A stretch of 64,000 bases of DNA from Pseudomonas sp. BN417 (GTDB taxonomy: Bacteria > Pseudomonadota > Gammaproteobacteria > Pseudomonadales > Pseudomonadaceae). Shown piece by piece: positions 1 to 64,000 of the stretch; positions within the stretch are counted from its first letter, which is position 1; the number at the start of each line of letters is the position of its first letter. The position numbers and the translations under genes were made by a program. The notes under the pieces are model-generated. The model did no database searches and had not been told where the DNA came from. It saw only the letters and a program-made list of their open reading frames with translations. The stretch spans positions 167 through 64,166 of the forward strand of contig NZ_SSOJ01000076.1 of the NCBI RefSeq assembly GCF_029871205.1, written 5' to 3'.

Positions 1-203
1 CGCCGGGCCCCCGGAGCAATGATGGAGCGAGGGGACCCGACGAAGTCGGGCCGGATGCAGGGGCAAGCCCTCTTGGTTACTTCTGGGTGGTGCGGCATCC
101 CGACGACTGCCAGAAGTGACTCGCCGGCAGGCGAAACAGGGACTCCCAGTCCGCTCAATAAGCAACTCGGCTCAGGACGTTCTGGCAACACTTAATGCAG
201 ACA
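1..203. repeat. Degenerate intergenic repeat element, copy 1
   Basis: No gene is supported in the first 311 bases. Bases about 13-150 hold a structured element: short inverted pieces around 38-52 (cccgacgaagtcggg), then an inverted pair CTTCTGG (81-87) and CCAGAAG (110-116) around a shared core. The core gggtggtgcggcat followed by ccgacgactgcca at 85-112 recurs almost exactly at 60396-60423, also followed by an agtcgcc/aggcgaaac motif. An 81-codon reading frame crosses it but has no homologue I recognise and is not called. From memory, similar elements are common between genes in pseudomonads. Their function is unknown to me. Confidence 0.55.
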
Positions 204-226
204 TAGCGAATGAATTCGCCCCCACA
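204..226. repeat. Single REP-like half-element
   Basis: The 23 bases are identical to the first 23 bases of the right arm of the perfect inverted pair at 57111-57211. Only one orientation is present here, so this is a solitary copy rather than a hairpin pair. It lies between the degenerate repeat and the guaA terminator. Confidence 0.7.
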
Positions 227-242
227 AGGAAAGATGCAACCT

Positions 243-283
243 CCCAAAACAAAACCGGCCAGGCTTTTCAGGGCCTGGCCGGT
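243..283 (-). terminator. Rho-independent terminator of guaBA
   Basis: On the minus strand a perfect 11-bp stem (arms at 273-283 and 254-264, ACCGGCCAGGC type, 8-base loop) is followed by a T-rich tract reading TTTGTTTTG. It lies about 30 bases after the guaA stop codon and ends the guaB-guaA transcript. Confidence 0.9.
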
Positions 284-311
284 CGTTCAACGCTCGCCTA
301 CGGCGTGCGCA

Positions 312-1892
<1,581 letters not shown>

Positions 1893-1915
1893 GCGCGGGC
1901 TCTCGATTAATGAGT

Positions 1916-2005
1916 TGAGCCGCAAGCCGCAAGCGTCAAGCCGCAAGCAAAAGCAGCCTGGATTCCACTTGCAGCTTGCAGCTTATCGCTTGCAGCTGTT
2001 GGTCA
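1916..2005. repeat. Inverted/direct GC-AAGC repeats between guaB and guaA
   Basis: The guaB-guaA spacer contains a run of gccgcaagc-like units (about 1919-1950) and then the complementary cttgcagc-like units (about 1969-1999). The transcript can therefore form long imperfect stems just before the guaA start. No U-run follows, so it is not a normal terminator. Confidence 0.6.
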
Positions 2006-2013
2006 AGCTCAGC

Positions 2014-3600
<1,587 letters not shown>

Positions 3601-3610
3601 TCAGCGGTCG

Positions 3611-4162
3611 TCAGTCGTCCACCCGCACCTGACGTACGGCGAAGCCCAGCCGCTCGGCAAAGGCGTCGAGGAAGGCCTGGGTGAAGGCCGTTTCGCCCCA
3701 GCCGTTAAAGATGAAGCCCAGGTTGGAGAAGCCGCAGGGTTGCAGGAACAGGAAGCCGTTGATGTCATCCTCGAAGCCGCATTCCGGGCAGCTGAAGTTG
3801 TCCGTGCGACCCGGCCACCAGTCCTCCAGGCTGTCGAACAGCGGCTCGCCTACTTCCCGGCGGCAGTTCGGGCAGCCCGCTTCATTGAGGAATCCCCGCG
3901 TGGGTGTATAGATGCAGCGCTTGTCCACCAGCTCCAGGCCGTTCACCGCGCGGCCGAAAGGCAGCCGCTCGGGATGCTCCACCACCTGCCGCGCCCCCGC
4001 GGCAATGGCGTAGGCCATGCGATTGCCACGCAGGCCGCAGGTGCTCGGCAGCGCCTCGACCACCTCGCGCTGGGCCAGCCAGCGCAACATGCGCCCGGCC
4101 AGGGCCTGGTGCCCGGGCACGCTGGATATCTGCGGCACTATTATCAGCTGGCTCTGCTCCAT
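3611..4162 (-). CDS. Conserved zinc-ribbon protein of unknown function
   Basis: A 183-residue soluble protein with no signal peptide. It carries two CxxC pairs, Cys97/Cys100 (CPNC) and Cys125/Cys128 (CPEC), about 25 residues apart, the usual spacing of a zinc ribbon that holds one metal ion. Extra cysteines occur at 42, 83 and 143. I recall Pseudomonas relatives labelled as a sugar ABC transporter ATPase, but there is no Walker A motif here and that label is not supported. The start MEQSQLIIVP is chosen because AGGAG lies six bases before it. It is divergent from xseA and upstream of guaB on the same strand, separated from guaB by its own promoter. Function unknown. Confidence 0.85.
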   Translation of the reverse strand: MEQSQLIIVPQISSVPGHQALAGRMLRWLAQREVVEALPSTCGLRGNRMAYAIAAGARQVVEHPERLPFGRAVNGLELVDKRCIYTPTRGFLNEAGCPNCRREVGEPLFDSLEDWWPGRTDNFSCPECGFEDDINGFLFLQPCGFSNLGFIFNGWGETAFTQAFLDAFAERLGFAVRQVRVDD

Positions 4163-4261
4163 CTCAGGCTCCTGCGACAATGGGAAGGGCGCGCAGCTTA
4201 ACCGCCGGCCCACTACCGTCAACTATGGCGCAAGATGCCAAAGCCATTATCATCCCCGCCC

Positions 4262-5641
4262 ATGATCAACGATCCCTTCCAACGGCTCGGCCTCGACCGC
4301 GAGGTGCTGACCGTCAGCCAGCTCAACCAGCGCGCCCGCCACCTGCTGGAGGACGTGTTCCCGCAGGTCTGGGTGGAGGGCGAGATTTCCAACCTCGCCC
4401 GCCCCGCTTCCGGCCACCTGTATTTCACCCTCAAGGATGCCCAGGCCCAGGTCCGCTGCGCGCTGTTCCGGCAGAATGCCCAGCGCGTGCGCCAGGCCCT
4501 GCGCGATGGCCTCGCGGTGCGGGTGCGCGGGAAGGTCTCGTTGTTCGAGGGTCGCGGCGACTACCAACTGATCGCCGATGCGGTGGAACCGGCCGGCGAC
4601 GGCGCCCTGCGCCTGGCCTTCGAAGCCCTGAAGGAAAAGCTCGCCGCCGAAGGCCTGTTCGCCACCGAACGCAAGCGCCCGCTGCCGGCCCACCCGCGGC
4701 ACATCGGCATCATCAGTTCGCCCACCGGGGCGGTGATCCGCGACATCATCAGCGTGTTCCGCCGCCGCGCGCCGCAGGTGCGGCTGACCCTGGTGCCAAC
4801 CGCCGTGCAAGGGCGCGAGGCCACCGCACAGATCGTCCGCGCCCTGGCCCTGGCCGACGCCCAGGGCTTCGACGCCCTGATCCTGGCCCGTGGTGGCGGC
4901 TCGCTGGAAGATCTCTGGTGCTTCAACGAGGAGACCGTGGCCCGAGCCGTGGCCGCCTGCCGCACCCCCATCGTCAGCGCCGTGGGCCATGAGACGGATG
5001 TCTCGATCAGCGATTTCGTCGCCGATGTGCGCGCCCCCACGCCCTCGGCGGCCGCCGAATTGCTGGCGCCGGACGCCGGCGACCTGCAGTTGCGTCTCGA
5101 CAGCCTGCACCGCCGCCTGATCCTGCGCCTGCAGGAGCGCCTGACCCGCGAGCACCTGCGACTGGACGGCCTGTTCCGGCGCCTGCGCCACCCGGGCGAG
5201 CGCCTGCGCCAGCAGGCCCAACGCCTGGACGACCTCGACATGCGCCTGCGCCGCGCCTTCGAGCGCCAGTTGCAGATTCGCCACGAGCGCCTGGCGCGCC
5301 TGGATACCCGCCTGGCCGCGCAGCACCCGGGGCGCACCCTGGCCCTGCTGCGGCAAAAGCTCGACAGCCTGGCCGCGCGCCTGCCCCGCGCCACCCGCGA
5401 GGCCCTCAAGGACCGCCGCCAGCGCCTCGACGCTCTGGCCCAGACCCTGCATGTGGTCAGTCCGCTGGCCACCCTCGGCCGTGGCTACAGCATCCTCCTC
5501 GACGAACGTGGCCAGGCCATCCGCGCCGCCAGCCAGACCCGCCCCGGCCAGCGCCTGAAAGCCCGCCTGGGCGAAGGCGAGCTGCAGGTGCGGGTCGAAG
5601 ACAACCACCTGACTCCCGTGAACCTTTCCCTGCTGGACTGA
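4262..5641 (+). CDS. xseA: Exodeoxyribonuclease VII large subunit
   Basis: Catalytic subunit of exonuclease VII, which degrades single-stranded DNA from both ends in mismatch repair and recombination; the small subunit XseB is not in this window. The 459 residues comprise an N-terminal OB-fold (about 10-110), the nuclease domain (about 125-340, with RGGGS and GHETD motifs) and a long Arg/Leu-rich coiled-coil region that binds XseB. The start MINDPFQRLGL follows family alignment; a start nine codons upstream is open but unlikely. The next gene begins two bases after the stop, so the pair is probably co-transcribed. Confidence 0.97.
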   Translation: MINDPFQRLGLDREVLTVSQLNQRARHLLEDVFPQVWVEGEISNLARPASGHLYFTLKDAQAQVRCALFRQNAQRVRQALRDGLAVRVRGKVSLFEGRGDYQLIADAVEPAGDGALRLAFEALKEKLAAEGLFATERKRPLPAHPRHIGIISSPTGAVIRDIISVFRRRAPQVRLTLVPTAVQGREATAQIVRALALADAQGFDALILARGGGSLEDLWCFNEETVARAVAACRTPIVSAVGHETDVSISDFVADVRAPTPSAAAELLAPDAGDLQLRLDSLHRRLILRLQERLTREHLRLDGLFRRLRHPGERLRQQAQRLDDLDMRLRRAFERQLQIRHERLARLDTRLAAQHPGRTLALLRQKLDSLAARLPRATREALKDRRQRLDALAQTLHVVSPLATLGRGYSILLDERGQAIRAASQTRPGQRLKARLGEGELQVRVEDNHLTPVNLSLLD

Positions 5642-5643
5642 CC

Positions 5644-6465
5644 ATGCGCCTCTTTGCCGCCCTGCTCCTCTGCTTCGCCCTGCCCGCCCACGCCGAAGGT
5701 TTCATCAGCCGGCTCCTGAACAAGCCGGTCCCCGGCGGCGTGGCCGTGGTCCAGCTGGGCAACGGGGCGCAAACGCCCACGGCCCGATACCAGGGCAAGC
5801 CGGTGCTGGTGGTGAAGGAAGAAGGCCGCGACTGGATCGCCATAGTCGGCATCCCGCTGGGCACCCAGTTGGGTCGGCAGCAGATCGACGTGAGCGATGG
5901 ACGCAAGCTGGCCTTCGGCGTGGGCCCGCGCACCTACCGCGAGCAGCACATCAAGCTGGCCAATACCCGCCAGGTGAACCCGCTGCCGGAAGACCTCAAG
6001 CGCATCGACCGCGAGCTGGCCGAGCAGACCCGCGCCTACCGCAACTTCAGCCCCGGCACGCCGAGCAATCTGCTGTTCGACAAGCCGGTGAACGGGCCGC
6101 TCTCCAGCCCCTTCGGCCTGCGCCGTTTCTTCAATGGCGAGGAGCGCAACGCACACTCCGGCCTGGACTTCGCCGTGGGCGCCGGCACGCCGATCAAGGC
6201 CCCGGCGGCAGGCAAGGTGGTCCTCATCGGCAACTACTTCTTCAATGGCAAGACAGTCTTCGTCGACCACGGCCAGGGCCTGATCAGCATGTTCTGCCAC
6301 ATGTCGAAGGTGGACGTGAAGCTCGGCCAGCAACTGCCCCGCGGCGGCGTGGTCGGACGGGTCGGCGCCACTGGCCGCGCCACCGGCCCGCACATGCACT
6401 GGAACATCAGCCTCAATGACGTGCGGGTCGACCCGGCCATTTTCATCGGTGCCTACAAGCCCTGA
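5644..6465 (+). CDS. M23 (LytM) family peptidase, secreted
   Basis: A 273-residue protein with a signal peptide (hydrophobic stretch then a likely cut after PAHA at residue 17), so it is probably periplasmic. The C-terminal half (about 150-270) is an M23 zinc peptidase domain with HSGLDFAVGAGTPI supplying His and Asp and HMHW supplying further ligands. An active LytM enzyme cleaves peptide cross-links of peptidoglycan. The N-terminal part resembles the domain that precedes M23 in related peptidases. It starts two bases after xseA. The metal-binding residues are present, so it is likely active rather than a regulator. Specific cell-wall role unknown. Confidence 0.92.
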   Translation: MRLFAALLLCFALPAHAEGFISRLLNKPVPGGVAVVQLGNGAQTPTARYQGKPVLVVKEEGRDWIAIVGIPLGTQLGRQQIDVSDGRKLAFGVGPRTYREQHIKLANTRQVNPLPEDLKRIDRELAEQTRAYRNFSPGTPSNLLFDKPVNGPLSSPFGLRRFFNGEERNAHSGLDFAVGAGTPIKAPAAGKVVLIGNYFFNGKTVFVDHGQGLISMFCHMSKVDVKLGQQLPRGGVVGRVGATGRATGPHMHWNISLNDVRVDPAIFIGAYKP

Positions 6466-6568
6466 TCCGACACCTGTGCTTACAGACCGGCGGCAACGGT
6501 TTTGCTAAGGTCCGCCGGTTCCGGGGCCACCGCCCGCCCGCCTACCGCATAGTCACAGGGAGCAGCCC

Positions 6569-7822
6569 ATGCAGAACGAAATCACCCAATGGCTGGAGTG
6601 GCTGAGGCAGCACCATGAGCTGCACACCTTTGTCGCCTCCGCCGCCCTCATCCTGCTCGCCTGGACGTCCAACTGGATAGTCAGGCGCATCCTGGTCCGC
6701 GGCCTGTTCCATGCCGTCGGCGCCATCGTCCACGGCCGCCCCACCCAGCTCCAGGACCACGGCCTGATCAAGCGCCTGGCCAATGTCGTGCCGGCGCTGG
6801 TGCTGGCCTGGGGAGTGAAGGTGGTCCCCAACATGCCGGTGCCCCTGGTGGAAGTGGTGACCAACGTCTGCGCCGCCTTCATCATCCTCACCATCGCCCT
6901 GGCGCTGAGTGCCGTGCTGACCATCGCCAACGACCTCTACCAGCGCCGCGAAGACGCCCACCTGCGCCCCATCAAGGGCTACCTGCAGGTGTTGAAGATC
7001 GCCATCTTCGCGATCGCCGCCATCCTCATGATCGCCAGCCTGATCGACCGCTCGCCGCTGATCCTGCTCTCGGGCCTCGGCGCCATGGCCGCGGTGCTGA
7101 TGCTGATCTTCCAGGACACCCTGCTGTCGCTGGTGGCCAGCGTGCAGATCACTTCCAGCGACATCATCCGCGTCGGCGACTGGGTGGAGATGCCGCAGCT
7201 GAACGCCGACGGCGACGTGATCGATATCGCCCTGCACACCGTCAAGGTGCAGAACTGGGACAAGACCATCACCACTATCCCTACCAAGCGTTTCATCACC
7301 GATTCGTTCAAGAACTGGCGCGGCATGCAGGAATCCGGCGGGCGGCGGATCAAGCGCTGCCTCTACCTGGACCAGAACAGCGTGCATTTCCTCGCCAATG
7401 AGGACATTTCCCGGCTGCACCGCTTCCGCCTGCTGGACAGCTACCTCAAGACCAAGGAAAGCGAGCTGCTCAGCTGGAACAGCCAACTGGACGAGTCCTG
7501 CCGCCTGCCGATCAACATTCGCCAGTTGACCAACCTCGGTACCTTCCGCGCCTATGTGGAGAACTACCTGCGGGAGAACAACGAGATCCGCAAGGACATG
7601 ACCCTGCTGGTACGCCAGCTGGCTCCCAGCGCCAACGGCCTGCCCCTGGAGCTCTACTGCTTCACCGCCACCACCGCCTGGTCGCCATACGAGGCCATCC
7701 AGTCCGATATCTTCGACCACCTGCTGGCGATCCTTCCGGAATTCGGCCTGCGCGTGTTCCAGCATCCCAGCGGCGCGGACATGCGCGAATTGCGCGTGCC
7801 GATGCAGGACGAGGCTCGATAG
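6569..7822 (+). CDS. ybdG: MscS-family mechanosensitive channel, YbdG type
   Basis: A 417-residue inner-membrane channel protein. Hydrophobic segments lie at about 18-38, 65-85, 95-115, 140-160 and 160-180, followed by the MscS pore helix and beta domain. The stretches LLSGLGAMAAVLML, VKVQNWDKTITTIPT and DSFKNW.GM..SGGRRIKR match E. coli YbdG (MscM) closely along the whole length. YbdG responds to membrane tension and osmotic shock in E. coli. ATG with a GGGAGC-type ribosome site upstream. It is a single gene ended by a strong terminator. Confidence 0.93.
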   Translation: MQNEITQWLEWLRQHHELHTFVASAALILLAWTSNWIVRRILVRGLFHAVGAIVHGRPTQLQDHGLIKRLANVVPALVLAWGVKVVPNMPVPLVEVVTNVCAAFIILTIALALSAVLTIANDLYQRREDAHLRPIKGYLQVLKIAIFAIAAILMIASLIDRSPLILLSGLGAMAAVLMLIFQDTLLSLVASVQITSSDIIRVGDWVEMPQLNADGDVIDIALHTVKVQNWDKTITTIPTKRFITDSFKNWRGMQESGGRRIKRCLYLDQNSVHFLANEDISRLHRFRLLDSYLKTKESELLSWNSQLDESCRLPINIRQLTNLGTFRAYVENYLRENNEIRKDMTLLVRQLAPSANGLPLELYCFTATTAWSPYEAIQSDIFDHLLAILPEFGLRVFQHPSGADMRELRVPMQDEAR

Positions 7823-7861
7823 AAATCCATCGCGCAATCCAATCAAGAAAACCCAATAACA

Positions 7862-7903
7862 AGCGCAAGAATTTCCTCCATTGCAAATTCTTGCGCTCTT
7901 TTT
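7862..7903 (+). terminator. Strong terminator of the MscS-family gene
   Basis: A perfect 13-bp stem (7862-7874 with 7885-7897) and a 10-base loop are followed by CTTTTTC. It isolates the leuA leader region from upstream transcription. Confidence 0.95.
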
Positions 7904-7923
7904 CACCATTTTCCCGCCGATGC

Positions 7924-7952
7924 TTGCCATATTCACTCACGATGAATAGGGT
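7924..7952 (+). promoter_or_regulatory. Possible promoter of the leuA leader transcript
   Basis: TTGCCA (7924-7929) and TAGGGT (7947-7952) are separated by 17 bases. Transcription would begin at about 7959-7960, essentially at the ATG of the leader peptide, so the leader would have almost no untranslated region. The -10 match is weak. Confidence 0.4.
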
Positions 7953-7959
7953 TAGCTCC

Positions 7960-8037
7960 ATGAAAACCGCACACACCCTCATTCTTCTGCGCCAACACGC
8001 CTGCCTGCGACTGGTCAGCCCACGACTGCGTGGCTGA
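7960..8037 (+). CDS. Putative leader peptide upstream of leuA
   Basis: A 25-codon frame with six leucine codons (CTC, CTT and four CTG) and four arginine codons, containing the stretch [17 protein letters not shown] before TGA. An in-frame ATG at 7942 could add six residues. The stop codon overlaps a hairpin (8016-8036), and a second small hairpin (8075-8091) precedes leuA. Position, size and leucine richness fit translation-controlled regulation of leuA by leucine supply, but the leucines are not in one block and no classic U-run terminator follows. This is an inference from layout. Confidence 0.5.
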
Positions 8038-8091
8038 AACCGACCTCCGCCGCAACGCCGCTTGAATCAGTCAAGGCCACCACGACTGGCC
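8016..8091 (+). promoter_or_regulatory. Hairpins in the leuA leader
   Basis: CAGCC-ACG pairs with CGT-GGCTG around 8016-8036, with one bulged C, and covers the end of the leader peptide. GGCCA (8075-8079) pairs with TGGCC (8087-8091) about 20 bases before the leuA start. The octamer cacgactg occurs in both hairpins (8021 and 8081). A ribosome stalled in the leader would block the first hairpin. Confidence 0.4.
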
Positions 8092-8111
8092 CGCAGAACA
8101 AGGATTGCCCC

Positions 8112-9782
8112 ATGAGCATGCTGAAAGACCCGTCCCGCAAGTACCGCGCCTTCCCCGCCATCGACCTGCCGGACCGCACCTGGCCGTCGAAGACCATCAC
8201 CGAAGTGCCGATCTGGTGCAGTTCCGACCTGCGCGACGGCAACCAGTCGCTGATCGAGCCGATGGACGCCGCGAAGAAGATGCGTTTCTTCAAGACACTG
8301 GTCCAGGTCGGATTGAAGGAAATCGAAGTGGCTTTCCCGTCGGCTTCCGACACCGACTTCAACTTCGTGCGCGAGCTGATCGAGCACAACCATATTCCCG
8401 ATGACGTGACCATCCAGGTGCTGACCCAGGCCCGTGACGACCTGATCACCCGCACCTTCGAGTCCCTGCGCGGGGCCAAGAAGGCCATCGTCCACGTCTA
8501 CAACGCCACTGCCCCGTCCTTCCGCCGCATCGTCTTCAACCAGGACAAGCAAGGCGTGATCGACATCGCCACCAACGCCGCCAGGCTGATCAAGAAACTG
8601 GCCGCCGAGCAGCCGGAAACCCAGTGGACCTTCCAGTATTCGCCCGAGATCTTCAGCTCCACCGAGCTGGAATTCGCCGTACAGGTCTGCGACGCGGTGA
8701 TCGACGTCTGGCAACCGACCCCGGACAACAAGATCATCCTCAACCTGCCGGCTACCGTTGAGTGCGCCACGCCCAATGTCTACGCCGACCAGATCGAGTG
8801 GTTCGGCCGCCATATCAGTCGCCGCGACTCGGTACTCATCAGCCTGCACACCCATAACGACCGTGGCACCGGCGTCGCCGCCACCGAACTGGGCCTGATG
8901 GCCGGCGCCGACCGCGTCGAAGGCTGCCTGTTCGGCAACGGCGAGCGCACCGGCAACGTCGACCTGGTGACCCTGGCGCTGAACATGTACACCCAGGGCC
9001 TGCACCCCGAACTGGACTTCTCCGACATCGACGCCGTGCGCAAGGTGGTCGAGGAGTGCAACCAGCTGCCGGTGCACCCGCGCCATCCCTATGTCGGGGA
9101 CCTGGTCCACACCGCCTTCTCCGGCTCCCACCAGGACGCCATCCGCAAGGGCTTCGCCCAACAGAAGGAAGACGCCCTGTGGGAGGTGCCCTACCTGCCG
9201 ATCGACCCGGCCGACATCGGCCGCAGCTACGAAGCGGTGATCCGGGTCAACAGCCAGTCCGGCAAGGGCGGCATCACCTTCCTGCTGGAGCAGGAATACG
9301 GTGTCAGCCTGCCGCGCCGCATGCAGATCGAGTTCAGCCAGGTCGTACAGAAGGAAACCGATCGCCTGGGCCTGGAAATGACCGCCCAGCAGATCTACCA
9401 GCTGCTGGACAGCGAGTACCTGCAGGCAACCACGCCCTTCACCCTGAAAGGCCATCGCCTGCAGGAAGAGAACGGCACCAGCGCCGTAGACATCGAAGTG
9501 CAGGTCAAGGGCGAAACCCAGCACCTGCGCGGCATCGGCAAGGGGCCACTGGAAGCCCTGGTGGCCAGCCTGCCGGTGAAGGTGGAGATCATGGACTACT
9601 CCGAGCACGCCATCGGCGCCGGTACCAACGCCAAGGCCGCCGCCTATATCGAGTTGCGCGTCAACGGCGGTCGAGCCCTGCACGGTATCGGCATCGACGA
9701 GAACCTGACCACCGCCAGCTTCCGCGCCCTGTTCAGCGCCCTCAACCGCGCCCTGAGCCAGGCCGAGGCCGAAGCGGCCTGA
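8112..9782 (+). CDS. leuA: 2-isopropylmalate synthase
   Basis: Condenses 2-oxoisovalerate with acetyl-CoA, the first committed step of leucine synthesis. The 556-residue length marks the long (LeuA2) type. It has an N-terminal TIM barrel with [10 protein letters not shown] and HTHNDRG (metal ligands), and a C-terminal regulatory domain from about 430 that binds leucine for feedback inhibition. The start [15 protein letters not shown] is conserved, and AAGGA lies about ten bases upstream. The gene stands alone, preceded by the putative leader peptide and followed by a strong terminator. Confidence 0.97.
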
Positions 9783-9798
9783 AACTGATGCCGCAATG

Positions 9799-9830
9799 AA
9801 AAACCCCGCCATCCGGCGGGGTTTTCTTTT
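9799..9830 (+). terminator. leuA terminator
   Basis: An 11-bp stem AAAACCCCGCC (9800-9810) with GGCGGGGTTTT (9815-9825) and a four-base loop, followed by CTTTT, 17 bases after the leuA stop. Confidence 0.95.
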
Positions 9831-9860
9831 GCTGAAGAGCTGGTGGATAAAAAAGCGCTA

Positions 9861-9920
9861 TCCACCCTACACAAAACGGACCTGCGCGTAGGGTGGAAAT
9901 CCGCAAGGCGGATTTCCACC
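9861..9920. repeat. TAGGGTGGA-type intergenic inverted repeat
   Basis: TCCACCCTAC (9861-9870) is complementary to GTAGGGTGGA (9889-9898). The latter overlaps a perfect 13-bp hairpin with a three-base loop (9892-9920). The same motifs recur at 12341-12499. Confidence 0.75.
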
Positions 9921-9930
9921 GGCAGGCGCC

Positions 9931-10296
9931 CTACTCTTGCTTTTGCCAGTGGCACTTGCCCCAGGCACACATGGAATCGAGCACCGGCTTGAGACTGAAG
10001 CCGTGCTCGGTCAGGCGGTATTCCACCCGCGGCGGCACCTCGGCGAACACGGTGCGCGAGACGATGCCGTCGCGCTCCAGCTCGCGCAGCTGCTGGGTCA
10101 GCATCTTCTCGGTAATGCCCGGCACCAGGCGCTTGAGCTCGGAAAAACGCCGGGCCTGCGGGATCAGGTGATAGACCAGCAGGGACTTCCACTTGCCGCC
10201 AATCACCGCCAGGGTGACTTCCACCGGCGTGTTGTAGACCTTGTCCCCTGCCACGAGCAGGTTGCCCGCGGCCGGTAGCGCCTTGTGTTCGCTCAT
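9931..10296 (-). CDS. HxlR-family transcriptional regulator
   Basis: A 121-residue winged-helix DNA-binding protein. The core VIGGKWKSLLVYHL, RRFSELKRLVPGITEKMLTQ and LERDGIVSRTVF....PRVEYRLTEHG is the HxlR signature: helix-turn-helix about 45-85, wing about 85-105. A single cysteine pair (Cys109 and Cys114, CAWGKC) lies at the end and could be redox-sensitive, as in some family members, but this is speculative. It is 15 bases downstream of the YafV-type amidase in the same orientation, so it may be co-transcribed. Target genes unknown. Confidence 0.93.
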   Translation of the reverse strand: MSEHKALPAAGNLLVAGDKVYNTPVEVTLAVIGGKWKSLLVYHLIPQARRFSELKRLVPGITEKMLTQQLRELERDGIVSRTVFAEVPPRVEYRLTEHGFSLKPVLDSMCAWGKCHWQKQE

Positions 10297-10311
10297 GGTT
10301 CTACCCCGGAC

Positions 10312-11106
10312 TCAGAGGTGCAGGTCGAAGCCATCCGCATCGCGCATCGCAGGGAAGCGTTCACGGTAGGCGGCCAGTGGTGCGGCGGGCAGGCTCACGC
10401 GGAAGACACCGTCGGCGTCGCCGGCATCCAGCAGGCTTTCACCCTGGAAATCCAGCACCTGGCTGTCGCCGCTGTAGCCATGGCCCTTGCCGTCCGCGCC
10501 CACCCGGTTCACCGCAGCGACATAGCAGAGGTTCTCGATGGCGCGTGCCGGCAGCAGGCGGTTCCAGTGATGGCGGCGGGCAGCCGGCCAGTTGGCGGTG
10601 TAGAGCAGCAGGTCGGTGTCATGGGGGTCGCGGCTCCACACCGGGAAGCGCAGGTCGTAGCAGATCAGGGGGCGCACCCGCCAGCCCTTGAGCTCGAACA
10701 GCGCCTGGGTCTCGCCCGGCGTGTAGTGCTTATGCTCGCCTGCCATGCGGAACAGGTGCCGCTTGTCGTAGTGCAATACTTCACCATCCGGGCGCGCCCA
10801 GAGCAGGCGATTGCGGTGGCTGCCATCGGCGGCTTCGACTATCAGACTGCCGGTGATCACCGCATCCAGGCGCCTGGCCTGCTCGCGCAGCCAGGCGTGG
10901 GTCGGGCCCTGCTCGGGCTCGGCGAGCGTCGCCGAATCCATGGAGAAACCGGTGGTGAACATCTCCGGCAGGACGATCAGGTCGGCGCCCTTCGCCTGCT
11001 CCAGCAGGGTTTCGAAATGAGCGTGGTTGGCGGCGCAGTCGTGCCAGGCCAGGGTGGTCTGCACCAGGGCCAGTTCGAGATCGGGCAGCATGGTCAGATC
11101 GCGCAT
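10312..11106 (-). CDS. yafV: Carbon-nitrogen hydrolase, omega-amidase (YafV) type
   Basis: A 264-residue nitrilase-superfamily enzyme with the catalytic Glu in LPEMFTTGFSM, Lys in YDKRHLFRMAGEH and Cys in ICYDLRFPVW. YafV-type enzymes hydrolyse 2-oxoglutaramate or 2-oxosuccinamate, the by-products of glutamine-linked transamination. It overlaps the 3' end of the methionine aminotransferase gene, which fits the known pairing in methionine salvage: the aminotransferase uses glutamine and the amidase removes the resulting 2-oxo-amide. Start MRDLTMLPDL chosen because GGA lies close upstream; ATG at 11091 is an alternative. Confidence 0.9.
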   Translation of the reverse strand: MRDLTMLPDLELALVQTTLAWHDCAANHAHFETLLEQAKGADLIVLPEMFTTGFSMDSATLAEPEQGPTHAWLREQARRLDAVITGSLIVEAADGSHRNRLLWARPDGEVLHYDKRHLFRMAGEHKHYTPGETQALFELKGWRVRPLICYDLRFPVWSRDPHDTDLLLYTANWPAARRHHWNRLLPARAIENLCYVAAVNRVGADGKGHGYSGDSQVLDFQGESLLDAGDADGVFRVSLPAAPLAAYRERFPAMRDADGFDLHL

Positions 11107-12242
11107 AGTTTTTCCGCTGCCTGACGCAGCGTCTCCTCCCGTTTGGCGAAGCAGAATCGCACCAGGCGCAGATCCTTGGGCGCCTGCTGATAGAACACCG
11201 AGACCGGGATTGCCGCCACGCCGTGTTCGCGAGTCAGCCATTCGGACATGGCCACGTCGTCCAGGTCGTCACGGATGGCGCTGTAGTCGACCAGCTGGAA
11301 GTAGGTGCCCGGCGCGCGGGTAAAGCTGAAGCGCGAGCCGGCCAGCAGGTTGCAGAACAGGTCACGCTTGGCCTGGTAGAAACCCGGCAGTTCGGCAAGG
11401 TGCTCGGGGTGCGCGGCCATGAAGTCGGCCAGCGCCCACTGCAGCGGCGTGACACCGCAGAAGTTGACGTACTGGTGGACCTTGCGCAGTTCGGCGGACA
11501 GCAAGGGCGGGGCCACCACGTAACCGGTCTTCCAGCCGGTGACGTGGTAGGTCTTGCCGAAGGAGCTGACCACGAAGGAACGGGCATACAGCTCATCGTG
11601 AGCCAGCACACTGACGTGGCCGACGCCATCGAACACCAGGTGCTCGTAGACCTCGTCCGACACCAGGTAGATGTCGCGGCCGCGGATCAGCTCGGCCAGT
11701 TGGTCCAGTTCGGCGCGGGAAATCAGGGCACCGCTGGGGTTGTGCGGGCTGTTGAGGATGACCATGCGGGTGCGCGGGCTGAGGGCATCCTGCATGCGCT
11801 GCCAGTCGATGGAGAAGCCCGGCAGCGCGAGGGGCACATGCACGCAACGGCCGCCCGCCAGTTCCACCGAGGGCTCATAGCTGTCGTAACAGGGGTCGAG
11901 GACTATCACCTCGTCACCCGCGCGGACCACGGCCTGAATGGCACAGAAGATCGCCTCGGTGGCACCGGGGGTGATGGTCACCTCGCTGTCGGCGCTGACC
12001 TGGCGGCCATAGAAGGCAGCGACCTTGGCCGCCACCTGCTCGCGCAGCGCCGGCAGGCCGGTCATCGGCGCGTACTGGTTGTGCCCGGCGGCGATATGCC
12101 GGCCCACCGCGTCGCAGAGTGCGGCCGGGGCGGAGAAATCCGGAAAGCCCTGGGACAGGTTGATGGCGCCGGTTTCCGCGGCGAGCTGGGACATGCGGGT
12201 GAAGATGGTGGTGCCGACGTTGGGCAGCTTGCTGGTGATCAT
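11094..12242 (-). CDS. ybdL: Methionine aminotransferase (YbdL type)
   Basis: A 382-residue fold type I PLP enzyme of the aspartate aminotransferase family. Visible features are NLSQGFPDF near the start, NSPHNPSGA, SDEVYEHLVFDG, and the PLP lysine in SSFGKTYHVTGWK. The combination resembles E. coli YbdL, which prefers methionine and makes 4-methylthio-2-oxobutyrate. Start MITSKLPNVGTTIF is the family start; the frame is open 73 codons further upstream through a repeat and that extension is rejected. It overlaps the amidase gene downstream. Confidence 0.92.
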   Translation of the reverse strand: MITSKLPNVGTTIFTRMSQLAAETGAINLSQGFPDFSAPAALCDAVGRHIAAGHNQYAPMTGLPALREQVAAKVAAFYGRQVSADSEVTITPGATEAIFCAIQAVVRAGDEVIVLDPCYDSYEPSVELAGGRCVHVPLALPGFSIDWQRMQDALSPRTRMVILNSPHNPSGALISRAELDQLAELIRGRDIYLVSDEVYEHLVFDGVGHVSVLAHDELYARSFVVSSFGKTYHVTGWKTGYVVAPPLLSAELRKVHQYVNFCGVTPLQWALADFMAAHPEHLAELPGFYQAKRDLFCNLLAGSRFSFTRAPGTYFQLVDYSAIRDDLDDVAMSEWLTREHGVAAIPVSVFYQQAPKDLRLVRFCFAKREETLRQAAEKLCAI

Positions 12243-12340
12243 TGCAATCCGGCTGTTGGCGACTGGGAAAAGTGGCCCATAGCTTAAGCCTTGAGGGGGC
12301 GCGGGACCACTGTGCGAAGCATCGGCGTGCAGGCGGCATC

Positions 12341-12499
12341 CGTAGGGTGGACAGCGCCCTTCTGTCCACCATCCGGGGGCAAGACCGAGCAGGGAATCGC
12401 GAGCAGTGCTCGCTCCAGCGGCATCCCAGGTGCGGGCAGGATCACCGTGCCGATCCGACATTGCCGGTGGAAATCCCCTGCGGGGATTTTCACCCTACG
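12341..12499. repeat. Composite TAGGGTG-flanked intergenic repeat
   Basis: The 319-base gap between the aminotransferase and der holds this element. Its ends are inverted: CGTAGGGTG (12341-12349) and CACCCTACG (12491-12499). Inside are two hairpins, ggtggacag/ctgtccacc near 12346-12370 and ggtggaaatcccc/ggggattttcacc near 12466-12494. It contains no plausible gene. Confidence 0.7.
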
Positions 12500-12518
12500 G
12501 GAGTGCGCCTACGGAAAC

Positions 12519-12543
12519 GAAAAAGGGCGCCCGCAGGCGCCCT
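12519..12543 (-). terminator. Terminator downstream of der
   Basis: On the minus strand AGGGCGCC (12536-12543) pairs with GGCGCCCT (12524-12531), with a four-base loop, followed by TTTTC. It ends the long ndk/rlmN-to-der gene run. Confidence 0.9.
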
Positions 12544-12561
12544 CCTCCATTCCAGCCGATA

Positions 12562-14040
12562 TCAGCGCTTCTTGTCGCGGCGCTTCTTCTCGGCCTTCTT
12601 GTGGTGCGACATGAGCCGGCGCTTCTTGTTCACCTGGCGCTCAGTCAGGATGTTCTTCTTGTTTTCGTAGGGGTTCTCGCCGCCCTTGTACTCGATGCGG
12701 ATCGGCGTGCCGACCAGCTTGAGCACGCGCCGGTAGGTGTTTTCCAGGTAGCGCGAGTAGGACTTGGGCACCGACTCCACCTGGTTGCCGTGGATCACGA
12801 TCAGCGGCGGGTTGGCGCCGCCCAGGTGGGCATAGCGCAGCTTGATGCGGCGACCGTTGACCAGAGGCGGCTGGTGCTCCTGCACGGCGTCTTCGAGGAT
12901 CTGCGTCAGGCGGCTGGTGGGCCAGCGGGTGATGGCGGAGCGGAAGGACTCCTGCACGGATTTGTACAGGTGGCCGACGCCGGTGCCATGCAGTGCGGAG
13001 ATGAAGTGGATATCGGCGAAGTCGACGAAGAACAGCCGGCGCTCCAGCTCGGTCTTCACGTAGTCGCGCTCGCCCGGCTCCATGCCGTCCCACTTGTTCA
13101 GGGCGATGACCAGCGCGCGGCCGGTTTCCAGCACGAAGCCGAGCAGGTTGAGGTCGTGTTCGACCACACCCTCGCGGGCGTCCATCACGAAGATCACCAC
13201 GTTGGCGTCCTGGATGGCCTGCAGGGTTTTCACCACCGAGAACTTTTCCACCGCCTCGAAGATCTTGCCGCGGCGGCGCACGCCGGCGGTGTCGATCAGG
13301 GTGTACTTCTCTTCGTTGCGCTCGAAGGGGATGTAGATACTGTCGCGCGTGGTGCCGGCCTGATCGTAGACGATTACCCGCTCTTCACCGAGCATGCGGT
13401 TGACCAGGGTGGACTTGCCGACGTTGGGGCGGCCGATGATGGCGATCTTGATGCCATCCTTCTCGCTCGGACCGGGCACGCGGCTCGGCTCGGCGCCTTC
13501 GGCGACCTCCTCGGACTCGGAAGCCTCGAGTTCGTCGGCATCCTGGTCGCGGGGAAACTCGCCCAGCGCTTCCTGCAGCATCTGGCTGATGCCACGGCCG
13601 TGGGCAGCGGCGATCGGCAGGGCGTCGCCCAGGCCCAGGGGGCTGAACTCGGCGCGGGCGATGTCCGGATCGACGGTGTCGACCTTGTTCGCCACCAGGA
13701 AACTGCGCTTGTTCCGCTTGCGCAGGTGCTCGGCGATCATCTGGTCGGCGGCGGTCATGCCGGCGCGGGAATCGACCATGAACAGCACCGCGTCGGCTTC
13801 CTCGATGGCTTGCAGGGACTGCGCGGCCATTTTCGCGTCGATACCTTCCTCGTCGCCGGAGATACCCCCGGTGTCGATGACGATGTAGGTGCGACCCTGC
13901 CACTTCGCCTCGCCGTACTGGCGGTCACGGGTCAGACCTGCGAACTCCGCGACAATCGCGTTGCGGGTCTTGGTCAGGCGGTTGAACAGGGTGGACTTGC
14001 CGACGTTCGGCCGACCCACCAGGGCGATTACGGGAACCAT
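12562..14040 (-). CDS. der: Ribosome-assembly GTPase Der (EngA)
   Basis: A 492-residue essential GTPase needed for 50S subunit maturation. Two tandem G domains are visible, each with GRPNVGKST (near residues 9 and 200), followed by a C-terminal KH-like domain (about 375-470) and a very basic tail ([12 protein letters not shown]). Start [16 protein letters not shown] is the family start; a frame four codons longer exists. It lies downstream of bamB across a perfect hairpin, so its expression relative to bamB may be tuned. Confidence 0.97.
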
Positions 14041-14064
14041 GAGGCTCTCCACTGGTTATTTCAG

Positions 14065-14102
14065 AAAACACAAAGGCCGCTGCCGTCTTGACGGCAGCGG
14101 CC
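14065..14102 (-). terminator. Hairpin terminator between bamB and der
   Basis: A perfect 13-bp stem (14075-14087 with 14090-14102) has a two-base loop. On the minus strand it is followed by TTTGTGTTTT. It lies 17 bases after the bamB stop and about 25 bases before the der start, so it would be a partial terminator inside the gene run. Confidence 0.8.
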
Positions 14103-14119
14103 GAGTAACAGGCTTCAGC

Positions 14120-15259
14120 TTAGCGGATGGTCAGGCCGACCAGCTTGCCGCCGTTGCCATAGGCATACATCCACTCGCCGACCACCAGCGGACGGGCCCG
14201 CAGGCCGTCGCCGTCGATCTTCTCCCGGCCGACGAAGTGGCCATCCACCTGGCTCAGCAGGTGCAGGTAACCCTCGAAGTCACCCACGGCCACATAGCTG
14301 GAGAAGACTTCCGGAGCGGACAGCTGGCGACGGGCCAGGGCGTCGTTGCTCCACAGGGCCGAGGCCGAGCGCTCGTCCACGCCTTCCACTGTGCCGTTGG
14401 CCAGGCTCACGTAGACGTTGCCGAAGCCCTGCGCCAGACCGGCGTAGCTGGACGCCTCGCGCTGCCAGAGCACACGGCCGCTTTCCAGGTCCAGGGCGGC
14501 TACGCGGCCCTGGTAGGTGGCAACGTAGACGATGCCGCCGGACAGCAGCAAGCCGCCGTCGATGTCCACTACACGGTCCAGCTCGGAGCGGCCCTGGGGC
14601 ACGGCTACGCGCTGTTCCCACACCGGGATGCCGCGCTGGATATCCAGGGCGAGCACCTTGCCGGTGGAAAGGCCGGCCACGGCCAGGTTGTTGGTCACGA
14701 TCGGCGCACCGGTGCCACGCAGGGTCAGCACGGCCGGGGTGTTCTCGTAGATCCAGCGCTGATTGCCGGTGGCGGCGTCGAAGCCGAACAGGGTGTCGTT
14801 CTGGGTCTGCACCACCACTACGTCGCCATTGGTGGCCGGCGGGGCGAGCACTTCACCGTTGACGCGGGCACGCCATTTTTCCTCGCCGTTGGTGGCATCC
14901 AGAGCGACAATCTCGCCCTTCAGGGTACCCAGCATGACCAGGCCGTAACCCACGCCCACGGCGCCGGAGACCTGCAGTTCGAGGTCCTGTTCCCAGATCA
15001 CGTCGCCATTGAAGCGGTTGATCGCCATGACCTCGCCATTGACGTCGGAGGCATAGATGGTGTCGCCGTCGACGGCGGGCACCAGCAGGTTGTAGGTGTC
15101 GCCCTGGCCGTCGCCGACCGAGCGGCTCCAGCCCTTGTCCAGTTTCACCTCTTCAGTGAAATCAGGTAGCTCGGCCGGCGGCAGTTCCTTCTTGCTGTTG
15201 CTGCTGCAGCCCACGGCCAGGACGGCGAGGGCCAGCACTGCGGCATTCTTCCAGCGCAT
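14120..15259 (-). CDS. bamB: Outer-membrane assembly lipoprotein BamB
   Basis: Scaffold subunit of the BAM complex that inserts beta-barrel proteins into the outer membrane. The N-terminus is a lipoprotein signal with lipobox LAVGC, cysteine at residue 18. The rest is a PQQ-type eight-bladed beta-propeller, with repeats such as VYVATYQGRVAALDLESGRVLWQ. The start MRWKNAAVLALAVL gives 379 residues; an ATG four codons upstream (15271) overlaps the yfgM stop and has an AGGGG immediately before it, so it is less likely. The usual neighbour yfgM lies four bases upstream. Confidence 0.96.
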   Translation of the reverse strand: MRWKNAAVLALAVLAVGCSSNSKKELPPAELPDFTEEVKLDKGWSRSVGDGQGDTYNLLVPAVDGDTIYASDVNGEVMAINRFNGDVIWEQDLELQVSGAVGVGYGLVMLGTLKGEIVALDATNGEEKWRARVNGEVLAPPATNGDVVVVQTQNDTLFGFDAATGNQRWIYENTPAVLTLRGTGAPIVTNNLAVAGLSTGKVLALDIQRGIPVWEQRVAVPQGRSELDRVVDIDGGLLLSGGIVYVATYQGRVAALDLESGRVLWQREASSYAGLAQGFGNVYVSLANGTVEGVDERSASALWSNDALARRQLSAPEVFSSYVAVGDFEGYLHLLSQVDGHFVGREKIDGDGLRARPLVVGEWMYAYGNGGKLVGLTIR

Positions 15260-15263
15260 CACG

Positions 15264-15902
15264 TCACGCATCCCCTTTTGCCAGGTCGTCGAGCTTCATC
15301 TGCAGGCCGCCCACGGCGGCGTCTTCGGGCAGCGCGGCCTTGGCTTTCTGGTAGGCGGCATGCGCATCGTCGGTACGACCCAACTGGACCAGCAGGTCGC
15401 CCTTGAGTTCTTCACGGCTGGCGAGGTAGGCCTTGTCGGCATCGCCCTCGAGCAGCTTGAGGGCGTCTTCGGCCTTGCCCTGGGCAGCCAGGACACGGGC
15501 CAGGCGCTGGCGGGCCAGTTCACCCAGGGTGGCGTCGGCGGGTTTGTCCAGCACGGCCTTGAGTTCGGCGGCGGCATCATCCAGCTTGCCGGCCTCTACC
15601 GCGACCTTGGCCACGAACAGGCTGCCGTATTGGGCGTAATGGCTACCGCCGAAATCGCTCTTCAGCTTGCCGGCCAGTTCGGCCACCTTGGCGGAGTCCG
15701 GGGTGCCGCTGGGGTTGAGCGCGGTTTCCAGCAGTTGCTGGTAAACGATGGATGCGCCCTGCGACTGGTTGCTCTGGTACTTCTGCCAGGCCTGCCAGCC
15801 GAAAACCACCGCCAGCGCCAGTGCGCCGCCCGTGAGCATGGGTTTGCCGTTGCGCTGCCACCAGTCCCTGAACTGCGCAATCTGTTCTTCTTCAGTCTGC
15901 AT
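15264..15902 (-). CDS. yfgM: YfgM-like membrane-anchored TPR protein
   Basis: A 212-residue protein with a cytoplasmic N-terminus (QTEEEQIAQFRDWWQRNGKP), one transmembrane helix at about 22-42, and a periplasmic part built of tetratricopeptide-like helices (residues 60-210). E. coli YfgM is an ancillary subunit of the Sec translocon that works with PpiD and the BAM pathway. The start is after the hisS end; the frame is open 28 codons upstream but overlaps hisS. Conserved hisS-yfgM-bamB-der order supports the call. Confidence 0.93.
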   Translation of the reverse strand: MQTEEEQIAQFRDWWQRNGKPMLTGGALALAVVFGWQAWQKYQSNQSQGASIVYQQLLETALNPSGTPDSAKVAELAGKLKSDFGGSHYAQYGSLFVAKVAVEAGKLDDAAAELKAVLDKPADATLGELARQRLARVLAAQGKAEDALKLLEGDADKAYLASREELKGDLLVQLGRTDDAHAAYQKAKAALPEDAAVGGLQMKLDDLAKGDA

Positions 15903-15933
15903 GCTTAACCCCGTACTCCTGTTCTTTGAATGC

Positions 15934-17223
15934 TCAAACCCGCGCCAGGCAGGTAGTGAGATGCTCGGCGAGAGCATCCCAGGCAATGCTTTGTTGTTCG
16001 CTGTCGTCGCGAAGCGGCTTGAAACCTACCACGCGCTTGGCCAGTTCGTCGTCCCCCAGGATCAGTGCGTAACGGGCACCGCTCTTGTCGGCTTTCTTGA
16101 ACTGGCTCTTGAAACTACCGGAGCCGGCGTTGACCAGCAGGCGCAGCCCCGGCAGGGCGTCGCGCAGTCGCTCGGCCAGGCCCAGGGCAGCCAGCTCGGC
16201 CGGCTCGCCGAAGGCACAGATAAAGAGGTCGGCGGGGTTGTTCAGTTCTTCCGGCACCAGACCGAGGGTTTCCAGCAGGAGCACCAGGCGCTCGACACCC
16301 ATGGCAAAACCCACGCCCGGGGTCGGCTTGCCGCCGAACTGACTGACCAGGCCGTCATAGCGGCCACCGGCGCAGACGGTGCCCTGGGCGCCGAGCTTGT
16401 CGGTGACCCACTCGAATACGGTGCGGCCGTAGTAGTCCAGGCCACGCACCAGTTTCGGATTGATCTCGTAACGGATGCCGACGGCATCCAGGCGTGCCTT
16501 GAGCCCCTCGAAATGGGCGCGAGACTCGTCGTCGAGGTAATCGTGCAGGGTCGGCGCATCCACCAGCAGGGCCTGGGTGCCACCGTTCTTGCTGTCGAGG
16601 ATACGCAGCGGGTTGGTGGTCAGGCGGCGCTGGCTGTCTTCGTCGAGCAGGTCGTAACGCTCCTGCAGGTAGGCCACCAGGGCGTCACGATAGCGGGCAC
16701 GAGCCTCGCTGGAGCCCAGGCTGTTCAGCTGCAGGGTGACGGCGTCGGCCAGGCCGAGCTTCTGCCACAGGCGCCAGGTGAGCACGATCAGCTCGGCGTC
16801 GATGTCCGGCCCCGGCAGGTTGAAGACTTCCACACCGATCTGGTGGAACTGGCGGTAGCGGCCCTTCTGCGGCTTCTCGTAGCGGAACATCGGGCCGGCA
16901 TACCAGAGCTTCTGCACCTGGCCACCGCCGATCAGGCCATGCTCGAGCATGGCGCGCACGCAGCTCGCGGTGCCTTCTGGACGCAGGGTCAGGGACTCTT
17001 CGTTGCGGTCGAGGAAGGTGTACATCTCCTTGTCGACCACGTCGGTGCCTTCGCCGATACCGCGGGCGAAGAGCTCGGTGAACTCGAGGATCGGCAGGCG
17101 GATTTCCTGGTAGCCGTAGCCATCCAGCAGCCCTGCCAGGGTGGTTTCCAGGTAGCGCCAGGTAGGCGTCTGTTCCGGCAGGATGTCGTTCATGCCACGA
17201 ATGGCTTGCAGGGTCTTGCTCAC
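15934..17223 (-). CDS. hisS: Histidyl-tRNA synthetase
   Basis: Charges tRNA-His; class II synthetase of 429 residues. It starts [15 protein letters not shown], typical of the family. Motif 2 is visible in [13 protein letters not shown] and the following [21 protein letters not shown], and the histidine-A motif in [17 protein letters not shown]-terminal anticodon-binding domain follows from about 330. It lies 15 bases downstream of ispG and 31 bases upstream of yfgM. Confidence 0.98.
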
Positions 17224-17238
17224 GAAGGTTCCTTAATT

Positions 17239-18351
17239 TCAGCTACGGGCGATCACAGCCGCGTCAGCTTCGGCCTTCTCGGCCGCCTTTTCGCGGATGA
17301 GCCGTTCCAGCTCATCCACCAGGTTGTCGTTGTTCAGCTTCTGCGCCGGCTTGCCGTCGATGTAGACCAGGTTGTTGGGGCTGCCACCGGTCAGGCCGAT
17401 ATGGGCTTCCTTGGCTTCGCCCGGTCCGTTGACCACACAGCCGATCACGGCCACATCCAGCGGGACCAGCAGGTCCTCGAGGCGGCCTTCCAACTCGTTC
17501 ATGGTCTTGACCACATCGAAGTTCTGCCGCGAGCAGCTCGGGCAGGCAATGAAGTTGATCCCGCGTGAACGCAGGTGCAGGGACTTGAGGATATCGAAGC
17601 CGACCTTGACCTCTTCCACCGGGTCCGCCGCGAGGGAGATTCGGATGGTGTCGCCGATGCCCTCGGCCAGCAGCATGCCGAGGCCCACCGCCGACTTCAC
17701 GGTGCCGGAGCGCAGGCCACCGGCTTCGGTGATGCCCAGGTGCAGCGGCTGTTCGATCTGCTTGGCCAGCAGGCGATAGGCCTCGACGGCCATGAACACG
17801 TCGGAAGCCTTGACGCTGACCTTGAAATCCTGGAAATCCAGGCGGTCGAGATGCTCGACATGGCGCAGGGCGGATTCGACCAGGGCCTGCGGCGTCGGCT
17901 CGCCATACTTCTTCTGCAGGTCCTTCTCCAGGGAGCCGGCGTTGACGCCGATGCGGATCGGGATGCCCTTGTCACGGGCAGCGTCGACCACGGCCCTGAC
18001 GCGATCTTCGCGGCCGATGTTGCCCGGGTTGATGCGCAGGCAGTCGACGCCCAGCTCGGCCACGCGCAGAGCGATCTTGTAGTCGAAGTGGATATCAGCC
18101 ACCAGCGGCACCTGGACCTGCTGCTTGATCCGGCCGAACGCCTCGGCGGCGTCCATGTCGGGCACGGAGATGCGGACGATATCGACGCCGGCATCCACCA
18201 GGCGCTGGATCTGGCCCACGGTTGCGGCGACGTCGCAGGTGTCGGTGTTGGTCATGCTCTGCACGGCGATGGGCGCATCACCGCCCACCGGTACCGAGCC
18301 GACCCAGATTTTCCGCGACGGGCGGCGTTTGATCGGGGATTCGCAATGCAT
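17239..18351 (-). CDS. ispG: 4-hydroxy-3-methylbut-2-enyl diphosphate synthase (IspG/GcpE)
   Basis: Fe-S enzyme of the MEP isoprenoid pathway, converting MEcPP to HMBPP. The 370 residues form a TIM barrel plus a C-terminal Fe-S domain, with cluster ligands in [10 protein letters not shown] and CVVNGPGE. Start [18 protein letters not shown]. It lies three bases after rodZ and 15 before hisS. The isc operon lies further upstream in the window, but no regulatory link is visible. Confidence 0.98.
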
Positions 18352-18354
18352 GGC

Positions 18355-19449
18355 TTATTGCCCCAACTTCAGGCGTGCGGTTTCGCCACGGACATAAGGC
18401 GCCACGTCGACCGATTGGCCGTTGTAGCTGAGCTGGGCGCCGCGGGCGAAGCCCAGGCGTACTTCCAGCGGGGCCTTGCCGGCCAGTTCCAGGTTGTCGC
18501 CGGTGCGCTTGAGGGCGCTGACCAGCACCTTGCCGTTGGCGTCGGTGACCTGGGTCCAGCAATTGGCGGTGAATTGGATGCGCACCACGCCCTGGCCCTG
18601 CTGGGCAACCACCGGAGCCGGTGCCGGGTTTTCAGCGGCGGGTGCCGGGGTTGCGACGGGCGCGGCGGGGATTGCGGGAGTAGCGGGAGTAGCGGGAGCG
18701 GTCGGTACCACTGCCGGCGCGCTCGGCGCAGCAGCCGCAGGCTGGGCCGGTGCGGTGCTCGGCACGGCGGTCACGGCCGGAGCCTGGGCGGTTGTGGTCG
18801 GTGCAGTGGGCGCGGCTTCGCCGGCCGGCGCCGCCGGGGCACCGTCGACGGGTTGTTGCTCAGGCTGCGCGGCCATCTCCGGGGAAACTTCGGTCGGGGC
18901 CGGCGCCTGGTCTTCCTGGGCTTCGGCTACGGCCTGGTCTTCCGGTTCGTCGAGTGGGTGGATCTGGGTAGTGCCATCGGCGCTCTCCACTTCCACGTGC
19001 TCCAGGTTGGCATTGGCGGTGCCGTCGTCGTTGCGCTGCGAATGTTCCTGCCACCAGTAGAAGCCGATGCCGCCCAGGGCGACCAGGATGACGAAGCTGA
19101 CAATGCGCAGGATGCTATGCGACAGGCGCACCGGCTCTTCGATGCGGCCCAGGCTGTGCACGCTGCTGCCCTTGGCATCGGTGCCGGTGTAATGGTCGAA
19201 CTCGTTGACCAGGGTAGCCTGGTCCATGCCCATGAGCTTGGCATAGGCGCGGACGTAGCCACGGGCAAAGGTGTGCCCCGGCAACCGGTCGAAGTCGCCG
19301 GCCTCGAGTTGGCGCAGCGCCAGCTCGGTCAGGTTGAGGTGACGGGCGACTTCGCCCAGGGCGAATCCCTTGCTCTCACGTGCCTGACGCAGGGTCTCGC
19401 CTGGGTTGGCGCGAGTCGCCGCTACAGCTTCTGGATGCGACGCTTTCAT
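18355..19449 (-). CDS. rodZ: Cytoskeleton protein RodZ
   Basis: Bitopic membrane protein that links MreB to cell-wall synthesis and sets rod shape. About 364 residues: an Xre-type helix-turn-helix domain (about 16-85, GETLRQARESKGFALGEVARHLNLT type), a transmembrane helix (about 110-130), a long Pro/Ala/Thr-rich linker (about 180-270) and a C-terminal periplasmic DUF4115 beta domain. The linker includes a short tandem repeat at 18674-18700 of three nine-base units. ATG at 19449 is favoured because GGAG lies five bases before it; the ATG at 19452 overlaps the pilF stop. Confidence 0.95.
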   Translation of the reverse strand: MKASHPEAVAATRANPGETLRQARESKGFALGEVARHLNLTELALRQLEAGDFDRLPGHTFARGYVRAYAKLMGMDQATLVNEFDHYTGTDAKGSSVHSLGRIEEPVRLSHSILRIVSFVILVALGGIGFYWWQEHSQRNDDGTANANLEHVEVESADGTTQIHPLDEPEDQAVAEAQEDQAPAPTEVSPEMAAQPEQQPVDGAPAAPAGEAAPTAPTTTAQAPAVTAVPSTAPAQPAAAAPSAPAVVPTAPATPATPAIPAAPVATPAPAAENPAPAPVVAQQGQGVVRIQFTANCWTQVTDANGKVLVSALKRTGDNLELAGKAPLEVRLGFARGAQLSYNGQSVDVAPYVRGETARLKLGQ

Positions 19450-20204
19450 CATTGCTCCGACAGGTATTGCTGATATTCCGGCGTGCCGGGATAGAGGCGC
19501 TTGAGTTGCAGCCCCAGGCTGGCAGCCTGGTCGCGGTCTTCGAATATGGTCGCCAGGCGCGAGCCGAGCAGCAGGCTGCGGGCATTCTGCGGGGAGATCC
19601 TGGTGAAGCGGTCGTAGTAGTCGCGAGCCGGCACGTACTGCTTCTCATCGAAGGACAGCTGGGCCATCTCCAGCAGCGCCCGCGGCTGCCGGCGTTCGAG
19701 GCGCAACGACTTGTCGAAATGCTGCTTGGCCAGGGCTGGATCGTTCAGCTTCAGGGCGGTCAGTCCCAGGTTCTCGAAGACCCGGGAACGCTCGGGATAG
19801 AGGTTGTCTTCGGCGGCCTGCTGGAAACGCTCGTAGGCATCCTTGTAGCGTTCCTGTTCGTACAGGAAGCCGCCGTAGTTGTTGAGGATTCGCGCGTCGC
19901 TGCGGGCGGAAAGGGCCTTGCGATAATGCTGGTCGGCCAGTTCCGGCTCCCTCTCGGTCTGGAACACCAGGGCCAGGGCCGCGTGGGCGTCGGCATTGGA
20001 AGGGTCCAGCTCCAGGGCCTGTTTCAGCGGCACCTTGGCGTTCTCGGTGGAACCCTCCTTCAGGTAGCCGATGCCCAGTTCGATATAGGCGTCACGCGCC
20101 GCGTCGCGGCCCTTGTCGGTCTTCATCGGGTCGACGTGACCGGTCGACACGCAAGCCGCGAGCAATGCGGTGGAAACGAGGAGCAGCGCAGCGCGCAGGG
20201 TCAT
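19449..20204 (-). CDS. pilF: Type IV pilus assembly lipoprotein PilF (PilW)
   Basis: Outer-membrane lipoprotein and pilotin that allows the secretin PilQ to multimerise. The 251-residue precursor has lipobox LLAAC with Cys18, and then about six tetratricopeptide repeats (residues 40-230), for example YIELGIGYLKEGSTENAKVPL and HAALALVFQTEREPELADQHY. The order rlmN-pilF-rodZ-ispG is the usual one in pseudomonads. It implies that the organism has type IV pili encoded elsewhere. Confidence 0.96.
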   Translation of the reverse strand: MTLRAALLLVSTALLAACVSTGHVDPMKTDKGRDAARDAYIELGIGYLKEGSTENAKVPLKQALELDPSNADAHAALALVFQTEREPELADQHYRKALSARSDARILNNYGGFLYEQERYKDAYERFQQAAEDNLYPERSRVFENLGLTALKLNDPALAKQHFDKSLRLERRQPRALLEMAQLSFDEKQYVPARDYYDRFTRISPQNARSLLLGSRLATIFEDRDQAASLGLQLKRLYPGTPEYQQYLSEQ

Positions 20205-20217
20205 GGGTGGTCCTTCT

Positions 20218-21366
20218 CTAGTTCCGGTTCGTGGCGTCGCGGGACGCCTCCGCCTCGGCGTTCAGCTGGCGCACGGCGATATAGCGCTCACTGCGGCGGG
20301 TACGGTCCATGACCTGTCCGACCAGCTGGCCGCAGGCGGCATCGATGTCGTCGCCGCGAGTGGTGCGGACGGTGACATTGTGCCCGGCCTTGTGCAACAG
20401 ATCCTGGAAGCGGCGGATGGCATTGTTGCTCGGCCGCTCGTAGCCGGAGTGCGGGAAGGGGTTGAACGGAATCAGGTTGATCTTGCAGGGGAAGTCCTTG
20501 AGCAGCTCGATCATCTGCGAAGCGTGTTCGGGCTGGTCATTGACGTCCTTGAGCAGGGTGTACTCGATGGTCAGCACGCGCTTCTCGCCCAGACGGGAGA
20601 TGTAGCGGCGGCAAGCATCCAGCACCACGGCCAGGGGGTACTTCTTGTTGATCGGCACCAACTGATTGCGCAACGGGTCGTTCGGCGCATGCAGAGACAG
20701 CGCCAGGGAGACGTCGATGACCTCGCCCAGCTTGTCGATCATGGGCGCCACGCCGGAGGTGGAAAGGGTCACCTTGCGCTTGGAAATGCCGTAACCGAGG
20801 TCGTCCATCATGATGTTCATGGCGGCGACCACGTTGTCGAAATTCAGCAGCGGCTCGCCCATGCCCATCATCACCACGTTGGTGACGGCACGGTCGATCT
20901 TCGCTGGAACCGTCCCGAAGGACTTGTTGGCGATCCACACCTGGCCGATTACTTCGGCGGCGGTGAGGTCGCTGTTGAAACCTTGCTTGCCGGTGGAGCA
21001 GAAACTGCAATCCAGCGCGCAGCCGGCCTGGGACGAGACACAGAGCGTGCCGCGACCGCCTTGCGGGATGTACACGGTTTCGACGCAACTGCCGGAGGCG
21101 ACACGGACCACCCACTTGCGGGTGCCATCGCTGGAAATGTCCTGGCTGACCACTTCCGGGCCGCGAATCTCGGCAGAGGCCTTGAGCTTGTCGCGCAAGG
21201 CCTTGCCGATATTGCTCATGGCGTCGAAGTCATCGACGCCAAAGTGGTGAATCCATTTCATCACCTGGCCGGCGCGGAAGCGCTTCTCCCCGATGGACTC
21301 GAAGAAGCTTTCCAGTTGTTGCTGGGTCAGGCCCAGCAGGTTCACTTTACCGGTCGATTCAGTCAT
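20218..21366 (-). CDS. rlmN: 23S rRNA/tRNA adenine C2-methyltransferase RlmN
   Basis: Radical SAM enzyme making m2A2503 in 23S rRNA and m2A37 in some tRNAs. The 382 residues include the CxxxCxxC cluster motif CALDCSFC, the preceding AGC, and a late conserved cysteine in DAACGQL that resolves the methylated enzyme intermediate. Start [14 protein letters not shown]. It lies 25 bases downstream of ndk and 13 bases upstream of pilF. Confidence 0.97.
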
Positions 21367-21391
21367 GGCTTCACCCCTCGCGCCGTCGCTA

Positions 21392-21823
21392 TCAGCGAGT
21401 GCGAGCGCACACCTCGGTGGAGGCGAAGAAGTAGGCGATTTCGCGAGCCGCGGAAGCCTCGGAGTCCGAACCGTGTACGGCGTTTTCGTCGATGGAAACG
21501 GCGAAGTCGGCGCGGATGGTGCCGGCGTCGGCTTTCTTCGGATCGGTAGCGCCCATCAGCTCACGGTTCTTGGCGATGGCGTTCTCGCCTTCCAGGACCT
21601 GTACGACAACCGGGCCGGAAGTCATGAAGGAAACCAGATCCTTGAAGAAACCGCGCTCTTTGTGCTCGGCGTAGAAGCCACCGGCTTCGCGCTCGGACAG
21701 TTGAGCCATCTTGGCGGCAACGACGCGCAGACCGGCTTTTTCGAAGCGGGTGACGATCTCACCGACCACGTTCTTGGCAACGGCGTCCGGCTTGATGATG
21801 GAGAGAGTACGTTCGACAGCCAT
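21392..21823 (-). CDS. ndk: Nucleoside diphosphate kinase
   Basis: Transfers the gamma-phosphate from ATP to nucleoside diphosphates. 143 residues, starting [15 protein letters not shown]; the phosphate-carrying histidine lies in NAVHGSDS (residue 117 by family numbering). A six-codon upstream extension is rejected because homologues begin at MAVERT. The gene is preceded by a TATAAT sequence lying in the loop of the isc operon terminator. Confidence 0.98.
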
Positions 21824-21852
21824 GGAAAACTCCAGAAACAAGGGTTAAAGCG

Positions 21853-21883
21853 AAAAATTAAACCCGCGAATTATACGCGGGTT
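21853..21883 (-). terminator. Terminator of the isc operon, with an embedded -10 box for ndk
   Basis: On the minus strand AACCCGCG (21876-21883) pairs with CGCGGGTT (21861-21868), followed by TAATTTTT. The seven-base loop is TATAATT, which contains a perfect sigma70 -10 hexamer (21870-21875) about 45 bases before the ndk ATG. The -35 region is weak (TACGCA). Confidence 0.8.
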
Positions 21884-21925
21884 AGGGGGAAATGCGTAGG
21901 GCCGAGGCCCAGGGTGAGACGCCGG

Positions 21926-22126
21926 TCAGTCGGCTTCTTCGATCCAGGCGGCCTGGATGGCCTCCAGGACCTTCTCGCCGCCACGCTGCGGATCGTCGGA
22001 AAACTCCGGCAGGGCCAGGACCCAGTTGTGCAGGTCGACGAAATTGACGTAGCGCGGATCGACATCCGGTTTGACTTCAGCGAGCTGGATGGCGATTTCC
22101 AGCACATCGGTCCATTTCAGGCTCAT
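21926..22126 (-). CDS. iscX: Fe-S assembly protein IscX
   Basis: A 66-residue acidic protein that binds IscS and iron and modulates cluster assembly. The whole chain matches the family: SLKWTDVLEIAIQL, the DPRYVNFVDLH motif, and the terminal AIQAAWIEEAD. It is the last gene of the isc operon, 10 bases after fdx. Confidence 0.96.
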   Translation of the reverse strand: MSLKWTDVLEIAIQLAEVKPDVDPRYVNFVDLHNWVLALPEFSDDPQRGGEKVLEAIQAAWIEEAD

Positions 22127-22136
22127 ATCGCGCTCC

Positions 22137-22475
22137 TCAGTGCCCTTCGGATACCTGGTTGATCGTGTATTTGGGGATCTCCACCACCAGGTCCTCGTCC
22201 GCCACTATCGCCTGGCAGGACAAGCGCGAATTAGGCTCCAGGCCCCAGGCCTTGTCGAGCATGTCGTCTTCCAGCTCGTCGGAAGGCTCCATGGAATTGA
22301 AACCTTCGCGCACCACCACGTGGCAGGTGGTGCAGGCGCAGGACATCTCACAGGCGTGCTCGATGTCGAGGCCGTTGCGCAGGGCGGCCTTCAGGATGCT
22401 TTCGCCCGGCTGCGCCTCTACCACAGCGCCCTCGGGGCAATGCTCGGCATGGGGCAGGAAGATGATCTGCGGCAT
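22137..22475 (-). CDS. fdx: [2Fe-2S] ferredoxin of the ISC system
   Basis: A 112-residue adrenodoxin-type ferredoxin that supplies electrons during cluster assembly. Cluster ligands are Cys42, Cys48 and Cys51 (EHACEMSCACTTCH) and Cys87 (RLSCQAI). An extra Cys46, non-ligating in relatives, is also present. Seven bases separate it from hscA. Confidence 0.97.
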   Translation of the reverse strand: MPQIIFLPHAEHCPEGAVVEAQPGESILKAALRNGLDIEHACEMSCACTTCHVVVREGFNSMEPSDELEDDMLDKAWGLEPNSRLSCQAIVADEDLVVEIPKYTINQVSEGH

Positions 22476-22482
22476 TTCTGGG

Positions 22483-24342
22483 TCAATCCTCGATTTCGTT
22501 GAGTCGGCGGCCGGACAGGGCCGCTTTCACGGCAGCATCCATACGACGCGCGGCGAAGGCATCGGTCACCTGGGACAGGCGCTTGATCTGCGTCTCGATG
22601 GCGCCGACATCGCTGCCGGCAGCCAGTTCGCGCAGGGTTTGCATGCTATCTGCGATGGCGGCGCGTTCGGTGTCGTCCAGCAGACGCTCGCCATCCGCCT
22701 CCAGCGCCGCCTGCACGGCCTCCAGCAGACGCTGGGCCTCGACCTGCTGCTCGCGCAGGGCGCGGGCATTCTTGTCTTCACCGGCGTACTGGAACGAATC
22801 CCGCAGCATGCGCGAGATTTCACCATCGGTCAGGCCGTAGGACGGCTTGACCTGGATGCTCGCCTCGACACCCGAGGCCAGCTCACGGGCGGTCACGCCC
22901 AGCAAGCCGTCGGCATCCACCTGGAAAGTCACGCGGATCTTCGCCGCACCCGCCACCATGGGCGGAATACCACGCAGCTCGAAACGCGCCAGGGAGCGGC
23001 AATCCTTGATCAGTTCGCGCTCGCCCTGGAGCACATGGATCATCATGGCCGTCTGGCCATCCTTGTAGGTGGTGAAGTCCTGGGCGCGGGCCACCGGAAT
23101 GGTGGTATTGCGCGGAATCACCCGCTCCATCAGCCCACCCATGGTTTCCAGGCCGAGCGACAGGGGAATCACATCCAGCAGCAGCAGCTCTTCGCCGCGC
23201 TTGTTGCCGGCCAGGGTATCGGCCTGCACCGCGGCACCGATGGCCACCACCTGGTCAGGATCGATATCGGTGAGGGGCTGGCGGCCGAACATCTCGGCCA
23301 CGGCCTCGCGCACACGCGGCACCCGGGTGGAACCACCGACCATGACCACGGCCTCGACCTCTTCCAGCTCGATGCCGGCGTCACGCACGGCTCGGCGGCA
23401 GGCCTTCAGGCTGCGAGCCACCATGGGCTCGATCAGGGCGTCGAACTGCTCGCGGGTCAGCACACCGCGCCAATCGCCATAGGCCAGCTCGACACTATCG
23501 ATTGCAGTCAGAGCTTCCTTGGCGTCGCAGGCGGCGCGCAGCAGGCTGCGCTGGGCGCCCGGATCGAGGTTGGCGGACAGCCCTGCCTGCTGGACCATCC
23601 AGCCGGCGATGGCGTGATCGAAGTCGTCGCCGCCCAGGGCGCTGTCGCCGCCGGTAGCCATGACTTCGAAGACGCCGCGGGTGAGACGGAGAATGGAAAT
23701 ATCGAAAGTACCGCCGCCCAGGTCATAGATGGCGACCACGCCCTCGGCCTGCTTGTCCAGCCCATAGGCGACAGCGGCGGCGGTGGGCTCGTTGAGCAGG
23801 CGCAGGACATTCAGGCCGGCGAGACGCGCTGCGTCCTTGGTGGCCTGGCGCTGGGCTTCGTCGAAATAGGCCGGCACCGTAATCACCGCGCCGACCAGCT
23901 CGCCGCCGAGAGTTTCTTCGGCACGCTGACGCAGGGCCTTGAGGATGTCGGCTGAAACCTCCACCGGGCTCTTGGCGCCCTGCACCGTTTCGATGAACGG
24001 CATATGGGATTCGCCACCGACGAAGCGATACGGCAGTTGCTCGCCCAGCAGCTTGACGTCCTCCAGGCCGCGCCCCATGAAGCGCTTGACCGAGAGAATG
24101 GTATTCAGCGGGTCGCTGGAGGCGGCCTGCTTGGCGCTACGGCCTACTTCGACGCGGTCGGCGTGGTAGCGGACGGCGGACGGCAGGATGACCTGGTCCT
24201 CGGCATCCGGCAGGGGTTCGGCGACGCCGCTGCGCACCGCGGCGACCAGCGAATTGGTGGTACCCAGGTCGATACCCACCGCCAGACGGCGCTGGTGCGG
24301 CTGGGGGCTCTGCCCGGGTTCAGCGATCTGCAGTAAGGCCAT
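22483..24342 (-). CDS. hscA: Hsp70-type chaperone HscA
   Basis: Specialised ATP-driven chaperone that binds the LPPVK motif of IscU and promotes cluster transfer. The 619 residues include the nucleotide-binding domain with [15 protein letters not shown] and [11 protein letters not shown], and the substrate domain from about 390 with [16 protein letters not shown] and a helical lid. Start [14 protein letters not shown] is the only reasonable ATG. It is in the isc operon between hscB and fdx. Confidence 0.97.
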
Positions 24343-24389
24343 GCTTGTCTATTTATCAGGCGTACCGGCAACCAGGTCGGCATCGCGGG

Positions 24390-24911
24390 TTAATCGTCGA
24401 GGCGCTCTTCCAGTTGGCGCACTTCGTGAGTCAGCTTGTCGATGAACTGCATCCGACGTACCAGGCGCTCGGCTTCCTCCCGGCGCTCGGGGTCGTCCCA
24501 GCAATCGGCGAAATCACCATCCAGCTCGGCCTGGGCTCCCTTGAGCCGACGCTTGAATACGTCGACACCGGCCAGGTCGGCGCTGTCCTGCAAGTCTTCC
24601 AACTCTTCGCGCCACTGCATCTGCTGCAGCAGGAACTGCGGATCCTGCACCGTCACCTCGAGCGGCAACTCCCGCCCTTTCAGGGCCAGTAGGTACAGTG
24701 CCCGCCGCGGCGCGCATTTCAGCGTCTGGTAGGCGTCGTTCAGCTGCGCCGCACGCTCCAGCGCCAGGCGCTGCTCACGCTCGGAGGCATCGGCGAAGCG
24801 GTCGGGATGGACGGTACGCGCCAGCTCGCGGTAACGCGTTGCGAGCTGATCGAGATCCAACCGATAACCCGGCTTCATGTCGAACAGGGCGAAATGACAG
24901 GGAGTTCCCAC
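24390..24911 (-). CDS. hscB: J-domain co-chaperone HscB
   Basis: Delivers IscU to HscA and stimulates its ATPase. The start is GTG (24911), giving [13 protein letters not shown] and 173 residues, the length I recall in P. aeruginosa. GAGG lies five bases upstream and overlaps the iscA stop. The HPD motif is at His35-Pro36-Asp37, and the C-terminal half is a helical IscU-binding bundle. A longer frame starting at 25025 overlaps iscA and is rejected. Confidence 0.95.
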
Positions 24912-24918
24912 AAACGCC

Positions 24919-25242
24919 TCAGACGTTGAAGCTCTCGCCGCAGCCGCATTCGCCGCGTACGTTCGGGTTATTGAACTTGAAGCCCTCGTTGAGCCCTTCG
25001 CGAACGAAGTCCAACTCCGTGCCATCGAGGTAGCTCAGGCTCTTGGGATCGATGATCACCTTCACGCCGTAGCTCTCGAAGACCAGGTCATCCGAGGTCA
25101 CCTCGTCGACGAACTCCAGCACATAGGCGAGACCGGAGCAGCCAGTCGTACGCACCCCCAGACGGATACCCTCGCCCTTGCCGCGCCCCTCGATGGAACG
25201 CTGCACGTGACGGGCGGCGGATTCGGTCATGCTGATGGCCAT
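24919..25242 (-). CDS. iscA: A-type Fe-S carrier IscA
   Basis: 107-residue carrier that holds iron or a cluster and passes it to client proteins. The three invariant cysteines are Cys35 (TTGCSG), Cys99 and Cys101 (GECGCGESF). Seven bases separate it from hscB and 25 from iscU. Confidence 0.97.
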
Positions 25243-25267
25243 TGCAACTCCTTACTCGTTCGAGCGC

Positions 25268-25654
25268 TTAGAGCAGACCCTTCTTCTGCTTGTAGTCGTG
25301 GACAGCCGCCTTGATGGCGTCTTCGGCCAGGACCGAGCAGTGGATCTTCACCGGCGGAAGAGCCAGCTCTTCGGCGATGGTGGTGTTCTTGATGGATGCC
25401 GCTTCGTCCAGGGTCTTGCCCTTCATCCACTCAGTGGCCAGGGAGCTGGAGGCGATGGCGGAGCCGCAGCCGTAGGTCTTGAACTTGGCGTCTTCGATGA
25501 CACCCTGTTCGTTGACCTTGATCTGCAGGCGCATCACGTCACCGCAGGCCGGGGCGCCGACCATGCCAGTGCCCACATTGGGGTCCTGGGCGTCGAGCTT
25601 GCCGACGTTACGCGGGTTTTCGTAGTGGTCGATGACCTTTTCGCTGTACGACAT
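25268..25654 (-). CDS. iscU: Fe-S scaffold IscU
   Basis: 128-residue scaffold on which new clusters are built. Ligands Cys37, Cys63 and Cys106 and the modulating Asp39 are all present, as is the HscA recognition motif LPPVK (residues 99-103). It sits between iscS and iscA. Confidence 0.98.
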   Translation of the reverse strand: MSYSEKVIDHYENPRNVGKLDAQDPNVGTGMVGAPACGDVMRLQIKVNEQGVIEDAKFKTYGCGSAIASSSLATEWMKGKTLDEAASIKNTTIAEELALPPVKIHCSVLAEDAIKAAVHDYKQKKGLL

Positions 25655-25684
25655 GATCTCTATTCCTCACTCATCAGGGGAGCG

Positions 25685-26899
25685 TCAGTGCGCCTGCCAT
25701 TCGACCTGGGAAAGGTCGACGCCCTCTTTATACATATCCCACAACGGGGACAGTTCACGGAGCTTGCTCACCGCTTCGCGGACCTTGCCAGCGGCGTAGT
25801 CCACTTCTTCCTCGGTGGTGAAACGGCCGAAGGTGAAGCGGATGGAGCTGTGCGCCAGCTCGTCGTTTCGACCCAGGGCGCGCAGCACGTACGAAGGCTC
25901 AAGGGAGGCCGAGGTGCAGGCGGAGCCCGAGGACACCGCGAGGTCCTTGAGCGCCATGATCAGCGACTCGCCTTCGACGTAGTTGAAGCTGACGTTCAGG
26001 TTGTGCGGCACGCGGGAGGTGGCGCTACCGTTCAGGTAGAGCTCTTCCATGCCGTCGATCTGCGCCCAGAAGCGATCGGCCAGGGCCTTGATGCGGACGC
26101 GCTCGGTGGCCATTTCCTGCTTGGCGATGTGGAAGGCTTCACCCATGCCGACGATCTGGTGGGTGGCCAGGGTGCCGGAGCGCATGCCGCGCTCGTGGCC
26201 GCCGCCGTGCATCATGGCTTCCAGACGCACGCGCGGCTTGCGGCGCACGTAGAGCGCGCCGATGCCTTTCGGGCCGTAGGTCTTGTGGGCGGAGAAGGAC
26301 ATCAGGTCGACCTTCAGCTTCTCCAGGTCGATATCCACCTTGCCGGTGGACTGGGCGGCGTCGACGTGAAAGAGGATGCCGCGGGCACGGGTCAGCTCGC
26401 CGATGGCGGCGATGTCGTTGACGGTGCCGATTTCGTTGTTCACGTGCATGATCGACACCAGGATGGTGTCCTCACGCAGAGCAGCCTCGACCATGGCCAG
26501 GGTGATCAGGCCGTCTTCGCCCGGCTCCAGGTAGGTGACCTCGAAGCCTTCGCGCTCCAGCTGGCGGGTGGTGTCCAGCACCGCCTTGTGCTCGATCTTC
26601 GAGGTGATGATGTGCTTGCCCTTGCCGCTGTAGAAATGCGCCACGCCCTTGATGGCGAGGTTGTCGGATTCGGTTGCACCGGAAGTCCAGACGATTTCAC
26701 GCGGGTCGGCGTTGACCAGTTCTGCCACCTGACGACGTGCATTCTCCACCGCTTCTTCAGCTTTCCAGCCGAACACGTGGGAACGCGAGGCCGGGTTGCC
26801 GAAGTTGCCGTCCACCAGCAGGCAATCGCTCATTTTCTGAGCGACGCGCGGGTCCACTGGCGTAGTGGCGGAGTAGTCGAGGTAAATCGGCAATTTCAT
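25685..26899 (-). CDS. iscS: Cysteine desulfurase IscS
   Basis: PLP enzyme that removes sulfur from cysteine for Fe-S clusters and tRNA thiolation. 404 residues from [16 protein letters not shown]. The PLP lysine is in [11 protein letters not shown], the persulfide cysteine in [15 protein letters not shown], and the C-terminus [10 protein letters not shown] is the IscU-binding tail type. A ten-codon upstream extension is rejected by family length. Confidence 0.98.
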
Positions 26900-26948
26900 C
26901 GGGGCTCTCCTATCAGGTATCGGGGCCAATCACGGGCCGGCGCCCTGC

Positions 26949-27446
26949 TCAATCAATGGCGGACGCTTCAATCTTATCGAGATGCGGCGTCCTGCCATTG
27001 CTTCCACAGCGGCGTTGATCCTGCCGCTGAGCGACCTCCTGGACCTCACGCCGGTTGACCAGATCGGCCAGGCTGATGCCACTGAGGAATTCGTGAATCT
27101 GCAGGCTCAGGTCGCACCAGAGGTGGTGGGTCAGGCAGGTATCGCCGGAATGGCAATCACCCAGGCCCTGGCAACGGGTGGCATCCACCGACTCGTTGAC
27201 CGCATCTATCACCTGGGCGACATGGATGCCATGCATGTCTCGGGAAAGCTGGTAGCCACCGCCGGGACCGCGCACGCTGCTGACCAGATTGCCGCGGCGG
27301 AGCTTGGCGAAAAGCTGTTCGAGGTAAGACAGGGAAATGCCCTGCCGCTCGGAAATATCAGCCAGAGACACCGGACCTTGCTGAGCATGCAGCGCCAGGT
27401 CAAGCATGGCGGTGACGGCGTATCGGCCTTTGGTGGTCAGTCGCAT
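26949..27446 (-). CDS. iscR: Fe-S-sensing repressor IscR
   Basis: Rrf2-family regulator that represses the isc operon when it carries a [2Fe-2S] cluster. 165 residues from [19 protein letters not shown], with a winged helix in the first 80. Cluster ligands Cys92, Cys98, Cys104 and His107 are all present. The C-terminal tail after about 140 is variable and basic. It is the first gene of the operon, and the promoter carries two IscR-like boxes. Confidence 0.97.
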
Positions 27447-27480
27447 GGTGAGTACCACGGAGTCGCTGGAGTGCAGCGAG

Positions 27481-27511
27481 TATGCAATTCCCGACTATTT
27501 AAGTCAACTAT
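27481..27511 (-). promoter_or_regulatory. isc operon promoter with type 1 IscR box
   Basis: On the minus strand TTGACT and CATACT are separated by 17 bases. The 25 bases at 27487-27511 match the E. coli type 1 IscR consensus (ATASYYGACTRWWWYAGTC followed by RRSTAT) at nearly every position and cover the -35 box, which explains autorepression. Confidence 0.85.
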
Positions 27512-27536
27512 AAGTCCGATCAAAATAGTCGGGTTT
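27512..27536 (-). promoter_or_regulatory. Second, weaker IscR-like box
   Basis: Immediately upstream of the first box, this 25-base stretch matches the type 1 consensus at about 18 positions, with the GACT half intact and a degraded AGTC half. E. coli iscR also has more than one upstream site. Confidence 0.5.
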
Positions 27537-27631
27537 ACACCTTGCAGGGGCGCGAATGATATCAGATGCATATCCCGTTAGCACCCTAAGAATCCGAGCA
27601 AACCTCCTCAGACCAAGGTCGGATCAGGAAC

Positions 27632-28408
27632 TCAGGCCACCGGCTTGCGCTCTTCGTCCTTGACCCCGGCGAAGTCCTCGTCACGCAGTTCCGGCAGCGC
27701 CTTCGCGCAGTAGTCGCTGCCCAGGGCGGTGAGCGCCTTGCACATGCCATCCAGGCGCTCATCCACCGCCTGCACGTGGTCCAGCAGCTGGCCGATGGCG
27801 CGCGCCACCGGGTCGGGCATGTCCTGACCCACGCCGTAGGCATCGAAGCCGAAACGCTCGGCGATGGCCTGGCGCTTGGCCTCCTGCTCGGGGTCAGCCT
27901 TGACGATGATCCGACCCGGGATGCCCACCGCAGTGGCTCCCGCCGGCACCGCCTTGGTCACCACCGCGTTCGAGCCGATCTTGGCGCCGGCACCCACGGT
28001 GAAAGGCCCGAGCACCTTGGCGCCCGCGCCCACCACCACGCCATCCTCCAGGGTTGGATGGCGCTTGCCCTTGTTCCAACTGGTGCCGCCGAGGGTCACG
28101 CCCTGATAGAGGGTGACGTCGTTGCCGATCTCCGCAGTTTCACCCACGACAATGCCCATGCCATGGTCGATGAAGAAGCGCCGACCGATCTTCGCCCCGG
28201 GATGGATCTCGATGCCGGTGAGCCAGCGCCCGAAGTTGGACACCAGGCGTGCCAGCCACTTCCAGCCGGCCAGCCACAGGGCATTGGCCACGCGGTGCAG
28301 CCAAATGGCATGGAGGCCCGGATAACAAGTCAGCACCTCGAAGGCATTGCGCGCAGCCGGATCTCGGTGGAATACGCTCTGAATGTCTTCTCGCATGCGT
28401 TCGAACAT
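27632..28408 (-). CDS. cysE: Serine O-acetyltransferase
   Basis: Makes O-acetylserine, the carbon skeleton for cysteine. 258 residues: an N-terminal helical domain ([20 protein letters not shown]) and a left-handed hexapeptide beta-helix from about 65 ([26 protein letters not shown], including the catalytic His-Asp region). The ATG at 28408 overlaps the trmJ stop (ATGA), so the two are coupled; the GTG codon just before it is a less likely start. Cysteine made here feeds IscS downstream. Confidence 0.96.
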
Positions 28409-29181
28409 CACTTGTCTCTCCGCTTCTGTATTTCGCCCCGCGCGGCCTTCTGGGTTTCCGTCAGGATGCCGCGCAGGATATTCATCTCGAGCTTGCTGAT
28501 GCCGCTGCGGCCATAGAGCCGCCGCAGCCTCGACATCAGATGCCGCGGCTTCTCCGGATCGAGGAAGCCGATCTCCACCAGGGTGCTCTCCAGGTGCCCA
28601 TAGAAAAGCTCCAGCTCGTCCATGGTCACGGGCTGGGCATTGAGCATGGCGGTGGTTTCCACCTTCTCCACCTTGCTCGGCAGGCCTTCAGCCGCCAGCC
28701 AGGCCATGCGCACCTCGTAGGTCAGAACCTGCACCGCAGCCGCCAGGTTCAACGAGGAAAAGTCCGGATTGGACGGAATATGCACATGGAACTGACAACG
28801 CTGCAGTTCCTCGTTGGTCAGCCCCGCATATTCGCGGCCGAACACCAACGCCACTTCGCCTCCCGCCTGCACCTGCTCGACCGAGGTCGTGCCGCACTCG
28901 CGCGGATCGAGCAGCGGCCAGGGAATACGGCGATCGCGAGCACTGGTGCCGAGCACCAGGCTGCAGCCCACCAGGGCTTCTTCCAGGGTCCCGACCACCT
29001 GGGCACTTTCCAGGATGTCATCGGCGCCGGAGGCACGCGCCAACGCCTCGACGCTGGGGAAGTCCTCAGGGTCGACCAGCACCAGCCGCGACAGGCCCAT
29101 GTTCTTCATGGCGCGAGCGGCACCACCGATATTGCCGGGATGGCTGGTATTGACCAGCACCACGCGAATGTTCTGCAGCAA
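28408..29181 (-). CDS. trmJ: tRNA (Cm32/Um32) 2'-O-methyltransferase TrmJ
   Basis: SPOUT-class methyltransferase that methylates position 32 of several tRNAs. 257 residues starting from [31 protein letters not shown]. The SAM-binding knot motifs [12 protein letters not shown] and [17 protein letters not shown] are clear, and a C-terminal dimer/tRNA-binding extension is present. There is no ATG that would keep the conserved N-terminus, so TTG is inferred. It is divergent from suhB and translationally coupled to cysE. Confidence 0.95.
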
Positions 29182-29331
29182 CGCTTTGTCTCTCAGCGGA
29201 ACCTCAAGGGAGCGAAATATTACCGGACGCCCCGCCGCAACGCCACGAATCGCACAGCCTCCCCTGCCTGCGTTTGGCGTTTTCTGCTACCATGCGCGGC
29301 TTTCTTCTTTAACGACCCAGGTGAATTCCCC

Positions 29332-30147
29332 ATGCAGCCTATGCTGAATATCGCCCTGCGCGCCGCTCGCAGCGCCGGTGAACTGATTTTCCGCTCGATC
29401 GAGCGCCTGGACGTTATCTCCATCAACGAGAAGGACGCCAAGGATTACGTCACCGAGGTCGACCGCGCTGCCGAGCTCTCCATCGTCCAGGCCCTGCGCA
29501 AGGCCTACCCGAACCACGGCATTCTCGGGGAAGAAGGCGGCCTGCTGGAAGGCAAGGGCGAAGGCGCCGACTACCTGTGGATCATCGATCCGCTGGATGG
29601 CACCACCAACTTCATCCGCGGCGTTCCGCACTACGCCGTGAGCATCGCCTGCAAATACAAGGGCCGCCTGGAGCACGCCGTAGTCCTCGATCCGGTACGC
29701 CAGGAAGAATTCACCGCCAGCCGCGGCCGCGGCGCCGCCCTCAACGGTCGTCGCCTGCGCGTCAGCCCGCGCAAGAGCCTGGAAGGCGCCCTGCTCGGCA
29801 CCGGCTTCCCCTTCCGCGACTCCCAGCTGGACAACCTCGACAACTACCTGGGCATGTTCCGCAGCCTGGTGGGCCAGACCGCCGGCATCCGCCGCGCAGG
29901 CTCCGCCAGCCTGGACCTGGCCTACGTCGCAGCCGGCCGCTTCGATGCCTTCTGGGAATTCGGCCTGTCCGAGTGGGACATGGCCGCAGGCGCCCTGCTG
30001 GTCCAGGAAGCCGGTGGCCTGGTGAGCGACTTCACCGGCGGCCACGACTTCCTCGAGAAGGGCCATGTGGTGGCGGGCAACACCAAGTGCTTCAAGGCAG
30101 TCCTGACTGCCATCCAGCCGCACCTGCCGCCGTCGCTGAAGCGCTGA
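29332..30147 (+). CDS. suhB: Inositol-1-monophosphatase family protein SuhB
   Basis: 271 residues. The metal-site motifs are DAKDYVTEVDRAAE, ILGEEGG, WIIDPLDGTTNF and SEWDMAAGALL, all typical of lithium-sensitive inositol monophosphatases. In E. coli SuhB joins the rRNA antitermination complex; in P. aeruginosa it influences virulence regulation, as I recall. ATG chosen at MQPMLNIALRAARS; a longer open frame reaching back into trmJ is a GC-rich artefact. It is divergent from trmJ and followed by a two-way terminator. Confidence 0.96.
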   Translation: MQPMLNIALRAARSAGELIFRSIERLDVISINEKDAKDYVTEVDRAAELSIVQALRKAYPNHGILGEEGGLLEGKGEGADYLWIIDPLDGTTNFIRGVPHYAVSIACKYKGRLEHAVVLDPVRQEEFTASRGRGAALNGRRLRVSPRKSLEGALLGTGFPFRDSQLDNLDNYLGMFRSLVGQTAGIRRAGSASLDLAYVAAGRFDAFWEFGLSEWDMAAGALLVQEAGGLVSDFTGGHDFLEKGHVVAGNTKCFKAVLTAIQPHLPPSLKR

Positions 30148-30161
30148 TTGCGTCGAACAAT

Positions 30162-30190
30162 AAAAAACCCGGCCTAGGCCGGGTTTTTTA
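30162..30190. terminator. Bidirectional terminator, suhB and the glycine-zipper gene
   Basis: A near-perfect palindrome: AAAAAACCC plus GGCC, two-base centre, GGCC plus GGGTTTTTT. It has A/T tracts on both sides and lies between two convergent genes. Confidence 0.95.
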
Positions 30191-30206
30191 ATGCCTTGGC
30201 GCCAGC

Positions 30207-30791
30207 TTATTGCTGGACTCCGGCACCGCCGCCCTGCGACTCGATGCCCGCCTGCTGCTGGGTCAGCACCAACTGGCCTTCCTTGGTGACCGGAATCTGC
30301 CGACCCGGATCATGATCCATGCGCACCTGGCCGACCTTGCCGTCCAACTGGTACTTCACGTCATAGCCCACCAGTTTCTCGCTGGTATCGGTGACGGTTT
30401 TGCAGCGGGTCTCGGTAGTGGTGTAGGTGTCACTGGACTGCATGTGCTCCTGCACCTTGTTGCCGGCATAACCGCCACCCACCGCACCGGCGACAGTCGC
30501 GATCTTCTTGCCGGTGCCGCCGCCGACCTGGTTGCCCAGCAGGCCACCCGCTACCGCGCCCAGCACGGTGCCGGCGATCTGGTGCTGGTCCTTGACCGGA
30601 CGCTGACGGGTCACTGCCACATCATTGCAAACCTCGCGAGGAGTCTTGATGGTTTCACTGATCGGCTGGACAGCGAGCACTTCGGCATATTCCGGGCCTT
30701 TATTGCCTACCAGGTTGTAGGTGGCCACGGCGCCGCCGGCAGTCACGCCAACCGCACCCAAAACAGCACCGACGAGCATCGACTTGTTCAC
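30207..30791 (-). CDS. Glycine-zipper 2TM (SlyB-like) envelope protein
   Basis: 194 residues starting with GTG, five bases after a perfect AGGAGG. A hydrophobic N-terminus (SMLVGAVLGAVGVTAGGAVA) acts as signal or anchor. The middle (about 75-125) is a glycine-zipper domain, AGTVLGAVAGGLLGNQVGGG and VAGAVGGGYAGNKVQ, as in Pfam Rick_17kDa_Anti/Gly-zipper_2TM proteins. The C-terminal part is polar and includes TRCKTVTDTSEKLVGYDVKYQ. It is probably in the envelope. No lipobox cysteine is seen, so it is not a clear lipoprotein. Role unknown. Confidence 0.88.
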   Translation of the reverse strand: MNKSMLVGAVLGAVGVTAGGAVATYNLVGNKGPEYAEVLAVQPISETIKTPREVCNDVAVTRQRPVKDQHQIAGTVLGAVAGGLLGNQVGGGTGKKIATVAGAVGGGYAGNKVQEHMQSSDTYTTTETRCKTVTDTSEKLVGYDVKYQLDGKVGQVRMDHDPGRQIPVTKEGQLVLTQQQAGIESQGGGAGVQQ

Positions 30792-30920
30792 ATGAACCTC
30801 CTGATTCGCTTCCTTAGCGGGCTTGCATGCCCTACTCCCTGCCTTGGATAGAAGGCAAAAGGCCAAGTTCCCAATCCTGAAGGAATATTCCGACAAATGG
30901 GACGGCAGTCTCACCCGCCG

Positions 30921-30954
30921 GAAACGACAAGGCCCGGCAATTGCCGGGCCTTGT
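30921..30954 (-). terminator. Terminator after secF
   Basis: A perfect 14-bp palindrome at 30927-30954 (ACAAGGCCCGGCAA with its complement) is followed on the minus strand by CGTTTCC. The U tract is short, but the position 22 bases after the secF stop fits termination. Confidence 0.8.
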
Positions 30955-30975
30955 GCAGGGTGGTGGCACCTTACC

Positions 30976-31890
30976 TCAGGGACGATCGTCCGCTTCGGCG
31001 GTGCTCGCCGTCGGAATCAGGTCCTCGGAGGTCAGCCTCAGCCAGATCAGCACCGGGGCGCTGATGTAGATGGAGGAGTAGGTACCCACCACCACACCCA
31101 CCAGCAGCGACAGCGCGAAACCGTGAAGGCTGTCGCCACCGAACAGCAGCAGGGCAAACAGCGCCAGCGCGGTGGACACCGAGGTGGCGATGGTCCGGAG
31201 CAGGGTCTGGGTGCAGGACACATCGATGTTCTCGATCAGGTCCGCCCGGCGCAGTACGCGGAAGTTCTCGCGGATACGGTCGAAGATGATGATGGTGTCG
31301 TTCAGCGAGTAACCGATCATCGCCAGGACCGCGGCCAGCACGGTGAGATCGAAGGGAATCTGGAAGAACGCCAGGATACCCAAGGTGACGATCACATCAT
31401 GGATCAGGGAAGCGATGGCACCGAGGCCGAACTTCCACTGGAAGCGGAAAGCCAGGTACAGCAGGACGCCGCCGAGCGCCAGCAGCATGGCCAGGCCACC
31501 CTGGTCACGCAGTTCCTCGCCCACCTGGGGACCGACGAATTCCACGCGTTTGAGCTCGAACTTGCTCTCGGCGTCGACCTTGCGCAGGGCATCGGCCACC
31601 TGGTTACCCAGTTGCGGATCGTCGCCGGCCAGGCGCACCAGCACGTCGGTGGACGCGCCGAAGCTCTGCACCACGGCATCCTCGTAACCCACCTGACCCA
31701 GCTCCTGCTTGATCAGTTCGAGGTTCGCCGGCTTCTCGTAGGACAGCTCGATCAGGGTGCCGCCGGTGAAGTCCAGGCCAAAGTTCAGGCCCTTGACGAA
31801 CAGGCTGCCGATGCCGATCAGGCTGATGATCACGGTGATGGCGAACGCAATGTTGCGTATCGCCATGAAACGGATGGTTGACTTGATCAT
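30976..31890 (-). CDS. secF: Protein translocase subunit SecF
   Basis: 304-residue inner-membrane protein that, with SecD, uses the proton gradient to help move proteins through SecYEG. Six transmembrane helices are evident (first at about 12-32). The family motif GLNFGLDFTGGTLIE opens the periplasmic domain, and GYSLNDTIIIFDRIRE sits in the translocation core. Start MIKSTIRFMAIRNIAF, overlapping nothing; a six-codon longer frame overlaps secD. Confidence 0.96.
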   Translation of the reverse strand: MIKSTIRFMAIRNIAFAITVIISLIGIGSLFVKGLNFGLDFTGGTLIELSYEKPANLELIKQELGQVGYEDAVVQSFGASTDVLVRLAGDDPQLGNQVADALRKVDAESKFELKRVEFVGPQVGEELRDQGGLAMLLALGGVLLYLAFRFQWKFGLGAIASLIHDVIVTLGILAFFQIPFDLTVLAAVLAMIGYSLNDTIIIFDRIRENFRVLRRADLIENIDVSCTQTLLRTIATSVSTALALFALLLFGGDSLHGFALSLLVGVVVGTYSSIYISAPVLIWLRLTSEDLIPTASTAEADDRP

Positions 31891-31898
31891 GGCAGGCC

Positions 31899-33761
31899 TC
31901 AAATCCACAGTTTCTTGAAGTTGCGGCCACCGAAGATCAGGTTGACCATGCCGCGGGTGAACATGATGGCGGTGAACATCGAGGTGATGATCCCCAGTGA
32001 CATGGTCACGGCAAAGCCCTTGATCGGACCGGTGCCGAGGGCGAACAGGATGCCGCCCACCAGCAGGGTGGTGAGGTTACTGTCGACGATCGCGGTATAG
32101 GCGCGGTCGAAGCCTTCGTGGATCGCCCGCTGCACGGACAGGCCGTTATTCAGCTCCTCGCGGATCCGCGAGTAGATCAGCACGTTGGCGTCCACCGCCA
32201 TGCCGAGGGTCAGCACGATACCGGCGATACCCGGCAGGGTCAGGGTCGCACCTATCACCGACATCAGGCCCACCAGCAGCACCAGGTTGAACGCCAGGGC
32301 GATGGTGGCCAGGAAACCGAAGAAGCGGTAGATGGCGATGATGAACAGCGAGACGAAGACCATCGCCCACTCGGTGGACTCGATGCCCTTGACGATGTTC
32401 TCGGCACCCAGGCTCGGGCCGATGGTGCGCTCTTCAGCGAAGTACATCGGTGCGGCCAGGCCGCCGGCACGCAGCAGCAGGGCCAGTTCGGAAGACTCGC
32501 CCTGACCGTCCAGGCCGGTGATGCGGAACTGGCTGCCCAGCGGCGACTGGATGGTCGCCAAACTGATGATTTTCTTCTCTTCCTTGAAGCTCTGTACCGC
32601 CACTTCCTTCTGGACGCCGTCGACGTCCTGGGTCACGTAGCGGGTGATCGGGCGCTGCTCGATGAAGATCACCGCCATGCTGCGACCCACGTTGTTGCGG
32701 GTAGCGCGGCTCATCAGCTCGCCGCCGTGGCCGTCGAGACGGATGTTCACCTGCGGGCGACCGTTCTCGTCGTAGCTGGCCTGGGCGTCGGTGACCTGGT
32801 CACCGGTGATGATCAGGTCGCGCTCCAGCGGCACCGGCGGACGACCCGGCTCGCGGAATTCGAAGGATTCGGTGGAGGCCTTGCTGGCGGTCGCCTCGGC
32901 GGCCAGGCGGAACTCCAGGTTGGCGGTCTTGCCGAGGATACGCTTGGCTTCGGCGGTGTCCTGCACGCCCGGCAGCTCGACCACGATGCGGTTGGCGCCC
33001 TGGCGCTGCACGATAGGCTCGGCCACACCCAGCTCGTTGACGCGGTTACGAACGGTGGTCAGGTTCTGCTTGATGGAATATTCGCGGATCTCCGCCAGCT
33101 TGGCCTGTTTAAGGGTCAGCTGCAGGACCTGCTGGCCGCCACGCTCGGTGGTGGTCATGTCGAAGTCGGTGAAGCTCTTGCGGATCAGCGACTGGGCCTT
33201 GTCCAGGGATTCCTGGTCGGTGAAGCCCAGCTGGAAGCCGTTCTCCTGGGACGGCAGGCTGCGGTAGCGGACACGCTCCTTGCGCAGCAGGGTGCGGACT
33301 TCGCCTTCGTAGATCTTCAGGCGCGCAGTGACCGCCTTCTCCATGTCCACTTCCAGCAGGAAGTGCACACCACCGGAGAGGTCCAGGCCCAGCTTCATCG
33401 GCGCGGCGCCGAGCTTGCGCAGCCAGTCCGGCGTGGTCGGGGCCAGGTTCAGGGCAACCACGTAGTCGTCGCCAAGGGCCTTGCGCACCACGTCCTTGGC
33501 CGGCAACTGGTCGCCCAGCTTGGTCAGGCGCAGCAGGCCGCCACGTTCGCTGACGCTGGCCGCCTTGATTTCGATACCAGCCTGCTTGAGGGCTTCAGTG
33601 GCCTTGTCCAGGTCGGCTTGCTGGATCTTCAGCGCCGTGCTGGTGCCACTGACCTGGATCGCCGGATCGTCCGGATAGAGATTGGGTGCGGAATAGACCA
33701 GGCCGATCGCCAGCACCGCCAGGATCAGCAGATATTTCCACAGAGGGTACTTGTTGAGCAT
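31899..33761 (-). CDS. secD: Protein translocase subunit SecD
   Basis: 620-residue partner of SecF. N-terminal transmembrane helix (WKYLLILAVLAIGLVYSAPNLYPDDPAI), large periplasmic P1 domain (about 30-445) with LGLDLSGGVHFLLEVD, and five C-terminal transmembrane helices with GMAVDANVLIYSRIREEL. Eight bases separate it from secF. It belongs to the queA-tgt-yajC-secD-secF run conserved in gammaproteobacteria. Confidence 0.97.
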   Translation of the reverse strand: MLNKYPLWKYLLILAVLAIGLVYSAPNLYPDDPAIQVSGTSTALKIQQADLDKATEALKQAGIEIKAASVSERGGLLRLTKLGDQLPAKDVVRKALGDDYVVALNLAPTTPDWLRKLGAAPMKLGLDLSGGVHFLLEVDMEKAVTARLKIYEGEVRTLLRKERVRYRSLPSQENGFQLGFTDQESLDKAQSLIRKSFTDFDMTTTERGGQQVLQLTLKQAKLAEIREYSIKQNLTTVRNRVNELGVAEPIVQRQGANRIVVELPGVQDTAEAKRILGKTANLEFRLAAEATASKASTESFEFREPGRPPVPLERDLIITGDQVTDAQASYDENGRPQVNIRLDGHGGELMSRATRNNVGRSMAVIFIEQRPITRYVTQDVDGVQKEVAVQSFKEEKKIISLATIQSPLGSQFRITGLDGQGESSELALLLRAGGLAAPMYFAEERTIGPSLGAENIVKGIESTEWAMVFVSLFIIAIYRFFGFLATIALAFNLVLLVGLMSVIGATLTLPGIAGIVLTLGMAVDANVLIYSRIREELNNGLSVQRAIHEGFDRAYTAIVDSNLTTLLVGGILFALGTGPIKGFAVTMSLGIITSMFTAIMFTRGMVNLIFGGRNFKKLWI

Positions 33762-33780
33762 GACTCCGCCCGTTATGACG

Positions 33781-33802
33781 CGGGGCGCCTGATGGCGCCC
33801 CG
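33781..33802. other. Perfect hairpin between yajC and secD, no U-run
   Basis: CGGGGCGCC and GGCGCCCCG form a 9-bp stem with a TGAT loop. It could slow polymerase or stabilise the upstream mRNA, but lacks the features of an intrinsic terminator on either strand. Confidence 0.45.
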
Positions 33803-33823
33803 TCGGTGTTGATCCAAGGATCC

Positions 33824-34162
33824 TTAGATGGCTTTCAGCGTGCCCTTCGGCAGGGTCGCCGCGATGGCCGCTTTCTGGAACTTCAGCTCCACGGTGTCGG
33901 ACACCTCGATGACCACGAAGTCATCGGTAACCTTGGTGACCTTGCCGGCGATGCCGCCGGAGGTGACCACTTCGTCACCCTTCTGCAGGTTGCCCAGCAG
34001 ATTCTTGTGCTCCTTGGCGCGCTTGGCCTGGGGGCGCCAGATCATCAGATAGAAGATGACCAGGAAGCCGATCAGGAAAACCCACTCGAAACCAGTGCCG
34101 GCAGGGCCAGCGGCGGCGGCCGGAGCGGCATCGGCATATGCGGCGGGGATCAGAAAGCTCAT
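33824..34162 (-). CDS. yajC: Sec translocase accessory protein YajC
   Basis: 112-residue single-pass inner-membrane protein associated with SecDF. An Ala-rich N-terminus is followed by the helix EWVFLIGFLVIFYLMIW (about 27-43), the basic patch RPQAKRAKEHKNLL, and a conserved SH3-like cytoplasmic part with GDEVVTSGGIAGKV. AGGAG lies upstream of the ATG. Located between tgt and secD. Confidence 0.96.
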   Translation of the reverse strand: MSFLIPAAYADAAPAAAAGPAGTGFEWVFLIGFLVIFYLMIWRPQAKRAKEHKNLLGNLQKGDEVVTSGGIAGKVTKVTDDFVVIEVSDTVELKFQKAAIAATLPKGTLKAI

Positions 34163-34220
34163 GTAGCACTCCTGTTACAAGAATTTGAAAGTCCAGGTCT
34201 TGAAATTAACTTGCTCTGAC

Positions 34221-36400
<2,180 letters not shown>

Positions 36401-36467
36401 GGTGGGGGGTCGTATCGCAGGGGCGCAGATAGTACAGGAAATGCTCGATCCTGACCACGAAGACGGA

Positions 36468-36496
36468 TTGACCGCCCCAGAGCGCCTCCCTATACT
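36468..36496 (+). promoter_or_regulatory. Promoter of tRNA-Leu
   Basis: TTGACC (36468-36473), 17-base spacer, TATACT (36491-36496), 13 bases before the mature tRNA 5' end, with a GC-rich stretch after the -10 as expected for stringently controlled promoters. Confidence 0.8.
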
Positions 36497-36509
36497 GCGC
36501 GGCCATCGT

Positions 36510-36595
36510 GCCTCGGTGGCGGAATGGTAGACGCGGCGGATTCAAAATCCGTTTCTGGCGACAGAGTGAGAGTTCGAGTCTCTCCCGGGGCACCA
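36510..36595 (+). tRNA. tRNA-Leu (anticodon CAA)
   Basis: An 86-base class II tRNA with a seven-base-pair acceptor stem (GCCTCGG with CCGGGGC), anticodon loop TTCAAAA giving CAA for UUG codons, a long variable arm, GTTCGAGTC in the T arm, and the CCA end encoded. It stands alone between queA and the cold-shock gene. Confidence 0.97.
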
Positions 36596-36605
36596 CGATA
36601 TTTCC

Positions 36606-36627
36606 AACCCTTTCCAGGGTGCATTTT
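36606..36627 (+). terminator. Weak terminator after tRNA-Leu
   Basis: ACCCT and AGGGT form a five-bp stem with a four-base loop, followed by GCATTTT. Small, but placed 12 bases after the tRNA. Confidence 0.4.
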
Positions 36628-36888
36628 CCACAGCTTTCCCCGCCGGTCCGGGCAGCTCGTCCGCCCGTAAAGATTGGCGTTCCGGGGGATTGGCAAACCC
36701 GCAAAACTTAGCGTAGAGTTGGCCAACTGTGTTTGCATGGGTCGCTGTTGAATCGTGACCTGATGCGGTAGATCACCAGATCCGCTACATCCCGCTCGAC
36801 TTCTCTTCCTCTTTGCAACCAGTTCCAGCCCTTCTGGCGCGTTCGTGAACAGCAGGCTGTCATCAACTTCAGTTTCAAGGAAAAAGTT
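36628..36888 (+). promoter_or_regulatory. Upstream and leader region of the cold-shock gene
   Basis: The ~290 bases between tRNA-Leu and the cold-shock gene carry no supported gene. An A/T-richer stretch at about 36700-36800 and the palindrome GTTGGCCAAC (36718-36727) are the only visible marks. Cold-shock genes commonly have long structured 5' leaders, so part of this is probably untranslated mRNA. No clear -35/-10 pair could be fixed. Confidence 0.4.
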
Positions 36889-37101
36889 ATGTCGAATCGT
36901 CAAACCGGCACCGTCAAATGGTTCAACGACGAGAAAGGTTTTGGTTTCATCACCCCGGAAAGCGGCCCGGATCTGTTCGTTCACTTCCGTGCTATCGAAG
37001 GCTCCGGCTTCCGTAGCCTGAAGGAAGGCCAAAAGGTCACCTTCGTCGCCGTGCAGGGCCAGAAAGGCATGCAGGCTGACCAGGTTCAGGTTGTTGCCTG
37101 A
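36889..37101 (+). CDS. Cold-shock protein, CspA family
   Basis: A 70-residue single OB-fold nucleic-acid chaperone. RNP1 is KGFGFI and RNP2 is LFVHF, preceded by GTVKWFNDE. Such proteins bind single-stranded RNA and keep mRNA translatable; which paralogue this is (CspA, CapB or CspD-like) cannot be told from sequence. AAGGAAAAAG before the ATG is the ribosome site. Monocistronic, with its own terminator. Confidence 0.96.
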
Positions 37102-37118
37102 TATCTGAGCTGCGCCGA

Positions 37119-37153
37119 AAAGCCCCTGATGGAAACATCAGGGGCTTTTTTAT
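37119..37153 (+). terminator. Terminator of the cold-shock gene
   Basis: AAAGCCCCTGATG and CATCAGGGGCTTT form a 13-bp stem with a GAAA tetraloop, followed by further T residues. Confidence 0.96.
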
Positions 37154-37206
37154 GCCCGCGGATCGGCTGTTAGAATGGCGCGCCTCCACTACGCCAAGAG
37201 CCCGCA

Positions 37207-37704
37207 ATGCCGAAACACCAGCTGCGCCCCCAGGGTGACTTCCCCGCCGCCGGGCTGATCCGCCGTTTCGCGGCGATCTTCTACGACTTCCTGCTGTGCG
37301 TCGCCATGCTCATGGTGGTCACCCTCTTCTACCAACAGGTGATATTGCGCCTGATCCTCGGCGGTGAGCGCCTGCGCGAACTGGCCGACCAGGGCGCCCT
37401 GGCCGGCGACCCGGTGCTCTCCACCCTGCTGGTGTTCAGCCTGTTCGGCTTCTTCGCCAAGTTCTGGACCCACAATGGCCAGACCCTCGGCATGCAGGTC
37501 TGGGGGATTCGCGTGCAGAACAAGGACGGCTCGGCCATCAGCCTGTGGCAGGCGCTGCTGCGCTTCGTCATCGCCATCGGCTCCTGGCTGCTGCTGGGCA
37601 TGGGCTTCTTCTGGAGCCTCTGGGACAAGCAGAAGCGCACTTGGCACGACATCTACTCCGAGACCCAGGTGGTGCACCTGCCCAAGAGCGCCCACAAGAA
37701 GTAA
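37207..37704 (+). CDS. RDD-family membrane protein
   Basis: 165 residues. The RDD domain is seen as an Arg near the start of the first helix (GLIRRFAAIFYDFLLCVAML), a second helix VLSTLLVFSLFGFFAKFW, the GQTLGMQVWGIRV motif, and a third helix FVIAIGSWLLLGMGFFWSLW followed by DKQKRTWHDIYSETQVV. Some family members act as transporters; the role here is unknown. In pseudomonads it usually lies between the cold-shock gene and lptG. Confidence 0.93.
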   Translation: MPKHQLRPQGDFPAAGLIRRFAAIFYDFLLCVAMLMVVTLFYQQVILRLILGGERLRELADQGALAGDPVLSTLLVFSLFGFFAKFWTHNGQTLGMQVWGIRVQNKDGSAISLWQALLRFVIAIGSWLLLGMGFFWSLWDKQKRTWHDIYSETQVVHLPKSAHKK

Positions 37705-37739
37705 AGATCCACGTTCGAGGCAGGTGGCCTTGCGCTTGC

Positions 37740-37860
37740 CCCTTCGCGCCTGCACCAGGCCTACCGCTGGGTTCGCCATGCGCACCGCCTGCCCTGGATC
37801 AGCCCATGCACCTCGCCCCACCGCCGGTGCGCGCGGCGCACCCTACCGGCCGAACTTGTC
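37740..37860. repeat. Degraded TAGGGTGCGC-type repeat
   Basis: A decayed inverted pair: a left half with gggttcgccatgcgcacc near 37771-37788, and a right half ggtgcgcgcggcgcaccctacc near 37827-37849. The right half resembles the element at 47957-48012. No gene in 37705-37953. Confidence 0.5.
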
Positions 37861-37953
37861 GCTCTATCCAAACCACTGAGTCAAACCAGGCCGAGCCGGT
37901 TACTCATGACCATGTCTTTAAAGCGTGGTTTCCCAAGTCCTGATGAACCCATG

Positions 37954-37980
37954 AAAAAGCCGGCATATAGCCGGCTTTTT
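37954..37980. terminator. Bidirectional terminator between the RDD gene and lptG
   Basis: AAAAAGCCGGC and GCCGGCTTTTT form an 11-bp stem with a five-base loop, with A and T tracts on both sides, between convergent genes. Confidence 0.95.
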
Positions 37981-37995
37981 CATTGCTCCGAAGGA

Positions 37996-39057
37996 TCAGC
38001 CCGCCCGCCTCAGCAGCCAGATGCCAGCCAGGGCGCAGATGCCGGCCGGCACCAGCACGGCGAACAGCGGCGAGAAGCCGAACACCAGGCTCGAGGGCCC
38101 GAGCAGGTCCTGGCTGATGCGCACCACGAAGCCGATCACCACGCCGGTGAACACCCGCTGGCCCAGGGTCACTGAACGCAGCGGGCCGAAGATGAAGGAT
38201 ATGGCCATCAGCACCAGGGCCGCGGTGACCAGCGGCTGCAGCACCTTGGTCCAGAACGCCAGCCAGTAGCTGCCATTGTTCAGTCCCTGCTCGGCCAGGT
38301 AGTGGGTGTAGCTCCACAGGCCGGTGATGGACAGCGCTTCCGGCTCCATCACCACGGTGCCGAGCAATTGCGGGTTGAGCTCGATGTCCCAGCTCTCGCT
38401 GACGGCATTCACCACCTCGGTGTGGTCGCCACGGAAATGGGTGGTAGCCACGTTTTCCAGTTGCCAGTGATCGCCCTGGTACAGCGCGCGACGGGCGAAG
38501 CTGGCGGACTGCATGTGCCGCTCGCCATCGAAGCGGTAACGGGTAACACCGTAGAGCACGCCATTGGGCTGCACGGCGTTGATATGCACGAACTCCTCGC
38601 CCTGGCGGTGCCAGAGACCACGCTTGGAGCTCTGCGCATCGCCGCCGCCCTGGGCCAGGGAGCGGTTGGCCTGGGCAATATTCTCGCTCCAGGGCGCGGC
38701 GTATTCGCCGATCAGCACGCCCACCACCATGAGCACCAGGATCGGCTTCATCACCGCCCAGACGATACGGCCGATGGACACGCCAGCGGCACGCATCACC
38801 GTCAGCTCGCTGCTGCTGGCCAGGGCGCCAAGGCCGATCAGGCTGCCGATCAACGCCGCCATCGGCAGCATGTCGTAGATCCGCCGCGGCAAGGTGAGGA
38901 AGACGTACCAGGCGGCAGCGAACACGCCGTAGTCGCCGCCCACGTCGCCCAGCTCATCGATGAAGGCAAACAGCGCCGCGAGGCTGACGATCACCCCGAG
39001 CACCGCGAGGATGGCGAAGAACACACTGGTGCCAATGTAACGATCCAACCTAACCAT
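37996..39057 (-). CDS. lptG: LPS export permease LptG
   Basis: 353-residue inner-membrane subunit of the LptB2FG transporter that extracts LPS from the inner membrane. Starts VRLDRYIGTSVFFAILAVLG; six transmembrane helices (three N-terminal, three after about 260) flank a periplasmic beta-jellyroll domain. The frame could start seven codons earlier, but homologues begin at this ATG, which overlaps the lptF stop by eight bases. Confidence 0.96.
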   Translation of the reverse strand: MVRLDRYIGTSVFFAILAVLGVIVSLAALFAFIDELGDVGGDYGVFAAAWYVFLTLPRRIYDMLPMAALIGSLIGLGALASSSELTVMRAAGVSIGRIVWAVMKPILVLMVVGVLIGEYAAPWSENIAQANRSLAQGGGDAQSSKRGLWHRQGEEFVHINAVQPNGVLYGVTRYRFDGERHMQSASFARRALYQGDHWQLENVATTHFRGDHTEVVNAVSESWDIELNPQLLGTVVMEPEALSITGLWSYTHYLAEQGLNNGSYWLAFWTKVLQPLVTAALVLMAISFIFGPLRSVTLGQRVFTGVVIGFVVRISQDLLGPSSLVFGFSPLFAVLVPAGICALAGIWLLRRAG

Positions 39058-40171
39058 GGGCCACCTCACGGGCTTCACGACGAGCCGCCCACTTCAGGCT
39101 CAGAGGCTCCCAGTACAACAACAGCAAACCGACCGCGAGAAACAGCCCATGCACCCACCACAGGCCCACGGCCATGGGAATGCGGCCCTTGTCCAACTGG
39201 CCGCGGGCGGCGATCAGCATGGACAGGTAGGCCATGTACAGGAGGATCGCCGGCAGCAGCTTGAGGAAGCGGCCCTGGCGCGGATTGACCCTGGACAGCG
39301 GCACCGCCAGCAGGGTGACGATGAACACCAGCAGCGGAATCGACAGGCGCCATTGCAGTTCGGCCTGGTAGCGCGGGTCCGTGCTGCCGATCAGCTCGGA
39401 GGTCGGCACCGCCTCGCGCTCGCCGATCTCCGAACTGATCTCCGGCTTGGGCAGCAGCACGCCGTAGGTCTCGTAGTGGATGATGCGGTAATCGGCCTTG
39501 CCGGGGTTGCCATCATAGCGGTAGCCGTTCTGCAGGATCAGATAGCGGCTGCCGTCCGGCTGGATGTGCTGGCGCCCCTTCTCGGCCACCAGCACGCCGA
39601 CACCGCGGTCTTTGCCGTCTTGGCGCGAGATTCGCCGCTCGGAGATGAACACGCCGGCCAGTTCGCCACGATCGGAGGAAAGGGTCTCGGAATAGGTCAC
39701 CCGATCACCACCCTTCATGGCCTGGAAGCGGCCGGGCACCAGGGTGTCGAACTCGGTCAGGGCATCCTGCTCGTTGAGGATACGCGCCACCTGCGACACG
39801 CCCTGGGGCGCCAGGCCCAGGCTCAGCCAGGCCACGGCCAGCGCGACCAGCAGGGCCGGCGCCAGGCTGTAGGCCATCAGCCGCTGTTGGCTCATGCCGG
39901 TGGCGGTGAGCACGGTCATCTCGCTGTCGAGGTAGAGCCGGCCATACGCCAGCAGGAAACCGAGAAACAGCCCCAGGGGCAGGATCAACTGGAGAAAGCC
40001 GGGAATCCGGAAGCCCATGATCATGAACAGCACGCCGGGGTCCAGCACCCCTTGCGCGGCCTGGGCCAGGTACTTGATGAAACGGCCGCTCATGATGATC
40101 ACCAGCAGCACGGCGCTGACCGCACTGAGGGTGACCAGAACCTCGCGGGAGAGATAACGGAAGACAATCAA
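39050..40171 (-). CDS. lptF: LPS export permease LptF
   Basis: 373-residue partner of LptG. It begins IVFRYLSREVLVTLSAVSAVLLVIIMSGRF with TTG as the start codon; no ATG keeps this conserved N-terminus and GGAG lies about nine bases upstream. Six transmembrane helices surround a jellyroll domain (about 130-265). It overlaps lptG and is divergent from pepA with a 143-base gap, as in P. aeruginosa. Confidence 0.95.
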   Translation of the reverse strand: MIVFRYLSREVLVTLSAVSAVLLVIIMSGRFIKYLAQAAQGVLDPGVLFMIMGFRIPGFLQLILPLGLFLGFLLAYGRLYLDSEMTVLTATGMSQQRLMAYSLAPALLVALAVAWLSLGLAPQGVSQVARILNEQDALTEFDTLVPGRFQAMKGGDRVTYSETLSSDRGELAGVFISERRISRQDGKDRGVGVLVAEKGRQHIQPDGSRYLILQNGYRYDGNPGKADYRIIHYETYGVLLPKPEISSEIGEREAVPTSELIGSTDPRYQAELQWRLSIPLLVFIVTLLAVPLSRVNPRQGRFLKLLPAILLYMAYLSMLIAARGQLDKGRIPMAVGLWWVHGLFLAVGLLLLYWEPLSLKWAARREAREVAHG

Positions 40172-40248
40172 AACCAGACACTCCAGGGTTGTCAGGCTCG
40201 GGCGGCTACGCTCAAACTAGCCGCTTTATGGTCAGCCCGCCGTGATGA

Positions 40249-42215
<1,967 letters not shown>

Positions 42216-42227
42216 TCGTATTGCCCC

Positions 42228-42677
42228 ATGGATACCCCCAAGCTTCCCCCCAAGCCGGCACACCTGCTGGACGACCTCGAATCCATCCGCGCCCTGCTCG
42301 ATGACGAACCCAACGGCAATGAGCCGCCCCTCCTCACCGAAAGCCTGGACGCCGACGGCATTCCCCTGCTCTCCGAGCGGGTCGAGCCCGCCCCGGCCCG
42401 GCCGGAGTCATCCGCACAGCCGCAGCCACAGGCCGCGCCCGCCACTCCGGCACCCGCGCCAGCGCCCGTTTCCAACCAACCCGTGGCCGAGGCCATTCGC
42501 CAGCGCATGATGCCCGAAGGCAATCCCGAGCTGGCACTCTTGGACAGCGAACTGCGCGCCGCCGCCCAGCTGATCCTGCAGGACGTGATCGACGATTTCT
42601 TGCCGCAGATCGAGGCCGAGCTCAAGCGCCGCCTCGACGCCCGCCTGACCCGTCTGCTGCCGCCACGCCGGCCGTAG
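42228..42677 (+). CDS. Conserved hypothetical protein next to holC
   Basis: 149 residues, not recognised. Residues 1-55 are acidic and leucine-bearing (HLLDDLESIRALLDD), 55-85 are a Pro/Ala/Gln linker, and 95-149 are predicted helical with SELRAAAQLILQDVIDDFLPQIEAELKRR, ending in a basic tail. No signal peptide or membrane helix. It starts 12 bases after holC and precedes valS, a position I recall occupied by a homologue in other pseudomonads. A role at the replisome or ribosome is only a guess from position. Confidence 0.8.
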   Translation: MDTPKLPPKPAHLLDDLESIRALLDDEPNGNEPPLLTESLDADGIPLLSERVEPAPARPESSAQPQPQAAPATPAPAPAPVSNQPVAEAIRQRMMPEGNPELALLDSELRAAAQLILQDVIDDFLPQIEAELKRRLDARLTRLLPPRRP

Positions 42678-42697
42678 GACCATTTTGCTTCCAACCT

Positions 42698-42758
42698 GTA
42701 GGAGCGAGCTTGCTCGCGAACGGCCCCACACCATTCGCCAGCAAGCTCGCTCCTACAA
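42698..42758. repeat. Pseudomonas REP pair
   Basis: The motif tgtaggagcgagcttgctcg at 42698 and its inverted copy ending cgagctcgctcctaca-like at 42758 form a large hairpin. This is the REP family widely seen between genes in pseudomonads and mobilised by RAYT transposases. Confidence 0.9.
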
Positions 42759-42815
42759 CACAGGCCCCAGGGTCGCCCTCGGCGCGCGCCAATTCTTTCG
42801 CCGGCCCGATACCGC

Positions 42816-42821
42816 TATACT
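42816..42821 (+). promoter_or_regulatory. -10 box of valS
   Basis: TATACT, with TTCTTT about 18 bases upstream as a weak -35, 45 bases before the valS ATG. Confidence 0.5.
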
Positions 42822-42865
42822 CCCCCGTTTTCCCGTTCAGTTGCCTCTAGGGTCCCCGCCGAACC

Positions 42866-45715
42866 ATGGACAAGACCTACCAGCCCCACGCCATCGAAAC
42901 TTCCTGGTACCAGACCTGGGAGAAGAACAACTACTTCGCCCCGCAAGGTTCCGGCGACCCGTACACCATCATGATCCCGCCGCCGAACGTGACCGGCAGC
43001 CTGCACATGGGCCATGGCTTCAACAACGCCATCATGGACGCCCTGATCCGCTTCCGCCGCATGCAAGGCCGCAACACCCTGTGGCAGCCGGGCACCGACC
43101 ACGCCGGCATCGCCACTCAGATGGTGGTCGAGCGCCAGCTGGCCGCCCAGGGCGTCAGCCGCCACGACCTCGGCCGCGACAACTTCCTGGATAAAGTCTG
43201 GGAGTGGAAGGAACAATCCGGCGGCACCATCACCCGCCAGATCCGCCGCCTCGGTTCCTCCGTGGACTGGTCGCGTGAACGCTTCACCATGGACGAGGGC
43301 CTGTCCAACGCGGTCAAGGAAGCCTTCGTGCGCCTGCACGAAGACGGCCTGATCTACCGTGGCAAGCGCCTGGTCAACTGGGACACCAAGTTCCACACCG
43401 CCATCTCCGACCTCGAAGTGGAGAACCACGACGAGAAGGGCAGCCTGTGGAACCTGCGCTACCCCCTGGCCGATGGCCACAAGACCGCCGACGGCAAGGA
43501 CCACCTGATAGTCGCCACCACCCGTCCGGAAACCATGCTGGGTGACAGCGCCGTCGCCGTGCACCCGGAGGACGAGCGCTACAAGAGCCTGATCGGCACC
43601 TTCGTCGAGCTGCCCCTGGTTGGCCGCCGTATCCCGATCGTCGCCGACGAGTACTGCGACCCCGAGTTCGGCACCGGCTGCGTGAAGATCACCCCGGCCC
43701 ACGACTTCAACGACTACGAAGTCGGCAGGCGCCACAACCTGCCGCTGATCAATATCTTCGACAAGAACGCCGCCGTGCTGGCCCACGCCCACGTCTTCAA
43801 CCTGGACGGCGACGTCAATCACGAAGTCGACGCCAGCCTGCCGGCCGAATACGCCGGGCTCGACCGTTTCGACGCGCGCAAGCGCATAGTCGAAGCCTTC
43901 GACGCCCTGGGCCTGCTGGAAAAAATCGAGGACCACGCGCTGAAAGTGCCCAGGGGCGACCGTTCCGGCACCGTCATCGAGCCCTGGCTGACCGACCAGT
44001 GGTACGTCTCCACCAAGCCCCTGGCCGAGCAGGCCATCGCCGCCGTGGAAGACGGCCGCATCCAGTTCGTGCCCAAACAGTACGAGAACATGTACTTCTC
44101 CTGGATGCGCGATATCCAGGACTGGTGCATCAGCCGCCAGCTCTGGTGGGGCCACCGCATCCCGGCCTGGTACGACGAAGAAGGCAATGTCTACGTCGGC
44201 CGCAACGAGGCCGAGGTCCGCGCCAAGCACAACCTGGGCGACATCGCCCTGGAACAGGACGAGGACGTGCTGGACACCTGGTTCAGCTCCGGCCTGTGGA
44301 CCTTCTCCACCCTGGGCTGGCCGGAACAGACCCAGTTCCTCAAGACCTTCCACCCCACCGACGTGCTGGTCACCGGCTTCGACATCATCTTCTTCTGGGT
44401 CGCCCGGATGATCATGTTGACCATGCACCTGGTGAAGAACGACGACGGCACGGCGCAGGTTCCGTTCAAGACCGTCTACGTCCACGGCCTGGTGCGCGAC
44501 TCCCAGGGTCACAAGATGTCCAAGTCCAAGGGCAACGTCCTCGACCCGCTGGACATCGTCGACGGCATCGACCTGGACACCCTGCTGGAAAAACGCACCA
44601 GCGGCATGATGCAGCCCAAGCTGGCCGAGAAGATCGCCAAGCAGACCCGCGCCGAGTTCCCCGAAGGCATCAACAGCTACGGCACCGACGCCCTGCGCTT
44701 CACCTTCTGCTCGCTGGCCTCCACCGGCCGCGACATCAAGTTCGACATGGGCCGCGTCGAGGGCTACCGCAACTTCTGCAACAAGCTGTGGAACGCCGCC
44801 AACTTCGTCATCGAGAACACCGATGGCCAGGACTGCGGCGTCAACGACGAGCCGGTTGAGCTGTCCTCGGTGGACCGCTGGATCATCTCCGCCCTGCAGC
44901 GCACCGAAGCCGAAGTCACCCGCCAGCTCGAACAGTTCCGCTTCGACCTCGCCACCCAGGCCCTCTACGAGTTCATCTGGGACGAGTACTGCGCCTGGTA
45001 CCTCGAGCTGGTCAAGCCGGTGCTGTGGGACGAGAACGCCCCGATCGAGCGCCAGCGCGGCACCCGTCGCACCCTGATCCGCGTGCTGGAAGTGGCACTG
45101 CGCCTGGCGCACCCCTTCATGCCCTTCATCACCGAGGAAATCTGGCAGCGCATCAAGGCCCAGGCCGGCAAGAGTGGCGACACGCTGATGCTGCAACCCT
45201 GGCCGGTCGCCAATGAAGCCCGCATCGACGCCGCCGCCGAAGGCGATATCGAGTGGGTCAAGGCGTTCATGCTTGGTGTGCGGCAGATCCGTGGCGAGAT
45301 GAACATCTCCATGGCCAAGCGCATCGACATCATCCTCGCCAACGCCGGCGACGAAGACCGCCGCCGCCTGGCCGACAACGAGCCGCTGCTGAAGAAGCTG
45401 GCCAAGCTGGAAACCATCCGCGTGCTGGCCGCAGGCGAAGAAGCACCGATGTCCGCCACAGCCCTGGTGGGTGACATGCAGGTACTGGTGCCCATGGCCG
45501 GCCTGATCGACAAGGACGCCGAGCTCGCCCGCCTGGACAAGGAAATCCAGCGCCTGGACGGCGAAGTGAAGCGCGTCGGCGGCAAGCTGGGCAACGAAGG
45601 CTTCGTTGCCAAGGCTCCAGCCGAAGTGATCGAGAAAGAGCGCGCCAAGCTGGCCGAGGCCGAACAGGCCCTGGCCAACCTGACCGAGCAGCGCGGGCGC
45701 ATCGCCAGCCTGTAA
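42866..45715 (+). CDS. valS: Valyl-tRNA synthetase
   Basis: Class I synthetase of 949 residues that charges tRNA-Val and edits mischarged threonine. HIGH-type motif [14 protein letters not shown] (about 42-55), CP1 editing domain (about 190-330, with [10 protein letters not shown]), KMSKS at 550-554, anticodon-binding helices about 650-800, and a C-terminal coiled coil (about 880-949). Start [19 protein letters not shown] is the family start. Followed by its own terminator. Confidence 0.98.
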
Positions 45716-45720
45716 CCCCG

Positions 45721-45751
45721 ACGAGGCCCGCCATTGCGGGCCTCGTTCTTT
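45721..45751 (+). terminator. valS terminator
   Basis: ACGAGGCCCGC and GCGGGCCTCGT form an 11-bp stem with a CATT loop, followed by TCTTTCT. Confidence 0.92.
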
Positions 45752-45776
45752 CTGCCCCATTCCGCAAGGAGCGCCG

Positions 45777-46073
45777 ATGGAACCCAGCAAGACCAAGACC
45801 AGCTTCTACCGCCGCCTCTACGTCGCCTGGCTGATCGACAGCGGTGCCGCCACCAGCGTCCCGGCGCTGATGGACGCCACCGGCATGCCCCGCCGCACCG
45901 CCCAGGACACCCTGCTCGCCCTGGCCGACCTGGATATCGACTGCCACTTCGAGCAGGAAGCCGGCGAGCGCAACAACGCCGGGCACTACGTCATTCGCGA
46001 CTGGGGCGCCATCGACAAGCGCTGGATCGCCGCTAACCTGCAACAGGTCAAGGCCGTCCTCGGTTACCCCTGA
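45777..46073 (+). CDS. Small winged helix-turn-helix protein
   Basis: A 98-residue protein. The N-terminal part (FYRRLYVAWLIDSGAATSVPALMDATGMPRRTAQDTLLAL) reads as a helix-turn-helix, and the following ADLDIDCHFEQEAGERNNAGHYVIRDWGAID as a wing. It resembles the small stand-alone winged-helix family that I know as Pfam HTH_43. AAGGAGCGCCG precedes the ATG. It may bind DNA; target unknown. Located between valS and an SLC13 transporter. Confidence 0.8.
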   Translation: MEPSKTKTSFYRRLYVAWLIDSGAATSVPALMDATGMPRRTAQDTLLALADLDIDCHFEQEAGERNNAGHYVIRDWGAIDKRWIAANLQQVKAVLGYP

Positions 46074-46112
46074 CAGACTGCCGCTCCCCCCAAGGAACTT
46101 TGGGAGTCCCGC

Positions 46113-47942
46113 TTGAACCACGAACTGCTCTGGGTGCTGGCACTGCTGTTCGCCGCCATCACCCTGTTCGTCCTCAACAAGCCACGCATGGACGTGGTCG
46201 CCCTGCTGGTCATCGTCGCCCTGCCGTTGTCCGGCGTGCTCGACATCCAGCACACCCTGGCCGGCTTCAGTGACCCCAGCGTGGTGCTGATCGCCGCCCT
46301 CTTCGTCATCGGTGACGGCCTGGTGCGCACCGGCATCGCCTACCGCCTGGGCGACTGGCTGGTGGCCCGCGCCGGCAGCAGCGAGACCCGCCTGCTGGTG
46401 CTGCTGATGCTGGCCGCCGCGGGCCTCGGCTCGGTGATGAGCTCCACGGGCGTGGTCGCCATCTTCATCCCCGTCGCCCTGGGCGTGGCCGCACGGCTGA
46501 AGATCGCCCCGGCGCGGCTGATGATGCCGCTGGCCTTCGCCGGACTGATCAGCGGCATGCTCACCCTGGTGGCCACCGCCCCCAACCTGGTGGTGCACAG
46601 CGAATTGCGTCGCGCCGGGCTGGAAGGCTTCGGTTTCTTCAGCCTGACCCCGGTGGGCCTGGCGGTGCTGGGCCTGGGCATCGTCTACATGCTGCTCACC
46701 CGCCACTGGCTGACGCCCCGTGACGGCGACGAAGCCGCCAACGTGCCGCGCCTGACCCTTGCCGATCTGGCCACCGCCTACGCGCTCAACGAGCGGGAGC
46801 GGCGCCTGAAAGTCCGCGCCGACTCCCCCCTGTCGCGGCAGGCCCTGAATGAGCTGGAACTGCGCAGCCAATACGGCATCAACGTGATCGCCGTCGAGCG
46901 CCAGCGGCGCTTCCGCACCCTGCTGCTGATGGCCACCGGCAATACCCTGCTGGAGCCCGGCGATGTGCTGCTGGTGGACCTGGCCAGTCCGGCCATCGGC
47001 CTGCTCGGCGCCTACCAGGAACTGGGGCTGGAGCCGTTGCCGCTGCCGGCCTCCTACTACAGCCTGCACGCCCATCAGCTGGGGCTGGCCGAAGTCGCCC
47101 TGCCGCCGGAATCCAAGCTGCCGGGCAAGACCATCCAGGAACTGGGCTTCCGCACGCGGCACAAGCTCAACGTGGTCGGGCTGCGCCGCCAGGGCCAGGC
47201 GCTGGAAGGCGTGCTGGTGGACGAGAAGCTCAAGCCCTCCGATACCCTGCTGGTAGCCGGTGAATGGAAGTGTATCCACCAGTTGCAGGGCCAGAGCCGG
47301 GACTTCCTGGTGCTGAGCCTGCCCGCCGAGGTGGACGAAGTGGCGCCCACCGCGCGCAAGGCGCCCTACGCCCTGCTCAGCCTGGCAGTGATGATCGTGC
47401 TGATGGTCAGCGGCCTGGTGCCCAACGTGATGGCGGCGCTGATCGGCTGCCTGCTGATGGGCGCCTTCCGCTGCATCGACCTGGACAGCGCCTACCGCGC
47501 CATCCACTGGCCTACCCTGATCCTGATCGTCGGCATGCTGCCCTTCGCCCAGGCCCTGCAGCAGACCGGCGGCATCGACCTGGCGGTGAAGGGCCTGGTG
47601 GCGCTGCTGGGCAATGCCGGGCCCTATGCCATGCTCGCCAGCCTGTTCATCGTCACCGCGCTGATCGGCCTGTTCATCTCCAATACCGCCACCGCCGTGC
47701 TCATGGCCCCGGTGGCCATCGCCACCGCGCAGCAACTGGGAATGTCGCCCTACCCCTTCGCCATGATCGTCGCCCTGGCCGCCTCGGCAGCCTTCATGAC
47801 GCCCATCTCCTCGCCGGTGAATACCCTGGTGCTGGGCCCCGGGCAGTATCGCTTCGGCGACTTCGTCAAGGTCGGCGTGCCCTTCACCCTGCTGGTAATG
47901 ATCGTCAGCGTGTTCATGGTGCCGCTGATTTTCCCGCTCTGA
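46113..47942 (+). CDS. SLC13/DASS-family permease with two TrkA_C domains
   Basis: A 609-residue inner-membrane transporter. About five transmembrane helices at the N-terminus (first at 6-22), then two tandem RCK/TrkA_C domains (about 210-295 and 320-405, for example LKVRADSPLSRQAL and PPESKLPGKTIQEL), then further helices including LLSLAVMIVLMVSG and the conserved SNTATAVLMAPVAIA with SPVNTLVLGPGQY. This layout is that of E. coli YfbS-like putative anion/sodium symporters. The start is TTG with GGGAG seven bases before it. Substrate unknown. Confidence 0.88.
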   Translation: MNHELLWVLALLFAAITLFVLNKPRMDVVALLVIVALPLSGVLDIQHTLAGFSDPSVVLIAALFVIGDGLVRTGIAYRLGDWLVARAGSSETRLLVLLMLAAAGLGSVMSSTGVVAIFIPVALGVAARLKIAPARLMMPLAFAGLISGMLTLVATAPNLVVHSELRRAGLEGFGFFSLTPVGLAVLGLGIVYMLLTRHWLTPRDGDEAANVPRLTLADLATAYALNERERRLKVRADSPLSRQALNELELRSQYGINVIAVERQRRFRTLLLMATGNTLLEPGDVLLVDLASPAIGLLGAYQELGLEPLPLPASYYSLHAHQLGLAEVALPPESKLPGKTIQELGFRTRHKLNVVGLRRQGQALEGVLVDEKLKPSDTLLVAGEWKCIHQLQGQSRDFLVLSLPAEVDEVAPTARKAPYALLSLAVMIVLMVSGLVPNVMAALIGCLLMGAFRCIDLDSAYRAIHWPTLILIVGMLPFAQALQQTGGIDLAVKGLVALLGNAGPYAMLASLFIVTALIGLFISNTATAVLMAPVAIATAQQLGMSPYPFAMIVALAASAAFMTPISSPVNTLVLGPGQYRFGDFVKVGVPFTLLVMIVSVFMVPLIFPL

Positions 47943-47956
47943 GCCGAGACATTCAC

Positions 47957-48012
47957 GTAGGGTGCGCTATGCGCACCAACGCTCTTGCCCAATGCGCACG
48001 GCGCACCCTACC
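47957..48012. repeat. TAGGGTGCGC-type inverted repeat
   Basis: gtagggtgcgc at the left and gcgcaccctac at the right are inverted, with a second inner pair tatgcgcac/aatgcgcac in direct orientation. It fits a family of short mobile-looking repeats in this window. Confidence 0.7.
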
Positions 48013-48055
48013 CCACTAGGCTTCAATCTAAGGAACAACGCCGGAGGGGCTTATC

Positions 48056-48616
48056 GTGCACAAGTACCGCCGCCTTCTGCTGGTGGCCCTGTTCCTCGGT
48101 TTGCTGCTGGCGGTCTTCCAGCTCAGCGGACTGCGCGAAAACCTGAGCCTGCAGTACCTGCACGACACCCTGCTGGCCCACAAGGTCTGGGGCCTGGCGC
48201 TCTTTGCCCTGCTGTTCGCCCTGGGCAACCTGATCCAGATCCCCGGCTGGATCTTCCTCGCCGCCGCGGTGCTGGCCCTGGGCCGTGTCTGGGGCGGGCT
48301 GGCCACCTACCTCGCGGCCACCTTCTCCTGCTGCTGCACCTTCCTGCTGATCCGACTGCTGGGCGGCAGCGCCCTGCGCGAACTGGACAGCAAGCTGGCC
48401 AGGCGCATCCTCGCCCACCTCGACGAACGCCCGGTACTGGTCATCACCGCATTAAGGGTGCTGTTCCAGACGGTGCCGGCCCTCAATTACGCCCTGAGCC
48501 TCAGCGGCGTGCGTTTTCGCCATTACCTCATCGGCACCCTGCTGGGTCTGCCGCTGCCGATTGCGCTCTACTGCCTGTTCTTCGATTACCTGGGCCGCGC
48601 CCTGCACCTTTCCTAG
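48056..48616 (+). CDS. TVP38/TMEM64 (DedA-like, VTT domain) membrane protein
   Basis: A 186-residue integral membrane protein with four or five helices (about 7-24, 44-80, 85-110, 130-150, 158-178). The VTT family signature is visible as GNLIQIPGWIFLAAAVLALGRVWGG and RVLFQTVPALNYALSLSGVRF..YLIGTLLG. Relatives include lipid scramblases and DedA proteins. The GTG start has GGAGGGG seven bases upstream. Function in this organism unknown. Confidence 0.88.
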   Translation: MHKYRRLLLVALFLGLLLAVFQLSGLRENLSLQYLHDTLLAHKVWGLALFALLFALGNLIQIPGWIFLAAAVLALGRVWGGLATYLAATFSCCCTFLLIRLLGGSALRELDSKLARRILAHLDERPVLVITALRVLFQTVPALNYALSLSGVRFRHYLIGTLLGLPLPIALYCLFFDYLGRALHLS

Positions 48617-48640
48617 GTTGGGCTTCGCACCTACGGAACC
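48616..48640. repeat. Short TAGGTTGGGCTTCGC repeat fragment
   Basis: taggttgggcttcgcacctacg after the VTT gene stop is a shortened copy of the element seen in full at 49737-49820. Confidence 0.6.
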
Positions 48641-48706
48641 TGCCCCACACCAATAGCCCTGGCTGTGGGAAAATGCCGCGCCCTACACCTGCCGACACCC
48701 GCCACC

Positions 48707-49711
48707 ATGCCGCAACCACCCAAGCGCCCCCGCCCCGCCTCCGCCAAGTCGCCGACCGCGCCCACCGCGCCCACCAAGGGGCTGCTGCATCCGCGCAATC
48801 GCCACCAGGGCCGCTACGACTTTCCCAAGCTGATCCAGGGTAGCCCGGAGCTGGCGCGCTTCGTCATCACCAATCCCTACGGCAAGGAGAGCATCGACTT
48901 CGCCGACCCGGAGGCGGTGAAGGTGTTCAACCGCGCCCTGCTGCGGCAGTTTTACGGCATCCGCCATTGGGACATCCCCGCCGGTTACCTCTGTCCGCCC
49001 ATTCCCGGCCGCGCCGACTACCTGCACGGCCTGGCCGACCTGCTGGCCGAGGGCAATGGCGGGCAGATACCCCGCGGCAAGGGCATCCAGGCGCTGGACG
49101 TAGGGGTGGGCGCCAACTGCATCTACCCGCTGATCGGCCATAGCGAATACGGCTGGCACTTCACCGGCGCCGATATCGACCGCACCGCGCTGGCTTCGGC
49201 CCGCGCCATCGTCCAGTCCAACCAGTTGGGCGCGGCCATCGAACTGCGCCAGCAGTCCGAGCCCGGGCATATCTTCAAGGGCCTGCTGGCGCCGGGCGAA
49301 CGCTTCGAGCTGACCCTGTGCAACCCGCCCTTTCACGCTTCACTGGAAGAAGCGACCCGCGGCAGCCAGCGCAAATGGAAGAACCTCGGCAAGCTCGACC
49401 CCAAGCGCAAGCTGCCGGTGCTGAACTTCGGCGGACAGGGCGCCGAGCTCTGGTGCGAAGGCGGCGAGGCGGGCTTCCTGCAACGGATGGTCGACGAGAG
49501 TGCGCAGTTCAAGGAGCAGGTGCTCTGGTTCAGCAGCCTGGTCTCCAAGGGCGGCAACCTGCCCGCCATGGAGGCCCGCCTGAAACGTGCCGGCGCCGTC
49601 GAGATGCAGGTGGTGGAAATGGCCCAGGGCCAGAAGCAGAGCCGCTTCGTCGCCTGGACCTTCCTTGATGCAGGCCAGCGCGATATCTGGCGCAAGGCAC
49701 GCTGGGCCTGA
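48707..49711 (+). CDS. rlmF: 23S rRNA m6A1618 methyltransferase RlmF
   Basis: 334 residues with a basic Pro/Ala N-terminal tail ([15 protein letters not shown]) followed by [18 protein letters not shown], the family hallmark. The SAM-binding site lies in [16 protein letters not shown], and the catalytic N6-adenine motif in [11 protein letters not shown]. The start [10 protein letters not shown] at 48707 is chosen; an ATG 14 codons upstream is open but gives a non-conserved tail. It methylates A1618 of 23S rRNA. Confidence 0.95.
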
Positions 49712-49736
49712 GTCCCCCGAGGAGCGAAGGCCTGCC

Positions 49737-49820
49737 GTAGGTTGGGCAGAGCGAAGCGAAGCCCAACAGGGAAGCTGCCCGGGAATCGTTGGGCTTCGCG
49801 TAGCTCAGCCACAACCTACC
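49737..49820. repeat. GTAGGTTGGGC inverted repeat
   Basis: gtaggttgggcagagcgaagc at the left is inverted to gggcttcgcgtagctcagcc and then acaacctac at the right. A related single copy follows the AraC gene at 60141-60172. Lies between rlmF and sbcC, convergent genes. Confidence 0.75.
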
Positions 49821-49877
49821 GATCTGACTATCCCTTCAAGAGTCCGAGCGGGGCTCGCGGCGGCATCCCAACCCCGA

Positions 49878-52800
49878 CTAGCCAACCGCAAAACACCCAT
49901 CCAGCCGGCTGTAGCCCATCCCTACGCCCTTGTGCACCTTGAGCTGCACCGGGATGCGCTCTTTCAGCGCTTCGACGTGGCTGATCACGCCGATCATCTT
50001 GCCGCTGGCATTCAGCGCATCCAGGGCGTCCAGGGCGACTTCCAGGGTCTCGCCGTCCAGGGTGCCGAAGCCTTCGTCGAGGAACAGCGAATCGATGCTG
50101 GTCTTGTGGCTGACCAGGTCGGACAGCGCCAGGGCCAGGGCCAGGCTGACCAGGAAGCTTTCACCGCCAGACAGGGTCTTGCAGTCGCGGGCCACGTCGG
50201 CCTGCCAGGTGTCCACCACTTCCAGCTCCAGCTCGCCACCCTGGCGCCGGGCCAGTTGGTAGCGGCCATGCAGGCGCTGCAGTTGCAGGTTGGCCAGGTG
50301 CACCAGGTGGTCCAGGGTCAGGCCCTGGGCGAACTTGCGGTACTTGGCGCCATCGGCTGAGCCCAGCAGTGCGTTGAGGCGCTGCCAGAGATCGCATTCG
50401 GCCTCCTGGCGGGCGATCTCGGCGAACAGCGCCTGCTGGCTCTGCCGGCGCTGTTCGTCACCGGCGAGCTGGGCACGGATTTCACCCTGGCGCTGGCTCA
50501 GCTCGCGCATCCGCTCGCCCAGTGTCTGCCACTCAGCCTCCAGGCATTCGCGGTCCAGTTCGCCCTGGGGCGTGGCCTGGAGCCGTTCGGCCTGGTTGCG
50601 AGCGTCGGCCAGCAGGGCCTCGGCATCGCCCAACTCGCGGGCCAGGCGCTGCTGCAGGTCCTGCAGGGCGGCGCGCTCGGTTTCTTCCAGCAGCGCGCCA
50701 AGGAAGGCCGCCTCGTCTGCGAAGGGACTGGCCGCCAGGCCCCGATGCCAGGTGTCCTGCTGCACATGCAACTGGTGCCGCGCTTCCTGCACCCGCTGAT
50801 CCTGGCTCTGCTCGCTGCCCTTGAGGCGATTCAGCCGCTGCTGGGCGGCGTCCAGTTCGGCCTGCACTGCCGCCAGCGCGGCCTGCGGATCGTTCACCGG
50901 CGCCAGCGGCGCCTGTCCGCTGTGACCGGAGGCCTGCCAGCGTCCCTGCCAGAGACGGGACTGCTCGCGAGCGAGGCCCAGTGCGTGCTGCTGGTCACGC
51001 AGCTGACCGTCCAGTTGCTGGCTGGCGGCCTGGTCCTGCTGCCATTGCTGCCACTCAGCCTCCCGCTCGGCCAGCCAGGCGTCGCCGGCATCCGGCAGGG
51101 CATGGCCCAGCTGCGCCAGGCTGCCAGCCAGCTGTTCGCGGGCCTCCTGCTGCTGGCGGCCCAATTGTTCGAGGCGCTGGGCGTTGGCCTGTTCCTGCTG
51201 ACGCAGGCCGGCCTGGTCCTTCTCCAGCAGGGCGACCTGGCTACCGCAGTCATGCAGCGCCTTGTCGCGCTGCTGGCGCAGCTCGCGGGCGGCTGCCAAA
51301 GCGGCCTTGAGCCCATCCAGCCGCGCCAGCCGTTCCTGCAGCGCCTGCAAGCGCCCGGCATGGTCCTGCACCTCGGCCTGCAGGGCCGGAAGATCGGGTA
51401 GGCGCAGTTCGAGCGCCTGGCACAGCTGGCGCCAGCGCTCGACGCACTCCCGCTGCTCGGTTTCACCGAGCTGCAAGGTCTCGTTGAGCTGATTGACCTG
51501 CGCCTCCAGGGCAGCCAGGCGGCTGCTCAGGGTCTCGCCCTGGATGCGCACCTCGTCCTGGGCAGCCCTGCAATCCTGCAGGGCCTGCTGAGTGGACGAG
51601 AGGTTGAGCGCCTGGTATTCGGCGATCGCCGGATGTTCGTGGGAACCGCACAGGGGGCAGGCTTCGCCCGGCTGCAGGGCGGCGCGGTACGCCTCCAGCT
51701 GCTGGATGCGCTGCTCCTGCTCGAGGAGCTTTTCCTTGTCGGCAATCTGCTGCTTGATCTCGCTGAAGCGGCGGCGCAGGGCATCGCGCTGCTCGTTGAG
51801 CGTCTTCTGTTCGTCCTGCAGGGGCTGCAGCTGTTCACGGGCGCGGGTCTGCCGCTCGGCCAGTTGCCGGCGCTGCTGGGACAGCTCCCCCAGGCGCTCC
51901 AGCTGGCGGCCGCGCTCCAGGAGTTGCTGCCACTGCTCACGCAGGGCGGCATCGTCCTGCCCGGCGAGTAGCGCATCGAGCCCGCTCAGTGCCTCGGCCT
52001 CGCCTTGCTGCGCCTGGCCATGGTCGGTTCTGGCGGCGTCCAGTGCAGCGCGAGCCTGGAGCAGACGCTCATCCAGCTCGACGCCCTGGCGCCTCAATTC
52101 GTCCTGGGCGCCTTGCAGGCCGGCAAGCTCTTCCTGGCGCCGGGCCAGTACGCCGAATTCGGCCCGCCAGGCGCCCAGGTGCTCGCCCAGGCGGGCCCGC
52201 TGTGGCTGTTCAGCCAGACGTCGTTGCAGGGCTTCCCGCTCGGCCTGGAGGCCATCCAGGGCCATCTGCCGGGCCTGCACCCACTGTTCGCCCAGCTGCG
52301 CGCCCTGCCAGAGCTGGTCGAGGATGCGTTCAGCCAGGGTCTGCAGGTCGTGACGGGTGACCCGCAGTTCGCTTTCCCCCTGGTTCAGCTGCTGCTGCGC
52401 CCGCTGCCAGTCGCGATGCAAGGTCAGCAGCTGGCTGGCCGGCTCGCTGGCGGCCAGGCGCGCGAGTTGCGGCCGTGCCTGCTCCAGGGCTTCGCGCGCT
52501 GCCCGGCCCTGCTGTTCGGCGGCCCGCTGGCGGACCAGGGCCTTGTCCAGCTCGTCGCGCCATTGCCGCTGGCGCTGCAGGTGGGCCTGGCGGACCTGCA
52601 ATTGCTGCTCCTCGCCCCCCAGCGCCGCGGCCTCCTGCTGCAGGGCGGCGCGGGTCTCGTCGTTCAGGAGTTCCACGCCTTCGGCGCGGGCGCGCAACTG
52701 GTCCAGTCCGGCCTTCACTTCACGGGTGCGTTCGAACACCCGCTGGGAGATGCGTCCGTAGATTTCGGTACCGGTCAGCTCCTCCAGCAGTTCCGCACGC

Positions 52801-53303
52801 TGGTTGGCGTTGGCTTCGAGGAAGGCGGCGAAACCGCCCTGGGCCAGCAGCATGGACTTGGTGAAGCGCTCGAAATCCAGGCCGGTCAGGCTTTCGGTGA
52901 GCCGGAGCTTGTCGTTGATCTTGTCGGTGAGGATTTCCCCGTCCAGCACACGGGCCAGCTCCACCCTGGGCGGCTGCAGGCCGCCGTCGGCCTTGTCGCG
53001 GGCGCGGCGCTGGCTCCAGAAGGCGCGGTAGGCCACGCCCTTGACTTCGAATTCCACCTCCGCCAGGCAGTCGGCCGTGTGCCGGGTCATCAACTCGTTG
53101 ATGCTGGCCGACACCGTGCCCATGCGCGGCGTGCGGTGGTAAAGGGCCAGGCAGATGGCGTCCAGCAGGGTGGTCTTGCCAGCGCCGGTGGGGCCGGTGA
53201 TGGCGAACAGGCCATTGCCGGCGAAGGGCTCGCCGGTGAAGTCGATCTTCCACTCGCCCTTCAGCGAATTGAGGTTCTTCAGGCGCAGGCTGAGGATCTT
53301 CAT
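49878..53303 (-). CDS. sbcC: DNA repair exonuclease subunit SbcC
   Basis: 1141-residue SMC-like ATPase that, with SbcD, opens and cuts hairpins and protein-blocked DNA ends. Walker [14 protein letters not shown] (about 37-49), long coiled coils rich in Gln/Arg/Leu, a zinc hook CPLC (near residue 548), ABC signature [20 protein letters not shown] (near 1041) and Walker [13 protein letters not shown]. Its ATG overlaps the sbcD stop (ATGA). It is the largest gene here. Confidence 0.97.
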
Positions 53304-54520
53304 GCCGGCTCCTCCCGCAGTTCGGCAAGCACCTCGCGGTGCAGCCCCTTGAGGCTGCGGCGCAGGTCGTCGTCCAGCTCCTCGCTGGCCAGGCGCTTGT
53401 CGAACACCTCCTCCGGGTTCAGCTCATCGAGGGTTTCCCGCACCTCGCGCGCCAGGCCCGGCTGGGCGCCGCCGCGCTCGCGGCGGATGCGCAGCACTTC
53501 CACCGGCAGGCCTTCGCAGAGGGCCGCCAGGCGCGCCTGCAGGTCGTTCAGGTAATCGTCGCTGCTGACCAGCACCTCCACCCAGACGGGTAGCTCCGGC
53601 GTACCCTCCCCGGCCACCTCGGCCAGTTGCGCGGGCAGGTCGGCCAGGGCGCCGCGCAGGGAATGCAGGGGCTGGAAGCGCGGCACCGGCAGGGCTTCGA
53701 CCTGGTGCAGACCGATGCTGTCCAGCTCAACCAGCAGCACCTCCTTCTGCTGCCGCGCCTCGTCGAAGGACAGCGGGATGGGCGAGCCGCAGTAGCGGAT
53801 ATGTTCCAGGCCGCCGACCTTCTGCGGCCTGTGGATATGTCCCAGGGCGATGTAGTCCGCCGCCGGGAAGGCATTGGTGGGGAAGGCTTCCAGCGCGCCG
53901 ACGTAGATTTCCCGCACCGACTCGCTGGCGCTGGCGCCCACCGTGGTCAAGTGCCCGGTGGCGATGATCGGCAGGCCGCCGCCCAGTTCGGCGCGGCGCT
54001 GCTCGGCCAGGGCAAAGAGCTGTTGGTAGTGGTCCTGGATGGCCTGCTGCAGGGACAGTTGCTTGTCGCTCGCACTCTGCCCCGCCTGGCTCTGCAGCAC
54101 ATCCCGCGGGCGGATGAAGGGGATGGCGCATAGGATGGCGCCCACCTCGCCGGAACGGCGCTCGAGCACCAGCACCTGCTCCTCCAGGGCATTGCCTACC
54201 GCGGGCACTACCCGGGTATCCAGCTGTGCCAGCAAAGTGCGGCTTTCGCCGAGCATGGCCACCGAATCATGGTTGCCGCCCAGCACCACCAGCCCGGCGC
54301 CCGTGGCGCGCAGCTCGACGATGAACTGGTTGTACTGCTCACGGGCGTAACTGGGCGGTGCGCCGGTGTCGAACACGTCCCCGGCGATCAGCACCACATC
54401 CACCTGGCGTTCGCGCACCTGCTCGATCAGCCAGCGGCAGAAGGCCTGGTGCTCGGCCTGGCGGGTCTTGCCCATGAAATGCTGGCCCAGGTGCCAGTCG
54501 GATGTGTGGAGGATGCGCAT
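53300..54520 (-). CDS. sbcD: DNA repair nuclease subunit SbcD
   Basis: 406-residue Mre11-type metallophosphoesterase. Metal ligands: Asp8 and His10 (TSDWHLGQ), Asp48 (AGDVFD), Asn83 and His84 (GGNHDS), and the later GHLTT and GHIH motifs. The C-terminal half is a capping domain that binds SbcC. Co-transcribed with sbcC through a four-base overlap. Confidence 0.97.
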
Positions 54521-54631
54521 CGGAGATCACTGTGGCGGAACGGAAATGCCGGCAACCCTGTCATTTCCTGAAAAGCCTGGCAACCGTCAAGCCGCTATCC
54601 TTCCCAGCATCCGCTGCAGACAAGGACCGAC

Positions 54632-55966
54632 ATGCAACGCATCTTCCGTGACATCAAGATCATGCTCCTGGCCAACCTCTGGTTGATTCCGGTGCTGGCC
54701 GCGCTGGTCGGCGCCCTCTTCTACTTCGTCGCCCCGCCGCCGCCCATGCACGCCCGCCTGGCCACTGGCAGCCCCACCGGCGGCTACAGCGCCTTCGGCG
54801 AGAAGCTCAAGGCCGAGCTGGCCAAGCAGGGCTTCGAACTGGAGCTGGTGCGCAGCAGCGGCTCCCTGGACAATCTGGCCAAGCTGCAGACCGGCGAGGC
54901 GGAGATCGCCCTGGTGCAGAGCGGCCAGGAACTCACCCTGAGTACGAACGAGCGCCGCCACCTGCACGGCCTCGGCGTGATGTTCCAGGAGCCGGTCTGG
55001 CTGTTCAAACGCAAGGGGCTGGAGATCGACACCATGGGCGACCTGCTGCAGCTGCGGGTGGCCATCGGTGCGCCGAACAGCGGCACCCGCTCGGTCAGCG
55101 ACGCGATCCTCGGCGCCAACCAGATCCCCCCGGAACGCTACCCGCCGCAGTGGCAGGCCATCAGCGGCAGCTCGGCGGCCAACGCCCTGCTTGCCGGCGA
55201 GCTGGATGCCGGCTTCTTCCTCGGCCCGGCGGAGAACGCCGTGGTACAGCGCCTGGCCGCCCAGCCCGAACTGGACCTGGTAAGCCTGCGGCGCAGCGCG
55301 GCCTACCGCGCACGCCTGCCCTACCTGACCAAGCTGGAGGTGGGCGAAGGCCTGCTCAACCTGGCCAACAACAGCCCATCCCAGGACATCCGCACCCTGG
55401 CGCCCGTGGCGACGCTGGTGGCCAGCGACGACTTCCACCCCTCGCTCACGCCATTGATCCTCGACGCCGCTCGCGAGGTGATGAAGAACGGCAGCCTGCT
55501 CGATCCACCGGGCACCTATCCCAGCGTCAAGCCGCAGACGCTGCGGACCCTGGACGAGGCGGACTACTTCTACGAGAAGGGCCTGCCGATCCTGCAGCGC
55601 TACCTGCCATTCCGCATCGCCTCCCTGGCCGATCGCTACATCATCCTGCTGATCCCGCTGCTGGTGATCATGATCCCGCTGTCCAAGATCATCGGTCCCA
55701 TCTACCGCTGGCGCATCCGCGCACGCATCTACCGCTGGTACAAATACCTGCGCGAGATCGACCGCAAGCTGGACAGCGGCACCCCACCGGACCATCTGAG
55801 TGCCGAGATCGAGCACCTGGAAAAGTTGGAGCAGCGCCTGGCCAAGGTGGAGGTGCCGCTGTCCTACTCCAACGAGCTGTACGACCTGCACATGCACCTG
55901 CGCTACGTGATCAATCGGTTGCAGGCAGTGCAGAGTCGGCAGGCAGCCGAGGATCAGGTCGGGTAA
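54632..55966 (+). CDS. TAXI-family TRAP solute-binding protein with membrane anchors
   Basis: 444 residues. N-terminal transmembrane helix (about 12-34, ANLWLIPVLAALVGALFYFV), then a TAXI receptor domain (about 40-315) with the family start ARLATGSPTGGYSAFGEKLK and pattern GEAEIALVQSGQ. A second helix (about 335-355, YIILLIPLLVIMIPL) is followed by a basic, helical cytoplasmic tail of about 90 residues (IEHLEKLEQRLAKVEVPL, coiled-coil-like). No TRAP permease gene lies nearby, so it may not feed transport. Its promoter lies in the 111-base gap to the divergent sbcD. Confidence 0.85.
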   Translation: MQRIFRDIKIMLLANLWLIPVLAALVGALFYFVAPPPPMHARLATGSPTGGYSAFGEKLKAELAKQGFELELVRSSGSLDNLAKLQTGEAEIALVQSGQELTLSTNERRHLHGLGVMFQEPVWLFKRKGLEIDTMGDLLQLRVAIGAPNSGTRSVSDAILGANQIPPERYPPQWQAISGSSAANALLAGELDAGFFLGPAENAVVQRLAAQPELDLVSLRRSAAYRARLPYLTKLEVGEGLLNLANNSPSQDIRTLAPVATLVASDDFHPSLTPLILDAAREVMKNGSLLDPPGTYPSVKPQTLRTLDEADYFYEKGLPILQRYLPFRIASLADRYIILLIPLLVIMIPLSKIIGPIYRWRIRARIYRWYKYLREIDRKLDSGTPPDHLSAEIEHLEKLEQRLAKVEVPLSYSNELYDLHMHLRYVINRLQAVQSRQAAEDQVG

Positions 55967-56035
55967 ACTGGCGCACTTTTCCCGCCGGTGCGCCCGCGCG
56001 CCGGATGAGCCATCTTCCCCATTGGTCGAACGCCC

Positions 56036-57043
56036 ATGCCCATCCGCCATTGCATCGTCCACCTCATCGACAAGAAGCCCGACGGCAGCGCCGCCGTGCT
56101 GCATGCCCGGGATAGCGTACTGGGCGAATCCCAGGCCATGGAAAACCTGCTGGCCGACCTCAACGAGAGCTACAACGCCAAGCAGGGCAAGGCCTGGGGC
56201 TTCTTCTTCGAGGAATCCGGGGCCTATCCCTTCAGTGGCTGGCTGAAGGAGTACCAGGACGGCACCCGCGATTTCACCGCCTTCAGCCGCCAGGCCGTGG
56301 AACACCTGCAGAAGCTGATGGAGGAGTCCAACCTCTCCACCGGCGGCCATGTGCTCTTCGCCCACTACCAGCAGGGCATGACAGACTACCTGGCGATCGC
56401 CCTGCTGCACCACAGCGAAGGCGTGACCGTGACCGACGCCCTCGAAGTGGCGCCGGCCAAGCACCTGGACCTGGGCCAGCTGCACCTCGCCGCGCGCATC
56501 AACATATCCGAGTGGCAGAACAACCAGCAGTCCCGGCAGTACATTTCCTTCATCAAGGGCAAGAACGGCAAGAAGGTGTCGGACTACTTCCGCGACTTCA
56601 TCGGCTGCCAGGAAGGCGTCGACCCGCCGAGCGAGACCCGCACCCTGCTCAAGGCGTTCAGCGATTTCGTCGAGAGCGAGGACCTGGCCGAGGAGCAGGC
56701 CCGCGAGAAGACCAAGACCCTGGTGGACTACGCCAGCACCCAGGCCAAGCTGGGCGAGCCGATCACCCTGGACGAACTTTCCGGCCTGATCGACGAAGAG
56801 CGCCCGCGCGCCTTCTACGACCACATCCGCAACAAGGACTACGGTCTGTCGCCGGAGATCCCGCCGGACAAGCGCACCCTCAGCCAGTTCCAGCGCTTCA
56901 CCGGCCGCGCCGAGGGCCTGTCCATCAGCTTCGAAGCCCACCTGCTGGGCTCGAAGATCGAGTACGACGAAGGCCGCGACATGCTGATCATCCGCCAGCT
57001 GCCGACCCAGCTGAAAGATCAGCTCAAGCGGCGCAAGGACTGA
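56036..57043 (+). CDS. yejK: Nucleoid-associated protein YejK (NdpA)
   Basis: 335-residue member of the NdpA (37-kD nucleoid) family: [16 protein letters not shown] at the start, [37 protein letters not shown] and the middle [23 protein letters not shown]. It binds the nucleoid; the exact function is not established. Start ATG at [10 protein letters not shown]. Confidence 0.95.
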
Positions 57044-57049
57044 AGACGA

Positions 57050-57081
57050 CAGGCCCGGCGAATGCAGGGCCTGGTCTTTCT
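57050..57081 (+). terminator. Probable terminator of yejK
   Basis: CAGGCCC and GGGCCTG form a seven-bp stem with a ten-base loop, followed by GTCTTTCT. Confidence 0.65.
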
Positions 57082-57110
57082 ATTCAGCAGGAGTTCCGTT
57101 GGGGCACGAA

Positions 57111-57211
57111 CCTGTGGGGGCGAATTCATTCGCTATGGGCTGCGCAGCAGCCCCGATCGATCCCGATGGCAGCCCTTCGGCCTGCTTAGCGAATGAATTC
57201 GCCCCCACAGG
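57111..57211. repeat. Perfect 25-base inverted REP pair
   Basis: The 25 bases at 57111-57135 are exactly inverted at 57187-57211, with a 51-base GC-rich centre that can itself fold (ggctgcgcagcagcc). The same motif occurs once at 204-226. It lies between the convergent yejK and GST genes. Confidence 0.9.
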
Positions 57212-57229
57212 AAGAGCGCAGTCCTCTGC

Positions 57230-58165
57230 TTAGATTGCCTCGATGCGGAACCCCAGCCGCGGGAAGTGCACATGCACCACGCCGGCGCGCTCGTCCTCGC
57301 GGCGCAGGATGATTTCCTCGCGGCCGGCGAACAGCAGCTCGCCTTCCACCGGGTCGACGCCATAGTCGGTCGCCGCCACCAGCACCTTCTGCCCGGGGGC
57401 GAATCCGTTGGGATCGACGAAGTCCTCGCTGGGCAGGGCCGCCGGGGTGGCATTGCGGGCGATCTCCAGGGCATCAATCGAGGACAGCTCGCTCGCTGCG
57501 CCATGGCCGAAGCCCAGCACCCGGCCGAGCCAGGCGGCCACTTCCGGGTATTCGTCCACCAGGGGTGCGGTCAGCGGGGTGCCCTTGAGGAACCAGAGGC
57601 AATGGGCCAGGGAAAAGTCGGCGATGGAGGGCTCGCCGAAGAGGAAGTCTCCCTCGCTGCGCGCCAGCTGCTGTTCGGCGCGTGCGATGATCGCCGGCCA
57701 GTTGTGCCTGGCCTGCTCCAGCGGCAGGCGGCTGGCACTGCCGCCGCTGAAAAAACCGGCGCGGTCGGCGATGAAGGCCTTGATCGCCTCCGGCGGCAAC
57801 TTGCCGAAGCGCAGCGCCACGGCTTCGGGCTGGAACGCCAGGGCCACGGCGTGCTGGAACACCACCGAGTCCACCCAGAGGGCGAAACTGGCAACATTGA
57901 ATTCCTGACCTTCCGGGAACAGCGCCGGGGTGGATTTCTCCGCCTCCAGGCGGCGGGCGATCAGCGCCGTGTCGCAATAGACATCGGCGCCCACCTGCAG
58001 CACCGGAGTCTTGCGGTAGCCACCGGTGAGCGCGGTGAGATCGGGCTTGGGCATCACCGGCGAGATCATCACCGAGCGCCAGGAGAGTTGCTTGAAGCCC
58101 AGCATCAGGCGGGCCTTCTCGGCGAAGGGCGAAGTCGGATAGTGGTGCAGGATCAGCTCGTGCAT
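57230..58165 (-). CDS. Glutathione S-transferase family protein with extra C-terminal domain
   Basis: 311 residues. The N-terminal thioredoxin-like domain (LILHHYPTSPFAEKARLMLG) has a serine where the GST-type nucleophile is expected, with YRKTPVLQVG and DTALIARRLE typical of GSTs. An all-helical domain follows (about 95-210). Beyond the usual ~215 residues there is a 90-residue beta-rich extension (VDPNGFAPGQKVLVAATDYGVD, RLGFRIEAI). The start at 58165 is chosen because MHELILHHYP fits the family; a longer frame runs upstream with no homology. Substrate unknown. Confidence 0.88.
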   Translation of the reverse strand: MHELILHHYPTSPFAEKARLMLGFKQLSWRSVMISPVMPKPDLTALTGGYRKTPVLQVGADVYCDTALIARRLEAEKSTPALFPEGQEFNVASFALWVDSVVFQHAVALAFQPEAVALRFGKLPPEAIKAFIADRAGFFSGGSASRLPLEQARHNWPAIIARAEQQLARSEGDFLFGEPSIADFSLAHCLWFLKGTPLTAPLVDEYPEVAAWLGRVLGFGHGAASELSSIDALEIARNATPAALPSEDFVDPNGFAPGQKVLVAATDYGVDPVEGELLFAGREEIILRREDERAGVVHVHFPRLGFRIEAI

Positions 58166-58250
58166 GACGGTCTCCGCGTCAGGTCTGTGGATAACCCAGC
58201 TTACCCGGCCGGGCCGGGGCGGCCCATGCCCTGCGCCTGATGACGCGGCA

Positions 58251-58538
58251 TCAGCCGGCTGGATGGAGTTGCACCAGGCGCTCCTTGGCCGCCTTGCGCA
58301 GTTGCTTGATGGCGCGCTCGCGGCGCAGGGCCTCGCCCTTGTCGGCGCAGGCCTCGACGAAGACCAGGGCCTGGGCCGGGCTGGAATGGAAGAAGCGCGC
58401 GCCCTTGCCGCTCTGGTGCTGCGTGAAGCGCCGCTGCGGGTCGTCGCTGATGCCGCAATAGAGCGCGCCGTTCTCGGCACGCACCAGGTAGACGAACCAG
58501 GGCTTGGCGGCGGGGGTGACGTCGGCGGTTTCGGGCAT
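58251..58538 (-). CDS. GIY-YIG nuclease-domain protein (YhbQ-like)
   Basis: 95 residues with [28 protein letters not shown], where the YVYLL-type and GIS segments stand for GIY-YIG, and the conserved Arg and the later Glu in [20 protein letters not shown]. Small single-domain proteins of this type bind or cut branched DNA; roles are poorly known. Minus strand, 86 bases upstream of the GST gene and downstream of the NTF2-like gene. Confidence 0.9.
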
Positions 58539-58585
58539 TGGCGGGTCCTGATGGAAGCCGCCGCATTAGGCATTGCCTCACCGGG

Positions 58586-59071
58586 TCAAGACAAGTCCCT
58601 CAGCGTCCCGGCCCGGTAGGCGGCCAGGCCCCGCGCGGCCTGCTGGCGAATGGCGTTCTGCACCGCCGGTAACCAGCCCAGCAGCAGGCCCTTGGCGCCC
58701 AGTGCCTGCCGTGCCCAGCGCCAGAGGTCGAAGCTGTCGTGGTGCTCGATGATCTTGCCGTCGGCGAAGAGGAAGCGTGCCTGGATGCGGTTCTCCACCA
58801 TGCGCCCGGTTTGGCTGAACAGGTAGGTGGCCACCCAGTTGGCGCGGCCGGTGAGGTCATCGGCCTCGACGCCGTCGAAGGTCAGGCTGAACTGCTGGGC
58901 GCGACTGGCGAGCATGCGCCACATGTCGGCCGCCTCCTCGCCATTGAGGTCGGGGAACACCGGGTCGCTGAAATGCACGTCAGGGCTGTAGCACTCGGCC
59001 ATGGCCTCGGCATCGAGGCGCTGGAAGGCCTGGTAGAAGCGGGTGATGAGTTCGGCATTGGGATGGGCCAT
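58586..59071 (-). CDS. Nuclear transport factor 2 (SnoaL-like) family protein
   Basis: 161 residues with the cone-shaped fold signature: LITRFYQAFQRLDAEAMAECYSPDVHFSDPVF at the start, FDGVEADDLTGRANWVATYLFSQTGR, and IEHHDSFDLWRWARQALG. Proteins of this fold hold small hydrophobic ligands or act as isomerases. The start MAHPNAELITRFYQ is chosen by the fold; a longer frame continues upstream into the divergent gene. It is divergent from the GlxA-type regulator. Confidence 0.88.
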   Translation of the reverse strand: MAHPNAELITRFYQAFQRLDAEAMAECYSPDVHFSDPVFPDLNGEEAADMWRMLASRAQQFSLTFDGVEADDLTGRANWVATYLFSQTGRMVENRIQARFLFADGKIIEHHDSFDLWRWARQALGAKGLLLGWLPAVQNAIRQQAARGLAAYRAGTLRDLS

Positions 59072-59189
59072 GGACGACTCCGGCAAGGACTGTATGGCTA
59101 GCAGTATTGACCCGGATGGCCCGGACGGCGATTGGCGGCATCGCCAACTTTGTGTCAATAATCGCCAACCCTGCCGCCGAGCCCTCCCC

Positions 59190-60143
59190 ATGATCCGCGT
59201 CGCCCTCTTCGTCTGCCCGCAGACCGTCTGCTCCAGCCTGGCCATGGCCGATGACGCCTTCCGCCTGGCCAACCAACTGGCCGGGGAGCCGCTGTTCCAG
59301 GTCCAACGCTTCAGCCGCAACGGCCTGCCTGTGGACATCGGCATGGCCGAGATACGCGTGGACGGCGGCCTGCCCCTTGCCGAGGCGGCCGACCTGGTGC
59401 TGCTGACGGCCACCGGCGTGGCGGTGGAGCAGACACTGGCCAGCAACAGCGAGTTATTGCCCTGGCTGGCCGCACGCCCGGATACCCAGCAACTGGCCAG
59501 CTTGTGCAGCAGCGCCTTCCTGCTGGCCGCCTCGGGTCGCCTCGATGGCCGCCGCGCCACCACCCACTGGTTGCTGGCACCGGCCTTCCGGAAACGTTAT
59601 CCACAGGTGCGGCTGGAGCCCGAAGCGCTGCTGACCGAGGACGGCAACCTGTTCTGCTCCGGCGGCGCCCAGGCCGGTCTCGACCTCTGCCTGCACCTGA
59701 TCGCCTGGCACGGCGGCCATTGGCTGGCGCAGCGAGTCGCCGGCGCCCTGGTGTTCGATCTGGAGCGCGGCCTCCAGTCGCGCTTCGCCCCCTTGCTGCC
59801 GGCGGCGGGCAAGGATGACCCGCAGATCGGACCGTTGCTGCTCTGGCTGCAACGCCACCTGGACGAGCCGCTGGACCTGGACGCCCTGGCCGCCCGCGCC
59901 CACTGCTCCAGCCGCACCCTGCTGCGGCGCTTCAAGACCACCACCGGCCTGACCCCGAACGCCTACCTGCAACGCCTGCGCATCAGCGCCGCGCAGACCG
60001 CCCTGCGCAATCCGGCGCGCTCCCTCGAGCAGGTGGCGGCCCAGGTGGGCTACGCCGACCGGGCGACCTTCGCCAAGTTGTTCAAGCAGCTGTGCGGCGA
60101 GACGCCAGGGGCGTTCAGAAGACGGCTGAGGAGCCACCTGTAG
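59190..60143 (+). CDS. GlxA-type AraC-family regulator
   Basis: 317 residues: an N-terminal DJ-1/PfpI-like domain (about 1-170, IRVALFVCPQTVCSSLAMADDAFRLAN, LASLCSSAFLLAASGRLDGRRATTHW), and a C-terminal AraC double helix-turn-helix (about 215-317, LDLDALAARAHCSSRTLLRRFKTTTGLTPNAYLQRLRI, EQVAAQVGYADRATFAKLFKQLCGETPGAFRR). The cysteine in LCSSAFLL marks the nucleophile-elbow position. It faces the NTF2/GIY-YIG/GST genes 118 bases away, so it may control them. Confidence 0.93.
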   Translation: MIRVALFVCPQTVCSSLAMADDAFRLANQLAGEPLFQVQRFSRNGLPVDIGMAEIRVDGGLPLAEAADLVLLTATGVAVEQTLASNSELLPWLAARPDTQQLASLCSSAFLLAASGRLDGRRATTHWLLAPAFRKRYPQVRLEPEALLTEDGNLFCSGGAQAGLDLCLHLIAWHGGHWLAQRVAGALVFDLERGLQSRFAPLLPAAGKDDPQIGPLLLWLQRHLDEPLDLDALAARAHCSSRTLLRRFKTTTGLTPNAYLQRLRISAAQTALRNPARSLEQVAAQVGYADRATFAKLFKQLCGETPGAFRRRLRSHL

Positions 60144-60172
60144 GTTGTGGCTGAGCGAAGCGAAGCCCAACG
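60141..60172. repeat. Single GTAGGTTGTGGCTGAGC repeat
   Basis: A 32-base copy of the right-hand end of the element at 49737-49820, in opposite sense, directly after the AraC gene stop. Confidence 0.65.
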
Positions 60173-60633
60173 CCGCCCTCTCCCCCTGCCCCCCGCCCTG
60201 CGTCCCAGCCTGATCGCTTCGCGCTCAGTCGTTCATCGGCACCGGAAGCGGTACTTCCGAATGCTTGCCGCTTCGCCCCTGAAGAGGAGAGGGGTGACTC
60301 GCGCCGACAGCGACCAAACCATCCTGAAGCCCAAACGGGCCTGAAGCTGAGAGAAAGCGGTAGGGCAACGACCCCGCCCCGTCAGGAGGCCGAGTGGGTG
60401 GTGCGGCATTCCGACGACTGCCAAAGGGAGTCGCCTGGGAAGGCGAAACGAAAAGCAGAGGCAGACTCGGTAATGAGTCAGGCAAGAAATCCCACGCCAG
60501 CGCTCTCGCCCTGCTCACCAACCACCCGGTTCCACCCTGCGGAACCACCTTCGATTGTCCTCCCGCCGCCCGCGCGGTTAGCTGAAGGCCAGCCGCGCAA
60601 CGCGGTCGCCGATCCACGAGGAGAACAACAACA
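60173..60633. repeat. Intergenic stretch with degenerate repeat element, copy 2
   Basis: About 460 bases between the GlxA-type gene and the M20 amidohydrolase. The core at 60396-60423 matches the window-start element (85-112). Bases 60410-60450 also carry an agtcgcctgggaaggcgaaac-type hairpin. Short frames cross this region but have no recognisable product. The promoter of the downstream amidohydrolase must lie in here; no clear box was fixed. AGGAG precedes its ATG. Confidence 0.55.
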
Positions 60634-61845
60634 ATGGCTCGTTACGCACATATTCAATCCTGGCTCGACGACATCGCCGTCGAGCTCAAGGCACTGCGCC
60701 AGGACATCCACGCCCACCCCGAACTCGGCTTCGAAGAACAGCGCACCGCCGCCCTGGTGGCGCGCCTGCTGGAGGAATGGGGCTACGAGGTGCATACCGG
60801 CATCGGCCGCACCGGCGTGGTCGGCGTGCTGCGCAACGGCGATGCCGCCCGCACCCTGGGCTTGCGCGCCGACATGGATGCCCTGCCCATCATCGAAGAC
60901 ACCGGCCTGGCCTACAGCAGTTGCCACACCGGGCGCATGCACGCCTGCGGCCACGACGGCCATACCGCGATGCTGCTGGGCGCAGCGCGCTACCTGGCGG
61001 CCACCCGCAACTTCGAGGGCACCCTCAACCTGATCTTCCAGCCCGCCGAAGAAGGCCAGGGCGGTGCCGAGGCCATGCTCGCCGACGGCCTGCTGGAACG
61101 CTTCCCCTCCGAGGCGCTGTTCGGCATGCACAACATGCCCGGCCTGGAAGCCGGCCACCTGTGCTTCCGCGAAGGCGCGTTGATGGCCTCCCAGGACCTG
61201 CTGGAGGTGGTGATCGAAGGCGTCGGCGGGCACGGCTCCATGCCGCACCTCTCCGTCGACCCGCTGGTGGCCGCATCCAGCGCCGTGATGGCCCTGCAGA
61301 CCGTGGTGGGGCGCAACGTCGACCCGCAACAGGCGGCGGTGGTCACCGTCGGCGCCCTGCAGGCCGGCGAAGCGGCCAACGTGATTCCCCAGAGCGCCCT
61401 GTTACGCCTGAGCCTGCGCGCCCTGGACGCCAAGGTGCGCGAGCAGGTGCTGGAGCGGGTACAGGCAATTATCCACAGCCAGGCGCAAAGCTACGGTTGC
61501 CGCGCCAGCATCGAGCACCGCCCGGCCTACCCGGTGCTGGTCAACAGCGCACAGGAAACCGCCTTCGCCCGGCGCATCGGCGAAGCGCTGGCCGGCGCCG
61601 ACCAGGTGCTGGATGCCCCCACCGTGATGGGCAGCGAGGACTTCGCCTGGATGCTCCAGCGCTGCCCCGGCAGCTACCTCTTCATCGGCAACGGTGCGGG
61701 TGCAGGGCGGCCGATGGTGCACAACCCCGGATACGACTTCAACGACCAGATCCTGGTGCGCGGCGCCGCGTACTGGGCCGCGCTCACGGAAGCCTGGTTC
61801 CAGGCCCCGCCCGCGCCTTCCCAGGCTTCTGCCACCGCCGCCTAG
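60634..61845 (+). CDS. M20-family amidohydrolase (HipO/hippurate type)
   Basis: 403-residue metal-dependent amidohydrolase of the M20D group. Metal-site features: LRADMDALPI, HACGHDGHTAMLLGAARYL, the catalytic QPAEEGQGGAEAM, and HGSMPHLSVDPLVAA. The dimerisation domain is about 185-300. Family members cleave N-acyl amino acids, hippurate or N-carbamoyl or indole-acetyl conjugates. ATG preceded by AGGAGAACAAC. It is followed 24 bases later by an MHS transporter and then an amidase, so a catabolic cluster is likely. Confidence 0.93.
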   Translation: MARYAHIQSWLDDIAVELKALRQDIHAHPELGFEEQRTAALVARLLEEWGYEVHTGIGRTGVVGVLRNGDAARTLGLRADMDALPIIEDTGLAYSSCHTGRMHACGHDGHTAMLLGAARYLAATRNFEGTLNLIFQPAEEGQGGAEAMLADGLLERFPSEALFGMHNMPGLEAGHLCFREGALMASQDLLEVVIEGVGGHGSMPHLSVDPLVAASSAVMALQTVVGRNVDPQQAAVVTVGALQAGEAANVIPQSALLRLSLRALDAKVREQVLERVQAIIHSQAQSYGCRASIEHRPAYPVLVNSAQETAFARRIGEALAGADQVLDAPTVMGSEDFAWMLQRCPGSYLFIGNGAGAGRPMVHNPGYDFNDQILVRGAAYWAALTEAWFQAPPAPSQASATAA

Positions 61846-61869
61846 CCCAATAGTTTCCGGAGAATCCCC

Positions 61870-63195
61870 ATGCACGCTTCCCAGAGCGGAACCTCACGCG
61901 CCCGCCAGGTGACCGCCGCTGTCATCGGCAACGCCCTCGAGTGGTACGACTTCATCGTCTACGGCTTCCTGTCGAGCATCATCGCCCGGCTGTTCTTCCC
62001 TTCCGACAGCGAGTACGCCTCGCTGCTGATGGCGCTGGCCACCTTCGGCGTCGGCTTCTTCATGCGCCCGGTGGGCGGCGTGCTGCTCGGCCTCTACGCC
62101 GACCGCAAGGGCCGCAAGGCAGCCATGCAACTGATCATCCTGCTGATGACCCTGGCCATCGCCCTGATCGCCTTCGCCCCCGACTACGCGGCCATCGGTA
62201 TCGGCGCACCGCTGCTGATCGTGATCGCCCGCATGCTCCAGGGCTTCGCCACCGGCGGTGAATACGCCAGCGCCACCGCCTTCCTGGTGGAGAGCGCGCC
62301 GGCCAACCGCCGCGGCCTCTACGGCGCCTGGCAGTTGTTCGGCCAGTGCCTGGCGGTGTTCGCTGGCGCCGGCATGGGCGCCCTGGTGACCCACACCCTC
62401 TCCCCTGAGGCGCTGGACGGCTGGGGCTGGCGGATGCCATTCATCCTCGGCCTGCTGATCGGCCCGGTGGGGCTGTGGATGCGCCGCCACATGGAAGAAA
62501 CCGAGGCCTTCCTCGATGCCCGGGAGGAACACCAGGGCGAGCCCATCCGCCTGCTGCAGGTGTTGCGCGAGCATCGCCGGGCCGTGCTGGTGACCATGGG
62601 CACCACCATCAGCGGTACCGTGGCCTTCTACGTGGTGCTGGTGAACATGCCCACCTTCGCCCACAAGCAACTCGGCCTACCCCTGGACCAGGTGTTCATG
62701 GTGCAGATGCTGGCGGTGGCGCTGATGACCCTGATCATCCCCCTGGCCGGCGCGCTGTCCGACCGCATCGGCCGGCGTCCGGTTCTGTTCGGCGGCACCC
62801 TGGCCTTCTTCCTGCTGGTCTACCCGCTGTTCTCATGGGTCGCAGAGGCCCCGAGCGTGGAACGCCTGCTGGTGATGCAACTGCTGCTGTGCAGCATGAT
62901 CGGGGTGTCGTACGGCCCGGCCCCCACCGCCGTCGCCGAGCAATTTCCCACCCGCGTGCGCTCCACCGGTCTGGCCCTGGCCTACAACGTCGCGGTGATG
63001 CTGTTCGGCGGCTTCGCGCCCTTCATCGTCACCTGGCTGACCCAGGTGGGCGGCACGCCGGTGGCGCCAGCCTTCTATGTGCTCTTTGCCTCGTTCGTCG
63101 GCCTCGCCGCCACCTGCTTCCTGCGTGAAGGCGCTCCCGTCGCCCTGGAACGCCAACGCCGCAACCCGCTCGCCACTTCCGCCCGGAGCCTGTGA
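61870..63195 (+). CDS. MHS-family (metabolite:H+) transporter
   Basis: 441-residue major-facilitator protein with 12 predicted transmembrane helices. The MHS signature appears at the start as VTAAVIGNALEWYDFIVYGFLSSIIA, with GVGFFMRPVGGVLLGLYADRKGRKAAM in loop 2-3 and ARMLQGFATGGEYASATAFL. It imports organic acids or similar compounds with protons. The start is ATG with CGGAG upstream. The amidase begins immediately after the stop codon. Confidence 0.93.
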   Translation: MHASQSGTSRARQVTAAVIGNALEWYDFIVYGFLSSIIARLFFPSDSEYASLLMALATFGVGFFMRPVGGVLLGLYADRKGRKAAMQLIILLMTLAIALIAFAPDYAAIGIGAPLLIVIARMLQGFATGGEYASATAFLVESAPANRRGLYGAWQLFGQCLAVFAGAGMGALVTHTLSPEALDGWGWRMPFILGLLIGPVGLWMRRHMEETEAFLDAREEHQGEPIRLLQVLREHRRAVLVTMGTTISGTVAFYVVLVNMPTFAHKQLGLPLDQVFMVQMLAVALMTLIIPLAGALSDRIGRRPVLFGGTLAFFLLVYPLFSWVAEAPSVERLLVMQLLLCSMIGVSYGPAPTAVAEQFPTRVRSTGLALAYNVAVMLFGGFAPFIVTWLTQVGGTPVAPAFYVLFASFVGLAATCFLREGAPVALERQRRNPLATSARSL

Positions 63196-64000
63196 ATGAC
63201 CCGTTTCGAGATCCCCCAGAACGTCCCCGGCTCGCTGCAGCAGGAAATCGTCGCGCTGGACGCCCTTCCCCTGTCGGAGGCCATCCGCAGCCGCCAGCTG
63301 TCCTGCCGCGAGGTGATGCAGGCCTACCTGGAGCAGATCGACCAGCTCAATCCCCGGGTCAACGCCCTGGTCTCCCTGCGCCCAGCAGAAGAGCTGCTGG
63401 CCGAGGCCGACCAGCGCGACCGGCAGCTGGCCGGCGGCCAATGGCTGGGCTGGATGCACGGCATGCCGCAGGCGGTGAAGGACCTCGCCGCCTGCGCCGG
63501 CCTGCCCACCAGCATGGGTTCGCCACTGTTCGCCGGGCAGGTGGCCCAGCACGACGCCATCGCCGTATCGCGGGTGCGGGCGGCGGGGGCGATCTTCGTC
63601 GGCAAAACCAACGTGCCGGAGTTCGGCCTCGGCTCGCAGAGCTACAACAGCGTCTTCGGCACCACCGGCAACGCCTACGACCCCAGCCTCTGCGCCGGCG
63701 GCAGCAGCGGCGGCGCGGCGGTGGCCCTGGCCCTGCGCCTGCTGCCGGTGGCCGACGGCAGCGACATGATGGGCTCGCTGCGCAACCCGGCGGCCTTCAA
63801 CAATGTCTACGGCCTGCGCCCGTCCCAGGGGCGCGTGCCCTTCGGCCCCACGCCGGAACTCTTCGCCCAGCAGCTGGCCACCGAAGGCCCCATGGGCCGC
63901 AGCGTGGCCGACGTGGCGGCACTGCTGCGCACCCAGGCTGGCCCCGACCGAGCCGCGCCGCTGTCCCTCGCCAGCACGGCGGACCTGATCGGCCCACTGC
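63196..64000 (+). CDS. Amidase (amidase-signature family), truncated by window end
   Basis: The first 268 residues of an amidase-signature enzyme that runs past base 64000. Visible catalytic residues are Lys95 (AVKDL), Ser170 in GGSSGG and the probable nucleophile Ser194 in GSDMMGSLRNPA, where many relatives have GSDTGGS; the Thr-Gly to Met-Met change is noted. Start MTRFEIPQNVP directly follows the transporter stop. The enzyme should hydrolyse an amide, perhaps a product or relative of the M20 substrate. Confidence 0.92.
   Translation, partial: MTRFEIPQNVPGSLQQEIVALDALPLSEAIRSRQLSCREVMQAYLEQIDQLNPRVNALVSLRPAEELLAEADQRDRQLAGGQWLGWMHGMPQAVKDLAACAGLPTSMGSPLFAGQVAQHDAIAVSRVRAAGAIFVGKTNVPEFGLGSQSYNSVFGTTGNAYDPSLCAGGSSGGAAVALALRLLPVADGSDMMGSLRNPAAFNNVYGLRPSQGRVPFGPTPELFAQQLATEGPMGRSVADVAALLRTQAGPDRAAPLSLASTADLIGPL

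Follow-up and report, generated by a model that had tools for sequence, protein, structure and literature searches.

What controls leuA in Pseudomonas sp. BN417, and does the short leucine-containing frame that precedes it take part in this control? In the window, by which we mean the whole stretch of 64,000 nucleotides analysed here, leuA encodes 2-isopropylmalate synthase (8112..9782; recognised as an ORF and by match to the family profiles NF002991 and TIGR00970) and, like the features of its leader region described below, lies on the + strand. It is preceded by a frame of 25 codons plus stop (7960..8037), with its ATG at 7960 and its TGA at 8035-8037, which leaves a gap of 74 nt to the leuA start at 8112. 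The initial annotation proposed that this frame encodes a leader peptide controlling leuA, pointing to its six leucines and to a terminator isolating it from upstream reading. Both are present in the sequence: the leucines occupy codons 7, 9, 10, 16, 18 and 23, and the MscS-like gene upstream ends in an intrinsic terminator (7862..7903) with a 13-bp stem (arms 7862-7874 and 7885-7897), a 10-nt loop and a T run, CTTTTT. A pattern scan did not list this terminator, probably because its 10-nt loop exceeds the limit of 8 set in the scan. The leucine content is not significant in itself, since six or more leucines per 25 codons are expected by chance with P = 0.06 at the Leu frequency of the 39 predicted window genes, and the case for a leader thus rests on comparison. 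At another place, the genome also codes for a second LeuA-like protein, a distant one with 30% identity (L002, G000:C15:15118-16590).

A search with the 25-residue peptide indicates that about 137 of 248 genomes of the family, presumably Pseudomonadaceae, carry the leader. The raw tally was 139 genomes spanning 13 genera, but two weak matches interrupted by stop codons (G111 and G052, E about 0.05-0.07) were counted as chance, and 2 of the 13 genera rest solely on these. The leader is found in all 18 genomes of the window's own genus, and as a single copy in this genome. In every one of the 110 loci brought in by peptide match (80 + 30 fetched loci), leuA lies directly 3' of it, 100-215 nt from the leader start; the distance from leader stop to leuA ranges from 30 to 132 nt across relatives. 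Leaders of genus g6 (L074-L077, L081) have six extra codons, and their stop lies just 30 nt before leuA. Further away, the peptide search across 274 genomes of the class (E up to 0.01) matched the window's own genome alone. The same leuA type is present in 48 of 229 class genomes; among the 30 loci returned, 28 were from outside the family, and the peptide was found in none of the 27 of these with enough upstream DNA (L171 offers 33 nt). Short leucine-rich frames of a more classic look stand upstream of the same leuA type in four loci from other families of the class (L166, L172, L174, L177).

Judged from these searches, the leader is a family feature that is absent from many lineages. leuA itself is present in 246 of the 248 family genomes. 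With so many lineages lacking it, the leader is not needed for leuA as such. Twenty-five leader-less leuA regions inside the family were inspected, and 20 more including L206, where a stretch before leuA resembles a decayed leader: it is interrupted by a stop and has CAC instead of CGA. In genus g5, a hairpin with the fixed loop (C/T)CAC(A/G)AG occurs in the last 80 nt before leuA, 5' of its Shine-Dalgarno site, in 13 of the 25 leader-less regions (L027-L031, L151-L154, L156, L157, L159, L161) as against 0 of 113 leader-bearing ones. Its stems differ and are self-complementary (GCGC, GCGT/ACGC, GGCC with extensions), and it is possibly a second kind of leuA control element in leader-less lineages. 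Genus g15, also without leader, displays a CACCATA stretch after a TTGCA...TAGCTT-like promoter in 8 of 10 regions (L142-L147, L149, L150), where leuA control may be different again.

For the comparison, we retained stretches scoring at least 50 against the window's peptide, present in 134 of 160 loci, and merged identical promoter-to-leuA regions into 113 distinct leader regions. Aligned in this way, the regions upstream of leuA keep the frame; a lack of frame conservation, one of the outcomes by which the initial annotation would have been refuted, did not occur. R11, Q12, L18, R22 and L23 are invariant in 113/113; V19 (112), L7 (110), L16 (109), T6 (108) and S20 (107, plus 6 Ala) are nearly so, and L9 gives way to other residues in 23 regions, L10 in 17. 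In the alignment and on the tree, the R-Q residues of codons 11-12 (7990..7995) are fixed though their codons vary. The window's exact peptide exists in 14 DNA versions whose 12 polymorphic sites all fall at third codon positions; mean dN amounts to about 0.30 of mean dS (5,615 pairs with pS < 0.6; 112 of the 113 regions, as for the tree below, one with a shifted start being left out). Because leaders were picked by similarity, their amino-acid conservation is biased upwards; the synonymous sites are free of this bias. From these comparisons, the leader frame is real and conserved as a peptide, and its link to leuA, as initially proposed, stands. Its most constrained part is R11-Q12, L18-V19-S20 and R22-L23, above all the CGA codon, and not the leucine count. 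As would be expected of an arrest peptide of the TnaC kind, it is the amino acid, and not only the codon, that is fixed at putative tunnel positions, with codons free at R11 and Q12. One divergent leader outside this set, L158, has K at 11 and one extra residue; it carries CGA at the matching place and the same promoter layout. As a separate observation, Leu codon 7 (7978-7980) is CTC in 99 of the 110 members with Leu there, compared with 19% of Leu codons in window genes.

The position of the promoter is conserved as well. The motif TAnnnT, sought 3-12 nt before the leader ATG, ends 6-8 nt before it in 113/113 regions (7 nt in 85), against a background of 1.2% at a single offset, and the best -35 spacing is 17 nt in 102/113. 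In the window, the order is TTGCCA (-35, 7924..7929, also supported by comparison of leader regions), 17 nt, TAGGGT (-10, 7947..7952), 7 nt and the ATG at 7960, which places the predicted transcription start within ~2 nt of the ATG. A general sigma-70 consensus scan did not call this promoter. No Shine-Dalgarno-like word is found at -18 to -4 of the leader ATG in any of the 113 regions; leuA has its own AGGA in 111/113, being AAGGA in the window (8100..8104). Since a conserved -10 element lies so close to the ATG and a Shine-Dalgarno site is lacking, the leader frame is probably leaderless, and the initial guess of a promoter almost at the leader ATG, with a nearly leaderless transcript, fits the layout of all 113. 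It also provides, for these bacteria, a naturally occurring and conserved candidate case of leaderless translation.

All 113 leader regions have CGA as codon 22. Elsewhere this is a rare choice: among Arg codons, its share is 0.6% in 39 leuA genes and 2.1% (of 1,266) in the 39 predicted window genes. On a tree of 112 tips built from the first 180 nt of leuA, its third base shows 0 parsimony changes, compared with at least 29 for codon 11, also Arg. Such a never-changing synonymous codon on a tree with free turnover at other leader codons is unusual. When the strict motif RQHxxLxLVSxRL was sought with CGC, CGG or CGT in a species-genome collection (84,980 genomes by its description), two matches were obtained. 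Neither has a frame resembling the leader, nor a convincing leuA start in the 8 kb examined. Members in which position 13 differs, 16 is Gln or 20 is Ala escape this motif.

A scan of 58 tRNA places of the draft genome gave the Arg anticodons acg, ccg, tct and cct and no tRNA-Arg with anticodon UCG; tRNA-Leu with anticodon CAG is present. A further tRNA-Leu gene, with anticodon CAA, lies at 36510-36595 of the same window. By the decoding rules, in cells lacking a UCG tRNA, CGA is read by inosine in tRNA-Arg(ACG). As none was found here, CGA must be read by inosine wobble. Inosine in tRNA-Arg(ACG) is treated for E. coli and V. cholerae in parts of PMC12588516, and CGA-CUG is listed among the inhibitory codon pairs of yeast in sections of PMC6379720, which describe I-A wobble as slow. 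The likeness lies in the same pair and in the same I-A reading of CGA. Yeast is a eukaryote in which, according to these sections, CUG is read by U-G wobble, unlike here, where tRNA-Leu has anticodon CAG; the slow pair thus cannot be carried over directly to this leader. The alignment, codon usage, tree and tRNA scan taken together point to codons 22-23, CGA-CTG (8023..8028), as a candidate pause site, and we infer that this pair would slow the ribosome here.

How might such a frame act on leuA, if at all? That it is a chance ORF without function has in its favour the leucine P value of 0.06, and is refuted by the conservation of the peptide, of codon 22 and of the promoter layout, so that we consider its probability negligible. 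The peptide could instead be a small protein acting in trans, as peTrpL of Sinorhizobium, a trans-acting leader peptide being reported in the part of PMC7298713 concerned. This would suit its strong conservation. Against it, the frame is in one copy in the genome and adjoins leuA in all 110 loci brought in by the peptide, its C-terminal tails vary, and a constraint on a codon has no bearing on a finished peptide; an action in trans is hence very improbable. In classic attenuation with lineage-specific hairpins, Leu codons would stall the ribosome and so choose between a leader-spacer helix and the hairpin GGCCA-N7-TGGCC (8075..8091, arms 8075-8079 and 8087-8091), which is followed by the Shine-Dalgarno site of leuA. 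Many relatives have similar GGCC pairs before leuA and others have none; in 75% of 107 regions, folding of the 3' spacer half is somewhat more favourable than in shuffles (-8.6 vs -7.4 kcal/mol). Yet this hairpin has no U run, and no U-run terminator is found between leader frame and leuA in the window sequence, as the initial annotation had noted; nor is there a run of Leu codons, the leucines being scattered and those at 9 and 10 replaceable. RNAalifold, applied to 77 of the 113 regions (spacer 45-100 nt, < 80% alike), gave -0.89 kcal/mol with three pairs and no compensatory change, hence no conserved nested structure such as a terminator with a competing antiterminator, and nothing matching the hairpin at 8075-8091. 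The second hairpin of the initial annotation is therefore present here but was not detected as a conserved structure in the 77 relatives. Its other hairpin, around the stop codon (8015..8037, arms 8015-8020 and 8032-8037), can form at least 4 of its 6 outer pairs in 105/113 relatives, is more stable than shuffles in 93% of 107 regions (-10.7 vs -7.0) and pairs better than slid versions of itself, but its pair counts do not exceed those of shuffled columns (141 of 500 shuffles as high), and fixed codons can explain its frequency: the stop codon does sit in a hairpin, one that lacks covariation beyond its column make-up. Lacking both a U run and covarying hairpins, and leaving the fixed R-Q, V-S and CGA unexplained, classic attenuation is rejected as the main mechanism, in line with the initial doubt on this point, and we hold it as improbable.

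Translational attenuation or coupling, the mode initially thought of as an alternative, supposes that the leuA start is masked by a helix and becomes free when a ribosome stalls in the leader, the principle of erm leaders. The Shine-Dalgarno site owned by leuA would be the target, and some single-sequence folds do pair it with the leader end. In a permutation test, however, the leader end gains nothing from having its own leuA start as partner (-12.5 in cis, -12.6 permuted), which speaks against coevolution, and masking of this site by the leader end as main mechanism was rejected for want of a cis advantage. Seven further pairings in 107 of the 113 regions (spacer ≥50 nt), by statistics that ignore relatedness and base composition, were mixed: three favour own partners, two are strongly opposite and two neutral, leaving lineage-specific pairing as a possibility. 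Leader nt 31-57 with own leuA start (2/2000 permutations as good) would suit coupling; leader 55-stop and 31-57 with own 3' spacer (0 and 1 of 2000 as good) would rather suit the leader-spacer helix of classic attenuation; against coupling, leader 1-30 and the 5' spacer pair worse than permuted (1994 and 1999 of 2000 as good or better). With the variable stop-to-leuA distance and the absence of a structure detected by RNAalifold also against it, coupling by a helix at the leuA Shine-Dalgarno site did not hold up, and translational attenuation is unlikely. Finally, the invariant CGA and a favoured GTC could be signals at the RNA level, as a short GUC/GAC stem or a protein-read loop, and not matters of decoding. 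The sole three pairs of RNAalifold are indeed columns 55-57 with 65-67 (GUC/GAC), GTC makes 94% of Val codons at position 19 vs 36% in window genes, and the third base of CGA, in the loop of the stop-codon hairpin, is unpaired with probability > 0.5 in 84% of 113 regions. But this stem has 3 bp and -0.9 kcal/mol, CGG would preserve a G-U pair and never occurs, and the 8 of 113 regions in which the stop-codon hairpin reaches at most 3 of 6 outer pairs all still carry CGA; such RNA signals thus seem improbable to us. A hexamer serving as a DNA operator is a further conceivable reading. Of the initial interpretation as a whole, the conserved leader peptide tied to leuA remains; the hairpins as covarying conserved parts and the helix coupling to the leuA Shine-Dalgarno site do not.

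Our preferred reading is that a ribosome pauses at CGA-CTG with the help of the nascent chain and thereby affects leuA in cis, to which we assign, from sequence comparison, a probability of roughly 0.5. Its parts are not of equal strength. That the leader acts in cis on leuA is very likely: it is a short frame with a conserved peptide beside a biosynthetic gene. Leucine or leucyl-tRNA is the likely signal, as suggested by the gene that follows. A pause at CGA-CTG is somewhat favoured, and Rho as the output is put forward tentatively. In this preferred reading, transcription would start at or beside the leader ATG, and the ribosome would translate from the bare 5' end until it pauses near the leader end at codons 22-23, where CGA would be read by inosine wobble alone and the next codon would require leucyl-tRNA. 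R11-Q12, 11 and 10 residues before R22, and L18-V19-S20 would probably assist from the exit tunnel. With scarce leucyl-tRNA, the pause would be long; the ribosome would then cover both the stop codon and the beginning of the C-rich spacer, Rho would find no place to load, and RNA polymerase would continue into leuA. With ample leucine, the ribosome would finish and depart, Rho would load on the spacer and most transcripts would end before leuA. A paused ribosome protecting leuA transcription is favoured because the layout is TnaC-like, with fixed residues 10-12 before the stall codon, a C-rich stretch and no terminator. A more specific proposal, which we regard as possible though rather doubtful, is that of a leaderless arrest peptide in which a rare, inosine-read CGA before a Leu codon is obligatory: together, an I-A pair in the P site and the nascent chain would render a single Leu codon extremely sensitive to the supply of leucyl-tRNA, and leuA would be controlled by the stalled ribosome without any conserved RNA structure.

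The candidate Rho-binding stretch is the C-rich, G-poor spacer 3' of the stop (8038..8074). In the 99 of 113 regions with a spacer of at least 60 nt, the first 40 nt after the leader stop have a C content of 41% and a G content of 18%. Their C minus G is 0.232 (> 0.1 in 95% of 99) and their YC dinucleotides stand at 0.280; the corresponding values are 0.150 and 0.128 in the 25 leader-less leuA regions, and 0.040 and 0.179 for 17 window genes. In the window itself, the spacer is less skewed (C 0.40, G 0.225). The 5' part of the spacer is no more folded than shuffles. C-rich, G-poor RNA that may be unstructured thus follows the stop, but the C over G excess is not special to it, the leader ORF being equally C-rich and its first 25 nt more skewed (C minus G 0.313), so that composition suggests a Rho site only weakly. 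Moreover, if the ribosome paused with L23 in its A site, its footprint would extend just a few nt beyond the stop and leave most of the C-rich spacer bare. Also against the preferred reading, the weak 3-bp GUC/GAC stem could draw on both the C at the third position of V19 and the A of CGA.

We recognised no earlier report of such a leader before leuA in the open-access literature. By word search, the attenuator survey PMC2965389 does not mention leuA, and neither leuA nor leaderless occurs in the main text of a transcriptome study of P. aeruginosa. No Rfam family reaches its gathering score in the leader region; adapt33_3, at 17.9 bits for a cut-off of 70, is a chance-level match. For the peptide, NCBIfam, Pfam and PHROGs give weak chance-level matches at best, such as phrog_36884 (E 0.01 in 7 of 34 peptides) and TIGR01495 (E 0.035 in 1 of 34), which we do not retain as its family. 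It seems, then, that leucine synthesis over much of a bacterial family has a control element not described so far, and this raises the question of wobble decoding in a regulatory sensor, testable by one base change.

How does this element relate to known leaders? In Enterobacteria, leuA is preceded by the Leu-codon attenuator of leuL type. The leader described here shares with it a frame with Leu codons before leuA, but has no Leu run, no U-run terminator and no covarying hairpins. It may resemble actinobacterial leader peptides with an R-x-H...L...V-S pattern. Among the published leuA leaders that we compared, the actinobacterial LEU elements, as presented in the relevant part of PMC1262725, are the closest: they too have a leader frame before leuA without classic attenuation. 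They differ in having a Leu run that pairs with the leuA Shine-Dalgarno box, and their structure includes a pseudoknot; for the leader here, RNAalifold detected no conserved nested structure in 77 members.

The proposed mechanism has its nearest counterparts elsewhere. Some Mycobacterium cysteine leaders are leaderless, as is probably the case here. For these cysteine leader peptides, which show no obvious terminators, Rho-dependent termination has been proposed by analogy with tna in a section of PMC1262725; amino acid, taxa and peptide are other than ours. In TnaC of the E. coli tna operon, passages of PMC10941005 refer to residues W12, D16, I19 and P24 and describe an arrested ribosome that keeps Rho off the rut site. 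Like TnaC, our leader is a short peptide in which fixed residues precede the proposed stall codon, itself near the stop, by about 10-12 positions; it likewise lacks a hairpin terminator and has a possible Rho site after the stop. The two have no sequence likeness by eye, and the leader before leuA is probably leaderless, precedes a biosynthetic gene and carries a fixed rare codon. As arrest and Rho dependence are proposals here, we do not place it in the TnaC family and consider it a candidate analogue in which a single wobble-read CGA, followed by a Leu codon, would occupy the place of the stall site.
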